Positions 1 to 45,219 of a DNA stretch of 45,219 nucleotides are shown here, in pieces. The translations under genes and the position numbers were made by a program. The notes under the pieces were generated by a model that did not search any database, was not told the origin of the DNA, and saw nothing but the letters and a program-made list of their open reading frames with translations. The DNA comes from a virus, in IMG/VR virus record IMGVR_UViG_3300050821_020271, positions 1-45,219 of that record; one strand, 5' to 3'. Each line of letters opens with the position of its first letter. The first letter of the stretch is position 1.

Positions 1-11
1 ATCAGGCGCGG

Positions 12-251
12 GTGATGGGGCAAACTCAACACGCGATCGAAGCGGTGGCCGAGATCACTCTGCCTGACCCAATGGCCCGAGGTGTCATGCTCCTGACCAT
101 CGGCTATCGACTGGCGACCGAAGCGGGCCTTACACTCGATCAGATCTTCGATGGAATGCGCGTCTGGGACGAGCAGAAGACCGAGATCTCGGCAGCAGCC
201 AAGCGCTCCCGCATGCACGTCGCCCCTGAGCCAGAAAAGGAAACCTCATGA
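12..251 (+). CDS. Unrecognised small protein, possibly 5'-partial
   Basis: Not recognised. The 79-residue frame begins at a GTG directly followed by an ATG, but it is open to the window edge, so the true start may lie outside. The product is mostly helical in appearance with an acidic, proline-containing tail. Its stop overlaps the next start by four bases (ATGA), which indicates translational coupling to the oxygenase-like gene and supports that it is translated. Confidence 0.6.
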   Translation: MMGQTQHAIEAVAEITLPDPMARGVMLLTIGYRLATEAGLTLDQIFDGMRVWDEQKTEISAAAKRSRMHVAPEPEKETS

Positions 252-850
252 CCATCCCCGAGACCGAGCTTTGTTACCTCAAGAGTGCGCCTGCCCTCAT
301 CGTCGTCGATGATTTCTATCGGTATCCGGACGAGATCCTTCAGCTCGCCAAAGAGGCTGAGTACGTTGCCGACGATCGCTACTTCAAGGGGCACCGCACG
401 AAGCGGAACTACCTTTTTCCGTACGTGAAGGAGGAGCTCGAGAGGCTGCTCCAGATGGGGATCACGGACTGGATGCAGCAGCCGGCCAACGGCGTCTTCC
501 AGCAGACGACGAGCGCCGATCCGCTGGTCTGGCACTCCGACCAACAAGACTACGCCGCGGCCGTGTACCTCACCGAGCCCGAGAAGACGGGCGCAGGCAC
601 GAGCTTCTGGAAGCATCGCAATCTCGGCAACCGCCGGCCCGACAAAGACCCGGAAATCAACTCCGATTTGTACAGCAAATTCAACCTAACGAATGCCAAG
701 AACTGGGTGCTCGTCGACCAGGTGGGTTCGGTCTTCAATCGGCTCGTCATCTGGGACGCGAAGCTCATCCACTCGGCCACGAGCTACGGCGGCTTCAACA
801 TCCACAAGCCACGCCTGGTACAGTTGTTCTTTTTCAGCGTGAAGCGATGA
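248..850 (+). CDS. 2-oxoglutarate/Fe(II)-dependent oxygenase-like protein
   Basis: A 200-residue protein with the pattern of a 2OG-Fe(II) oxygenase of the DUF6445-like type. The HxD iron ligands fit H96 and D98 (WHSDQQDYAAAVYL), the distal histidine fits H175 (WDAKLIHSAT), and R189 is placed to bind 2-oxoglutarate. A G-TSFW element near 117-121 is typical of the jelly-roll core. Family knowledge: these enzymes hydroxylate peptides, sugars or small molecules; the substrate here is unknown. It lies just upstream of a glycosyltransferase-like gene and across from the fibre cluster, so a role in surface modification is plausible but inferred. It overlaps both neighbours by ATGA. Confidence 0.8.
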   Translation: MTIPETELCYLKSAPALIVVDDFYRYPDEILQLAKEAEYVADDRYFKGHRTKRNYLFPYVKEELERLLQMGITDWMQQPANGVFQQTTSADPLVWHSDQQDYAAAVYLTEPEKTGAGTSFWKHRNLGNRRPDKDPEINSDLYSKFNLTNAKNWVLVDQVGSVFNRLVIWDAKLIHSATSYGGFNIHKPRLVQLFFFSVKR

Positions 851-1086
851 GTCGAGGCGAGCGCGTGAACAGCGCTGAGATCGACGAGATCTGCTTCAGG
901 CACATTCAGTCGAACACCGACGGCAAGATCCATCCGGTCAAGCTCAACCCCTTCCACGTGAGGCTACTCATCATGGAGCTTCATCAGCTTCGACAAGTGC
1001 TCTACCGCAAGAACTCTGGCTTAAAGATGGTCGAGCACGGCAGCACCACGCCTTGCTGGTGCGGACACGATGAGATCACTCCATGA
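847..1086 (+). CDS. Unrecognised small protein
   Basis: Not recognised. The 79-residue product has a helical middle (about residues 35-55) and ends with a Cys-Trp-Cys-x-His cluster (PCWCGHDE) that could hold a metal. Start and stop both sit in four-base overlaps with the genes on either side, so it belongs to the same operon as the oxygenase-like gene. Confidence 0.65.
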   Translation: MSRGERVNSAEIDEICFRHIQSNTDGKIHPVKLNPFHVRLLIMELHQLRQVLYRKNSGLKMVEHGSTTPCWCGHDEITP

Positions 1087-1175
1087 TCGATCGCTGGTAC
1101 TATCGATCGTTCCGGCTGATGAGCCTCCGGTGGTTCCGGATGCAGGCGGCTCTCCGGGCTGAGCGAGACGCTTGA
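1083..1175 (+). CDS. Tiny basic aromatic-rich ORF (30 aa)
   Basis: ATG at 1083 overlaps the preceding stop (ATGA), and the TGA at 1173-1175 overlaps the TTG start of the next gene. The product is 30 residues, rich in Arg, Trp and Tyr (MIDRWYYRSFRLMSLRWF at the front). No family is recognised. The perfect coupling at both ends is the main support; without it there would be an unusual 85-base gap in an otherwise gapless operon. Confidence 0.5.
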   Translation: MIDRWYYRSFRLMSLRWFRMQAALRAERDA

Positions 1176-1846
1176 AACGTGTCGTGCTCTACAGCGCCTC
1201 CTTCGGCGGCCACGACGAGCCGCCGGAGATCTGGGACGCGGACTGCGATCTGATCTTGTTCACGGACAACGAGAAGCTTCGTCGCAAGACCTGGCAGATC
1301 GTTCTCCGCAGTGACTACGCTAACGGCGGCAATCCTGCGGTGTCAGCGCGCATGCAGGCGAAATACTACAAGCTCGACTCGGTGGCGCAGTTTTGCCGGA
1401 AGTATCAGTACTCGGTCTGGATCGATTCAGCCTTCTGGGTGCACCACGGCAAGGGCTTCGTTGGCCACTGCCTCAAGCACCTGCGCGACGGCATCGCCTT
1501 CTACCCGCACCCGGCCGAGCACCGCACGCTCGAGCAAGAAGTCTCGTATGCGATCGCGATGCCGAAGTACGACGGTGAGCCGCTCGTCGAGCAGGTCCAG
1601 CATTACCGCAGGGAAGGCTTTCGGGGCGGGCGGCTGCTCTGTGGCGGCGTCATCGCGCGGGAGCACACCCGAGCGATCGCTGAGCTTGAGCGCGCTTGGT
1701 ACGACGAGTGTGAGCGCTGGACCTCACAGGACCAGCTGTCGCTGCCGTACGTGCTGAAGCAGCGGGGGATCACCCCGGGTCACATCCCGGGCGACATCTA
1801 CAGTAACCCCTACCTCTATCACCTGTGGTCGGGGACGCAGCGCTAG
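1172..1846 (+). CDS. DUF616/TOD1-like glycosyltransferase
   Basis: A 224-residue protein matching the pattern of the DUF616 (TOD1/MUCI70-like) family of presumed GT-A glycosyltransferases. The N terminus has the YSASFGGHDEPPE element followed by DLILFTDNE, the middle has a WIDSAFWV segment (usually WiDan in the family), and the C terminus has SQDQLSLPYVL. A TTG start overlapping the previous TGA is the best start. Members usually sit in polysaccharide or surface-glycan loci. It ends tail to tail with the methyltransferase gene, and the two stop codons share the bases CTAG at 1843-1846. Confidence 0.8.
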   Translation: MKRVVLYSASFGGHDEPPEIWDADCDLILFTDNEKLRRKTWQIVLRSDYANGGNPAVSARMQAKYYKLDSVAQFCRKYQYSVWIDSAFWVHHGKGFVGHCLKHLRDGIAFYPHPAEHRTLEQEVSYAIAMPKYDGEPLVEQVQHYRREGFRGGRLLCGGVIAREHTRAIAELERAWYDECERWTSQDQLSLPYVLKQRGITPGHIPGDIYSNPYLYHLWSGTQR

Positions 1847-2514
1847 CGCGGCGCGAGCGGCTTCACGAGCGTCGCGATCATGTCTTGCGCGGCTTCCTTC
1901 AGGAAGGTCACCATCTTCTGCTGGAGCTCGGCGTTGCGCGGCTGCACTTCGGGGTGGAGTGAGTAGCCTGCGGTAAAGTCGAAGTCGCAGTTGAAGCCGC
2001 CAGGACACCACTGGGCGTCCGTGTGGGGAGCGTTGCTCAGGCGCCAGGTCTTCACGGCGTAAAAGAACGTCATCTCGCCGATCGGCGGCCAACGGTGCTG
2101 GGGGTCACCATACGCACGCGAGGAGGCCCAGTAGGGTGTCGTGATGGTGGCTTTGCCGCCGGGGATCAGGATGCGGCACAGCTCGTTGAGGAAGTGCATG
2201 CGCTGCACCGCATCGAGGTGCTCGTAGAAGTGGGATGAATTCACTTCTTCGATGGAGTTGTCCGCCCAGGGCCAGGTGAGGCTCGTATCGCTGAGATCCA
2301 TGCAGTGATCGACGCCGGGCATCGGGTGTTGATCGACGCCGAAGAAGCCGGGCTTCTTGTTTGGGCCGCAGCCGAGATCGAGCTTCAGGAGTTGGGCCGA
2401 AGCGATCGGAGACGCGCTCGAGATCGTGGGCGACGGAGTTGCTTGAGCAGCGACTCGAGAGCGCGGATTCTGCTTCGACTTGGACTTCGGTTTCGGTTTT
2501 TTCTTTTGGCTCAT
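1843..2514 (-). CDS. SAM-dependent methyltransferase
   Basis: A 223-residue class I methyltransferase. After a Lys/Pro/Ser-rich tail (residues 1-35), motif I is visible as LKLDLGCGPNKKPGFFGVD (about 43-61), followed by a DLS segment. A post-motif region reads HFYEHLDAVQRMHFLNELCR and then ILIPGGKATITTP, typical of the Methyltransf_11 group. The target is unknown. It is the last gene of the long leftward block, ten bases after a glycosyltransferase gene, so sugar or surface-protein methylation is a reasonable guess. The Lys-rich N-terminal tail is unusual and may tether the enzyme to an acidic partner. Confidence 0.85.
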   Translation of the reverse strand: MSQKKKPKPKSKSKQNPRSRVAAQATPSPTISSASPIASAQLLKLDLGCGPNKKPGFFGVDQHPMPGVDHCMDLSDTSLTWPWADNSIEEVNSSHFYEHLDAVQRMHFLNELCRILIPGGKATITTPYWASSRAYGDPQHRWPPIGEMTFFYAVKTWRLSNAPHTDAQWCPGGFNCDFDFTAGYSLHPEVQPRNAELQQKMVTFLKEAAQDMIATLVKPLAPR

Positions 2515-2524
2515 TGCTGCTCAC

Positions 2525-3322
2525 TCACCACATCGTGTCGGGGATTCCGAAGTCGCCTCGGAGATCGTAGTGGCCGACTTTGATGCTGCAGTCGACCGCG
2601 AAACGGTAGCCGTACTTCTTGGCGTCGCTCGCAAAATAGAGATCTTGGGTCGAGACGCCGTCCCGCGTCTGCGTCTTGAACCACGGCCTTCGGAGCTTCG
2701 GATCTTTAAACATAGCGAGGCGCCAGAGATTGAAGCCCATCCCAGTGCCGTTGCATTCGACGAGGCCGCCGCCGAGATCGGGCGGCTGCGGACGGAAGTT
2801 CAGGAGGGGATCTTTTGGATCGCCCCAGATTTGCGCGACTCCCGTTGGACCCTTGGTGAAGTAGAGGCCGCCGATGCAGGACAGCTCGGGGTGCGCTTCC
2901 ATCTGTTCGCACAGCTTGATCACGCCATCGGGGGGAGGCGCGTTGTCGTGCTCGATCGTGAGCATGTACTCCCAGCGAGACAGCTCGGGGTGCGCCAGGA
3001 TGCCTTCGAGGGCGGAAGAGTACGCGTCCCCCACTTCCATGCCTTGAGCGAGAATACGGACGACGCCGTTGTTCGGGGGGAAGGCGAGGTTCCAGTGGGC
3101 GAGGGCGACTTTCGCGGGGATGAGGTCGGCGGCGGGGAGCACCACGATGATGCGTTGGTGCTTCCAGGATCCGCCCTTCATTAGCCGGGCGCTTGTCCCC
3201 TCGGGATCGGCGTTGTTCGAGCCGCCGAAATCCTGCATCAAGAGCTGGGGCTTCATGGACTCGGCTAGCTGTACCAAGAAAGCCAGGGGTTGGGAAGAGG
3301 CTTGATTTAGGCCCGGATCCAA
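2525..3322 (-). CDS. GT-A-fold glycosyltransferase-like protein
   Basis: A 265-residue protein with the look of a family 2-type glycosyltransferase. A Rossmann-like start (QRIIVVLPAADLIPAKV, about 56-72) leads to an acidic metal site LTIEHDNAPPPDGV (EHD at 124-126). Downstream come VECNGTGMGFNLWR and STQDLYFASDAKKYGY, typical of the acceptor side of phage GT2-like proteins. The chosen TTG start overlaps the upstream gene by 16 bases; an ATG at 3256 (residue 23) is an alternative. No membrane segment is visible. It lies between a methyltransferase and a surface-protein gene. Confidence 0.75.
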   Translation of the reverse strand: MDPGLNQASSQPLAFLVQLAESMKPQLLMQDFGGSNNADPEGTSARLMKGGSWKHQRIIVVLPAADLIPAKVALAHWNLAFPPNNGVVRILAQGMEVGDAYSSALEGILAHPELSRWEYMLTIEHDNAPPPDGVIKLCEQMEAHPELSCIGGLYFTKGPTGVAQIWGDPKDPLLNFRPQPPDLGGGLVECNGTGMGFNLWRLAMFKDPKLRRPWFKTQTRDGVSTQDLYFASDAKKYGYRFAVDCSIKVGHYDLRGDFGIPDTMW

Positions 3323-4233
3323 AACAGCGAGGCCGCGATGAGCACGGTTAGAACAGCGGGATGCGAGAGCACCGAGCCATTGCTATCCGTCACCGTCACT
3401 GTGAACACACTGCCGCTGTCTGAAAGGCTCGTCGCGGGCGTCGTGTAGCTTGAGCTCGTGGCTCCTCCGATGGGCGTGCCGTTCAGGTTCCACTGATAGG
3501 ACAGGGAGCCGCCGGAGGACGTCGCTGTCACCGAGAGCGTTGCTGTTTGGCCGGCGTAGACGGTGATGTTTTGCGGCTGGCTCGTGATCGTGGGGCCAGG
3601 CTGCTTGAACGCAAGCGCCGCGATGGTCCAGAAGTCATCGACGATCGCGCCGCAGACGACGGTCATCGGGCTCGAGCCGTCAGACAGACCGTCCTGCACC
3701 ACGAACGGATCCGTCGAGGTCTGCACGACGTTGGCGGTGTTGGCGCCGACGGTGCCAGCGCCACTCACCGCGACGTTGTTCGCCCAGCTGGTCATCACGA
3801 CCAGATCGTTGGTCGAGGTGCCGGAGAGCGTGGTCGAGATGGGGGCTGTGCCGCCACCGAAGCGGTTGTTACCGTTTGAGGTGCGGACAGCGCCTGTTGG
3901 CGGGTACTCGACGATGATTGCGTCGCAGAACGTGCCACCGGGGAAGGTGATGTTGACGACGTTGCCAGCGCCATGAGCGGCGATGCCGATACAGACGAAG
4001 AGCCAGAGCGCTACGCCATTGGAGCCTCCAACCGAGTCCTGGAATACTGCTAAGACATAGGTATTGCCCGACGAATCAGTCGGCACCGGGACTGCGGTGG
4101 AGACCTGGTTATTCTGAACCCAAACCGCGACGACGTTCGTGTTGCCGGAAGTCTGTGCGCCGGTAAACGTGACCGTGCCGCTGCCTCCAGCGCCGAGGTT
4201 TGCCTCGTTGGACTGGATGGAGGGAGAGGCCAC
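3307..4233 (-). CDS. Virion surface protein with C-terminal Ig-like domain
   Basis: A 308-residue, Gly/Ser/Thr/Asn-rich, beta-rich protein starting at GTG. Residues about 216-300 form a bacterial Ig-like domain: PTITSQPQNITVYAGQTATL, then LSYQWNLNG and a final FTVTVTDSNGS strand. The first 210 residues repeat short Thr/Val/Asn strands and look like a jelly-roll or lectin-like module. Ig-like domains on phage virions usually help weak binding to cells or mucus. The position beside the fibre gene supports a tail or capsid decoration role. No signal peptide is needed for virion assembly, and none is convincing. Confidence 0.7.
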   Translation of the reverse strand: MASPSIQSNEANLGAGGSGTVTFTGAQTSGNTNVVAVWVQNNQVSTAVPVPTDSSGNTYVLAVFQDSVGGSNGVALWLFVCIGIAAHGAGNVVNITFPGGTFCDAIIVEYPPTGAVRTSNGNNRFGGGTAPISTTLSGTSTNDLVVMTSWANNVAVSGAGTVGANTANVVQTSTDPFVVQDGLSDGSSPMTVVCGAIVDDFWTIAALAFKQPGPTITSQPQNITVYAGQTATLSVTATSSGGSLSYQWNLNGTPIGGATSSSYTTPATSLSDSGSVFTVTVTDSNGSVLSHPAVLTVLIAASLFWIRA

Positions 4234-4280
4234 GGATCAACTGACTCCGATGCGAAGATTAGGCAGCGCAAACACCCGAA

Positions 4281-4490
4281 TCACTCCTCCGAAATCTGCG
4301 GCACGAACTGAGGCGCAGGCGGCACCGTGAACACGAATGGACCCGCGATCCCGAGTCCCAGAAACACATAACTCACCGGATCTTGGGTCAAGCTAAAGTG
4401 GGCACAGAAGGCTGGGTACGCGTCCACCGCAATCGCCTGGTACACATTGGCATTGTTGCCATCCCAGAAAGGGTAACCTTGCTGACCCAT
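4281..4490 (-). CDS. Unrecognised small protein (69 aa)
   Basis: Not recognised. The 69-residue product is rich in aromatic residues, Pro and Ala and carries no Arg or Lys. It sits between two virion-type genes in the same direction; the stop of the upstream gene (4492) and this ATG are separated by one base. A structural accessory or fibre-tip role would fit the place but is not shown by the sequence. Confidence 0.6.
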   Translation of the reverse strand: MGQQGYPFWDGNNANVYQAIAVDAYPAFCAHFSLTQDPVSYVFLGLGIAGPFVFTVPPAPQFVPQISEE

Positions 4491-4491
4491 A

Positions 4492-4614
4492 TCAATGCTT
4501 GCTGTAGGTGAAGACGTTCGACGTATTATCCGAACGAATCATGGTTGCCGTGTACGAGAGGTACACGCTGCCGTCGTAACTGAGAGAGGTCAGCGTTAGC
4601 GATAGATGGGTCAT
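4492..4614 (-). CDS. Unrecognised 40-residue protein
   Basis: The frame is open further upstream, but a strong ribosome site (AAGGGA, about eight bases before the ATG at 4614) fixes the start inside the gap after the fibre gene. The 40-residue product is Ser/Thr/Tyr-rich with alternating hydrophobic residues (LSLTLTSLSYDGSVYLSYTA), as in a small beta-structure. Its neighbours suggest a small virion or fibre-associated component. Confidence 0.6.
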   Translation of the reverse strand: MTHLSLTLTSLSYDGSVYLSYTATMIRSDNTSNVFTYSKH

Positions 4615-4631
4615 TGATTTTTTCCCTTGGG

Positions 4632-7600
4632 TTAGCTGGTTCCGACAAGCCGCATGTACGGCATAATTCCCGAGCCAGCTGCAGTCTGCGAGATCGCCGA
4701 CAGCGCGACTGACACCGGAAGATTCGTTTGGCCTGCAGAGGAGAAGAGCCCGAAGCCTTCCATCCACGCGCCGATGGGATTGCCACCGGAGACGCCACCG
4801 TTACTGAATTGCGACGAGACGGAGCCTATCGGCGCGAGCACGTTCTTCACCGTATTGATGGCGCCGCCCACATACGACACGCTGATGCCAACGTTGACGC
4901 TCGACGTCGATCCCGCGTTGAATAACCCGAGCCAATAGTTGCCCGGGGACATCGTGCTGTTGATATTCAAACCGACCAGCTTAAAACTGGCATAGTTGCT
5001 CGTAATGTTGAGGCCCGCGCTCGCAGTGGTCGCGGTCCCATAGCCCGTCTGGTTCGAGGTCGTCGGCTGATTAAACGTGTAACTTGAGTTATTGCCGGTG
5101 ACTCCGAGCGAGAAAGAGCCCGACATGATCGTGCCGATCGTCGTGCTGTTCGTGCCCGTACCGCGCGTATAGATGCCCCACGACTGGGTAAGAGTCTGGC
5201 GACCAGAAGAGGTGCCGACCGTCAAGAAGGCCATCGACTGGATGACCTGCAGATACCCAGCGTTGACGTACATTGGCAGCACAAACGGGAAGAATGAGGC
5301 CTGGCCCGAGCTCACGCTGTTAGCCGTGAAGGTCGCGCTTGCCGTCCCCATAAACGGATTGATCTCAAACTCATTGGCCGCCCCGAAGCTCGAGCCCACG
5401 CCGATGATGCTGAGCGTGCTGCCCGCGGTCGAGATCGAGATGCCGCTCACGCCGACGACGCTCGTCTGCGGCGGGACGCTCGCTGTCAGCGTGCCGCGGG
5501 AGTCGAGCCCGAAGGTGACGTTGTTGGCGTTCCCGAAGGTGATGGACGCGAGGTTTGCGCTGGTCGTGCCGGCGGAGAAGTTGATGCTGCCGCCACCTCC
5601 ACCGCCCGTGGCGCTGATGACGAGCGAGCCATTCGACATGCCGACGGAGATGATGCCGGCGCCGTTGAGCGTGATGCTGCGCGCGTCGAAGGTGGCGCTC
5701 GTGTTGTCGGTCGTGTTGCCGGCCGCGAAGAAGCCGAGCGTTTGGTTCGATTGGGCGGCGACCGAGCCCGTGATCGTCGTGCCGTCGTATCCGAAGGAGA
5801 CACCGTTGGCGTTGCCGAAGGTGACGGCGGAGACGAGCGAGCTCGAGGCGCCGGCGGAGATCTTGATCGCAGCAAGCCCGCCGCCCTGAAAGCCCTGGGC
5901 TCCTTGAAAACCCTGGAAGCCCTGCGAGCCTTGAAAGCCCTGCGCTCCCGTCGCGCCCTGAAAGCCTTGGTTTCCTTGGGCGCCGGTCGCCCCTTGCGCG
6001 CCTTGCAGGCCCGTCGCGCCTTGGGCCCCCTGATTGCCCTGATTTCCTTGGTTGCCTTGAAGCCCCTGCGCGCCCGTCGCCCCCTGCGCACCTTGGTTCC
6101 CCTGGTTGCCCTGAAACCCCTGCGAGCCTTGAGCGCCGGTTGCTCCCTGCGCTCCCTGATTTCCCTGGTTGCCTTGGAAGCCCTGCGGCCCTTGAGCGCC
6201 CGTGGCTCCCTGAAAACCCTGCGCGCCTTGTAGCCCCGTCGCACCTTGAAAGCCCTGGTTTCCTTGGTTGCCCTGGAAACCCTGATTGCCTTGGAAGCCT
6301 TGCGCTCCGCCGCTGATGAGGATGGAGCCGTTCGTGAAGCCGACCGAGATCCCGAGCGCGCCATTGAGCGTGATGCTGCGCGCGTCGAAGGTGGCGCTCG
6401 TGTTGTCGGTCGTGTTGCCCGTCGCGAAGAAGGCGAGCGTTTGATTCGACTGCGCAGGAGCGACGCCAGTCATGACGCCGCCGTTCAGACCGAAGGAGAT
6501 GCCGCCCGCGTTGTCAAACGTGATGGCTGAGAGGTTCCCGCTCGTCGTGCCGGCCGAGAAGTTGACCGCAGACAAGAGCCCGGCGGTGCTCGGCACCGTG
6601 TAGCTCGCCGTGATCTGCGAGCTCCCCGACATCCCGAAGGTGAGGCCGTTACCGTTCGCGAAGACGACGGTACCGCTCGTCGCGAGCTGCGTGCCGGCGC
6701 TGATGGCCGGCATGATGGCGGGGTTGCCTTGAAAGCCCTGCGCGCCTTGGAAGCCCTGAAAACCCTGGTTACCTTGCGCTCCCTGAAAACCCTGCAGCCC
6801 TTGCGCGCCGGTGGCGCCCTGCGCGCCTTGGTTGCCCTGCAGGCCCGTCGCACCCTGGAAGCCTTGCGCTCCCTGCACACCGGTCGCGCCTTGCGCGCCT
6901 TGGTTTCCCTGGTTGCCCTGGAAGCCTTGAAAGCCCTGCGCTCCCGTCGCCCCTTGGAAACCCTGCGCGCCCTGCAGGCCGGTCGCGCCCTGGTTGCCTT
7001 GATTTCCCTGAGCTCCGGTTGCGCCCTGCGCGCCCTGGTTACCCTGCAGGCCCGTGGCGCCTTGCGCGCCCTGATTTCCTTGGTTGCCCTGGTTGCCTTG
7101 AAACCCTTGCGCTCCGGTCGCACCTTGGAAGCCCTGGTTGCCTTGCAGGCCTGTCGCCCCCTGCGCGCCTTGGTTTCCCTGGTTGCCCTGGAAGCCTTGA
7201 AAGCCCTGCGCTCCGGTCGCGCCTTGCGCACCCTGGTTGCCCTGGGCTCCGTTGGCACCTTGCGCGCCTTGGTTGCCTTGTAGGCCCGTCGCGCCCTGCG
7301 CGCCCTGGTTTCCCTGGTTGCCTTGGAAACCCTGAAACCCCTGCGCTCCGGTGGCGCCTTGGAAGCCTTGGTTGCCCTGAAACCCCTGCGCGCCTTGGAA
7401 GCCCTGCGCGCCCATCACGCCGCTCACGACGACCGAGCCGTTGCTGATCCCGATCGAGAGATCGCCCGCCCCCGCGAACGTGACGCTCCTCATATCGAAC
7501 GACCCGCTCGTGCCGAGGGTGGTGTTCGAGACAGCGAAGAAGCTGAGGATCGGGTTGACGCTCGCGGTCATCGTGCCGCGAGAATCGAGACCGAAGGAGA

Positions 7601-8882
7601 CGTTGTTCGCGTTGCCGAAAGTGATCGCAGAGAGGCTTGCGCTGGTCGTGCCGGCACTGAAATTGATGCTGCCGTTGCCGCCGCCACCGCCGCCCGTCGC
7701 ACTGATGACGAGCGTATTGCCCGTGATGCCGACCGAGATAATCCCTGCGCCCGAGATCTCCATCGAGCGCGCATCGAAGGTGCCGCTCGAGCTGAGCGTC
7801 GTGTTGCCCAGACCGAAGAAGCCGATCGATTGGTTCGACTGCGCGGGAGCGACGCCCGTGATGACGCCGCCGGCAAGACCGAAGCTGACGCCGCCTGCGT
7901 TGCCGAAGGTAACGGCGGAGAGGTTGCCGCTCGTCGTACCGGCCGAGAAGTTAACGAACGACAGCAGCCCAGCGGTGTTTGGGACGGTGTAGCTGCCGGT
8001 GATCTGATTCGATCCCGACATCCCGAAGGTGAGCCCATTCGAGTTTACGAACGCCACCGTCCCGCTCGTCGCGAGCTGAGTGCCGGCACTGATCGCGGGG
8101 CTGAAAGCGGCTTGTCCTTGGAAGCCCTGCGCGCCCTGAAAGCCTTGTGCTCCTTGCGCGCCGGTCGCGCCTTGGAAGCCTTGCGATCCTTGCGTGCCCG
8201 TGGCTCCCTGCGCCCCTTGGTTGCCCTGCGCGCCGGTCGTGCCTTGGGTGCCCGTCGCGCCCTGAGATCCCTGATTGCCTTGCGAGCCCTGCGCTCCCGT
8301 CGTGCCCTGTGCGCCGGTGTTGCCTTGAGCTCCCTGACTGCCTTGCAAGCCCTGCGAGCCCGCGGTGCCGGCCGTGCCTTGAAGGCCCTGTGCGCCCTGG
8401 AAGCCTTGCGAGCCCTGCGTGCCAGTGGCGCCCTGCGCGCCGGTCGTCCCTTGGGCGCCGGTTGCTCCCTGCGAGCCCTGGCTGCCCTGTTGGCCCTGCG
8501 CGCCGGTCGTGCCCTGAGCGCCCGTCGATCCCTGTGAGCCTTGGGCACCAGCGCTGCCCTGCGTGCCCGTCGCGCCTTGGTTACCCTGGAAACCTTGCGT
8601 GCCCTGCGCGCCGGTCCCTTGGCTACCCTGCGTGCCCGTCGCGCCCTGGTTGCCTTGAAAACCTTGGGCGCCTTGGAAGCCGGCGCCTTGCGTGCCTTGG
8701 AAGCCCTGAGCGCCTTGATTCCCTTGGAAACCCTGCGCTCCCTGGAAACCGGCACCCTGCGTGCCTTGGGCCCCCTGCGCGCCCTGGAAGCCCTGGGCTC
8801 CCTGCATGCCCGTGCCCCCGCCGCCTGGCGGAATTCGCGCAGTGCCGCGGGCAGAAGCGCCAAGCTTGGCGCGGTTGGTCAT
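4632..8882 (-). CDS. Giant collagen-like fibre protein (1416 aa)
   Basis: Three long Gly-X-Y tracts occupy about residues 24-257, 491-720 and 860-1000. Triplets are almost all [18 protein letters not shown] or GTQ: Gln or Thr in the Y position, essentially no proline and no charge. Between the tracts lie beta modules built on the pattern NFSAGTTS-x-LSA-TFGNA-x-VSFGL, paired with GNTT-(S)-FDARS modules. The last 250 residues form a separate Ser/Thr/Asn-rich C-terminal domain ending MRLVGTS. Family knowledge: collagen-like tracts occur in phage tail fibres, where they make trimeric rods. By inference this is a long side or tail fibre with the receptor tip at the C terminus. Confidence 0.9.
5884..6305 (-). 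repeat. Tandem Gly-X-Y coding repeats, tract 3
   Basis: About 140 codons of imperfect 9-base repeats within the fibre gene encode uninterrupted Gly-X-Gln/Thr triplets. Higher-order units such as [13 protein letters not shown] recur, suggesting growth by unequal recombination. Confidence 0.9.
6721..7410 (-). repeat. Tandem Gly-X-Y coding repeats, tract 2
   Basis: About 230 codons of Gly-X-Y triplets in the fibre gene. A longer unit ([19 protein letters not shown]) recurs several times nearly unchanged, so copy-number change here would alter fibre length in frame. Confidence 0.9.
8110..8813 (-). repeat. Tandem Gly-X-Y coding repeats, tract 1
   Basis: About 235 codons of Gly-X-Y triplets near the N terminus of the fibre protein. 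Two one-residue interruptions (GAGFQG at about residues 43 and 67) break the triplet phase and could make kinks in the rod. This tract uses more Thr and Ser than the other two. Confidence 0.9.
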
Positions 8883-8965
8883 GGATCGTCGGGGCTCCGG
8901 GCTGAGGAGCGAAGCGCGAAGCTCCGCCTACCAGGGTCGTCCGACCGAACCGATCCAGTGCCGAA

Positions 8966-8995
8966 AGCCTACCCTGGTGGGGCAGGAGGGAGCAA
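8966..8995 (-). promoter_or_regulatory. Candidate promoter for the fibre gene
   Basis: On the minus strand TTGCTC (8995-8990) is followed after 18 bases by TAGGCT (8971-8966), about 83 bases before the fibre ATG. An inverted repeat, ACCAGGGT/ACCCTGGT at 8930-8937 and 8971-8978, flanks the presumed start of transcription and could be an operator or leader hairpin. No functional evidence. Confidence 0.3.
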
Positions 8996-9000
8996 TATTT

Positions 9001-9612
9001 TCAGGTGCGCGGGGGCGTCAGCCGGCCTGTCGCGCTGTAGGTTTTCGCAGCCCAGCGCGTGCAGCGGAGGAGGAGCGTCGCGCCCTCGGGGCCGGGGCCA
9101 TAGTCGAGCGTGCCTTGGTAGGAGTGCGACACGTGGAGGCGCACGAGCGGGGGCGAGGAGCCCTCGGGGGCGGGGAGCTCGATGGAGCTCGAGGCCGACG
9201 CGCCGAGCTCACTACCCAGTTGAGCTCGAGCGCCGCTGACGGCGTGCCACTCGGAGCCGCCGTTGGTGGAGATTTGGGCTTGCACGATCAGGCGGCCGGG
9301 GCCGCCTTCGCAGGCGAGTTGCACCCAGAAGTCGACTTGCAGGACGTCGCCGGGTTGCCAGTCCCGAAACCAGCACTGGATGGGAGCGCCGCCGGAAGTG
9401 ATGGCTGCAAACCCGTGCGGGTGAGTGCCGTACAACTCGGTCGATCCGGATTCGCTGATCTCGAGGAAGACGCTCGGGCCGCTCGGGCCAGGAGATCCCG
9501 GATCGCCCTTGTCACCTTTGAGCAGCACGCGCTCGGGAGCGGTCAGTGGCGGAGGCGCTTCCGCAGCGAATGAAGCAGGAGCAGTCGGGGCGTGGCGACG
9601 AGGGGTGGTCAT
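9001..9612 (-). CDS. Short collagen-like virion protein
   Basis: A 203-residue protein with an Ala/Pro-rich N terminus and one classic charged collagen stretch, GDKGDPGSPGPSGPS (about residues 33-47). This is unlike the neighbouring giant fibre, which lacks Pro and Lys. The remainder (50-195) is a beta-rich domain with conserved Trp residues, resembling small carbohydrate-binding or fibre-tip domains, though no family is recognised. It is likely a second fibre or head-decoration protein. The upstream gap (9613-9659) holds a 7-base palindrome, GAGGAAA/TTTCCTC. Confidence 0.65.
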   Translation of the reverse strand: MTTPRRHAPTAPASFAAEAPPPLTAPERVLLKGDKGDPGSPGPSGPSVFLEISESGSTELYGTHPHGFAAITSGGAPIQCWFRDWQPGDVLQVDFWVQLACEGGPGRLIVQAQISTNGGSEWHAVSGARAQLGSELGASASSSIELPAPEGSSPPLVRLHVSHSYQGTLDYGPGPEGATLLLRCTRWAAKTYSATGRLTPPRT

Positions 9613-9659
9613 CGATCGAGCTTGAGCCTAGCGGATCCTGCGAGGCGAGGAAACTTTCC

Positions 9660-10985
9660 TCAGATCAGCACCTCACCCATCGGGGCGTAGCCGGGCTTCA
9701 ATGCGATCAAGTGGGCTTCGACGTAAGGGATGGCGTTCTGGCGGTGGAAGCCCGGGACGAGGTTGCCTTTCTCGTCGAGCGTGTCGCCGGGGAAGTAGGA
9801 GCGGAGCTTGGCCACCTGAAAGCGAGCTTTGGACTCGGGCACGTAGCGGGAGTGGCTCGCGCGCGTGTAGTACCAGAAGGAGTTTTCGTTCCAGAAGGAG
9901 ACGTGGGTCGGGTCTTGGAAGGCGCCGCGGCCATCCGTGCTTGGCACGCTGATGAAGAGGAAGCCTCCGGGGGCGAGCACGCGGTAGGCTTCGTTCATGG
10001 TGTGGATGGGGTGCTTGAGGTGCTCGACGGCGTCGAAGGCGCGGATGACGCCGACGGAGTTGTCTTCGATCGATGCGGGCGCGACGCGTCCTGCTTTCCC
10101 CCACTGAGGCAGATCGAGATCGTAGCCTGTCGTCTTGTCGATGGGCTCGTAGTCTTTGTACGTGTCGATGCCGCCGCAGAGATCGATCTTGCGAAGCGGC
10201 GCGTACTGGCCGGGTTTGGTCTGCACGTTGTCATCGCAGAACTTCTCGGCGAGCTCGAAGATGTACTTGTCGTAGATCTGACCCGTGAGCTCTTGGATGA
10301 GCTGGTTCTTCTGCGTGACGGTTTGCTGTTGATGCACGCGATAGAAGTACAAGCACTTCGGGATGTGCACGTACTTCAGGCCCGCGAGGTAGCCGCGCAC
10401 GATGAGCTCGTGATCGTCGATGACGGGCAGCTCCGGGTTGTGGCCGCCGACTTTCCAGTAGGCTTCCGTGCGCCAGGCGCGGAGGTGATTCGGGGCCCAT
10501 TCGACGCGTCTCAGGTTTTGCGGGGTGATGGGGGGGTTCGGTTGAGCGAGGAGAGCGTGGCCTTGGAAGGTCACCGGATAATTCGTCCAGCCGCAGTCAG
10601 CGCGGTAGGTGTTCGGGGCCCAGGTTTCCGAGTGGAACTCGGCGAAGTCACTCACGACGAAGTCGGCGCCGTCCTTGAGCAGGAGCGCGGCGCGGGCGGC
10701 CATCAGCGCTTCTTCGTGCAGGAGATCATCGTGATCGAATTCGAAGAGGATCTCGCCCTTGCTCAGCTCGCAGCAGCGTCGCTTCAGCGCGCCGATGCCT
10801 TCGAGCTGCGTGTCGCCGTAGACGCGTACGCGGTTGTCTTTCCTGATCTTCTTCGGGAGCGAGCCGCCGTGGTTCTCGAGGACGACCCACTCCCAGTCCT
10901 TGTAGATCTGAGTGAGGAGCGTTTCGTAGGCGGCTTCGATGTAGCGGTTGCCGGTGAGGGAGAGCGGCGTGAAGACGCTGATCAT
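9660..10985 (-). CDS. GT2 glycosyltransferase-methyltransferase fusion
   Basis: A 441-residue, two-domain protein. Residues 1-240 are a family 2 glycosyltransferase: MISVFTPLSLTGNRYIEAAY at the start, the metal site FDHDDLLHEEAL (DHDD at 84-87), and PVIDDHELIVRGYLAG as the acceptor/catalytic region. Residues about 265-441 are a SAM methyltransferase-like domain: KIDLCGGIDTYKDYEP near motif I, then GVIRAFDAVEHLKHP and EAYRVLAPGGFLFISVPS. The motif I region reads DLCGG rather than a full GxGxG, so cofactor binding may be altered. It probably transfers a sugar and caps or methylates it; the acceptor is unknown. Its ATG overlaps the upstream stop. Confidence 0.85.
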   Translation of the reverse strand: MISVFTPLSLTGNRYIEAAYETLLTQIYKDWEWVVLENHGGSLPKKIRKDNRVRVYGDTQLEGIGALKRRCCELSKGEILFEFDHDDLLHEEALMAARAALLLKDGADFVVSDFAEFHSETWAPNTYRADCGWTNYPVTFQGHALLAQPNPPITPQNLRRVEWAPNHLRAWRTEAYWKVGGHNPELPVIDDHELIVRGYLAGLKYVHIPKCLYFYRVHQQQTVTQKNQLIQELTGQIYDKYIFELAEKFCDDNVQTKPGQYAPLRKIDLCGGIDTYKDYEPIDKTTGYDLDLPQWGKAGRVAPASIEDNSVGVIRAFDAVEHLKHPIHTMNEAYRVLAPGGFLFISVPSTDGRGAFQDPTHVSFWNENSFWYYTRASHSRYVPESKARFQVAKLRSYFPGDTLDEKGNLVPGFHRQNAIPYVEAHLIALKPGYAPMGEVLI

Positions 10986-11260
10986 GAGGCGACCTGCTCG
11001 GCGTCCAACATGGCCTGCAGATCTCCAGTGTGGAGCTCATGCTCACGCATGGCGTCGACGATGTGCGCTGTCATCCTCAAGCAAGCGGTCGCATCACGCT
11101 TGGTCTGCGAATGAATCGCACGGCATGCCATGTACAAGCACGCTGCCATGATCTCTTTGTAGTCGTGATTCTCGAAAAGACCGATGCACTTGAGCTGCGT
11201 AATCAAGTCCTCGGCCAGAAACGCGGCGAGGACATTGGGATCTTCGGACTCATCACTCAT
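10982..11260 (-). CDS. Unrecognised helical protein (92 aa)
   Basis: Not recognised. A helical 92-residue protein, acidic at the N terminus, with a Cys/Met-rich central helix (IMAACLYMACRAI). Its stop overlaps the start of the glycosyltransferase-methyltransferase fusion (ATGA), so the two are co-translated. No Shine-Dalgarno sequence is visible; instead TAGGCT lies seven bases before the ATG. Confidence 0.65.
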   Translation of the reverse strand: MSDESEDPNVLAAFLAEDLITQLKCIGLFENHDYKEIMAACLYMACRAIHSQTKRDATACLRMTAHIVDAMREHELHTGDLQAMLDAEQVAS

Positions 11261-11267
11261 GCGGGCG

Positions 11268-11273
11268 AGCCTA
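11268..11273 (-). promoter_or_regulatory. Promoter-like -10 seven bases before an ATG
   Basis: TAGGCT on the minus strand sits seven bases from the ATG at 11260 and just after a terminator hairpin, so it would give an almost leaderless message. No good -35 is visible at 17-18 bases. The same hexamer is in the candidate fibre-gene promoter. Confidence 0.3.
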
Positions 11274-11280
11274 CGAGAAC

Positions 11281-11317
11281 AAAAAGAAAAAGCCCAGAGA
11301 GATTGCTCATCCCTGGG
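11281..11317 (-). terminator. Rho-independent terminator
   Basis: Reading leftward, an 8-base stem with one G-U pair (11317-11293, outer part CCCAG/CTGGG) is followed at once by CTTTTTCTTTTT (11292-11281). It lies in the gap after the gene ending at 11366 and ahead of the gene starting at 11260, so it should end or attenuate the upstream part of the leftward block. Confidence 0.7.
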
Positions 11318-11365
11318 TTTCTCCCGATCGCGAAGCTACGATCTCGCTTCGCACGCGAGGCTAGC

Positions 11366-12202
11366 CTAGCTCGTGCCGGTCGTCACCAAGATCCCGTACT
11401 GCGATGGGGGGTTCTGGCCGTTGTTCGTGCCGTAGGTGTTCGAGAAGGAGCCGTCACCGGGGGCGTCGGTGGTGAAGTCCCAGGGTGTACTGGGGCTGAT
11501 CTTGGAGGCCAGGATCATCATCTCGTCGCCTTCGGCATCCGTCGTGAAGGTGAAGTAGGCGGGGCCGCCCGCGTTCGCGGAGGCGGAGTCGAGGTAGCTG
11601 CCTTGCTGCCAGACGCCATCGGTGCCGGTAGGAGTCAGCGGCGGGATCCAGACCGGATCGCCGACGGGCTGCAGGTACTCCCCCCGCAGATGGATCACGC
11701 TCGGTACGGTGCCGACGGGCTCTGCTTGCTCGAAGGCGACCGTGCGGATCGCGCCTGGTAAGAAGTAGCGCTGGTCTCCGGGTGAGGCCGGGTTGTTCTG
11801 CGCTTGACCGAAGCCGCTCGTGGGCAAATGGAAGCTCGAGTAGCTCTGCTGCGCGTTGCCGATGCCTTCCGCTTGACCGACTCGGAAGTCTCGAGTGTTC
11901 CGGTCGCGCCACAGGATCTGGTATTGGTACAGGGCGTTGACGGCGGGCGGGAAGTCGAGATCCATTTGGCCGAGCGTCTGTGGGATCCAGATCGTGACGC
12001 GCGAGCCGAGCGGAACGGTGATCCCGCCGATGAGGTCGGGATCGTAGCCGACGACTTTTTTATCCGCGAACAAATCCAGGACGCCGGGGAAAGCGATCGG
12101 GCGATTGCCGGGCTTGCCCTGATACATGCGCTCGAAGTTCGGGAAGGGCCGGAGGTACCGGAACATCGTCCACTGGCCGTCGGAAAGGACTACTTGGCTC
12201 AT
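11366..12202 (-). CDS. Probable virion structural protein, unrecognised
   Basis: A 278-residue, beta-rich protein with many Pro, Gly and aromatic residues. The second half is full of Thr/Asp/Gly strands (PAYFTFTTDAEGDEMMIL) and it ends in a Gln/Asn/Gly/Thr-rich tail. A clear ribosome site (AAGGAAA, about six bases before the ATG) starts it. No family is recognised. Its size, composition and place between fibre and lysis genes suggest a tail or baseplate component; this is inference only. A terminator hairpin follows it. Confidence 0.65.
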   Translation of the reverse strand: MSQVVLSDGQWTMFRYLRPFPNFERMYQGKPGNRPIAFPGVLDLFADKKVVGYDPDLIGGITVPLGSRVTIWIPQTLGQMDLDFPPAVNALYQYQILWRDRNTRDFRVGQAEGIGNAQQSYSSFHLPTSGFGQAQNNPASPGDQRYFLPGAIRTVAFEQAEPVGTVPSVIHLRGEYLQPVGDPVWIPPLTPTGTDGVWQQGSYLDSASANAGGPAYFTFTTDAEGDEMMILASKISPSTPWDFTTDAPGDGSFSNTYGTNNGQNPPSQYGILVTTGTS

Positions 12203-12224
12203 CGGGAATTTCCTTTTAGCACGG

Positions 12225-12518
12225 TCACAGTGTGAGCGTTTCGTCGATCGCGGTGGGCGTCCAGGCTTGCCCGTTCCACTGGTAGATTTTGCCGCCTTGG
12301 CGCTGCCCCGTCGGCAGATCCTTTTGCAGCGTGAACGACCAGGAGTTCATGTCCCAGAAGCCCATGTAGTAGTATGGCGTCCAGTTGTAGGAGCGGGCGT
12401 TCGTGTTCGGGTCGACCGTTTCGACGAGCGCGATGTAGTAGCTCTTCGGCGTCGGGTCGAGGGAGCCGAGGCCTTGCAGGTGCGGGGGCTGGGGGGCGAG
12501 GGTGCTGTGATAGCTCAT
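12225..12518 (-). CDS. Unrecognised aromatic-rich protein (97 aa)
   Basis: The frame is open far upstream, but the ATG at 12518 overlaps the stop of the previous gene (ATGA), giving a 97-residue protein. It is rich in Tyr, Trp and Asn, with a central run of aromatic strands (NWTPYYYMGFWDMNSWSF) and a second Trp motif (IYQWNGQAWTP). This resembles small carbohydrate-binding or tail-attachment modules; no family can be named. Confidence 0.65.
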   Translation of the reverse strand: MSYHSTLAPQPPHLQGLGSLDPTPKSYYIALVETVDPNTNARSYNWTPYYYMGFWDMNSWSFTLQKDLPTGQRQGGKIYQWNGQAWTPTAIDETLTL

Positions 12519-12982
12519 TCGTCGCGATCCTTCCGAGCGCCATGCGCGCGGTAGCCAAGGTAGCCGCCAGCGGCGATGCCGACGACCGACATCACCGTCG
12601 TCTTGATGGCCTCGCTGCGATCGGACGCAGCGCTCGAGGCCCAGAGCGCGCGAGCGCGGAGGGCGTTCATGAGCGCGCCCGAGAAGAGCAGACCGCTCCC
12701 TGCGCCCCACAGGCCGCCGAGGAGCGCTCCTGCGCCGAGGCCGGCGCCTGCGATGATGATGGCGGCGCCCGCTCGAGTGGCGGCGGCGGGATCGGGAGTC
12801 GGCGGGGGCGCGACCGGGAGTGGGGCCAAGGGGGCGGGCGTCGGTGCAGGCGTCACCGGCATCACGAACGGCGCGGGGGTTGCCGGGGTAGCCGACGGAT
12901 CCGGGGAGGGAGCGGGCGGGGCGGTGTCGCCATAGCCGCTGTAGCCATTCGGCTCGTAGCCCGGGATCGCTTGGAGGGACAT
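12515..12982 (-). CDS. Proline-rich glycine-zipper membrane protein
   Basis: A 155-residue protein. Residues about 20-65 are Pro/Ala/Thr-rich. They are followed by a Gly/Ala-rich hydrophobic stretch of the glycine-zipper kind (IIIAGAGLGAGALLGGLWGA) and a second one near the C terminus (VMSVVGIAAGGYLGYRA) before a basic tail. It should insert into a membrane twice. Lying directly after a lysozyme-like gene, it is a candidate holin or membrane-disrupting partner, but decoration or host-membrane roles are also possible. A perfect 7-base hairpin stands immediately before its ATG. Confidence 0.6.
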   Translation of the reverse strand: MSLQAIPGYEPNGYSGYGDTAPPAPSPDPSATPATPAPFVMPVTPAPTPAPLAPLPVAPPPTPDPAAATRAGAAIIIAGAGLGAGALLGGLWGAGSGLLFSGALMNALRARALWASSAASDRSEAIKTTVMSVVGIAAGGYLGYRAHGARKDRDE

Positions 12983-12985
12983 CGT

Positions 12986-13007
12986 GTCCCGGAAGGATAA
13001 CCGGGAC
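12986..13007 (-). promoter_or_regulatory. Hairpin just upstream of the glycine-zipper gene start
   Basis: GTCCCGG and CCGGGAC form a perfect 7-base stem with an 8-base loop ending three bases before the minus-strand ATG at 12982. The only purine-rich ribosome-site candidate lies in the stem, so it could limit translation. There is no T-tract, so it is probably not a terminator. Confidence 0.4.
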
Positions 13008-13038
13008 CGAGCTGGAGCGAAAGTTTCTGAGGGGACCG

Positions 13039-13632
13039 CTATTCCGCAGGCAAAGAGTTGAGGATCTTCCTCACGTACGCCGCCTGCCGCTGCACCTTCT
13101 CGGGCTTCATCGTGATGCAAGTGCCCGCGAAGCCCGCGATGGCTTGGGCGATGTTGTCGCCGGGGTACTGGTCGGGGCAGCGGTGGAGGGTGCCGGCCAG
13201 GAGCTCGAGCGCGTGCTCGGCGGCAAGCGTCGTGGCCTTGGGGGTGGCGCCCTGCATGTTGTCCCAATCCGTTTGGGGGTAGACCGACAGGCGCCACTGC
13301 TGCCAGGGGCCGTGCGCGCGAGCGATGCCTTGCTTGTCGGAGTCGCAGCGGGCGCCGATGGGGCCCTGATCGCAGTGACCCTCGTGCACGTACTGGGCGA
13401 AGTCGGATTCGAAGTGGCCTTTGCCGAGGAGGAGCGCTGTCGCGAGCCGGCGGTCGGAGAGGATGGGCTTGCAGTCGTCTCCCGCGTTGACGCAGGCGGC
13501 GCGCTTCGTCGCGGACTGAATCGACTCGGCGATCATCGTCATCCGAGCTCGGCGCTCATCGAGCGACTCGGTGTCCGTCTTGTGCGGAGTCATCAGCATC
13601 AGAGCGTTCAGGGTGGCTGTAAGGAGATCCAT
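13039..13632 (-). CDS. Lytic transglycosylase/lysozyme-like cell-wall enzyme
   Basis: A 197-residue protein. Its centre (about 60-115) has the lysozyme-fold pattern: ATALLLGKGHFESDFAQYV with a glutamate in the catalytic position, then CDQGPIGARCD and IARAHGPWQQW, matching the ES-F, G-GPWQ spacing of SLT-type transglycosylases. Four cysteines in the region may form disulfides. The C terminus holds further helices with two Cys. Expected role: cleavage of peptidoglycan during lysis or entry. The membrane-protein gene follows. The promoter-like element ahead of it suggests leaderless expression. Confidence 0.65.
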   Translation of the reverse strand: MDLLTATLNALMLMTPHKTDTESLDERRARMTMIAESIQSATKRAACVNAGDDCKPILSDRRLATALLLGKGHFESDFAQYVHEGHCDQGPIGARCDSDKQGIARAHGPWQQWRLSVYPQTDWDNMQGATPKATTLAAEHALELLAGTLHRCPDQYPGDNIAQAIAGFAGTCITMKPEKVQRQAAYVRKILNSLPAE

Positions 13633-13638
13633 CGGGCC

Positions 13639-13667
13639 TTTGTAGCGAAGGGGAAGTGGGGAGTCAA
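13639..13667 (-). promoter_or_regulatory. Promoter giving a probably leaderless lysis message
   Basis: Minus-strand TTGACT (13667-13662), a 17-base spacer and TACAAA (13644-13639) lie in a 45-base gap. The start codon at 13632 is six bases after the -10, so transcription should begin at or next to the ATG. No ribosome site is present. Confidence 0.55.
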
Positions 13668-13677
13668 AGAGTGGGGG

Positions 13678-13905
13678 TCAGCAGTTGGAGCCGTAACAGA
13701 AGATCACAGTGCGCCCGTCGTGGGCTCGGTTGGGGCACATGAGCGCGAAGCTGCCGTACCACTCTTCGTAAGTTTTACCGGGCGGAACAGGGCCGTCGTC
13801 GTTGTCCCAGACGCGCTCGCAGGTGGCGAAGGGCTGACCGATGCTCAGCATGTAGAAGAGCACCACGATCAGTGTGCGGAGGGCGTTGAGGTACCAGAAG
13901 AACAT
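13678..13905 (-). CDS. Small membrane-anchored or secreted Cys-containing protein
   Basis: A 75-residue protein with a hydrophobic N terminus (LIVVLFYMLSIG, about 12-23) that could be a signal anchor, followed by a polar domain with four cysteines near its start and end. Not recognised. Its place next to the lysozyme-like gene allows a lysis (spanin-like) role, but there is no lipobox and no coiled coil. Its ATG overlaps the upstream stop by one base (TGATG). Confidence 0.6.
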   Translation of the reverse strand: MFFWYLNALRTLIVVLFYMLSIGQPFATCERVWDNDDGPVPPGKTYEEWYGSFALMCPNRAHDGRTVIFCYGSNC

Positions 13906-14201
13906 CAGCCCTGGTGCTTGAAGCAGTAATCGCTGCCCGCTAGAGGGGCATCACCGCACCCGAACATGCCGCACCTCTCCACGCCTGGCGGACGTAATGT
14001 CGGCAAGCTCGGGTCGTGGATGGGGGTGCTCGGGCGATGCTGTTCGAGGCGCTGCTTGGCGGCGAGCGCCAGATCAAAAGCGCGAGCAGCGACTTCACTC
14101 GGCACTGGCTGCGCCCACTTGTCTGGCGAACCTCGGAGCTTGGCGCGTAGCACCTCCTTCAGCGTCACCTTCATCAACTCAAACAGCTCCATGTCGATCA
14201 T
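13905..14201 (-). CDS. Unrecognised protein with C-terminal Cys/His cluster
   Basis: The frame extends upstream, but the ATG at 14201 overlaps the previous stop (ATGA), giving 98 residues. A helical N-terminal half is followed by a C-terminal metal-site candidate, CGMFGCGDAPLAGSDYCFKH, the pattern of a small zinc knuckle. Function unknown. Confidence 0.65.
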   Translation of the reverse strand: MIDMELFELMKVTLKEVLRAKLRGSPDKWAQPVPSEVAARAFDLALAAKQRLEQHRPSTPIHDPSLPTLRPPGVERCGMFGCGDAPLAGSDYCFKHQG

Positions 14202-14593
14202 GCTTCCCCCACGATCCCCATCGACTTGGCGTAGTCCAACTGATCTTTGGCAGCGTAGCCGATCCAAGCCTCGTACGTGAACGCACACCCTTCGATCTTG
14301 CAGCCCTGCTCGTGGACCTGTTGCATGAAGCAGAGCGGGCAGCCGGGGTTGGGCGGGGTCTGCAGCTCGATCATCAGACCGAGGCCGCCGACCTCGAGGC
14401 AGCGGCTCGTGATGGCCATGAAGGCGTTCAGGAGGGGGTCGAAGGTGTTCTTGCTGGGGGCGCCGCCGGGGGCATCGGCCTGTGCGCTCAGCTTGGCACC
14501 GATGGCCTCCTCCGTCTCCGCAATGAACTGCCCTAGACCGAGCGAATGAAGCTCGGTTTTTAGTTGGTTCCAGTGACCTTGACAGAACTGCAT
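14198..14593 (-). CDS. Unrecognised Cys-rich protein (131 aa)
   Basis: A start at 14593 is supported by AGGAGA seven bases upstream and by a TGATG overlap with the preceding small gene; the longer frame starting at 14620 is less likely. The middle (GLGLMIELQTPPNPGCPLCF) and the later QGCKIEGCAFTYEAWIGYAA carry four cysteines in two CxxC-like pairs, so zinc binding is likely. The first half is helical. No family recognised. Confidence 0.65.
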   Translation of the reverse strand: MQFCQGHWNQLKTELHSLGLGQFIAETEEAIGAKLSAQADAPGGAPSKNTFDPLLNAFMAITSRCLEVGGLGLMIELQTPPNPGCPLCFMQQVHEQGCKIEGCAFTYEAWIGYAAKDQLDYAKSMGIVGEA

Positions 14594-14724
14594 CAGTCTC
14601 TCCTGACTTTCCCAAAGCACAAGAACAACACGAGCAGGATAGCAATCCCGATCCCGTCGATGACGTTGAGCAGAACGTCGAGGGCTCGGCTACCGGTCGG
14701 TGTGTAGTCGATGGGGGACTTCAT
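14593..14724 (-). CDS. 43-residue single-pass membrane protein
   Basis: A short frame with overlaps on both sides: its ATG at 14724 lies in the upstream stop (ATGA) and its TGA overlaps the next ATG. The product has a polar N terminus, one hydrophobic segment (GIGIAILLVLFLCFG) and a short basic tail (KVRRD), so it should be an N-out/C-in membrane peptide. A regulator of lysis or a superinfection factor is possible. Confidence 0.6.
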   Translation of the reverse strand: MKSPIDYTPTGSRALDVLLNVIDGIGIAILLVLFLCFGKVRRD

Positions 14725-14996
14725 TTCTTTCGGCTGGCCGAGAACGTCGGATCGAACTCCACCGTCACGACGTACTGCCAGACTTCGTCGGGGCTCACCC
14801 GCGCTGAGTACTCCTGCGTATCGAAATGATCGCCGTCTTGGTAGTCTCGCTCCGCGTACTCCTCCACCTCTGACTCGACGGAGTACTCGAACTGCTCTGG
14901 TTTGTCCGGGGCCTCTTCGCGATCGAAGCCGGTCTCTTGATCTTCACCGTCTTCTTCGGACTGATTGAAGGTGTTCCAGATCCTGATCGTGCTCAT
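14721..14996 (-). CDS. Unrecognised acidic protein (91 aa)
   Basis: A strongly acidic protein, rich in Glu/Asp between residues about 15 and 65, with a short beta-like C terminus. The ATG at 14996 overlaps the previous stop (ATGA); an ATG two codons earlier is possible. Very acidic small phage proteins are often inhibitors or DNA mimics, but nothing here proves that. Confidence 0.6.
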   Translation of the reverse strand: MSTIRIWNTFNQSEEDGEDQETGFDREEAPDKPEQFEYSVESEVEEYAERDYQDGDHFDTQEYSARVSPDEVWQYVVTVEFDPTFSASRKK

Positions 14997-15718
14997 GGCC
15001 ACTCGTAGTGCGGCGTTGACCCGGCGAGCGGGATGGCCTCCGGTGGCTCGCGCGAAGCGCGCTCGGTGACCGTCGGGAGCACGCCTTTGGCGAGATCGTT
15101 CTGGGTGCGGTAGCCGGCGACAGCGGCTCGATCCGATTCGAGTTGAGCGCGATGCCTCTCCGCGAAACGAAGTGACTCGGCGCGGGTCTCGGAGCAGTCC
15201 ACGAGGCCCCCGGTGAGCAAGCGTCGATCATGGAGAATTGCGGCGCTACTATGCGGGCCATTCACCCCGCAATGCGGAGTGCCGAGAGGGTTCTTGGCAG
15301 GCTCTTCGCAGAAGCCGCACGGGACGGGCTTATCTTTCTCGTCGACCACGACCGAGCCCTGGACGCCTGGAGGCTCAGGCGGATTCGAGCACTGCTTTGG
15401 CACCGACAAATGTTTATGGGCACGCTGATGCTCGACCCAGGACTGACGCGCCTCTTCGACGTCCCGGGCACTGGTGGTCGGACAGTCACCCGAGTTCACC
15501 CGAAACTCGGTCTGCTCGTGATGGGGACGAGAAAACCCCAAGATCACCCAGGGCGATCCGTGCGCAAGCGTCGCCGCACCTTTGGCGAGGGCGTCTTCAT
15601 TGATCCCGTTAGAAGTAGCGATCTCCCAGCCGGAGCCATCGTACACATAGAGGTTCCAGACTTTGTACCCACTCGGCACCACCACGAACACATTCAACAC
15701 TCCAAAGGCCTTCATCAC
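14993..15718 (-). CDS. Unrecognised protein with central Cys motif (241 aa)
   Basis: Not recognised. The N terminus is hydrophobic and aromatic (VLNVFVVVPSGYKVWNLYVY). A central stretch has a zinc-ribbon-like CGFCEEPAKNPLGTPHCG. The second half has a Glu/Arg helix (ESLRFAERHRAQLESDRAA). It starts in an ATGA overlap with the upstream gene. No transmembrane segment is convincing. Confidence 0.6.
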   Translation of the reverse strand: MMKAFGVLNVFVVVPSGYKVWNLYVYDGSGWEIATSNGINEDALAKGAATLAHGSPWVILGFSRPHHEQTEFRVNSGDCPTTSARDVEEARQSWVEHQRAHKHLSVPKQCSNPPEPPGVQGSVVVDEKDKPVPCGFCEEPAKNPLGTPHCGVNGPHSSAAILHDRRLLTGGLVDCSETRAESLRFAERHRAQLESDRAAVAGYRTQNDLAKGVLPTVTERASREPPEAIPLAGSTPHYEWP

Positions 15719-15951
15719 TCAAACTCCTTGTCGAGCACGTACTCGTGCCGGATGACGTCTTCCACTCGCACCTTGCCGCCCATGGCCCAGCACAGGTTTT
15801 CCATCTGGTCAGGCTCCGACCCATCGGGGAAGCGGGCCATCAGGACCCAGGCTCCCTCGAGAAACTTTTCCACCAGGTAGCGGACCTTGATCTTGGCAAT
15901 GAACACCGCATCGGAGTCCTGACTCTCGAAGCGCTCGAAGTCTCGTGGCAT
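15715..15951 (-). CDS. Unrecognised small protein (78 aa)
   Basis: A 78-residue alpha/beta protein with a central beta pair (FIAKIKVRYLVEKFL, AWVLMARFPDG) and an acidic C terminus. No family recognised. Its stop overlaps the start of the following gene (ATGA). Confidence 0.6.
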   Translation of the reverse strand: MPRDFERFESQDSDAVFIAKIKVRYLVEKFLEGAWVLMARFPDGSEPDQMENLCWAMGGKVRVEDVIRHEYVLDKEFE

Positions 15952-15972
15952 CGGCTGTCACTTTGACACCGA

Positions 15973-16407
15973 TCATAGGGTCACGTCGATTTTCTCGATC
16001 TGGATCTCGTGACTCTTGCTGCACGAGCGCACTCCCCGGAGAGCGCCTTCCGTACCCGGCCCGCCCGTGCTGAAGGCGAGAAACGCCATGCGGTAGCCGG
16101 CTTGTCCGTGCGCGAGCAGGATTTCGAGCAGGAGCTGGTTTCGGATGGGACCGGCGGACTTGTCTTGGAGGTTCCAGAGGGCGGGGAAGCCGTGTACCCG
16201 GAACTTCAGGTAGCTGGCGACGTCGGCCGCGACCCGGTCACAACCGGGGATCGGTGCACGGCGCCCTTCGCCGGCGCCATGGATCACGAGGCTTTGCCTG
16301 ATACCCGAAAAGGGTTTGAGCTTGTCCTCAATGAGGTCCGCGTGGTGCCACAGCATGTCGCGGCTGCCCGACACCATCGCGGCCCACGGACGCTCGATCT
16401 CGGTCAT
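15973..16407 (-). CDS. YspA/DUF2493-like SLOG-domain protein
   Basis: A 144-residue protein matching the DUF2493 (cpYpsA-related SLOG) pattern. It has MVSGSRD at the first strand, SLVIHGAGEGRRAPIPGCD with the glycine-rich nucleotide loop, VAADVASYLK, then AGPIRNQLLLE and a late STGGPGTEGAL loop. SLOG domains bind nucleotides or nucleotide-derived ligands and occur in DprA, LOG enzymes and anti-phage sensors. In phages the DUF2493 form is common but its role is unknown. Here it may bind or cleave a signal nucleotide. The upstream start overlap (16407) couples it to the previous gene. Confidence 0.8.
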   Translation of the reverse strand: MTEIERPWAAMVSGSRDMLWHHADLIEDKLKPFSGIRQSLVIHGAGEGRRAPIPGCDRVAADVASYLKFRVHGFPALWNLQDKSAGPIRNQLLLEILLAHGQAGYRMAFLAFSTGGPGTEGALRGVRSCSKSHEIQIEKIDVTL

Positions 16408-16763
16408 GCGTCCTGCATGCTCTGGTCGGCTTGGTCGGCTTCTCGGGCGATGCTCTTCCTACGCTCGATCTCCAGGTGTCGCTGCTCCTGCACGAAGCAC
16501 AGATCGGCGTACTCGAGCTTCCAGCCTTGGTCGAGCTCGTTCTGGCGCTTGAGGCCGAGCACCTTGCCGGTCGTCAGCTCGATCTCGTAGTCGCCCGCGA
16601 GCGGCCAGTGCACGATGGCGTGGAGGCGCGAGGGGGAGCGCTCGCGGGTGTCGTCGTCCGTGCCGATGCCGAGGTACGTGACCGACTTCATTGCGCCGGA
16701 CCCCGTGTGGCGCACGGTGAGCTTCCTGAGGCGAGTGGGGTCGGCTTTCTTCACGCTGGGCAT
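16404..16763 (-). CDS. Unrecognised protein (119 aa)
   Basis: Not recognised. N-terminal basic segment, a central beta region (SRLHAIVHWPLAGDYEIEL) and a Glu/Arg/Gln-rich C-terminal helix of about 30 residues. It overlaps the SLOG gene start by ATGA and begins in a TGATG overlap, so it is in the same operon. Confidence 0.6.
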   Translation of the reverse strand: MPSVKKADPTRLRKLTVRHTGSGAMKSVTYLGIGTDDDTRERSPSRLHAIVHWPLAGDYEIELTTGKVLGLKRQNELDQGWKLEYADLCFVQEQRHLEIERRKSIAREADQADQSMQDA

Positions 16764-16972
16764 CAGGTCTCGCCCTCAGGCATCACGAAGATCCGCTCCA
16801 ACTCGTAACCGCCCGCAAGGCCATCAACCGATACCACCCAGCGATCAGCTACCTGCCAAACCGAGGTGCGAGTACGTGTAAGGTGGGGGTGCCCGTCATC
16901 ATCGATCCGGATCACTCTCGTGCCCGGATAGATATCTGTCGTAGCTGGCTCGAGAGCGAGCGACGCCATCAC
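16763..16972 (-). CDS. Unrecognised small protein (69 aa)
   Basis: A 69-residue, beta-rich protein resembling small barrel domains (GTRVIRIDDDGHPHLTRTRT, then VWQVADRWVVSVDGL). A second ATG one codon in is equally possible. It overlaps both neighbours. Function unknown. Confidence 0.6.
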   Translation of the reverse strand: MMASLALEPATTDIYPGTRVIRIDDDGHPHLTRTRTSVWQVADRWVVSVDGLAGGYELERIFVMPEGET

Positions 16973-17205
16973 TCTTCCTTGTCGGACTCGGCAACCGCCA
17001 TGTCCGCGAGCTTGAACCCCAAGCTGACGAGGTTTGCTTGGTGCTGCTGGCTCTCCTTGTTGTTCGTGATGTGCAAGGGCTGGAGCCGGCTCGCGAGCCC
17101 CATCATGATGAAGGCCGCGAAGGTCTCGCGCTTGTTCAGCGGGAAGCCCGGGTTGTCGCCGATCGTCAAAGTAAGTTCGTTGATGGCTGCCGATTCTTCG
17201 CTCAT
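16969..17205 (-). CDS. First gene of the leftward block, unrecognised (78 aa)
   Basis: A 78-residue helical protein with acidic ends and a central KRETFAAFIMMGLASRLQ helix. It is the promoter-proximal gene of the leftward transcription block, with a clear candidate promoter 60 or more bases upstream. Family unknown. Confidence 0.65.
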   Translation of the reverse strand: MSEESAAINELTLTIGDNPGFPLNKRETFAAFIMMGLASRLQPLHITNNKESQQHQANLVSLGFKLADMAVAESDKEE

Positions 17206-17266
17206 GAGTAGTCCTACGTCTCCTCGAGAGAACTTCTTCCCTCGCTCGTTTCGGTCTCGACCGCGG

Positions 17267-17296
17267 AAACTAGTCGTGATAGCACGAAACTGTCAA
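17267..17296 (-). promoter_or_regulatory. Leftward promoter in the divergent region
   Basis: Minus-strand TTGACA (17296-17291, perfect consensus) is followed after 17 bases by CTAGTT (or TAGTTT after 18, 17272-17267). It points at the gene starting at 17205. ACTAGT here is shared with the candidate promoters at 26213 and 42827. GTTTCG or its complement occurs three times in the region (17249, 17284, 17326), perhaps as a regulator site. Confidence 0.55.
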
Positions 17297-17335
17297 GATG
17301 AATTTCGGCAGGGAAGATCCTGCTGGTTTCGCGGG

Positions 17336-17341
17336 TAGCAT
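17336..17341 (+). promoter_or_regulatory. Promoter-like -10 six bases before the rightward block
   Basis: TAGCAT stands six bases before the ATG at 17348, with no ribosome site between, suggesting a leaderless message. The -35 position lacks a TTG; a GTTTCG copy at 17326-17331 overlaps the spacer and could be an activator site. Confidence 0.35.
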
Positions 17342-17347
17342 CAAACG

Positions 17348-17602
17348 ATGGCCAAGAAGGTTCATATCCCGAGGACGGTCCACAACATCAAGGATCCGTG
17401 CGATCGTAGCCTCACCCTATGCGGTCGCTTCATCTCAGAATTAGCCGAGGGTCAGCTGATCCGGAACGGCTCCATCTGCGAAGCCACGTGCTTGGTCTGC
17501 CTCGGCTCTGACGACCGCCTTCAGATCCTCGCCCACCAGCGCGAGTGCGCGGCCGCCAAGATCGATCCCAATACTCTTAAGCCCCTGAGAAGGACCGTAT
17601 GA
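17348..17602 (+). CDS. Cys-containing small protein, first of rightward block
   Basis: An 84-residue protein with cysteines arranged DPCDRSLTLCGRF, then ICEATCLVCLG, consistent with a zinc site (C-x-C-x-x-C cluster). A related arrangement is seen in the product at 18186. It opens the rightward block opposite the leftward promoter. Not recognised as a named family. Confidence 0.65.
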   Translation: MAKKVHIPRTVHNIKDPCDRSLTLCGRFISELAEGQLIRNGSICEATCLVCLGSDDRLQILAHQRECAAAKIDPNTLKPLRRTV

Positions 17603-18186
17603 ACATCTTCGTCCTTGATGAAGACCCAGCGAAAGCGGCTCGCGATCTGTGCAACAAGCACGTCGTCAAAATGCTCATCGAATCAGCACAGATCTTGTCA
17701 ACCGTGTATCGCCTAGCGATGGAAGAGAGGGAGAACCTCCCAGCTAAAGACGCGGAGATGTACTCTCGGTTGTACAAAGCGACCCACATCCATCACCCCG
17801 TGACTCAATGGGTCCGAAGTTCCATTCACAATACTGACTGGCTCTGGCAACACTTGTTGGCGATTGAAAGCGAGTACAACGCTCGGTACAATCCACGCCG
17901 CGAAAAGCAACACAAAGCCGGGGCAGTGATCCGAGCGCTGAGCGGGCATCGTTTGAAGGGTCACGGTGACTGGCGATTCCACACGCCGTTCGTGCAGTGC
18001 ATGCCAGAGCAGTACCAGAGCCAAGACGATGCAGTTACGGCTTACCGCGCATTCTATCGCGGTGAGAAAGCGAGATTTGCGAAATGGCAGCCGCACGCAG
18101 CCGAGCCGTCCTGGTGGGCAGCGTTGCCGGCGTTCGCCAAGATCTACTCGAACACTCTTGAGCCTATCCACCGAGGACGTGACTGA
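17599..18186 (+). CDS. Conserved phage protein, MNIFVLDxDPxxAA family
   Basis: A 195-residue protein of a family I recognise from many tailed phages, notably cyanophages, by its pattern: MNIFVLDEDPAKAARDLCNK, HVVKMLIESAQILST, then YKATHIHHPVTQWVRSS, a W-LW-H helix, and TPFVQCMP. Homologues are usually called hypothetical; some are loosely labelled as pyrimidine-dimer glycosylases, which I cannot support from sequence. Conserved His, Lys and Asp/Glu suggest an enzyme. It overlaps both neighbours, and its position among early genes suggests a DNA or takeover role. Confidence 0.7.
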   Translation: MNIFVLDEDPAKAARDLCNKHVVKMLIESAQILSTVYRLAMEERENLPAKDAEMYSRLYKATHIHHPVTQWVRSSIHNTDWLWQHLLAIESEYNARYNPRREKQHKAGAVIRALSGHRLKGHGDWRFHTPFVQCMPEQYQSQDDAVTAYRAFYRGEKARFAKWQPHAAEPSWWAALPAFAKIYSNTLEPIHRGRD

Positions 18187-18392
18187 TGGCTCAGATCTCA
18201 AGTGCCGCTGTCCACATCCCGCGGTCGTATGACCCAGCATTGCCTGGTTACGACGTGCCGCTGTGCGGTGCATCTCGGTACGCACAGGACGGCTGCGTGA
18301 TGATCGGAAGTCACGCAGATATCGAGCAGGTGACCTGCAGCAACTGCCGACGCATCCAAGCTGCGCGCGACAAGAAGAAGGAGGCCGACTGA
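18186..18392 (+). CDS. Unrecognised Cys-containing protein (68 aa)
   Basis: A 68-residue protein with LCG and CSNCRR cysteines, a likely single zinc site, and a basic Lys-rich C terminus. The early spacing (VHIPRSYDPALPGYDVPLCG) parallels that of the gene at 17348, so the two may be distant relatives. TGATG overlaps at both ends. Confidence 0.6.
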   Translation: MAQISSAAVHIPRSYDPALPGYDVPLCGASRYAQDGCVMIGSHADIEQVTCSNCRRIQAARDKKKEAD

Positions 18393-18781
18393 TGTGCGGA
18401 GACGACTGGGACGGACAGGTGCTGCGTGAAGAAAGGCGCAAGGCGCGGAAGGTGCACTATTGCGCGGAATGCCCGAAGCTCATCCAACCGGGCGAGCACT
18501 ACGTGATCACCGCCACGCTCACCGATGGATCCGTCGACACGTATAAGCTCTGCCTCAAGTGCGACCGGATCGTCACGGCGCACTTCGCTGCCGAGCGCGC
18601 CATCGGCCACTACGGCGGATCCTTCATCCTGGGCGAGTTGGTCTCTCAGGTGCGCGAATGCATCCGCGAGGAGAGGGCCTACGTCGGCAACTTCAGGAAG
18701 GCCTGGCGCGGAGAAGCGCTACCGATCTATGTGCCGCCCCATCGTTCCTACAGCACCAACTTCGCATCGGGGCGCGTGTGA
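18392..18781 (+). CDS. Zinc-ribbon protein, tandem paralogue A
   Basis: Starting at the ATG in a TGATG overlap, 129 residues. HYCAECPKLIQPGEHYVI and later YKLCLKCDRI form two CxxC knuckles about 30 residues apart. A C-terminal stretch (YVGNFRKAWRGE) recurs in the next gene. The two are clearly related duplicates. Four-Cys ribbons of this size bind zinc and may act in transcription or DNA binding. Confidence 0.7.
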   Translation: MCGDDWDGQVLREERRKARKVHYCAECPKLIQPGEHYVITATLTDGSVDTYKLCLKCDRIVTAHFAAERAIGHYGGSFILGELVSQVRECIREERAYVGNFRKAWRGEALPIYVPPHRSYSTNFASGRV

Positions 18782-19140
18782 CCGACAAGTCCCGCGAGCC
18801 CGGCACGGTGCATCGCCAGAAAGCGCGGAAGCGGCATGACTGCGCCGAGTGCGCCGACCCCATCTTGCCGGGCCAGACGTACATCTACCTGAACACCTTC
18901 AACGAGCGCGCCTGGCCGCAGTGGTCGAAGTACGTGCTCTGTCTCGAGTGCGAGCGGATCCTCAACTGCTACCGCGTGGCGGGCATCGCGCTCGGTGAAG
19001 AGGCGACGTACACGGCTGGCTCTCTCCGTCGCGAGGTCAAAGGGATCCTCACGGTGGGCGGGTTCTGGAAGCGCGAATTCAACAAGGCATGGAAGGCGAG
19101 CGGCGGCGTCGACACGACTGCTGCTGGAGACGACGCATGA
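18778..19140 (+). CDS. Zinc-ribbon protein, tandem paralogue B
   Basis: Starts at a GTG inside the preceding stop (GTGA), 120 residues. HDCAECADPILPGQTYIYL and VLCLECERI mirror the two knuckles of the upstream gene, and FWKREFNKAWKA matches its C-terminal motif. The paralogy supports this start over the longer upstream frame. Function unknown. Confidence 0.7.
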   Translation: MTDKSREPGTVHRQKARKRHDCAECADPILPGQTYIYLNTFNERAWPQWSKYVLCLECERILNCYRVAGIALGEEATYTAGSLRREVKGILTVGGFWKREFNKAWKASGGVDTTAAGDDA

Positions 19141-19487
19141 GCCGCCTCTACCGAAACGAGGATCCCTTCGGCGCCTGGCAAGCCATCTGCCTGCTCTATC
19201 GGAGTTGGGGCGACTGCACGCGGCGCACGCTCAACACCTTCCCGAGGGAAGCCTATTGCATCGACGTCGGCTACTTCACTGGGCCCTATGACTCCTGGTC
19301 GAGCTGCGCTCGCTTTCAGGTGACCTCCGATGCGGTCGACTACCTCAAGCAGCATCATCTCGTGATCGGCGAGCCGTACTGGGGCGGGAGAAGTACGTTC
19401 AAGTTCTTGCCGACCGAACAGTTGGCTCTCGAATACCACAACACTATCGCGCCTCGCTTTGAGGCTCGTACCTGGGGCAGATCATGA
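19137..19487 (+). CDS. Unrecognised protein (116 aa)
   Basis: Starts at the ATG in an ATGA overlap. An N-terminal half with Trp and two Cys (YRSWGDCTRRTLNTF) is followed by AVDYLKQHHLVIGEPYWGG, which resembles the wing of a small winged-helix or restriction-type domain. No family is claimed. Confidence 0.6.
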   Translation: MSRLYRNEDPFGAWQAICLLYRSWGDCTRRTLNTFPREAYCIDVGYFTGPYDSWSSCARFQVTSDAVDYLKQHHLVIGEPYWGGRSTFKFLPTEQLALEYHNTIAPRFEARTWGRS

Positions 19488-19525
19488 ACACCTCCTGCAA
19501 ACGCAACGAGGGCTACGACCCATGA
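19484..19525 (+). CDS. 13-codon mini-ORF bridging two genes
   Basis: An ATG in the stop of the upstream gene (ATGA) begins 13 codons whose TGA overlaps the next ATG (again ATGA). Its first five codons (MNTSC) copy the start of the next protein (MNTTC), suggesting a duplicated start. It may only carry ribosomes across the junction rather than make a useful peptide. Confidence 0.4.
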   Translation: MNTSCKRNEGYDP

Positions 19526-19746
19526 ATACCACCTGCAGGCACGTGACCCTCACATTCGGCAGCATCGGCGGCCATAGCGAAACTGCCCCCTGCGGCGAGC
19601 CCACCACCCACGGGCGCACCCACTGCCACGTCCATCGGGTCGAGAAGATCAAAGAACTCTCCCAAGCCAAGGTTCGCGCCCGCGAAGCCTACGAGGCCGC
19701 CGAGAAGGCGTTCGACGTCTACTTCCGGGAAGGCTCGGGACTATGA
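19522..19746 (+). CDS. Small Cys/His protein with C-terminal helix (74 aa)
   Basis: Begins at the ATG in an ATGA overlap. A C-H pair arrangement (NTTCRHVTLTF, APCGEPTTHGRTHCHVH) resembles a zinc-binding knuckle and is followed by a long Ala/Lys/Glu helix likely to form a coiled coil. Function unknown. Confidence 0.6.
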   Translation: MNTTCRHVTLTFGSIGGHSETAPCGEPTTHGRTHCHVHRVEKIKELSQAKVRAREAYEAAEKAFDVYFREGSGL

Positions 19747-20297
19747 CCGACCCCTACGGCGTGTACGCCCACGAGCACGCAACGCTCGCCTATAAGGTCT
19801 CTGACGAGTGGGGCGACTCGGGCTCCATCATCGTCTGGGCCCGAAACCCCATGGAGGCCAAGCGCGTGGGCTCAAGCCGCTTCGACAAGGAGTACGACGA
19901 AGTCGAATGCGAGCGCTTCCCGAAGCTCGATGGCTTCACGGGAGATCTGCTCGGCTTCCTCATCGACGACGGCTGGTACTTCCCCTGCCAGAAGTGTGAA
20001 GAGCGCTACCCGAAGGACGGCGGGCAGTACGTTCGGGGCGAAGGCGATCTCATCTACTGCTCGGTTGCGTGCCGCGATTCCTTCGAGGCCTACTGGGCAA
20101 AGAAGCGCGCGCTCGAGAAAGAATTCCAACGCTTCGCCGAAGTGAAGTACTTCGGTCTCGACGTCAAAGTGAGCTACGTCAACGTCCAGGGCGACGCCCA
20201 TGTGCAAGCGCGAGCCTGGGGCACGAGCCGCTACGAGTACGGCGGGTTCATCAACCGCTCGGAGCTTGACGGCTCCGCTGCTACGTCCACTGAGTGA
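19743..20297 (+). CDS. Protein with a zinc-ribbon segment (184 aa)
   Basis: A 184-residue protein. The N-terminal part (SIIVWARNPMEAKRVGSS) resembles a small alpha/beta sensor domain. The middle has FPCQKCEERYP and IYCSVACRDSFEAYW, a four-Cys ribbon similar to MYM or treble-clef modules. The C-terminal third is beta-rich. It lies directly upstream of the sliding-clamp gene. No family name can be given. Confidence 0.65.
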   Translation: MTDPYGVYAHEHATLAYKVSDEWGDSGSIIVWARNPMEAKRVGSSRFDKEYDEVECERFPKLDGFTGDLLGFLIDDGWYFPCQKCEERYPKDGGQYVRGEGDLIYCSVACRDSFEAYWAKKRALEKEFQRFAEVKYFGLDVKVSYVNVQGDAHVQARAWGTSRYEYGGFINRSELDGSAATSTE

Positions 20298-20308
20298 AAG
20301 AGAGTCCC

Positions 20309-21463
20309 ATGCAAGTCCACATCGAGCGTACCCATTTCCTCTCCGTCCTGAAGCGCGCCGGCGCTGCTGTCGTGCCCGGGAGCGACCAGATCTACAAGGC
20401 CTGCGTCCTGCTCGCGGCCGAAGACCGCGTGATGGGCACCGGCAACACGGGCGGGATCCTGCTCCGCTCCAACGCCGACACCCTGCACATCAAGTGCGAG
20501 GTGACTGGCGACGTGAGGCGCGCAGGCCGAGCCCTGCTCGGTCACAAGCGCCTATTCAGCATCGTGAGCGAGCTGCCCGCGGGCATCATCGAGCTGACGG
20601 TGAACGACAAGCTCCAGGTCAAGATCAAGAGCTTGTCCAGCAAGCGGCACTTCACCATGCAGTCCCACGATCCGGAAAGCTTCCCGCCCTTGCTCGCTCA
20701 GGAGGCCGGGGAGACCCTGTTTGGGATCGAGGCGAAGATCTTCCAGCAGGCGGCCGAGGAGACGACCTTCCTGGTGGACAAGAGCTACGTGGATGGCGTG
20801 CTACTTTCGCCGGTCGACGACAAGCGCTTCGGGCTCATCGGTATGAGCGGGCGGGGGTTAGCGGTCGCGACGGCTTGGTTTACCAAGAGCACGTCCCGAA
20901 AGGAGCTCGTCATCCCTCGAGCGCTCTTGGATGCCGTCAGCGTGCTCCCAGGGGACCAGACGGAGCTGCTCGTGCAAGCCACCGATCGGCACGTCACCGT
21001 CTCGTGCCCGGGAACCACGATCAGCTGCGACCAGCTGCAGAGTAGCTTCCCCTCCGTCTGGGAGAGCATCCTGGCTGCGGCTCCGAAGGAGAAGCGCTTC
21101 CGGATGAGCTCGACGGCGCTGCTCGAGAGCGTGCGTGCGGTCAGTGTGGCGGCCGAGGTCGAAGGCGAGGAGCGCTTCGTGCAGATCGATCTCTCTTACC
21201 GGAACAGCGAGTGCTTGGTCTCGACCCGGAAGAGCGCCACCAACTTCGGCGAAGACGAGCTGGTGGTGACCGACCCGTCGCCGGGGGAGTGCGTGATCCA
21301 TATGGATGGACAGCGGCTGAGTCAGGCGCTGAGGGCGTTCGAGCCAGCGGAGATCGATGTCTACTACGACGTCATCTACAACCAGGAGGCGCTCCTCCTC
21401 AAGAACGAAAACCTCTCGATTGCGCTGACGCCCATCTCGGACATCAAAGCGAAGGGCGGCTGA
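20309..21463 (+). CDS. dnaN: DNA polymerase III beta subunit (sliding clamp)
   Basis: A 384-residue protein with the length and three-domain layout of bacterial DnaN. The N terminus MQVHIERTHFLSVLKRAG matches the first clamp helix and strand. Visible family positions include RALLGHKRLFSIVSELP in domain 1 and LPGDQTELLVQATDRHVTVS, SFPSVWESILAAA and RFRMSSTALLESVRAV in domains 2-3. The C terminus (LSIALTPISDIKAKGG) lacks the usual PMR ending. A GTG at 20294 in the same frame is possible, but the ATG at 20309 gives the standard start. The clamp rings DNA and tethers the replicative polymerase, which is not in this window. Confidence 0.85.
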   Translation: MQVHIERTHFLSVLKRAGAAVVPGSDQIYKACVLLAAEDRVMGTGNTGGILLRSNADTLHIKCEVTGDVRRAGRALLGHKRLFSIVSELPAGIIELTVNDKLQVKIKSLSSKRHFTMQSHDPESFPPLLAQEAGETLFGIEAKIFQQAAEETTFLVDKSYVDGVLLSPVDDKRFGLIGMSGRGLAVATAWFTKSTSRKELVIPRALLDAVSVLPGDQTELLVQATDRHVTVSCPGTTISCDQLQSSFPSVWESILAAAPKEKRFRMSSTALLESVRAVSVAAEVEGEERFVQIDLSYRNSECLVSTRKSATNFGEDELVVTDPSPGECVIHMDGQRLSQALRAFEPAEIDVYYDVIYNQEALLLKNENLSIALTPISDIKAKGG

Positions 21464-21885
21464 TGGGCAAGCCCACAAAGAAACCGGCGCCGCCCGCTAA
21501 CGTTATCCCGCTGCCTCCTGACTGGAAGTCGGCCTTTCAGGGGCACGCGATGCGGACGTCGTTCTGTCTGGCGCTGACGCAGCCGATGCTGGAATTCCTG
21601 TGCGCGACGGCGGATGGCGTGCACTGGGACAGATACCTCTACCATCGCCAGTTTGGCATGGCGAAACCGGACAGTATGTTTGCCTCGGGAGACGCCCTGA
21701 TCAAACGCGGACTCATTGAGCGGCTCGGGCGAGCAGAGATCAGTGGGCAGCCGATGTCCGAATACCACTTGCATGCTCACTACCGACTGACACCAGCAGG
21801 CGAAGCGCTCGTCGCGCTGCTGAAGGTGGCTGGAATTTTCATCGAAGCCGACGCGGCGATCGAGAAGAGGACTAAGGCCCGATGA
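21463..21885 (+). CDS. Winged-helix-like protein (140 aa)
   Basis: Starts at the ATG overlapping the dnaN stop (TGATG). After a Lys/Pro tail, residues about 40-120 have the layout of a small winged helix: MLEFLCATADGVHWDRYLY, a recognition-helix candidate ASGDALIKRGLIERLG, and a wing ending HYRLTPAGEALVALLK. This suggests DNA binding, perhaps as a regulator or phage replication accessory. Confidence in the fold is moderate and the target is unknown. Confidence 0.6.
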   Translation: MGKPTKKPAPPANVIPLPPDWKSAFQGHAMRTSFCLALTQPMLEFLCATADGVHWDRYLYHRQFGMAKPDSMFASGDALIKRGLIERLGRAEISGQPMSEYHLHAHYRLTPAGEALVALLKVAGIFIEADAAIEKRTKAR

Positions 21886-22193
21886 CCGATCCCGTGTACC
21901 CCAAGCATCATCCTTGGGATCTCGAGCCCCACTACACCCGCCACGTGGGCGCGATGACCAGCGAAGCGCTCCACAGCAAGGCCGACATTGCGATCCAGCT
22001 CGCGTGGCGGGATCAGGAGATCGAGCGGCTACGCAGAGGCCTCCGGAGGCTGGAGAGTTTGCCTGAACGATTCAGCCTGAGCGTTTTTCATAATGCTGGG
22101 CTGTGTCTCCAGGATGCCTCGACCGCGCTGCTCGTGGCGAGGCGCATCCTCGAAGATGCCGAGAACGAGCCTCTCCCCAAGGAAGCCCCATGA
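21882..22193 (+). CDS. Unrecognised helical protein (103 aa)
   Basis: A 103-residue protein with a basic coiled-coil-like middle (RDQEIERLRRGLRRLESL) and a second helix near the C terminus. It overlaps both neighbours by ATGA. No family recognised. Confidence 0.6.
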   Translation: MTDPVYPKHHPWDLEPHYTRHVGAMTSEALHSKADIAIQLAWRDQEIERLRRGLRRLESLPERFSLSVFHNAGLCLQDASTALLVARRILEDAENEPLPKEAP

Positions 22194-22819
22194 CCGAGCC
22201 CATCCCCATGCGCCTGTGCTGCGAAGGCTGCGGCAAGCTCCACATCGACGAGGGGGAGTTCGCGAGCAAGCCCCACCACACGCACTCGTGTCAGTACTGC
22301 GGTCTCACTTGGCGACCCGCGGTCGTGCACACCGTCGGCGTGCAGTTTCTGCCCGGCTTCAAGAACGATCCCCTCCCTCTCGCGATAGGCCCCATCGAAG
22401 CGGGATCTCAGTGGACCCGGATCACCGACGGCAAGCGCGTCACGGTGAAGGAGCACAGCGGCAGCTGCGTCACACTAGAAGGCATTCCGGAGACAAGGTA
22501 CGCTGAAGGGTCCTTCCGGCAGCACTTCCGACCGGACAAGCCCATTACGAATGTCGTCGACGACGTCGTTATTCGTTGCGTCTTCGCGGGCGAGGAGTGC
22601 GCGATCACAATCGATCCGAGCGCGCCTCTGAGCGAGGTGTGTCGGCGCCTGCGCGTACGCACGCATCGCGAATCACGACCCACGTCGGATTGGGAGATCC
22701 GAAACATCCACGGTCAACTCTTGCCTCAGCATGTGCGGATCCAAGACGTACCGGGCCTGCAGGATTGCGCCCGCAAGGTGGGGCTCCACATCAGTCTCCC
22801 CGTCGGCAGCGGCGGATGA
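22190..22819 (+). CDS. Zinc ribbon plus ubiquitin-like protein ending in Gly-Gly
   Basis: A 209-residue protein in three parts. Residues 8-40 are a zinc ribbon (CEGC at 11-14, CQYC at 34-37). Residues about 70-118 form a small beta module (GSQWTRITDGKRVTVKEH). Residues about 125-209 follow the ubiquitin order: strand pair VVIRCVFAGEECAITIDPSA, helix LSEVCRRLRV, strand DWEIRNIHGQLL, a short IQDVPG turn, and final strand VGLHISLPVGSGG ending in Gly208-Gly209. Bacterial ubiquitin-like domains of the DUF2604/multiubiquitin kind share the DWE-R--xG-LL and LHLSL-xG-GG spacing. No E1, E2 or JAB peptidase gene is seen here, so conjugation is a hypothesis. The ATG overlaps the upstream stop. Confidence 0.65.
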   Translation: MTEPIPMRLCCEGCGKLHIDEGEFASKPHHTHSCQYCGLTWRPAVVHTVGVQFLPGFKNDPLPLAIGPIEAGSQWTRITDGKRVTVKEHSGSCVTLEGIPETRYAEGSFRQHFRPDKPITNVVDDVVIRCVFAGEECAITIDPSAPLSEVCRRLRVRTHRESRPTSDWEIRNIHGQLLPQHVRIQDVPGLQDCARKVGLHISLPVGSGG

Positions 22820-23025
22820 ACAAACTCACCTCACTCCAAAACGTGCTCGCGCTGGCAGCGATCGCTGGCGCGGGCTCCATGGGTGTCGGCGGCGCCTCGC
22901 CACCGGCGCGCGACTGGTGCGTCCGCTGCCAAGGCCGCGGCAAGCACTCGGCCCTCGTGAAGAGCGTCACCGGCGCTCGCTACTGTCACCGCTGCGGCTA
23001 CTTCGAATCGAAAGACAAACCATGA
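22816..23025 (+). CDS. Small protein with N-terminal hydrophobic segment and zinc ribbon
   Basis: Starts at the ATG in an ATGA overlap, 69 residues. A hydrophobic, Gly/Ala-rich N terminus (VLALAAIAGAGSMGVGGA) is followed by CVRCQGRGKHSAL and YCHRCGYFES, a clear four-Cys ribbon. The N terminus is only weakly signal-like. Function unknown. Confidence 0.6.
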   Translation: MNKLTSLQNVLALAAIAGAGSMGVGGASPPARDWCVRCQGRGKHSALVKSVTGARYCHRCGYFESKDKP

Positions 23026-23132
23026 CCTGGACGATCTTCTTCATTGGCGTGCTGGTCGGCGGCGCTCTCCGCTCCTGGCAACTCAAGCACCTGCAGAGCG
23101 ATGGATACAAGCGGCGGAACAACATCAAATGA
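23022..23132 (+). CDS. 36-residue single-pass membrane peptide
   Basis: ATG at 23022 and TGA at 23130-23132, overlapping both neighbours by ATGA. One hydrophobic segment (WTIFFIGVLVGGAL) is followed by a polar, basic tail, so it should be a small inner-membrane peptide. Confidence 0.6.
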   Translation: MTWTIFFIGVLVGGALRSWQLKHLQSDGYKRRNNIK

Positions 23133-23395
23133 AACCCGCCTTCATCCCGAAAACCCTCGGTGGCCGGCTCAACTGGATCGCCGAGGAGTGCGCAGAAGTT
23201 GGTCAAGCCATCGCCAAGACGCAGCGGTTTCGGGAAGAGAAGAAGGGCACGCTGACAGAGGCGCTTCACTACTTCGACCCAACGGTCCCGGACGACCAAC
23301 GCGAGACCAACCATGCCTGGATCTTGCGCGAGCTCGCCGACCTGAAGCAAGCCATTGCGATCTTCGAGGCAACACCGATCCCGTGCTGCGAGTAA
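23129..23395 (+). CDS. MazG-like nucleotide pyrophosphohydrolase
   Basis: An 88-residue protein with the all-alpha NTP pyrophosphohydrolase pattern: LNWIAEECAEVGQAIAKTQRF holds the EExxE metal helix, and WILRELADLKQAIAIFE holds the ExxD helix. MazG-like phage proteins hydrolyse dNTPs or ppGpp and can raise or shift nucleotide pools. The frame ends at TAA (23393-23395), but the same frame then stays open for another 89 codons of zinc-finger-like sequence without a start codon. Confidence 0.75.
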   Translation: MKPAFIPKTLGGRLNWIAEECAEVGQAIAKTQRFREEKKGTLTEALHYFDPTVPDDQRETNHAWILRELADLKQAIAIFEATPIPCCE

Positions 23396-23665
23396 GACCC
23401 GAACTGCAGCCACCAACCGCACGAAACCTTCACCTGCTTTCTATGCAAGCGCCTTCGCTGCTACTGCTCCCTTGATGATCATAAAGTACTTGAGCGATTC
23501 ACGTGCGTTGATTGCTCACCCAAGAAAAAGCCTCATGCCAAAAAGCAAAGCCAACAAGCCCAGCCGAAATCTCCGAAAAAAGTCCGCTCGAAAAAAGCGC
23601 GGGTCACGGCCCGAAAGCGAGCCCGAGAGCACCGCCCTCACCCCAATGGCGGGCTTGCGTTCTGA
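23396..23665 (+). pseudogene. Orphan zinc-finger frame after the MazG TAA
   Basis: Directly after the MazG stop, in the same frame, 89 codons encode CSHQPHETFTCFLCKRLRC, then TCVDCSPKKK and a long Lys/Arg/Pro tail, ending at TGA. The Cys/His spacing is that of a real zinc-finger protein, yet no ATG, GTG or TTG exists in the first 40 codons. It could be a C-terminal domain of MazG reached by TAA readthrough, a gene whose start was lost, or a mis-sequenced codon. It overlaps the next gene by 20 bases. Confidence 0.5.
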
Positions 23666-24320
23666 GCGCACCGATCTCGCTGTCGGAGCAGGTCTCGATC
23701 GCGTGGACGCCCTCGGCCGCGCCACCTCCTCCCTCGTCACGCACGTCCTGTCCGCCGCTCGCGAGCAGAGCCGCGATCCCGCCGAGCACCTGCTGGACGT
23801 CTCGCGTGCGCACTACCACGAGGGTGGGGAGCGCACGATGAAACTCCGCTGCGACGGCTGCGGCGTGCTCTCCCCCGGAGCCAGCACGCACGAGCGCGCT
23901 GCCGTGGGCGCTCGGGCTCTCGGCTGGATCTCGACCGACGAAGTCGACCAGTGCCCGACGTGTCGACCGGATGCACCGAAGCTCCTCGAAGGAGAAATCT
24001 CGGCTTCCGTGCCGCCCACGCTCCTCAGCTCACCGGAGCTCATCCTGATGAGCCGCCTCGAGTACTTCGCCAACCGCATTGTGGACGGCACGAGCCCACG
24101 CGCGGTAATCATCAACTCGCGCTCGAGCGGGCACCGGCACATGCTGACGGAGTTTTGCAAGGGCTTCGAGTACGACGTCAACCTCCTCTGCCTTCAGCTA
24201 AACAACTTAGCGGCGCAAGGCACTGAGCTCCCTGTCGGAGCGCGCAACGAGGCTAAAGATCTGGAGTGGTTCAAGGCGCTGTTTGCTCTCGTGGGAGCAG
24301 AAGATCGAGGTGAGGTATGA
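23646..24320 (+). CDS. Protein with central zinc ribbon (224 aa)
   Basis: A 224-residue frame starting at ATG 23646. An N-terminal Ala/Arg-rich helical part (SSLVTHVLSAAREQSRDPAE) is followed by MKLRCDGCGVLSPGASTHER and QCPTCRPDAP, a four-Cys ribbon. A helical C-terminal half comes last. An internal ATG at 23838 with GGGGAG seven bases ahead could be the true start of a shorter form. Function unknown. Confidence 0.6.
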   Translation: MAGLRSERTDLAVGAGLDRVDALGRATSSLVTHVLSAAREQSRDPAEHLLDVSRAHYHEGGERTMKLRCDGCGVLSPGASTHERAAVGARALGWISTDEVDQCPTCRPDAPKLLEGEISASVPPTLLSSPELILMSRLEYFANRIVDGTSPRAVIINSRSSGHRHMLTEFCKGFEYDVNLLCLQLNNLAAQGTELPVGARNEAKDLEWFKALFALVGAEDRGEV

Positions 24321-24529
24321 AAAAGAAACTCTGGAAGAAGGTTGTCGAGGCGAAGTTCGTGAACATCGGCGGTGACTTCTGGCAGGCCTGGAGCGACCAA
24401 GATAAAAAGCTCGGTGAGACGCTCATGGGCATGCTCTTCAAGGCGAACGACAAAGCCGAGAAGGATCCCGAGCTCATGATCCGCATCACCGTCGAGATGG
24501 TGCCGAAAAAGACCGGGAACGAATCATGA
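24317..24529 (+). CDS. Small basic protein, paralogue of the gene at 24738
   Basis: A 70-residue, Lys-rich protein. Its C terminus DPELMIRITVEMVPKK matches DPNLIVRITIETVPKPP of the gene two places downstream, so the two are diverged duplicates. No function known. Confidence 0.6.
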   Translation: MKKKLWKKVVEAKFVNIGGDFWQAWSDQDKKLGETLMGMLFKANDKAEKDPELMIRITVEMVPKKTGNES

Positions 24530-24741
24530 CGGCTACGGATGTCTGTCACTGCGCCGTAGTGATCGGCTGTGTCCTTTTTATCGGGTATGGGATCGGGAAG
24601 ATGATCGAAGCCATGATCGCTCACTGGCGTGGTCCCCTATGCAGTTGCGGTCATCCAGCATCCAAGCACTCCACGGTCTGTACGGAGGATGATTGTAAGT
24701 GCGAGATCTGGCGTCACCCTAATTCTCGTGGGCTTCCATGA
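24526..24741 (+). CDS. Membrane-anchored Cys-rich protein (71 aa)
   Basis: One hydrophobic segment (AVVIGCVLFIGYGIGKMI) followed by a Cys-rich tail, LCSCGHPASKHSTVCTEDDC, with the C-CGH-H-C-C-C pattern of a small zinc module common in phage proteins. ATGA overlaps at both ends. Confidence 0.6.
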   Translation: MTATDVCHCAVVIGCVLFIGYGIGKMIEAMIAHWRGPLCSCGHPASKHSTVCTEDDCKCEIWRHPNSRGLP

Positions 24742-24917
24742 AGAAAGTATTCGAGTCGTCGCGGGCCGACATGAGCTGGGGGCACTTGTCGATCGACGGG
24801 GTCGACGAAGAAGACTTTCGGGACGCGATCTGGGAAGCCAACGACCGCGTCGTCTCCGATCCCAACCTGATCGTGCGCATCACCATCGAGACAGTGCCGA
24901 AGCCTCCCGCTCCGTGA
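24738..24917 (+). CDS. 59-residue protein, paralogue of the gene at 24317
   Basis: ATG at 24738 overlaps the previous stop; TGA at 24915-24917. The C-terminal half repeats the DPxLxxRIT-E-VPK motif of the gene at 24317. It is acidic, whereas its relative is basic. It is the last rightward gene before a leftward pair. Confidence 0.55.
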   Translation: MKKVFESSRADMSWGHLSIDGVDEEDFRDAIWEANDRVVSDPNLIVRITIETVPKPPAP

Positions 24918-25060
24918 TAAGCTCTCTGCCTCTGCACGGGAGCTTCCGGCAGTCAGCGCTCCGGACTCGTGCACGCGGCATTCGGTTTTGCTGTTTCCCC
25001 GAAGTGCAGCGGTTATCTCACCGTGTGCTGGCCCAGGCACGGGAAGCCTGATACTGGGCT
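24918..25060. other. Convergent intergenic region without a clear gene
   Basis: 143 bases between converging genes. A bulged hairpin (GCACG-GGAGC with GCTCC-CGTGC) spans about 24937-24975, but no T-tract follows in either direction, so I cannot call a terminator. No tRNA-like cloverleaf is seen. Confidence 0.4.
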
Positions 25061-25453
25061 CTATGAAACGAGCACCGCGATCGCGGCTTTGATTTCGTCT
25101 CGCGCCACGTCACGCATCTTGTCCATCTGCTCCGGCGACACGATCACGTGGTCGAAGCCCATGTGGCAACCGATGGACTTGATCTCGACGGTCGTGGAGT
25201 TCGCGGGAACCAAGTGGAAACTGATCCAGCAGTCGCGCGAGAGCTCCAGCAAGAAACCGTCGCGTGAACTCGGCAGCGGCTCCATGCGAAGCCGCGTGCC
25301 GTTGCCGCGCACCATCTTCACCGCCAAGAGCGCTTCCATCCACAGCGCGCACAGGAACAGTTTTCCTTTGAGCGAAGCCTCGAGCGGCGCGGCCCATCCT
25401 GTATCGCTACCGGTCATCTCGCTGACGAACTTCGCGTAGTCGAAAGGTGCCAT
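25061..25453 (-). CDS. Unrecognised protein (130 aa), leftward pair
   Basis: A 130-residue alpha/beta protein: helical N terminus with LFLCALWMEALLAVKM, beta segments, and a C-terminal helix (MDKMRDVARDEIKAAIAVL). It is one of the leftward genes next to the LexA-like repressor, so it may be expressed in lysogeny or early, but nothing identifies it. Confidence 0.6.
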   Translation of the reverse strand: MAPFDYAKFVSEMTGSDTGWAAPLEASLKGKLFLCALWMEALLAVKMVRGNGTRLRMEPLPSSRDGFLLELSRDCWISFHLVPANSTTVEIKSIGCHMGFDHVIVSPEQMDKMRDVARDEIKAAIAVLVS

Positions 25454-25477
25454 TCAGTGCGGGCATCTTGACACAGG

Positions 25478-25768
25478 TCACGGCCAAAGCTCTAGCTCAA
25501 GCCGACGACGCAGATCTCGGAGCGCCGACCGATCGATGCGCGGGTAGGTCACCTCAAGCCAATCTTCGGTAGCCGTGAGCGCCGAGGCCATTGCCTCGCG
25601 AGGGGCTCGGATTGTTTTGTTGCCGAACGAATCAGCATCAAAACCCCTGCCGAAAAACTGCTCCAACAGGTAGGCGCGCGTCGACTCGCCCGGAATGACC
25701 CGTAACACGTCCGGCCACTCCAGGCGTTTCTGCGGCAACGGACGATCCTGAACCCCCTTGTTTTTCAT
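25478..25768 (-). CDS. Unrecognised protein (96 aa) overlapping the repressor gene
   Basis: Likely start is the ATG at 25768 (an in-frame start at 25795 also exists). The N-terminal PQKRLEWPDVLRVIPGESTR and a C-terminal [15 protein letters not shown] helix look like real protein. Its first 131 bases lie inside the end of the LexA-like frame in another phase. Function unknown. Confidence 0.5.
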   Translation of the reverse strand: MKNKGVQDRPLPQKRLEWPDVLRVIPGESTRAYLLEQFFGRGFDADSFGNKTIRAPREAMASALTATEDWLEVTYPRIDRSALRDLRRRLELELWP

Positions 25769-26120
25769 CAAACCACCCTTTCGGAACCACCACATCTGCT
25801 TTGCAGAACGGACACTTAACTGTTCTTGACAGTACGTTTGGCACCGGGGTCTCTCGGCCCCATTCCTCCCCTTTCTTGGTCAACCGCATGGCCCGGCTTT
25901 TCATCGAATCCCGCTCGATGTAGCCCTTGCGCCAGAGCCCGTTGACTCGGTCAGCAACGGCATTCGTGGAAAGCAGCCCAAAGTAGTAGGCGATCTCCCG
26001 GTATGTCGGCGCGTAGCTGTGCTCAGCGATGAAGATCCGGATGTACATCAGCAACTCGGCTTGCTTGTCCGTCAGCCCGATCATCGGTCGGCTGGTACTA
26101 CTCGGCTGTTCAGATGTCAA
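25638..26120 (-). CDS. LexA-like DNA-binding repressor without a protease domain
   Basis: Residues about 15-80 match the LexA N-terminal winged helix: LTDKQAELLMYIRIFIAEH, SYAPTYREIAYYFGL, STNAVADRVNGLWRKGYIER. A zinc-type VKCPFCKADVVVPK follows. The rest of the frame (last 40 residues) is Gly/Ser/Arg-like and may only be shadow sequence of the overlapping gene. No Ser-Lys protease domain exists, so there is no RecA self-cleavage. A TTG at 26120 gives this start; an ATG at 26084 is an alternative. Divergent from a ribbon-helix-helix gene, it is the natural repressor of this region. Confidence 0.7.
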   Translation of the reverse strand: MTSEQPSSTSRPMIGLTDKQAELLMYIRIFIAEHSYAPTYREIAYYFGLLSTNAVADRVNGLWRKGYIERDSMKSRAMRLTKKGEEWGRETPVPNVLSRTVKCPFCKADVVVPKGWFDEKQGGSGSSVAAETPGVAGRVTGHSGRVDARLPVGAVFRQGF

Positions 26121-26174
26121 CCGCTTCTTGCGGGCGGGTACCCTACGCCTACACGTAGCCTATCGCCTCACACT

Positions 26175-26233
26175 GGACATCGGAAGTTTATCAAAACAGC
26201 CTCGTATTTTTCTTGCCTCGGTTTGAGATGTCC
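26175..26233. promoter_or_regulatory. Inverted-repeat operator candidate
   Basis: GGACATC (26175-26181) and GATGTCC (26227-26233) are exact inverted copies in the gap between the LexA-like gene and the ribbon-helix-helix gene. The second copy sits inside the spacer of the rightward promoter, where a bound repressor would block polymerase. A partial GATGTC also occurs at 26113 near the repressor start. Confidence 0.45.
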
Positions 26234-26242
26234 GACTAGTAA
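26213..26242 (+). promoter_or_regulatory. Rightward promoter for the replication module
   Basis: TTGCCT (26213-26218), 17 bases, then CTAGTA (or TAGTAA after 18, 26237-26242). The ATG at 26255 follows by 12 bases, so the leader is about five bases or less and has no ribosome site. It carries the same ACTAGT as two other candidate promoters. Confidence 0.5.
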
Positions 26243-26254
26243 TCACACCCTCGC

Positions 26255-26500
26255 ATGCCCACGCCCGACGATGACGATTTCGATTCCGAGCCTGAAAACC
26301 CTTCCGAACCCAAGCTGAAGCAGTTCAACGTCTGGCTAGATCCCGAGCACTTCGAGGCGCTCCAGCGCATCGCCAAGGCTGAGCGCATGAAGAAGCCGGA
26401 CGCCATGCGGCGTCTGATCCGAATCGCTGACCAGGTCATCAGCGGTGCCGACTCGCCTTTTGCATCACGACTGGAAAGTCTTGTGCGGAAGGTCGGTTGA
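26255..26500 (+). CDS. Ribbon-helix-helix DNA-binding protein
   Basis: An 81-residue protein. After an acidic tail (residues 1-20), KLKQFNVWLDPEHFEALQRI then AKAERMKKPDAMRRLIRIAD has the strand-helix-helix order of the Arc/MetJ/CopG fold. Such proteins dimerise and bind operators. Positioned like lambda cro, it may control the divergent promoter or replication. Its start is near-leaderless. Confidence 0.7.
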   Translation: MPTPDDDDFDSEPENPSEPKLKQFNVWLDPEHFEALQRIAKAERMKKPDAMRRLIRIADQVISGADSPFASRLESLVRKVG

Positions 26501-26503
26501 CCC

Positions 26504-27550
26504 TTGGCGACTAGCCTCAACGAACAATTTTGGCTGGACGAAGGCGTCCACGAGCTCGGGCCGATCGGCATCGCCGTTTGGAGCTGCGTCATCCAGGGAC
26601 AACACGCCAGCCTCAACCTGCCAGGCATCTACTACATGCCCTTCGAATCGCTCCTGGTGCAGCTTGGCGGGCGGCTCATGGGGCCAGTCCTCATCCGGGA
26701 GGTCGAAAACGCGTTTGGGCTCATCCTGGATAAGGGAATGGCCATCTACGACGAGCCCTCTCGAGTGCTCCGTTTGCCAAAAGTCTGGAAGCACGATTTG
26801 GCTCCCAGTTACCTTCAAGTAGTCGGCTGGCGGACCAATTGGTTAAAGCTCCCCGATTGTGAAGCTCGTTACGCGCACTTACCGGCAATGCGCAAGCTCA
26901 CACAGAAATGTGAGTCCAGTGACTCTGTAATAGCCTTCGATGCCAAGTTTGGGCAGATCGTTCCGGGCGACCCCAGGACCTATCGGTTGGCTAACAAGTG
27001 GAAACTAGGGGACCCTTTACCGGACGACACCTGCCTCTGGCTGGATCCTACAGATCCGCTTCTTGGAGAGAGAGTAAATGATCTGTCTCTCAAAGAGAGA
27101 GGATCCAGATCAGGATCTAGAACTCTAACTAGATCTCTAACTCGGGGTTTCGGGTGGGTATCGATACCCTACCGATGGGCTATCGAAAATCTGCCCAATA
27201 AGACTGAGGAGCGGGCCAAGCCTGGTAGTAATGAGGTAGATACTCGAGGGGGTATCGAGCCGCATCAAGGTATGGCTCGAGACGGTATCGATAGGGTATC
27301 GATGGGTGATGGGGTAGGTTTCGAGACGGGTGACGTAGAACAGGGAGCGAGTGATGACCGACGACGAAGTGGAGTCCAAGGAAAGCAATCTGCTGGGGAG
27401 CCCCATCTCGGGCATGGAGGCGACGTTTCGAGCGCTACGGGACGCCAATCAAATGGCATTCCGGAAGTCGATCGAGGCAGCGGGCGGCCCCTTGCTTTGG
27501 TTCAAAAAGAAAGTGCCCCGGTGCAGAAGCGCGGTCGCAAATACCGATAA
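26504..27550 (+). CDS. Phage replication initiator (O/DnaD-type) with internal origin repeats
   Basis: A 348-residue protein from a TTG start four bases after the RHH stop. The N-terminal 110 residues resemble the winged-helix domain of phage replication initiators (NEQFWLDEGVHELGPIGIAV, SLLVQLGGRLMGPVLIREVE). From about residue 186 the sequence is low complexity because the DNA holds iterons and direct repeats. It ends in a basic tail (VQKRGRKYR). Lambda O and similar proteins bind iterons inside their own gene; the same arrangement is seen here. The last 197 bases overlap the start of the loader gene in another frame. Confidence 0.65.
   Translation: MATSLNEQFWLDEGVHELGPIGIAVWSCVIQGQHASLNLPGIYYMPFESLLVQLGGRLMGPVLIREVENAFGLILDKGMAIYDEPSRVLRLPKVWKHDLAPSYLQVVGWRTNWLKLPDCEARYAHLPAMRKLTQKCESSDSVIAFDAKFGQIVPGDPRTYRLANKWKLGDPLPDDTCLWLDPTDPLLGERVNDLSLKERGSRSGSRTLTRSLTRGFGWVSIPYRWAIENLPNKTEERAKPGSNEVDTRGGIEPHQGMARDGIDRVSMGDGVGFETGDVEQGASDDRRRSGVQGKQSAGEPHLGHGGDVSSATGRQSNGIPEVDRGSGRPLALVQKESAPVQKRGRKYR
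27061..27330 (+). repeat. Iteron cluster, probable replication origin
   Basis: Within the initiator gene. GGTATCGA occurs at 27157, 27251, 27284 and 27295; the first lies in a 14-base palindrome, GGGTATCGATACCC (27156-27169). Degenerate copies keep GGTA or GGCTA followed by TCGA at about 27179, 27236, 27269 and 27314. Upstream, CTCTAACT is repeated at 27123 and 27135 amid GATC- and AGAGAG-rich sequence. Clustered iterons inside an initiator gene are typical of phage and plasmid origins. Confidence 0.65.
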
Positions 27551-28280
27551 CAAGATTCCAGCCCCAATAGATCTTGAGTCTCTCCTCCTGTCGCAGACCG
27601 AGAGCTACTGGACAGGCATGGAGCACCGGCTCGGGGAATGTGCTCGCTGTCCGGAGGACGGCGCCGCCTGTGCTGAGTCTCGGGACCGGATCCCACCGGG
27701 TGAGCTGGTGCGCCCAGCCATCATTGATGGCGAGCTCCGCGAGCAGTGGAAAGAGTGCGCTCGCTACAAAGAGTTCCGGCTCCGCTCCCGCCTCCAAGGC
27801 CTCGGCCTGGATGCTCGGCTGAGCGCTGTCCACTTAGATTCACTGGAGCCCTCTGGTCCGCGTCAAGAGATTGACGACGCGTTCAGTCTATTTCTGGGAA
27901 AGGGCGACGGTAAAAAATTCCCGAGTGCCGCCGAGCTCTTAATCGAGGGCAAACTCGCGCGTGAGTACGGGGCTGTGCTCTTCAGTAATACACTGATCAA
28001 CTTTGGGTCTGCTTACTACAAGGCTGTGCACGCTCCAACGCTGGTGAGTATCGCCAAAGACGCCGCTGCAACTCACAAGGATTCCCCCATCACAGCGCTC
28101 CACGAGGTGGAGGTCTTGCTCCTTGATGGTTTCGACGCCGCCCTCCTGAAAGAACGCTGGGGCCTAAAGGAGCTTCAGCGCCTCGTGACTCGCCGCTACG
28201 ATCTCATGCTCTGCACCATCATCACCTCCCTCTGCCCGGCGAAGGAAGCTTTCCCGGGAGTGAGCGTACTACGGGTATGA
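27354..28280 (+). CDS. DnaC-like helicase loader lacking a P-loop
   Basis: A 308-residue protein with AGGGAG before the ATG. A cysteine group (C96, C99, C106, C135: ECARCPEDGAAC, WKECARYKEFRLRSRLQGLG) matches the N-terminal zinc region of DnaC/DnaI-type loaders. The C-terminal half has a Walker B-like VLLLDGF (254-260) and sensor 1-like LMLCTIITS (285-293), but no GxxGxGKT. It is therefore a probable AAA+ relative that has lost ATP binding. It follows the initiator as lambda P follows O. The first 197 bases overlap the initiator frame, so later starts (27414, 27453 or 27618) should be considered. Confidence 0.6.
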   Translation: MTDDEVESKESNLLGSPISGMEATFRALRDANQMAFRKSIEAAGGPLLWFKKKVPRCRSAVANTDNKIPAPIDLESLLLSQTESYWTGMEHRLGECARCPEDGAACAESRDRIPPGELVRPAIIDGELREQWKECARYKEFRLRSRLQGLGLDARLSAVHLDSLEPSGPRQEIDDAFSLFLGKGDGKKFPSAAELLIEGKLAREYGAVLFSNTLINFGSAYYKAVHAPTLVSIAKDAAATHKDSPITALHEVEVLLLDGFDAALLKERWGLKELQRLVTRRYDLMLCTIITSLCPAKEAFPGVSVLRV

Positions 28281-28657
28281 CGATGGAGAAGATCAAAGAG
28301 GCGCTGGCGGCTCTCAGTTACCTCACGTTCAGCGGGCCTAAGGCAGACCTCATTCGCTCCGCCCTCGAAGACGCCGAGCAAGAGGCGGCGCGTTATGCAG
28401 AGTGTCATCGCCTACTGCTTGCGGCTCAGCGTCTCTATCAAGACCAAGCGTTGGAGCTGGAACGCGTCCAGCAAGAGACCGAATCGATCGAGGCCTATGG
28501 CCGCGCACACGAGGTGCTCGGGCCAACCATCTTTTTTCGGAAGGGCAAATGGCACGCCCACATCACCGAGAACTTCGCCAGCATGTGCGAGGGCGCGAGC
28601 TACGCCGAGGTGCATTCCAAGTTGGCGAAGTGGTGCCGTGCGGAGCTAGCGAAGTGA
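28277..28657 (+). CDS. Unrecognised helical protein (126 aa)
   Basis: Helical, with a long central helix (AAQRLYQDQALELERVQQET) and a C-terminal alpha/beta part (FFRKGKWHAHITENFAS). It overlaps the loader gene by ATGA. Family unknown. Confidence 0.6.
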   Translation: MTMEKIKEALAALSYLTFSGPKADLIRSALEDAEQEAARYAECHRLLLAAQRLYQDQALELERVQQETESIEAYGRAHEVLGPTIFFRKGKWHAHITENFASMCEGASYAEVHSKLAKWCRAELAK

Positions 28658-28899
28658 TGGACAAAAACCGCCAAGCCCTCATCGCGATCAACGAAGCGAT
28701 ATCCGCCCTGGACAAGGTCCCGCCCGAGTCATCGGCCGCCGACCTCATTGACATGGCACACGAGTGGCTGCTCGAGTCGCGCCGTGACCTAGGCGCCCCC
28801 GAGTTTCCTGAGCTTCCCAACATCCACAACTTCCCCGTCGCTGAGTCCCTCTGGTTTGCCAAGCACGAAGCCGATCAGAAAGCGGACGGTCGGCTATGA
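28657..28899 (+). CDS. Unrecognised small protein (80 aa)
   Basis: Starts at the ATG in a TGATG overlap. N-terminal helices (RQALIAINEAISALDKVPPE) and a Pro/Asn turn region; acidic overall. No family recognised. Confidence 0.55.
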   Translation: MDKNRQALIAINEAISALDKVPPESSAADLIDMAHEWLLESRRDLGAPEFPELPNIHNFPVAESLWFAKHEADQKADGRL

Positions 28900-29240
28900 C
28901 GAGCGTGAACAGGCACACGTCGGTGGATAAGGACGCCCAGACCCTTCGCGACTTCATTCATGGCGTCTTCGTCATCGGCGCCACCGTCGAGTCCCGGGTG
29001 GAGCTCCTCGCCTGCATCGATCGCCTCGAAGCCCTCGCGACCTCGACCGCCAAGCGCTCCGGTGTCGGCAGCTTCATCCACATCATCAAGCAACGCCTCC
29101 AGACCGACACGCACTGCGGCCGCCCCGTCGACCACGTGAACTTCGTCACCACCGTCGACTCCAGCGATCTCAGTGACCCCAAGCTGTGCAAACGCTGCGT
29201 GCAGCTGTACCAAAACCGGCAAGCGAAAGAAGCACCATGA
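28896..29240 (+). CDS. Unrecognised protein (114 aa)
   Basis: A helical N-terminal half and a C-terminal part with HCGRP and CKRCVQLYQ, possibly a single zinc site. ATGA overlaps at both ends. Confidence 0.6.
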   Translation: MTSVNRHTSVDKDAQTLRDFIHGVFVIGATVESRVELLACIDRLEALATSTAKRSGVGSFIHIIKQRLQTDTHCGRPVDHVNFVTTVDSSDLSDPKLCKRCVQLYQNRQAKEAP

Positions 29241-29545
29241 GCTACTCCGTCGAACACGTCCGCTTCACTCTCGAGTGTGACGCCTGCGGGCTCACCGAGA
29301 AGCGGGATCTGGATGCAACACCGGACCAGTCCGCCGGCATCGTGGGTTGGGGCGAGGTCCGGATACTCAATAGGACGCATGCGTTCTGCTGCCCGAGCTG
29401 CTTGGAGAAGGTCAACGCCATCCTCGAGCATCGAGTGCGAGCCGCAAAAGCGGCGCAGGCCGCCAAGGAGGCCGCCTGCGCCCATGACTACCAGCAGCGC
29501 GGCATGCTCGCGCAGTGCACGAAGTGCATGAAGTGGAAGCCGTGA
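29237..29545 (+). CDS. Zinc-ribbon protein with Ala-rich helix (102 aa)
   Basis: Starts at the ATG overlapping the previous stop. LECDACGLTEKRDLD and FCCPSCLEKV form a four-Cys ribbon common in small phage proteins, followed by an Ala/Lys helix and a second pair, QCTKCMKWKP. Likely zinc-binding; role unknown. Confidence 0.65.
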   Translation: MSYSVEHVRFTLECDACGLTEKRDLDATPDQSAGIVGWGEVRILNRTHAFCCPSCLEKVNAILEHRVRAAKAAQAAKEAACAHDYQQRGMLAQCTKCMKWKP

Positions 29546-29778
29546 TGGCTGCTCGGATGATGATCGTGCCCGAGGCGGTCGGAGCCATTGTGTCGATAAT
29601 CGGCGCCGTGCTCGTGATCTTGTGGCTCGCGGTCGTCGCGCTAGAGCTCTACGCGCTGCTCGACAAAGACTCCCCGACCCCTGCCGGATCAGCGGACAGT
29701 GACATGTACCCTGGTGCGCCCAGCTCGCAATCCCGCGAGCCGGGTGTGGAGCCCCGGCGGGGCGAGGGGAAACCATGA
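29545..29778 (+). CDS. Single-pass membrane protein (77 aa)
   Basis: TGATG overlap fixes the start. One strong hydrophobic segment (AIVSIIGAVLVILWLAVVAL) is followed by a Pro/Ser/Gly-rich tail. Function unknown. Confidence 0.65.
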   Translation: MAARMMIVPEAVGAIVSIIGAVLVILWLAVVALELYALLDKDSPTPAGSADSDMYPGAPSSQSREPGVEPRRGEGKP

Positions 29779-30158
29779 ACCACGACATCATCAACTCGCT
29801 CCACGAGCAGGAGGTGCTCTACCGACGAAGAGGCGCCTTTAACTCCGCAGTGCAGTGCCAGCGCGCAGCCGACTACCTCAGTTCTCCTGATGCCGTCTCT
29901 GGCCGGAACATGTGCTGCTGGTTTGACAGAGGCATCGACCGGCGCCCTTACTGGCACATCAACGAGCACTTGCTCGGCCTCGATCTCCCGAACGACCTCG
30001 TGTGGTTCTTGCCGAGGGATGCGCAGCTCGAATTATGGATCGTGCTCACGCACGTGCTCAAGCTGACGAGCGACGATCTGTACGAGGCCGGCTTCCAACT
30101 GCATCTTGGAGAGAAGCAAGTCGCCAAACAAACCCAACAAGAAGAGTCCACCCCATGA
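29775..30158 (+). CDS. Unrecognised protein (127 aa)
   Basis: An alpha/beta protein with a Cys pair in RNMCCWFDRGIDRRPYW and a Leu/Trp-rich helix (AQLELWIVLTHVLKL). ATGA overlaps at both ends. No family recognised. Confidence 0.55.
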   Translation: MNHDIINSLHEQEVLYRRRGAFNSAVQCQRAADYLSSPDAVSGRNMCCWFDRGIDRRPYWHINEHLLGLDLPNDLVWFLPRDAQLELWIVLTHVLKLTSDDLYEAGFQLHLGEKQVAKQTQQEESTP

Positions 30159-30484
30159 AACCATTGCCTTGGATCTGCCTCACCTCACTCCCGCTCGCTG
30201 TGAGCCTGAACCTGATGGACGCCGCCTTCACGCGCGCCTTCGCAAACCCCACCCCTGCGCCCGCTACCGCGCCGCCCGCCCCCGCTCCACGACCTGGGAT
30301 CTGGCAAGAGATCGTGACGACGGTCGACGGCGTCACCGTGCGCAAAGTGCGTGACACGACCGGCGGCGATTATAACGTCTGCTACATCGCCAGCCGCCAA
30401 GCGGAGACGCCGCTGTCGCCGTACAAGATCGACACGAGCCCCGCCGCGCTCTCGATCGCGTGCGTGCCGGAGAAGAAGCCGTGA
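30155..30484 (+). CDS. Predicted secreted protein (109 aa)
   Basis: Starts at the ATG in an ATGA overlap. A Sec-type leader (ICLTSLPLAVSLNLMDAAF) is followed by a Pro/Ala linker and a small beta domain (EIVTTVDGVTVRKVRDTT) with two cysteines. It is likely exported to the periplasm. Role unknown. Confidence 0.6.
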   Translation: MKPLPWICLTSLPLAVSLNLMDAAFTRAFANPTPAPATAPPAPAPRPGIWQEIVTTVDGVTVRKVRDTTGGDYNVCYIASRQAETPLSPYKIDTSPAALSIACVPEKKP

Positions 30485-30735
30485 CAGGAGTCTTCAGCGA
30501 GCTCCCACCCCGCACCCCGAGCCCGACGGAGGTGAAGCGCATCCTGCGCGCTGTGGCCACGATCATCCTGGCGGCGTTCGTGGAGGAGGAGGCGGGGAAG
30601 GTGAAACCTTCGAAGAAGGCCTCAGCGAAGAAGAAGGGGAGGAAAGCCAAGGCTTCGCGTAAGACGAAGAAGAAGTACGCCATCAAGGCGAAGCGCTCCA
30701 CGCGCTCGTCCAAGAAGAAAGCCAAACCGAAGTGA
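30481..30735 (+). CDS. Histone H1-like Lys/Arg-rich protein (84 aa)
   Basis: Starts at a GTG overlapping the previous stop. A short helical N-terminal part (EVKRILRAVATIILAAFVEE) is followed by about 40 residues of Lys/Arg/Ala/Ser (KKASAKKKGRKAKASRKTKK and onward). The tail resembles histone H1-like and AlgP-type sequences that coat DNA. It could act in DNA packaging or host nucleoid change. Confidence 0.65.
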   Translation: MTGVFSELPPRTPSPTEVKRILRAVATIILAAFVEEEAGKVKPSKKASAKKKGRKAKASRKTKKKYAIKAKRSTRSSKKKAKPK

Positions 30736-30848
30736 GCCTCATCAAGAAAGCCCTCCCCGCCCTCGTTGCCATCCTGCTGATTGGTATCGGCGCTACGATC
30801 GCCTGGTACGTCGGCGTGCACCCCGAGCCGGCCATGGGCCCGCCATGA
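30732..30848 (+). CDS. 38-residue membrane peptide
   Basis: GTG at 30732 overlaps the upstream stop; the TGA lies in the next gene's ATGA. A single hydrophobic segment (ALVAILLIGIGATIAWYVG) follows a short basic N terminus. Function unknown. Confidence 0.55.
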   Translation: MSLIKKALPALVAILLIGIGATIAWYVGVHPEPAMGPP

Positions 30849-31354
30849 GTGCCGCCCCTCAAGGGCACGCAGATCCAATCGGGGCACAAGGTCCGCAGGG
30901 GCTCTACGGCACCTGCTCGGATTGCCTTCGCCCGTACACGGCGGACTACCAGCATTGGGAGCAGAACTCAGTCAAGCTCTGCGGCGCCGAGACGCGCATG
31001 GAAAACGCACGGCTCCAGTGCGCCGAGATCAAGCTCGAGCGCCTCGAAGAGGAGCTTGCCGACTACAACCTCATCCGGAACGAGCCCGTCGTCATCGGGC
31101 GGCTTGCAGTCATCAAGCTCGCCCAAGCGCGCGTCCCTCCGGAGGCACAGATCCGCGTGACTCATACCCATCGCGAGCTCGCCTACCGCAAGCTCAACAA
31201 AAACACTCTTCCCGGCGTGCACGATCACGCCGGCATCGCCTGGATCGATCGCGGCACCGATGGCGGCCCGCCGAGCTTCGACCGAGAGACCGTGCTCGCG
31301 TACGGCATCGCTTGGGGTGAAGCGCGAGCCTCGGAGCGAAAGTCCGACCAATGA
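30845..31354 (+). CDS. Unrecognised protein with zinc knuckle (169 aa)
   Basis: An N-terminal Cys knuckle (YGTCSDCLRPYTADY), a coiled-coil-like helix (CAEIKLERLEEELADYNLI), and a mixed C-terminal half. ATGA overlaps. Not recognised. Confidence 0.6.
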   Translation: MSAAPQGHADPIGAQGPQGLYGTCSDCLRPYTADYQHWEQNSVKLCGAETRMENARLQCAEIKLERLEEELADYNLIRNEPVVIGRLAVIKLAQARVPPEAQIRVTHTHRELAYRKLNKNTLPGVHDHAGIAWIDRGTDGGPPSFDRETVLAYGIAWGEARASERKSDQ

Positions 31355-31599
31355 AGTGGCACGAACTCTATGTCGTGGAGCAAGTAGGCTCCCATGAAGG
31401 GGAAACCGTGAGGCCGACCGTGGAGGGCGTGGCTGATTCTGATCCCAGGCCATTCGGAACCGCCCGCTGGCGGTTTGCGTTCTGGGCGCTGACGCCCGCC
31501 TCGAATTACGCACACCACATGACTGTCGCCACCGGCAGAAAACACGCGGCGATTAAATACGTTCGGGAAGAGCGTAAGAAACGGGTCAAGAAACCATGA
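31351..31599 (+). CDS. Unrecognised small protein (82 aa)
   Basis: Beta-rich first part and a strongly basic C terminus (IKYVREERKKRVKKP). It directly precedes and overlaps the kinase-like gene. No family recognised. Confidence 0.55.
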   Translation: MKWHELYVVEQVGSHEGETVRPTVEGVADSDPRPFGTARWRFAFWALTPASNYAHHMTVATGRKHAAIKYVREERKKRVKKP

Positions 31600-32273
31600 G
31601 GATCGCCATCGCCGGAGCCAGCGGAACTGGCAAGACCACGCTCGCGAATGCCATCGCCGAGCGCTACTCGCTCCCCATCAATCCAGTCGGCGCGCGTTCG
31701 GTCGCGAAGAGCATGGGCTTCGACAACCCGTACGACGTCGACAAGGCCGGCAAGCGCGTGGAGTTTCAGCGGAAGCTATTCGAGGATAAGCGCCGCTGGG
31801 AGCTCACCAACGATCGCTTCGTGACGGACCGCACATACCTCGACAACCTCACCTACTGTGCTCTGCACATGGCAGACCAGCTGCCGGACAACGCGATCGA
31901 GGGGTTCCGTCTCGCGATGGCGCGCTACCAAGTGGTCTTCGTGCTGGACATGGCTGATTTTCAGAGACTCGATGACGGGGTCCGAAAGACGAATCTCGAG
32001 TACCACCGGCTCTACCAGGAACTGCTCTTTCGGTTTATTTTTCCAAATGGCTTAGGTGACGAGGTTCACGGCCTGCCTGAAGAGGTCGTGGTATGGATGC
32101 CCGAGGGCAAGATCCGTCAGCAGGCGGTGTTCGAGGAGCTCGAACGCTTGAAGGAGAATGAGTTCTTTGATCCGATCGTTTGGTCGGCGGAGGAGCTCGC
32201 CGAGTTCGAAGCGGAAGACGCGTCGGCCGCGGCTTTTGTCGCTGAGCAAGCCGCCAAAGTACCCGAGACATGA
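31596..32273 (+). CDS. P-loop kinase-like ATPase (AAA_28 type)
   Basis: A 225-residue protein with a clear Walker A, RIAIAGASGTGKTTLANAIA (GxxGxGKT at 7-14). A DRTYLDNLTYC segment follows (the DR-xxD lid/base element of NadR-like and thymidylate kinase-like proteins), then VVFVLDM as the Walker B-like strand and an acidic helical C terminus. Such proteins phosphorylate nucleosides, nucleotides or related small molecules. Near ThyX and MazG-like genes, a nucleotide kinase role is likely but unproved. Confidence 0.75.
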   Translation: MRIAIAGASGTGKTTLANAIAERYSLPINPVGARSVAKSMGFDNPYDVDKAGKRVEFQRKLFEDKRRWELTNDRFVTDRTYLDNLTYCALHMADQLPDNAIEGFRLAMARYQVVFVLDMADFQRLDDGVRKTNLEYHRLYQELLFRFIFPNGLGDEVHGLPEEVVVWMPEGKIRQQAVFEELERLKENEFFDPIVWSAEELAEFEAEDASAAAFVAEQAAKVPET

Positions 32274-32551
32274 CCGACCGCTTCTTCCTCGGGCTCGCCA
32301 TCGGCTGGGTGAGCACGCTGGGCCCGCTCGGCTGGCTGTGGCTCGTGAAGCGCCTCAGCCAACCCAAGATCCCTAAACCCGATCCCATCCCCGAGTGCCG
32401 CGCCGTCGCACCCTTCGGGACCAGCTCCTGCATCGTCTACCTCGGCCACCGCGGCCGCCACCGAAACGCCTACAACCTCGAGTGGGAGCAGACGGAAGGA
32501 TCTTCGCCCCCGCCGCGTAACAGAAACCAATCCACGCATCGCTCTCACTAG
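32270..32551 (+). CDS. Single-pass membrane protein (93 aa)
   Basis: An N-terminal hydrophobic segment (FFLGLAIGWVSTLGPLGWLW) then a basic linker and a small domain with two Cys. A polar, His/Arg/Ser-rich tail ends it. Overlaps the kinase gene by ATGA. Confidence 0.6.
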   Translation: MTDRFFLGLAIGWVSTLGPLGWLWLVKRLSQPKIPKPDPIPECRAVAPFGTSSCIVYLGHRGRHRNAYNLEWEQTEGSSPPPRNRNQSTHRSH

Positions 32552-32560
32552 GAGTCCACC

Positions 32561-32929
32561 ATGCCCCTGCCCGCCCCCGTCGGCGCTCTTGTGCGCGCTG
32601 ATATCCAATCCGCTTCCGATTATCTGAAGCGAGTCGATCCGATCGATTCGGCCGCGGTCGACCGTCTCGAGCGCCTGGTCAACTCAAGCTACGAGCTAAA
32701 CCGTGCCTGCTCGGTCTCCGGATTCCGGTCCCATTCGCACGCAAGCCCCATGGGCTCGGTCTACGACCTCTCCGAGAACTTCCGCTTGCTGCTCACGAGC
32801 GAATTCGAGAAGGTCGTCTCCGAAGACGCGTCCGAAGAGATCACGCGCACTTCGAAAGAGATCCGTGCCGCGGTCCTTGCCCTACCCGTCATCGCTCCGA
32901 CGGAACCACCGCCACCTCCCGCGCCCTGA
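32561..32929 (+). CDS. Unrecognised helical protein (122 aa)
   Basis: Has its own ribosome site (AGGAG seven to eight bases before ATG), unusual here where most genes are coupled. Helical with a Pro-rich C terminus (TEPPPPPAP). This form of tail is typical of small phage accessory proteins. No function recognised. Confidence 0.6.
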   Translation: MPLPAPVGALVRADIQSASDYLKRVDPIDSAAVDRLERLVNSSYELNRACSVSGFRSHSHASPMGSVYDLSENFRLLLTSEFEKVVSEDASEEITRTSKEIRAAVLALPVIAPTEPPPPPAP

Positions 32930-33195
32930 TGGAAGAGCTGCTCGACAACCTGCTCTTCAGCGCGACCTTGCCCGCCGTCGCTTTCCCACCGCCAGGGAAG
33001 CCGCCGACCTCCGCCGAGCGCATCGTGCACAACGGCGCTCGGAGGAGGCTTGCGGAGCGCTACGGATCGGATGAGTATCTCGCGCTCGCCGAGCGAGCGC
33101 ACTGTCGCTACCTAGCCAGGAAGTTTCCGATCTTCCAGATAGCCGCAGCAGGCCTCCTACTCTTCGGCGCCTGGCTCCGTCCCAAGTCCAACTAA
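32929..33195 (+). CDS. Small C-tail membrane protein (88 aa)
   Basis: TGATG overlap at its start. Soluble N-terminal region followed by a C-terminal hydrophobic segment (FQIAAAGLLLFGAWL) near the end, a tail-anchored layout. Function unknown. Confidence 0.55.
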   Translation: MEELLDNLLFSATLPAVAFPPPGKPPTSAERIVHNGARRRLAERYGSDEYLALAERAHCRYLARKFPIFQIAAAGLLLFGAWLRPKSN

Positions 33196-33209
33196 CGAAA
33201 CGAGTCCCC

Positions 33210-34121
33210 ATGTACGAGTGTCGAGTCGAACGAGACAGCATCACCGAGTACGGCGAGCGCCTGACGACCTTCGTGGTCACGCTCCCCCGCATCGTGCTGG
33301 CCGAGCTGAACACCCACAAGATGCTGAGTAAGTCCTCGGCGTCGAGCCGAGCCATCCCGGTCGAGAGGCAGATCGCTCGCTTGCGAGAAGATCCGTTCTT
33401 GCCGGTGCATTGGGGCAAGAACCAAAAAGGCATGCAGGCCGAGCAGGAGCTCACCGCCGACGAGATTTCCGCAGCGACTTCGATCTGGCGTACCGCTGCC
33501 GACGCATCGATCGATTACGCCTTGAACCTCCTGACAGTCGGCGTCCACAAGCAGATCACCAACCGCCTGCTCGAGCCCTTCATGTGGCACACGGTCATCA
33601 TCAGCGGCACCGAGTGGTCGAACTTCTTCCACCTCCGAGACCACAAAGACGCCCAGCCGGAGATCGCGAAGGCGGCGCGCATGATGCGGGAGGCCTATCA
33701 GGCGAGCACGCCGATGCTCATGACCGCTGACAACTGGCACCTGCCTTTCACGAGCGGCGAAGACTCGACCCCGTATATCGATCAACTCGTGAAGGTCTCC
33801 GTCGGGCGTTCCGCCCGGGTCTCGTACCTGAATCACGACGGCAAGCGCGATCCAGAAGATGACGTGAAGCTCGCCGAGCGCGTGCTCGCGAGTGGCCACA
33901 TGGCGCCCTACGAGCATGTGGCGCGGCCGATGACACGCCCCGAGCGTCAGATCTTTGGGCGACGCGAGTACATTCCCCAGCCCCAAGGCCTTGGCGGCTT
34001 TGCTGATGGAAGTTGGTTCGAGACCGGAGGGAAGACTTATTTCCTCGGCAACTTCAACGGCTGGGTGCAGGCCCGGAAGATGATCCATGGCGAGTGGGAC
34101 GTAAAGGCGTTCGGGAAGTGA
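33210..34121 (+). CDS. thyX: Flavin-dependent thymidylate synthase
   Basis: A 303-residue ThyX homologue. The FAD/dUMP signature is a variant: HKMLSKSSASSRAIPV at 36-51 replaces the usual RHRxxSxNExSxR, as in other phage ThyX-like proteins. GVHKQITNRLLEPFMW (111-126) and NFFHLRDHKDAQPEI (138-152, family L-LR--AQ-EI) follow. It converts dUMP to dTMP with methylene-tetrahydrofolate, NADPH and FAD. The C-terminal 100 residues (HMAPYEHVARPM onward) extend the usual length. Start has a weak ribosome site in a 14-base gap. Confidence 0.85.
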   Translation: MYECRVERDSITEYGERLTTFVVTLPRIVLAELNTHKMLSKSSASSRAIPVERQIARLREDPFLPVHWGKNQKGMQAEQELTADEISAATSIWRTAADASIDYALNLLTVGVHKQITNRLLEPFMWHTVIISGTEWSNFFHLRDHKDAQPEIAKAARMMREAYQASTPMLMTADNWHLPFTSGEDSTPYIDQLVKVSVGRSARVSYLNHDGKRDPEDDVKLAERVLASGHMAPYEHVARPMTRPERQIFGRREYIPQPQGLGGFADGSWFETGGKTYFLGNFNGWVQARKMIHGEWDVKAFGK

Positions 34122-34246
34122 CGCTTTTCCGAAAGTACAACGCCCCAGCTCTTGTTGATCGCTGGGTGCTGGCGCTAGCGTTTCTCCCTCAGCTTCGCAA
34201 TCCTACGAGGTTACCGGGCGCGACGTTCTACGAGGATCGCCCATGA
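34118..34246 (+). CDS. Unrecognised 42-residue protein
   Basis: GTG at 34118 overlaps the thyX stop; the TGA overlaps the next ATG. The product is short, basic at the start and hydrophobic in the middle (WVLALAFLPQL). Possibly a small regulator; no evidence. Confidence 0.45.
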   Translation: MTLFRKYNAPALVDRWVLALAFLPQLRNPTRLPGATFYEDRP

Positions 34247-34494
34247 CACGCGAAGAAGCCATTCGTGTGTTCGAGCAGCAGCGTCACGTCGCGAACCTAC
34301 GCGATGCTGACGAGCTGTGGCTGTCGCTGAAGACCAAAGAGTCCGATCTCTACGAGCGGCTCACGAACAACATCGGCACCCTCAAACCGAAGAAGCGCCG
34401 TCGCCTCGAGCAAGATCTGCACTGCACCCGGGTCCTGCTCGCCCTCATGAAGGCGAACTTCCCCGTCGTCAGAACCATCCTGGAGAACCAATGA
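34243..34494 (+). CDS. Unrecognised helical protein (83 aa)
   Basis: An all-helical, charged protein (REEAIRVFEQQRHVANLRDA, KKRRRLEQDLHCTRVLLALM). ATGA overlaps at both ends. Family unknown. Confidence 0.55.
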   Translation: MTREEAIRVFEQQRHVANLRDADELWLSLKTKESDLYERLTNNIGTLKPKKRRRLEQDLHCTRVLLALMKANFPVVRTILENQ

Positions 34495-34922
34495 AAACAC
34501 GCACCCTCCGCCGCCTTCGGCGTGCGCTGAAGAAGCGCTCGGAGCCGAGCACCCGCGATAAGCAACGCGCCCAAGTCCTCGCCGAGCTGGACCGTGCCTC
34601 ACAGCACGTAAAGCACCTAGCTGACCAGGCCGTCGCGAACCTCACCCCCAAGGAGCGAGAGATCCTCGACAAGCATTCCGATCGCACAGCCGACCGCTTC
34701 ACTCGCATCCAGCGTCGCGTCGGTGACCACTTCGGGCAGCGCGCAAAAGAGACCATATCCGAAGTCTTGACCCGCTCCCTGGACTTCAACGCTCTGCCTC
34801 CCGCCTCGCCGCCGCCCGCGCTCTATCCCGTCGACCCTCAAACAGATATCGGCCCAGCGATCTCTCCGAAGCCCACCGCCGGAGCCCTCCTCGCCGCCAT
34901 GCTCCAAGGCAAGAAGGCCTAG
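34491..34922 (+). CDS. Unrecognised basic helical protein (143 aa)
   Basis: Starts at the ATG in an ATGA overlap. An Arg/Lys-rich N terminus (TRTLRRLRRALKKRS) and coiled-coil-like helices to residue 95 are followed by a Pro-rich linker. It could bind nucleic acid. No family named. Confidence 0.55.
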   Translation: MKTRTLRRLRRALKKRSEPSTRDKQRAQVLAELDRASQHVKHLADQAVANLTPKEREILDKHSDRTADRFTRIQRRVGDHFGQRAKETISEVLTRSLDFNALPPASPPPALYPVDPQTDIGPAISPKPTAGALLAAMLQGKKA

Positions 34923-34924
34923 CC

Positions 34925-35501
34925 ATGGCGATGGTGCAAGAGACGCTCCCCTGGATCCCCAAGACCGCTCACGCCGTCCTGAGTGACGATCGCAAGTACC
35001 GCTACGTGCTGTACCGATCGCTCGATGGGCTCGCCTGGGATGACGAGCTGCGCCCGGACGGAAAGAAGCGCCTCACAGTCTGCTTCGTGATGCTGAATCC
35101 ATCGCAGGCCGACGAAAACAAAAAACGATCCCACGATCGAAAAGCTCATCAAGTACGCCTCCATCTGGGGCTTCCAGCGCCTGTCGGTCGTTAACGTCTA
35201 CGCCCTCATCGAGACAGAATCGAAGGAGCTGCGTCGCCTACTCGCCACCGTCACTCACGACAAGATCATCGGGGACCACAACCAGGCCTTCCTTGAGACC
35301 GAGCTCGGCAACGCCGAGAAGATCGTGTGCGGCTGGGGCAATGAAGGCGTGAAGCGCAACGACGTGATCCATGCACTCCTCGGCTCCGACGGCCTCAACA
35401 AGCGCGCCTGGTGCTTCAAGAAAAACCTGAACGGCACTCCGGTCCATCCGCTCTACCAACGAGACGCGGCCGAGCTCGTCCCTTACGAGCTGGATCCATG
35501 A
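34925..35501 (+). pseudogene. DUF1643 protein, broken by a one-base frameshift
   Basis: Frame 1 (34925 to about 35125) gives KYRYVLYRSLDG and LTVCFVMLNPSQADENK. After an A6 run (35120-35125) the family resumes only in another frame: DPTIEKLIKYASIWGFQRL, VVNVYALIE, IVCGWGNEG, ending YELDP at 35501. Together the two halves make a full DUF1643 protein of about 190 residues. Without one A the frame is whole. Either a homopolymer sequencing error, a real frameshift, or slippage at the A-run explains it. The end overlaps the next ATG (ATGA), as for an intact gene. Confidence 0.75.
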
Positions 35502-35794
35502 GCCGCGCCAACGCCGATCAGCAAAACCTCCGAGACTTGCTCGACGCCATCCGCCTCGTGCTCGGTAAAGATCCCATCTACCGCCAGGTGAAGACGACGT
35601 ACTTCCAGATGGAGCTGACGGTCGATCCACTGAAGCGCCCCGCCCAAGAGTGGTTTACCGCAGGCGGCGCTATCCCCGACGAGACCCGTAGCCGCGATCA
35701 GAGCGTGCACAAGGCGATGAAGAAGCTCTCGGGCCACCGCGTCCCCCCGAACCATTACGAAAAGGTCAGCACCACGCACGGTAGGATCCGATGA
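35498..35794 (+). CDS. Unrecognised protein (98 aa)
   Basis: Starts at the ATG in the stop of the DUF1643 frame. N-terminal helices (QQNLRDLLDAIRLVLGK) and a mixed C terminus. The coupling shows that ribosomes are expected to finish the DUF1643 frame. Confidence 0.55.
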   Translation: MSRANADQQNLRDLLDAIRLVLGKDPIYRQVKTTYFQMELTVDPLKRPAQEWFTAGGAIPDETRSRDQSVHKAMKKLSGHRVPPNHYEKVSTTHGRIR

Positions 35795-35994
35795 CAGAGA
35801 GCGATCCCATCCGCGTCGACCAGGTGATCCTCATCTGCCAAGGCTGCAAGGCCGAGCGCCTCTTTTACCCCAAGCCCATCCTGGTCGGAGCGGCCGCGAT
35901 CAAAGCATGGCTCGACGCAAAGCCCACGCGCTGCCAGTGCGGCGCTACCCACTGCGACGCGAAGATGAGGTTAGTCAAAGATGAAACACCCTGA
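35791..35994 (+). CDS. Small zinc-ribbon protein (67 aa)
   Basis: VILICQGCKAERLF and RCQCGATHCDAKM make a compact Cys cluster. ATGA overlap at its start and a 14-base overlap with the next gene. Zinc-binding is likely. Confidence 0.6.
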   Translation: MTESDPIRVDQVILICQGCKAERLFYPKPILVGAAAIKAWLDAKPTRCQCGATHCDAKMRLVKDETP

Positions 35995-36244
35995 GCCTCC
36001 CAAACCCCGCCCTGTGGTCATTCGCCAAGCCTGGATGGTGACGCTTGCCGACGGCAGCCGTCACGACATGGGTCACTCCTTTCATTTGAAGGATGAAGAC
36101 CGCATCCAATACGTCTGTGACGCCATGTCACTCACCGATCCCGGCAGCACTATCGAAACCATTGGCGAGCCCGAGCTCATCCACGTCACTGAAGAGCAGT
36201 ACGCGCTGATCAAGGCAACTCCTCATGGCCTCCGAGTCGGATAA
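35981..36244 (+). CDS. Unrecognised small protein (87 aa)
   Basis: An alpha/beta protein (VVIRQAWMVTLADGSRHDMG, then SFHLKDEDRIQYVCDAMSL). It overlaps the previous gene by 14 bases and the next by 20. Family unknown. Confidence 0.55.
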   Translation: MKHPEPPKPRPVVIRQAWMVTLADGSRHDMGHSFHLKDEDRIQYVCDAMSLTDPGSTIETIGEPELIHVTEEQYALIKATPHGLRVG

Positions 36245-36620
36245 GCTCCGGCGCGAAGCCCGAGATCTCATCGCATCCCTCCGCAAGGTGACGCCAGTCC
36301 TCCTCATGGAGGCCGCGCGCCTGGTCGAGCTGCGCGCTGAAGACCAATCGATCGCGCCAACGCACGTCGTGGGGCTCTTTGAGCAGCTGAGACTGCTCGG
36401 GTGGGATGGGGTGCCTGCGGAGCGCGCGGAGACCCAGCGGCTATGGCACGTGATCTTCGGCTGCAAGAACTGCGGCAAGACCGTCTGCTCCGATTCGGTC
36501 CCTACCGAGCAGCGTGCCCGGGCGATAGCCAACCGCCCCTTCGTCTTCCACTCGGATTACCTGCTCGAGGAGGAGCCTCACTGCCGGGGGTTACTCGAAG
36601 TCCTTTCCCTCGGTCGCTAG
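36225..36620 (+). CDS. Unrecognised protein with CxxC pair (131 aa)
   Basis: Helical N-terminal half (LRREARDLIASLRKVTPVLL), then FGCKNCGKTVCSDSVP and a later Cys/His. It precedes dnaB by a 21-base gap. Function unknown. Confidence 0.55.
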   Translation: MASESDKLRREARDLIASLRKVTPVLLMEAARLVELRAEDQSIAPTHVVGLFEQLRLLGWDGVPAERAETQRLWHVIFGCKNCGKTVCSDSVPTEQRARAIANRPFVFHSDYLLEEEPHCRGLLEVLSLGR

Positions 36621-36641
36621 CTCTGCTCAAGTCGGTTTCGA

Positions 36642-39149
36642 GTGACGAGTCCCAACCAATTACCCCCCGCAGGCGGAGTAGTCCCCGGACGCTACCCGCC
36701 GATGGATCTCGATGCCGAGCGCGATGTGCTCGGCCAATGCATCATCGTCCCCGGTGACATCGATCTGGTGATCGGTTGGGGCCTTCAGCCCGGGCACTTC
36801 TCTCAAGATCAGAACCGTCGCATCTTCGATGCGATCTTGCGCGTCCACGAAGACGCGTCGATGGTGGTCGACGAGGTCGCGCTCGCGGCCGATCTGCGCC
36901 GGAACAACCGCCTCGACCAAGTCGGCGGCACGGTCTACCTGGCGCAGCTCGCGATCATGCCCTTCCAGGTGGAGACCCAACTCCACCAGCGCGTACGCAT
37001 GATCATCGATCACTGGCGCGCTCGCCAAGCGATCTCGATCCAGCAGGTGGGCGTCGCGACGCTCTATCAGCCGCAGGGGACGTTCCTGCAAGAGACGCTC
37101 GAGAGTCTCGAGCAGCAGCTGTGGGAGGTCACGCACGGCGCCGTCCCGACCAGCTACGTCAACGCAGGCCAGCTCGCGCATGACGCGCTCACCGAGATGA
37201 GCGCGCTGCTCGCTTCCGGCCAAAGCATCACTGGACTCACAACGGGGTTTGCCGATCTCGACGCCGTCATTACCGGCTATCACGCGGGCGACCTAGTGGT
37301 GTTGGCCGGACGGCCGGGCATGGGCAAGTGCCTAGGAAGAGGCACTCCGGTGCTGAGGTACGACGGCACAGTGGTGCCCGTCGAGGCCGTGCGCGCGGGA
37401 GATTTGTTGATGGGCCCAGACAGTAAGCCTCGTCGGGTGCTGACAGAAGCCAAGGGGACTGGTCCGCTCTGGAAGATCACGCCGACCAAGGGAGATCCTT
37501 GGATCTGTAACTGGTGTCACGTGCTCACGATGGTGCACAGCAGCGACAACCGAGTGATCGACATGTCACTCGATGAGTACCTGAAGCAGGGTCAGAAGTT
37601 TAAGCACCAGCACAAGTTGTTCTCGGTGGGCGTGGAGTTTCCAGAGACTAAAGCGCCGCTGCCGATTGCGCCGTATGCGCTGGGGTTGTGGTTGGGTGAT
37701 GGGACGAAGTCGTACAAGTTTTCGATCACTAAACCCGACCCAGAGATCCGCCCGGCATTGGAAGAGCTAGCTCGTGTCGAAGGGCTACGATTTGGAGTGC
37801 ATACTCCAACGGGCGGCTCTCGGTGTCCTGAGTTGTACATTCGAAAAGAACGTAAGGGGCATGGGCGCACGTCATCGCTTGTGCAGAAGTTACGGCGACT
37901 GTTCCCTGATCTGAAGAACTTGCAGATCCCGCAGGAGTACCTCGTAGCCAGCGAGCATGACCGGCTGGAGTTGCTGGCTGGGTTAGTGGACACCGATGGG
38001 CATCTAGTGAGCGGCTGCGTCGAGATTGCGCAAAAGTCCCTCGGTATCGCTAGCGGGGTGATGTTCCTGGCTCGCTCGCTCGGTCTTCGCGTCACTTGTC
38101 GCCCAAAGTACGTGAAGGGCATCGCCTATCAACGGATGTTCATCTCGGGAGATCTCGCGCGGATCCCCACGCGCATCCCAAGAAAGAAGCTCCAGCCTCG
38201 CGAGCAGAAAAAGAACGCGCTCCGCACGGGCTTCAAGGTCGAGCCCATCGGGGATGGAGAGTACTTTGGGTTCGAGCTGGATGGCGACGGCCGATTCCTG
38301 CTCGGCGACTTCACGGTAACCCACAACACGGCAGCGCTCTGCTCGAGCCTGCTCCGTGCCACGCGCCCGCCGACTGACGGATCCCCGCCGCCTGCCGCCT
38401 ACCTGCACTCGCTCGAGATGCCGAAAGAGCAGATCGCGCTTCGCTTGGTGTGCTCGTACGCGAGCGTGGAGTTTCAGAAGATCCGGCTCAACAAGCTCCA
38501 GCAGCACGAGTGGAACAAGCTCTTCGACGCCTGCAAGGCGCTGATGGCGCACCCCATCCTGATCGACGACAAGCCCGCGATCACCGTCGCTGAGATCCGG
38601 AGCAACGTCCGAAAAATCAAGCGCGAGATCGAGCTGAAGCGCATCATCGCTTCCGGCCTCGTGCTGGTCGCCATCGACTACCTGCAGTTGATGCGCGGCG
38701 AGCAAGGCCAAGGCCGCGAGCGCGAAGTCGCGTCCCTGACCGCTGGCCTCAAGAACACCGCCAAGACCGAAAAGGTCTGCATGCTGACCCTCGCTCAACT
38801 GAATCGCGGCGTCGAGAACCGTGGCGGCAAAGGCACCGACAAACAGAAGCGCCCGCAGTTGCAAGATCTGCGTGAGAGCGGGGCGATTGAGCAGGATGCC
38901 GACACGGTGATGTTTTTGTTCCGGCCGAAGTACTACGACAAGGAAGTCCAGAACGACACGCTCGAAGTCATCGTCGAGAAAAACCGAAACGGCCCGACTT
39001 GCATCGTGGAGCTTGCCTTCGAAGGGTCGACGATGACGGTCAAGTCGATCGTGAAGGGGTATACGGAGTTCGAGGGGGTCGGCGAAGATGCGGGCCCCGG
39101 TTACTTCAACGACGAAGATCCCCTACCCGAGGACTGGCGGGACAAATGA
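36642..39149 (+). CDS. dnaB: Replicative DnaB helicase with intein in the P-loop
   Basis: An 835-residue precursor; removing the 333-residue intein leaves a 502-residue DnaB. The N-terminal domain begins DLDAERDVLGQCIIVPGDID. The helicase domain has LTTGFADLDAVITGYHAGDL and Walker A GRPGMGK (223-229) interrupted by the intein, resuming TAALCSSLL. Walker B is VLVAIDYLQLM. LAQLNRGVENR, PQLQDLRESGAIEQDAD and IVEKNRNGP follow as in the family. The GTG start has no clear ribosome site; ATG 36702 is an alternative. It unwinds DNA at the phage fork and probably works with the loader at 27354. Confidence 0.9.
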   Translation: MTSPNQLPPAGGVVPGRYPPMDLDAERDVLGQCIIVPGDIDLVIGWGLQPGHFSQDQNRRIFDAILRVHEDASMVVDEVALAADLRRNNRLDQVGGTVYLAQLAIMPFQVETQLHQRVRMIIDHWRARQAISIQQVGVATLYQPQGTFLQETLESLEQQLWEVTHGAVPTSYVNAGQLAHDALTEMSALLASGQSITGLTTGFADLDAVITGYHAGDLVVLAGRPGMGKCLGRGTPVLRYDGTVVPVEAVRAGDLLMGPDSKPRRVLTEAKGTGPLWKITPTKGDPWICNWCHVLTMVHSSDNRVIDMSLDEYLKQGQKFKHQHKLFSVGVEFPETKAPLPIAPYALGLWLGDGTKSYKFSITKPDPEIRPALEELARVEGLRFGVHTPTGGSRCPELYIRKERKGHGRTSSLVQKLRRLFPDLKNLQIPQEYLVASEHDRLELLAGLVDTDGHLVSGCVEIAQKSLGIASGVMFLARSLGLRVTCRPKYVKGIAYQRMFISGDLARIPTRIPRKKLQPREQKKNALRTGFKVEPIGDGEYFGFELDGDGRFLLGDFTVTHNTAALCSSLLRATRPPTDGSPPPAAYLHSLEMPKEQIALRLVCSYASVEFQKIRLNKLQQHEWNKLFDACKALMAHPILIDDKPAITVAEIRSNVRKIKREIELKRIIASGLVLVAIDYLQLMRGEQGQGREREVASLTAGLKNTAKTEKVCMLTLAQLNRGVENRGGKGTDKQKRPQLQDLRESGAIEQDADTVMFLFRPKYYDKEVQNDTLEVIVEKNRNGPTCIVELAFEGSTMTVKSIVKGYTEFEGVGEDAGPGYFNDEDPLPEDWRDK
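37329..38327 (+). mobile_element. Intein with LAGLIDADG-type homing endonuclease
   Basis: Residues 230-562 of the DnaB precursor. The first residue is Cys230 (GMGK-CLGRGTPVLRYDG), the last are His561-Asn562 followed by Thr563, as needed for splicing. Block B contains the His of WCHVLTM. The endonuclease motifs are LGLWLGDGT (347-355) and LLAGLVDTDGH (444-454). The insertion point is the P-loop lysine-threonine junction, a known DnaB intein site. The coding DNA is less GC-rich at third positions than the flanks (for example repeated TTG leucines), a sign of separate origin. Confidence 0.9.
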
Positions 39150-39152
39150 GAG

Positions 39153-39158
39153 TAGCCT
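39153..39158 (+). promoter_or_regulatory. Promoter-like -10 six bases before an ATG
   Basis: TAGCCT lies between dnaB and the ATG at 39165. The spacing fits a leaderless message, but no -35 is visible upstream. Confidence 0.25.
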
Positions 39159-39164
39159 TTCCGG

Positions 39165-39383
39165 ATGCTCGTTCAAATCATCGTCGTCCTCCTCATCATC
39201 GGTGTCGTGGTCTGGTTTATCGGTCAGATCGGCCAGCTCGACGCGACGATCAAGAAACTGATCCAAGCGGCGCTCATCATCGTGGCGCTGCTGTTCTGCA
39301 AGCGTTTGGCCTCTTGGGCACTGGTGCCCATTCAGGAAGGACGCTGCTCTGGTAAGAAAGAGAATCTAGGCTGGAAAGGTTGA
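39165..39383 (+). CDS. Two-segment membrane protein, Thivi_2564-like
   Basis: A 72-residue protein: LVQIIVVLLIIGVVVWFIG, a short DATIKK loop, then LIQAALIIVALLFCKRLA. This hairpin of two helices matches the small Thivi_2564-type membrane proteins often found in phages and prophages. A basic tail follows. Function unknown; a holin-like role is possible. Confidence 0.65.
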   Translation: MLVQIIVVLLIIGVVVWFIGQIGQLDATIKKLIQAALIIVALLFCKRLASWALVPIQEGRCSGKKENLGWKG

Positions 39384-39416
39384 CGGAGCGGGAGCTGTTC
39401 TGCGAATAGTCAGAGC

Positions 39417-39776
39417 GTGACACGCACAAGCGCTTCTCGCGCCATTCAACCACTCCTACCCAAACCGAGGCTCCGCTTGGTGCAAGAGAACTTCGACTTC
39501 TACGTCCGAACCGAGGTCAACCACAGCACGCATGTGTTCGAGGTACACGTGGTGGTGAAGGGCACGGTCGTCACGCTGTACGGCGCAAAGTCCCGACTGT
39601 GCGCGGGGATCTGGGACTCCGGAGGCTACGTGCGATACGCGAACGCCACTCAGCTCGACGTGCACCCCGCCATCCTGGATCAGGTCGATCTGAAGCTCCG
39701 CCAGAAGATGACGACGAAAGGCGACGTCTTCCGCGTGCATCCGCCGCGTCGCTCGGCGGTTGGCTACCAGGGATGA
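39417..39776 (+). CDS. Unrecognised protein (119 aa)
   Basis: Starts at GTG in a 33-base gap that also has TTGACG (39380) and AATAGT (39405), a weak promoter pattern. The middle has beta strands (TEVNHSTHVFEVHVVVKGTV). Family unknown. Confidence 0.55.
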   Translation: MTRTSASRAIQPLLPKPRLRLVQENFDFYVRTEVNHSTHVFEVHVVVKGTVVTLYGAKSRLCAGIWDSGGYVRYANATQLDVHPAILDQVDLKLRQKMTTKGDVFRVHPPRRSAVGYQG

Positions 39777-40000
39777 TGGAAGTCCAAGATCTAGCTGCCC
39801 TTGCGGCTTTAGATGCGAGGGATCTACCGTTGTTGTCTCGAGTGACGATTCTCGAGATACCCGATCACTCGCCACGTAAATGGACGAATCGGTTCGTCCT
39901 GTGCGGGAAGTCCTCCCGGGTTTCCGTAGATAGTGAGTCGATTTATGTGCCAGCGTTGAACAGCGACTACCAGTGGGTCCGGCTGCGAGACATCCCTTGA
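39773..40000 (+). CDS. Unrecognised small protein (75 aa)
   Basis: Starts at the first of two ATGs in the previous stop. Beta-rich with a short Ala/Leu helix (VQDLAALAALDARDLPL) at the front. Stop overlaps the next ATG (TGATG). Confidence 0.55.
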   Translation: MMEVQDLAALAALDARDLPLLSRVTILEIPDHSPRKWTNRFVLCGKSSRVSVDSESIYVPALNSDYQWVRLRDIP

Positions 40001-40209
40001 TGAAGTGCCCGATCTGTAAACGAGGCGAGCTGTACGAGTTCACCGCGGGCGTCTGGTGCTCGAGGCGCTACGCCAAGCGCGCCCCCTGCGGCTTCGAGGC
40101 AGGATTGTGCAACTCTCCCCAAGAGTGGACAGCGCAAGTCGAGCGCTACCGATCGAGGCAGCAAGAACTTGCGGCCCAGGTCGCGCGCCGAGTAGGCTCT
40201 CGGGTATGA
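40000..40209 (+). CDS. Small zinc-ribbon protein (69 aa)
   Basis: MKCPICKRGELYEFTAGVWC at the start, then APCGFEAG and a helix with many Gln/Arg. The four-Cys arrangement is that of topoisomerase-type or transcript-factor-like ribbons. Starts in a TGATG overlap. Confidence 0.65.
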   Translation: MKCPICKRGELYEFTAGVWCSRRYAKRAPCGFEAGLCNSPQEWTAQVERYRSRQQELAAQVARRVGSRV

Positions 40210-40616
40210 AAAAGTTCTCCATCCTGCTCCTCGTGCTCTTCGCCGCGCTCAGCACCGGCGGTTGCGCTGCTCTCGCAGCCGCTGCCCCCTACCTCGCCGA
40301 AGCCGGCGTGCTCCTGGCCGACGCCACGAACGCCATCAACGCCGCCGACGATCTACTGCCGAGCCTACATCTGACGGCCGCCGCGGAGACCAAGGCCGAG
40401 GCGGCCATCGCCAAAGCGCGAAAATCCATCGCTGCGGCCGCGGCCCTCGACAACGGCGCCAAGGACTTGACCGCCGCGCAGCTCGACGCGAGCTTGGCGG
40501 AGTTCCGGGCATCGTGGGCTGATCTGCAAAGCATCTTCGCTAGCAATCAACTCGGCGCCGCTCCAGCAAGCGACGCGCTCCCTATCCCGCTAGCGATGAA
40601 GCGGGCTTATCAGTGA
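40206..40616 (+). CDS. Predicted lipoprotein, Ala-rich helical (136 aa)
   Basis: A lipoprotein signal peptide (ILLLVLFAALSTGGC) puts the lipid on Cys20. The mature part is a long Ala/Lys/Asp helix (ETKAEAAIAKARKSIAAAAA). Lipoproteins in phages often block superinfection or act as outer-membrane spanins; the role here is not known. It begins in an ATGA overlap and is followed by a second Cys-rich lipoprotein. Confidence 0.65.
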   Translation: MKKFSILLLVLFAALSTGGCAALAAAAPYLAEAGVLLADATNAINAADDLLPSLHLTAAAETKAEAAIAKARKSIAAAAALDNGAKDLTAAQLDASLAEFRASWADLQSIFASNQLGAAPASDALPIPLAMKRAYQ

Positions 40617-40909
40617 AAGCCGTCCTGTTCGCCGGGTTGCTCTCGATGTGCACTCCGTCGAGCCCATCGACGACCACGCCTCCAGCCCCGTCCGTGACGG
40701 TGGACGCAGGTCCGCCGCCCTCGGCGGCTCCTGCCTGCGCAGCCGCCGCGCAGCACATGATCCAGTTGTCGTGTCCACCCGAAGAGGATGCCTTCGGCGG
40801 CTGGATCGCCGAGTGCTCAGGCTGGCCGCGCGCGATCGCCATCACGAGCTGCATCCAAAAGCAGACCATTTGTCTCGGCACTCGCCAGTGCCTCGGAGGA
40901 TCCCCATGA
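40613..40909 (+). CDS. Predicted Cys-rich lipoprotein (98 aa)
   Basis: Starts at a GTG overlapping the previous stop. A short signal (AVLFAGLLSMC) suggests lipidation at Cys13. A Ser/Thr/Pro linker then leads to a disulfide-type domain with AACAAAAQHMIQLSCPPEED-like spacing and four later Cys. Similar small Cys-rich lipoproteins are frequent near lysis or entry genes of phages from GC-rich hosts. Confidence in export is moderate. Confidence 0.55.
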   Translation: MKAVLFAGLLSMCTPSSPSTTTPPAPSVTVDAGPPPSAAPACAAAAQHMIQLSCPPEEDAFGGWIAECSGWPRAIAITSCIQKQTICLGTRQCLGGSP

Positions 40910-41616
40910 TCGAAATCCTTGTCTACAATCAAACCACCGTACTCACCGACGCGCAGGTGCAGGCTGTCATCCCTGCGCTACAAACGCAGCTCGATCGCGA
41001 TCTCTGCCCAGCCTGGTCGCTCGGTCAATACAAGCTCCTCTTCGTGCCCAAAGGGCAAGCCGCACAGAAGGGGCAGTGGCAGTTTCTGTTCTTGGACAAC
41101 ACGAGCGACGCGAGCGCGCTTGGCTATCACGATCAGACGTCATTCGGAGATCCGATCGCGTACATCGGCGTCCAGGAGACCATCAACGACCACGGCACGT
41201 GGAGCGTGACGGCGAGCCACGAGCTGTGCGAGATGTGCGTCAACCCCAACCTGAACGACAGCGAGTACAACGATCGCCAGAACCGCATCGACATCCGCGA
41301 GTGTTGTGATGCCGTGGAGTCGGACTCCCTCGGCTACGCGATCAACGGCGTGCAGGTGTCGGACTTCGTCTTGCCGGGGTGGTTCAATGCGGACGTGGCG
41401 CCGACCGTGCCGCTGAGCTTCGGTGGGCATGTCTCGCAGCCCTTCGAGCTCGCGCCGGGCGGGTACATCAGCTTCATCGATCTCGCCAAGCCCTCAGCCG
41501 GCTGGCAGCAGGTGTTCGCGGACGCCGCCTCGAAGAAGCGACCGGGCACGAGCCGTGGCGCCATTCGAGCGCGCATGAGCGCACTCGGCGGCATGGCTCG
41601 TAAGAGCACGCGCTGA
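40906..41616 (+). CDS. Putative zinc-metallopeptidase-like protein (236 aa)
   Basis: Starts at the ATG in an ATGA overlap. The centre has TASHELCEMCVNPNLND, in which HELxEM with downstream Asn/Asp resembles a metal-binding active site found in predicted phage and bacterial proteins. It is HExxE, not the classic HExxH, so zinc catalysis is only a proposal. Beta strands on both sides and a basic C terminus (RARMSALGGMARK) complete it. No signal peptide. It could process virion or host proteins. Confidence 0.55.
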   Translation: MIEILVYNQTTVLTDAQVQAVIPALQTQLDRDLCPAWSLGQYKLLFVPKGQAAQKGQWQFLFLDNTSDASALGYHDQTSFGDPIAYIGVQETINDHGTWSVTASHELCEMCVNPNLNDSEYNDRQNRIDIRECCDAVESDSLGYAINGVQVSDFVLPGWFNADVAPTVPLSFGGHVSQPFELAPGGYISFIDLAKPSAGWQQVFADAASKKRPGTSRGAIRARMSALGGMARKSTR

Positions 41617-41684
41617 CGTAGAGCGTCCGATCCCCCAGCATATAAATTCTTGCGATTCAGATCGAGCAAGCGCACTCTAGCGTC

Positions 41685-41765
41685 ATGCTCGACGCAGTGA
41701 TGCATGTGCTGGTGGGTTCGCTCTTCGGCGTCTACGACGCGCTCACGGCAAAGAGGGTCGCGTGA
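41685..41765 (+). CDS. 26-residue hydrophobic peptide
   Basis: ATG at 41685 and TGA at 41763-41765 overlapping the next GTG. The sequence MLDAVMHVLVGSLFGVYDAL could be an amphipathic or membrane helix, and basic residues follow. Short and uncertain; a TATAAA lies 44 bases upstream at 41641 but without a convincing -35. Confidence 0.4.
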   Translation: MLDAVMHVLVGSLFGVYDALTAKRVA

Positions 41766-41938
41766 AGACCGCGCGCTGCTACCGGTGCTTCGAAGTCTTC
41801 CCCCAGGCCGAGCTCACGCGGGTGACGACCGCGTGCGGCTGCGAGCAGGGCTACTGCCTCGGATGCATCACGAGGCCAGGCCTCGTGGCCTTCCTGGGCT
41901 TCGTGGCGAGCCGGTGCGTGAAAAAGATCGCGGCATAG
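41762..41938 (+). CDS. Zinc-ribbon peptide (58 aa)
   Basis: Starts at a GTG in a GTGA overlap and ends at TAG 41936-41938. CYRCFEVF, CGCEQGYC and CIT form a Cys-rich cluster, followed by a hydrophobic stretch (GLVAFLGFVAS). It ends before the HicA promoter. Probably zinc-binding. Confidence 0.5.
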   Translation: MKTARCYRCFEVFPQAELTRVTTACGCEQGYCLGCITRPGLVAFLGFVASRCVKKIAA

Positions 41939-41949
41939 CCAGATCGCGC

Positions 41950-41979
41950 TTGCACTGAACAGCGGAGCAGCGGTACCTT
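41950..41979 (+). promoter_or_regulatory. Promoter for the hicAB-like genes
   Basis: TTGCAC (41950-41955), 18 bases, TACCTT (41974-41979), then ATG at 41987 after seven bases. The leader would be nil. No ribosome site precedes hicA. It fits the need for weak toxin translation, but is prediction only. Confidence 0.35.
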
Positions 41980-41986
41980 TCCCTGC

Positions 41987-42193
41987 ATGACGGGGAAAGA
42001 CATACGGCGAATTCTCAAAGATCGTGGATGCGTAGAGTCTCACTGGAATGGGTCGCACTTGAACATCGTGTGCGGCGCGTGTCAGACTTCAATCCCGATC
42101 CACGGCAACGAAGACATCAAAAAGGGCACTCTGCGGGGCATTGAAAGACACCTTGCGCCGTGCTTTGGTAAGCATTGGCTAGGGAGATTTTAA
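41987..42193 (+). CDS. hicA: HicA-like mRNA interferase toxin
   Basis: A 68-residue HicA homologue (family usually 55-70 residues, double-stranded RNA-binding fold). GKDIRRILKDRGCVESHWNG leads to GSHLNIV with the catalytic His24, then IPIHGNEDIKKGTLRGIERH. HicA cleaves mRNAs and is held by HicB. Two extra Cys (CGAC) lie in the beta strand after His24. It sits four bases upstream of hicB. Confidence 0.8.
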   Translation: MTGKDIRRILKDRGCVESHWNGSHLNIVCGACQTSIPIHGNEDIKKGTLRGIERHLAPCFGKHWLGRF

Positions 42194-42197
42194 GGCC

Positions 42198-42476
42198 ATG
42201 AAATACACAGTCAACTATGCTTTAGACGAAGACGGCTGGTGGTACACGTCGATTCCAGCCATCCAGGGCTGCCATACCCAGGGTCGGGACTTGGCTCAGG
42301 CTAAGGAACGGATCCGAGAGTGCCTCGGCCTTTACGTGTCTGCCCCGGAGGCTCGCACGGCAGAGTTCGTTGATGTGATCGATCTTCCGAAAGAAATCGA
42401 CGATGCCGCGCAGAAGCTCAAGGAATCGTTTGCCTCCAAAGATTTGGCATCGATCGTGATGGGCGCTCCGATCTGA
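42198..42476 (+). CDS. hicB: HicB-like antitoxin
   Basis: A 92-residue protein with the HicB partial RNase H-like fold: MKYTVNYALDEDGWWYTSIP, then GCHTQGRDLAQAKERIRECL. It has an AAGG ribosome site, unlike hicA. The C-terminal part lacks the usual ribbon-helix-helix or helix-turn-helix operator domain, so it may not autoregulate. It should neutralise HicA by blocking its active site. Confidence 0.8.
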   Translation: MKYTVNYALDEDGWWYTSIPAIQGCHTQGRDLAQAKERIRECLGLYVSAPEARTAEFVDVIDLPKEIDDAAQKLKESFASKDLASIVMGAPI

Positions 42477-42482
42477 AGTGCC

Positions 42483-42818
42483 ATGGCCAAGTACGTCGTC
42501 CGTTATGATTGGGACCCAGAGGGAGTGTGGTTCGTGCACATCCCGGGTCAGAAGAGCTGTTTCACGCAGGCGAACACGCTTGCTCAGGGTCGGAAATACA
42601 TCCTCGAAGTGATCGAGTTGATGCTGGGTCCGAAGGCAGCAAAGACGGCTACGTTGGTCGATGACGTACGGCTACCCGGGAACCTCAAGCGGCAAGTGGT
42701 TTCGGTAGCGAAGCGTTATGCCCTAGTGGGCGCTCGATCCCAAGTGCTGCACAAGCAACTGGCGGCGCGTGGATTGAGCAAGCGAGATCTGCGTGAGCTG
42801 CTCCCGCGTCGCGGGTAA
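42483..42818 (+). CDS. Second HicB-like protein with basic C-terminal helix
   Basis: A 111-residue protein paralogous to the previous one: AKYVVRYDWDPEGVWFVHIP, then SCFTQANTLAQGRKYILEVI. The C terminus is longer and basic (LHKQLAARGLSKRDLRELLP), resembling a degenerate helix-turn-helix. Possibly the DNA-binding partner missing from the first HicB, or an antitoxin for a host HicA. Six bases separate the genes. Confidence 0.65.
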   Translation: MAKYVVRYDWDPEGVWFVHIPGQKSCFTQANTLAQGRKYILEVIELMLGPKAAKTATLVDDVRLPGNLKRQVVSVAKRYALVGARSQVLHKQLAARGLSKRDLRELLPRRG

Positions 42819-42826
42819 CTGCGCTG

Positions 42827-42856
42827 TTGACGCTGCCAATGAGAGCGGACTAGTGT
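42827..42856 (+). promoter_or_regulatory. Promoter for the RuvC-like gene, ACTAGT type
   Basis: TTGACG (42827-42832), 17 bases, CTAGTG (or TAGTGT after 18, 42851-42856). ATG at 42868 follows after 11 bases without a ribosome site. This is the third ACTAGT promoter candidate. Confidence 0.5.
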
Positions 42857-42867
42857 CACCGCCCTGA

Positions 42868-43368
42868 ATGCATGCTGGCCCGCGGCCGACCATTGTGCTG
42901 GGAATCGCCCCAGGGCTGAAGTCGCTCGCCTACTCGGTCATGAGCTCGCTCGGCACCACGCTCACCCAGATCGACCACGACATCCTGCTTGGCGGCCACC
43001 TCAAGAAATCCCTCGCTGATCTAGCCAAGAAAGCGTATGCCCATGCGCTGATCTTGGACGTCGTGTTCGAGCGGAACCCTCCAGCGGTCTTGACCATAGG
43101 ACCTGCCTGTAACTCAGGCGAGCCCCCCGAGCACCTGTGGGCCGTGCGCACGATGCTCGCGGCCGTGGCGGGAAACTTCGGCGTCCGCATCGCCGAGCTG
43201 AGCGAAGAGCAGATGACCGAAGCCCTCGGTTTGGGCCCCAAAGAGACCCTGGGCCGTGCGGTCAACCGCTCGCTCGGCGGCCCGACGGACTCCTCCGACC
43301 GCCGCCTCGTGCTGGCGGACGCCATCGCCGTGGCGGGCTCGAAACTGCTCCAGCGCGGCGCGCTGTGA
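42868..43368 (+). CDS. RuvC-like protein with altered catalytic residues
   Basis: A 166-residue protein with the RuvC resolvase plan: IVLGIAPGLKSLAYSV (10-24) at strand 1, ALILDVVFERNPPAVLTIGP (60-79) at the second acidic site, and LVLADAIAVAG (147-157) at the last. RuvC uses four acidic residues. Here the first is Ala14 (GIAPG instead of GIDPG), the second is Asp64 instead of Glu, and of the last pair only Asp151 is clear, with Val148 where the first Asp would be. It may be an inactive junction-binding form, or use D141/D144 instead. Confidence 0.65.
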   Translation: MHAGPRPTIVLGIAPGLKSLAYSVMSSLGTTLTQIDHDILLGGHLKKSLADLAKKAYAHALILDVVFERNPPAVLTIGPACNSGEPPEHLWAVRTMLAAVAGNFGVRIAELSEEQMTEALGLGPKETLGRAVNRSLGGPTDSSDRRLVLADAIAVAGSKLLQRGAL

Positions 43369-43403
43369 CTGAACGGATTTCTTTTTCACGTGCAACTATC
43401 ACC

Positions 43404-43409
43404 TAGGTA
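43404..43409 (+). promoter_or_regulatory. Promoter-like -10 seven bases before an ATG
   Basis: TAGGTA inside the palindrome ACCTAGGT lies seven bases before the ATG at 43417; the -35 position is T-rich (CTTTTT) but not consensus. No ribosome site. Confidence 0.3.
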
Positions 43410-43416
43410 ACCGCAA

Positions 43417-43902
43417 ATGACCGCAGTTTTCATCGGGATAGCCGTCGTGGCATGCTTATTGTCGTCGGTGGCTTGCTACGTCCGCGGCCACTGGACCGGC
43501 ATGGCTTCCGGCATCCTACAGGCCCGAGACGAGATCCGGAGCACGACCGAGGTCGCCGAGCACTGCCGCCAGCAGTGGGCTATCTGGGAACAGAAGGCCG
43601 AGAGCTATCGCTCGCTCAATTCGGACATCCTCCTCGAGCGGGACAAGTGGCAGCACCTGTATAGCGATCAGTCGGCCGCCCACGGCAATGCCCAGGCCCT
43701 GATGATGGGGGCTATCGACTACATGGGCCGGAAGCTCGATGCGGCGGGGATCAAATTCCAGGTCCCGCCCGTGCTGGCCGAAGTCCAGCGGCAGTTCGTG
43801 AGCGACCACCTCACCCCGGCGATCCAACAAGTATCCACAACTTGTAATCAACAAGCGGATCCGTCTGAAAAAGTCCAGCAAAAAACGTCCGAGGTAGGCT
43901 AA
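43417..43902 (+). CDS. Membrane-anchored coiled-coil protein (161 aa)
   Basis: One N-terminal membrane segment (VFIGIAVVACLLSSVACYV) then a Glu/Gln/Arg-rich helix (EIRSTTEVAEHCRQQWAIWE and onward) likely to form a coiled coil, and a Gln/Lys/Thr tail. The layout resembles an inner-membrane spanin (Rz-like), but no partner is evident here. Confidence 0.6.
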   Translation: MTAVFIGIAVVACLLSSVACYVRGHWTGMASGILQARDEIRSTTEVAEHCRQQWAIWEQKAESYRSLNSDILLERDKWQHLYSDQSAAHGNAQALMMGAIDYMGRKLDAAGIKFQVPPVLAEVQRQFVSDHLTPAIQQVSTTCNQQADPSEKVQQKTSEVG

Positions 43903-43905
43903 ACA

Positions 43906-44604
43906 ATGTCCGACGACTTCGAAAGATTCACGACCCCGCGCGCCGACGAAGAGCTCCACCAGGGCGTGGAAGCGCCGGTCGTGATGGGCACTTCCCCAGA
44001 AGACGGCCTACCGATGCAGGTCGCCCAGCGGAACTTCGACAAGGCCCCGGCCCTCTCGGAAGAGACGCTCATCTGCATGGCGGACAAGCGGAGCTTCGTC
44101 GTGCGGCACGAGTTCAGCGGAGCCGTGGTTCACAGCTGGCCCGCGGCTGTGGTCAAACGTTTCCCGAACGGGATCTACATTGCACCGATGCCAAAGGACC
44201 AGCAGGAGCTTTGGGCGATGAGCGAGCGTGCCCAGGAGGACTTTCCTGTTCTGGATCTTGCTGGCGAGAAATGGGTGGTCGTCGAGCCCATCCGCCCGCA
44301 ATGCGCTCACTACCTGCGCCAGCAAACTGATCTCTCCGCCGATCGGGATCACCGCTATTACGCTCGTGCGTGCATGGCGCAGAAGACCGAGGACGGCGAG
44401 TACTACTCGCTCCGCGACACGCTCATCGGCGCCTGCAGCATTCGTGAGCCGCGTCACCTCGAATCCGAGATTACGATCTTGGACAAGTTCGATGAAGAGA
44501 AGATGCTCGAGGCTCAAACCAAATCCGAGATGGAAGAGTTCGATGTGGACAAGGCACTCGCAGAAGAGGCTCGCAACGGCGGCCTCGGCGTGCTCGGCGG
44601 CTGA
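43906..44604 (+). CDS. Unrecognised protein (232 aa)
   Basis: An acidic, mixed alpha/beta protein with four Cys (LICMAD, QCAHYL, ARACMA, GACSI) and a Glu-rich C-terminal helix. The N-terminal 50 residues look disordered. Gene starts four bases after the upstream stop. No family found; virion or DNA-metabolism roles are both possible. Confidence 0.6.
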   Translation: MSDDFERFTTPRADEELHQGVEAPVVMGTSPEDGLPMQVAQRNFDKAPALSEETLICMADKRSFVVRHEFSGAVVHSWPAAVVKRFPNGIYIAPMPKDQQELWAMSERAQEDFPVLDLAGEKWVVVEPIRPQCAHYLRQQTDLSADRDHRYYARACMAQKTEDGEYYSLRDTLIGACSIREPRHLESEITILDKFDEEKMLEAQTKSEMEEFDVDKALAEEARNGGLGVLGG

Positions 44605-44640
44605 GTGAAACAAGGATCTGAAAGAAGGAAATAGTCGGTC

Positions 44641-45117
44641 ATGGCAAACGAACAACAACTAGGCCCAGACGAAGTGCGCGAGCTCATCAAGGAGCAACGG
44701 AAGGAAGCCGCGAGCGCGTTTGCGCTCTTCAAGAAGAAGGTCGCTACCGGCGCGATTGCTGATCTGACAGCGCTCGCCTATGAGATGGAAAACCTCTTCT
44801 CACTCGTCGTGGATCTCGGCGATCAATCGCTCGGGCTCCACCTGGACAACATGGACTGGAGCGAAGACATCGAGAGCGAGATCGACGCGCTGAAGGCCGG
44901 CGTGAGCTCGCTCCTGCCGAGCGACGCCGAGGCGCTGAAGACAACGCTCCTCGCTTTGCAGCGAAACCTGCGCGCCTCGACGGGCCCGGAAGATAATGAG
45001 CCCGCGCTCTTGACCCAGAAGGTCACCGAGACCTTGGCCTTCATCGACGCCATCACGATGGATGAGGAAGGCGACGATCCCGACGACGAGCTGCCGGACG
45101 ACGACGACGAGAACTGA
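44641..45117 (+). CDS. Unrecognised acidic helical protein (158 aa)
   Basis: Has its own ribosome site (AAGGA about 11-13 bases before the ATG). Helical in the first 120 residues (VRELIKEQRKEAASAFALFK) and ending with a run of Asp/Glu (GDDPDDELPDDDDEN). It resembles phage scaffold-like or chaperone-like small proteins but no homology is claimed. Confidence 0.6.
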   Translation: MANEQQLGPDEVRELIKEQRKEAASAFALFKKKVATGAIADLTALAYEMENLFSLVVDLGDQSLGLHLDNMDWSEDIESEIDALKAGVSSLLPSDAEALKTTLLALQRNLRASTGPEDNEPALLTQKVTETLAFIDAITMDEEGDDPDDELPDDDDEN

Positions 45118-45125
45118 TCTTCCCG

Positions 45126-45219
45126 ATGCCGCCCGACCCCCACAAGCGTGAGCGCCGCACCGAGCGGCGGCTGGTCCCCGACCTCAATGACACCATTGAG
45201 GCCGCGGGCCAGAAGCTCA
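45126..45219 (+). CDS. Partial gene at window edge
   Basis: ATG at 45126 opens a frame running off the window. The 31 visible residues are basic (HKRERRTERRLVPDLNDTIE). No function can be inferred. Confidence 0.45.
   Translation, partial: MPPDPHKRERRTERRLVPDLNDTIEAAGQKL

Follow-up and report, generated by a model that had tools for sequence, protein, structure and literature searches.

Why would a tailed phage encode a protein whose last domain resembles ubiquitin and ends in two exposed glycines? The question is raised by g39, a protein of 209 residues in which a zinc ribbon and a small beta module precede a ubiquitin-like (Ubl) domain similar to BilA of the bacterial Bil system, and which may either serve as a decoy for the tagging machinery of the host or make use of it. 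Bil links its Ubl to the central tail fibre of the phage (PMC12948488), and this tagging disrupts assembly and infectivity (PMC12948488; PMC11364771), so that a phage would gain by blocking it. None of the open-access papers searched was found to describe a means by which phages counter Bil. A phage protein combining the BilA fold with an exposed glycine tail, with no conjugation enzymes detected beside it, would make the matter directly testable.

The gene, its neighbours and its N-terminal domains

The window is the entire IMG/VR virus record of 45,219 bases, which covers part of a tailed-phage genome and encodes, among other products, a DnaN-like clamp, ThyX, a DnaB helicase and a collagen-like tail fibre. 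Within it, g39 is an open reading frame at exactly 22190-22819 on the plus strand, which starts with ATG, encodes the C-terminus ...KVGLHISLPVGSGG* and is picked by a codon-usage gene-calling script. It overlaps both g38 upstream and g40 downstream by four bases. The gene is genuine and belongs to an early operon in which this uncultivated phage packs its genes closely.

The synteny anchor of this operon is g36 (20309-21463, plus strand), a DnaN-like sliding clamp recognised through the Pfam DNA_pol3_beta N-terminal domain. Its identity is 95% to the relative L001 and 44-45% to the relatives L002 and L021, and no match to it was obtained in INPHARED by tblastn. The conserved downstream neighbour g40 (22816-23025, plus strand), a small protein whose ATG overlaps the stop codon of the Ubl gene, is 87% identical in L001, 39% in L002 and 34% in L021. 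The order g35, DnaN g36, g39, g40, g42 and g43 is common to all three relatives.

Other parts of the record carry a UV-repair gene for a pyrimidine-dimer DNA glycosylase (17599-18186; PF03013, E 2.4e-8) and a DnaB-like helicase (36702-39149) that is apparently split by an intein carrying a homing endonuclease; the half of the record holding this helicase gives Hint, Hom_end and LAGLIDADG matches. Between 248 and 26500, the encoded proteins include methyltransferase, glycosyltransferase and collagen matches, the last presumably corresponding to the 1,416-residue open reading frame on the minus strand at 4632-8882.

The two domains proposed from the sequence to lie ahead of the Ubl domain, one a zinc ribbon and the other a small beta module, were both recovered. 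The zinc ribbon (residues 5-60, HIDEGEFA...QFLPGFKN; 22202-22369, plus strand) has 38 relatives in IMG/VR and 6 in INPHARED. Like other members of this phage zinc-ribbon family, g39 carries two CxxC knuckles together with the HIDEGEFA and QFLPGFKN motifs; the knuckles read C11xxC14...C34xxC37, and among the IMG/VR relatives the first, judged by pattern, is kept in 33 of 38 and the second in all 38. The N-terminal 60 residues are mostly 60-80% identical in the 38 contigs, but the stand-alone proteins mostly stop soon after the ribbon, unlike g39. In L003-L038 the zinc-ribbon protein measures 55-90 residues, is mostly stand-alone and is strongly conserved in otherwise unrelated phages; a few of these relatives have the ribbon fused to long variable tails. 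The beta module (residues 70-116; 22397-22537, plus strand) was modelled by AlphaFold with strands at 74-77, 83-90, 93-97 and 103-105 and a pLDDT of about 73-82, and it may be read as SH3/KOW-like. The number of such modules differs between the sequences of L001, L002 and L021.

The C-terminal domain and its glycine tail

Judged by profile comparisons and by its predicted structure, the C-terminal domain (residues 124-209; 22559-22816, plus strand) is a ubiquitin-like beta-grasp domain related to BilA/DUF2604. In a Pfam scan of the protein at E<=10, DUF2604 (PF10790) was the sole family reported, with an E-value of 7.6e-5 and 23.5 bits for a curated cut-off of 25, and neither Multi-ubiquitin (PF14452) nor ubiquitin (PF00240) gave a match. 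The score rose to 25.3 bits, just over the cut-off, in a search of the phage's own record, and the corresponding domain of L001 matched DUF2604 separately and weakly, with 17.2 bits. When a profile combining both phage domains was run against the PDB, with repeat-inflated polyubiquitins set aside, it retrieved the BilA Ubl of 8tyx and 8tyz, the former at 5.7e-5. By using an HMM built from five bacterial BilA domains only, a single match was found among 1,625 six-frame open reading frames of the record and three relatives; this was g39 (E 1e-5), covering positions 3 to 77 of the 81 in the HMM and scoring 22.6 bits against 8.7 for the best of 5,000 shuffles. The L001 domain was not reported by this BilA-only HMM. 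Aligned directly by hhalign, the phage and BilA profiles gave a probability of 93.6% and an E-value of 2e-7.

The structural comparison led to the same family. AlphaFold predicted a strand-strand-helix-strand...strand topology followed by a disordered tail, most pLDDT values lying at 70-90, and the domain modelled from a seven-row alignment reached a pLDDT of 78 and a pTM of 0.69. The input alignments were shallow, comprising two rows (both phage) in the first model and seven rows, five of them BilA, in the re-modelled domain; the two-row model nevertheless returned the same top Foldseek matches. The best PDB match was BilA in the complex of Ubl and DUB (E 2.3e-7, TM 0.85 by target length), followed by BilA in the E1-E2-Ubl complex (E 2.7e-6, TM 0.79 by target length), so the BilA chains of 8tyx and 8tyz outrank NEDD8, SUMO and ubiquitin. 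The original prediction had read a beta-grasp order in the last 85 residues, and the DUF2604 match and predicted fold agree with it: the model is a beta-grasp, with BilA as the best match, and not some other fold. Its choice of DUF2604/Bil as the closest family is likewise upheld by Pfam, the PDB profile and Foldseek. In the motif it quoted, the strand reads LHISL and not LHLSL. No PADLOC model matched the phage Ubl, and none matched the bacterial BilA domain supplied. In Ensifer aridi (L044), a DUF2604 gene is followed by genes matching BilC and BilD, which ties the DUF2604 family to Bil.

As foreseen, the protein ends in an SGG, within the terminal PVGSGG (22799-22816, plus strand). In bacterial Bil systems, BilC is reported to cleave BilA and thereby to open a reactive C-terminal glycine (PMC11354881). 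The bacterial C-termini examined read LSLKAGVAG-A and LSLNAGVAG-V, with one LSLRAGAAG that lacks the trailing residue. In alignment A7 of phage and bacterial sequences, the phage ISLPVGSGG aligns with LSLKAGVAG|A and the last phage glycine falls on the penultimate glycine of BilA, so that the phage protein, ending at this very position, looks pre-matured.

Terminal Gly-Gly alone would be weak evidence; it ends 3 of the 87 genes of the record, DnaN included, and the DnaN pair, which lies at a junction similar to that of g39 and g40, is likewise kept in L001. It carries weight because PVGSGG is identical in L001 despite a Ubl domain only 32% identical. Homologues lacking Gly-Gly did not appear: L001, the sole relative with the domain, keeps it. 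The serine codon of the tail differs between the two phages (AGC and TCC) with the residue unchanged. In comparison with L001, the DNA from 22785 to 23027, with the tail and the start of g40 inside it, is conserved as a whole block, and since the last bases of g39 are shared with the g40 start, this conservation could partly serve translation. The view that Gly-Gly is a mere by-product of the g40 start was rejected on account of the codon difference and the alignment with the BilA tail.

Distribution and divergence of the Ubl domain

Zinc ribbon, beta module and Ubl stand in the same arrangement in L001, the syntenic relative, and it is there that the unequal divergence of the gene becomes apparent: the zinc ribbon is 96% identical and DnaN 95%, against 32% for the Ubl domain. 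The alignment score of the two Ubl domains (94) lies well over the shuffle maximum (45). At the orthologous loci of L002 and L021 the Ubl domain is absent, several beta modules following the zinc ribbon without it, and a search of the rest of those records found no Ubl. Missing at the more distant orthologous loci, the Ubl is an accessory module that varies while the gene bearing it is conserved. A different gene (...HVFWDNDSIWVVAHDADDAALVYAEHIGD...) lies directly upstream of the g40 homologue in both relatives (L002:10896-11468 and L021:10894-11733).

The steep divergence of the Ubl may reflect mosaic exchange, as other genes (the g38 C-terminus, g21 and g22) diverge likewise. The g38 gene (21882-22193), compared with L001:9388-9783, is 94% identical over its first 50 residues and has its C-terminal half replaced; as this is the pattern of g39, two adjacent genes have exchangeable C-termini. 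The idea that base composition would reveal a foreign domain was discarded, the GC content of the Ubl (0.62-0.64) being equal to that of its flanks.

Carriers of the domain were found in two phages only, this record and L001. A tblastn search of INPHARED with the Ubl domain gave no match at E<=10, and pattern-seeded scans of IMG/VR with both phage domains and their two-row alignment returned only the contig of L001. With BilA as query, neither INPHARED nor IMG/VR gave a credible match, and matches in PLSDB were at chance level only. Among genomes related to Methylobacterium, 385 at class level and 398 at phylum level, a profile of alignment A7 recovered only BilA-type genes. Bacterial DUF2604 genes are themselves scarce, occurring in 3 of 297 genomes of one order.

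Possible role and relation to known systems

No E1 (ThiF), Prok-JAB or Prok-E2_B gene was detected in the 45-kb record or in the 35-kb record of L001, and ThiF was likewise not detected in the 135-kb record of L002 or in that of L021. This absence is provisional, the records being fragments whose missing parts may hold the enzymes. Since the partners that define the BilABCD operon were sought and not found, g39 is not called a Bil system. Given the BilA fold, the exposed glycine and the lack of detected partner enzymes, the simplest expectation is that g39 would work through the enzymes of the host, and the suggestion of the original prediction that the protein is conjugated or serves as a decoy becomes more plausible because no E1, E2 or JAB was detected and the glycine is already exposed. 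From sequence and model, g39 is tentatively read as a BilA mimic that engages a putative Bil-type E1 and E2 of the host, probably as a counter-defence decoy, a reading to which we assign a probability of about 0.45. Both its activation by a host E1 and its counter-defence role are inferred.

During infection, the putative host E1 (BilD) and E2 (BilB) would adenylate and thioesterify the phage Gly-Gly, and the charged mimic, on the same tentative footing, would either sponge up the Bil machinery or redirect it to targets that are harmless or favourable to the phage. The phage protein could vie with BilA for these enzymes or occupy the DUB BilC, and the competition would leave less BilA attached to the tail fibre, while the zinc ribbon and beta module might localise the decoy or render its conjugates harmless. 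A fast-changing Ubl domain, absent from L002 and L021 and with its tail alone fixed, is what would be expected of a counter-defence module.

The same fold and the same exposed, conserved Gly-Gly, features of conjugated Ubls, would also suit a phage that hijacks conjugation enzymes, from the host or from phage genes beyond the fragments represented by this record and that of L001, to couple its zinc-ribbon protein covalently to some protein of the host or the virion, to the phage's own advantage and not as a block on defence, with the N-terminal domains bringing function to the target. This is unlikely, given that searches of the phage records detected no enzyme gene, that the 135-kb record of a relative yielded no E1, and that dependence of a basic function on a host Bil, rare as DUF2604 is in the order surveyed, would narrow the host range. 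It is also improbable that the Ubl is a non-covalent binding module with an unused Gly-Gly, kept because the two phages share a recent ancestor and because the tail overlaps the g40 start. The Gly-Gly ends of other genes, that of DnaN among them, and the block conservation of the DNA would fit such a module, but PVGSGG did not change while the domain fell to 32% identity, its serine was retained through a codon change, and the tail aligns with the reactive tail of BilA.

A beta-grasp with a terminal Gly-Gly is a sulfur-carrier design too, and ThiF-family enzymes were near universal in the control genomes, so a MoaD/ThiS/Urm1-like carrier activated by host MoeB or ThiF was considered. BilA and ubiquitin/NEDD8 are closest in sequence and fold, MoaD and ThiS are absent among the Foldseek and Pfam matches listed, and the Pfam matches of the record include no sulfur-related gene; a carrier function is accordingly very unlikely, and this identity was rejected with BilA as the nearest relative in both respects. 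As for a chance resemblance or a model artefact with no Ubl at all, for which a Pfam score just under the cut-off and the shallow alignments might speak, the score above the cut-off in the own-record search and the independent match in L001 count against it, and the HMM, shuffle and fold tests already make it extremely improbable.

The preferred reading, a BilA mimic, has to be set beside what is already known, namely the BilA/DUF2604 kind of Ubl, the ubiquitins of eukaryotic viruses and the Borg SAMP. With BilA (PF10790; 8tyx, 8tyz), g39 shares the beta-grasp (TM 0.85), the sequence family and the LSL-x-x-G-x-x-G tail with its terminal glycine; it differs in being phage-encoded, in having its Ubl joined to a preceding zinc ribbon and beta module, in lacking any detected BilB, BilC or BilD beside it, and in ending at the glycine, where most, not all, BilA proteins examined carry one trailing residue. 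No phage-encoded BilA-like Ubl, nor a zinc-ribbon fusion of one, was found described in the open-access papers searched, which is no proof of priority. Phages do possess tail-assembly proteins with Ubl and JAB domains, of the lambda tail protein I/K type, in tail genes beside a JAB-domain gene; these share with g39 a Ubl-type domain in a phage protein, but g39 sits in a replication-type operon with DnaN and no detected JAB. The baculovirus v-UBI and the Ubls of giant viruses, which appear among the Foldseek matches to the phage domain, are likewise virus-encoded ubiquitin folds, but they belong to eukaryotic viruses and are 7-22% identical to it. To our knowledge, no viral ubiquitin or Ubl carries a zinc-ribbon fusion of this kind. 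A phage BilA mimic would be a prokaryotic parallel to the viral mimicry of ubiquitin in eukaryotes. The Borg-encoded SAMP is of the archaeal SAMP type, not BilA, with no zinc-ribbon fusion described, but it carries a di-glycine tail and, like g39, represents a host-type Ubl with Gly-Gly borne by a mobile element (PMC12660748).
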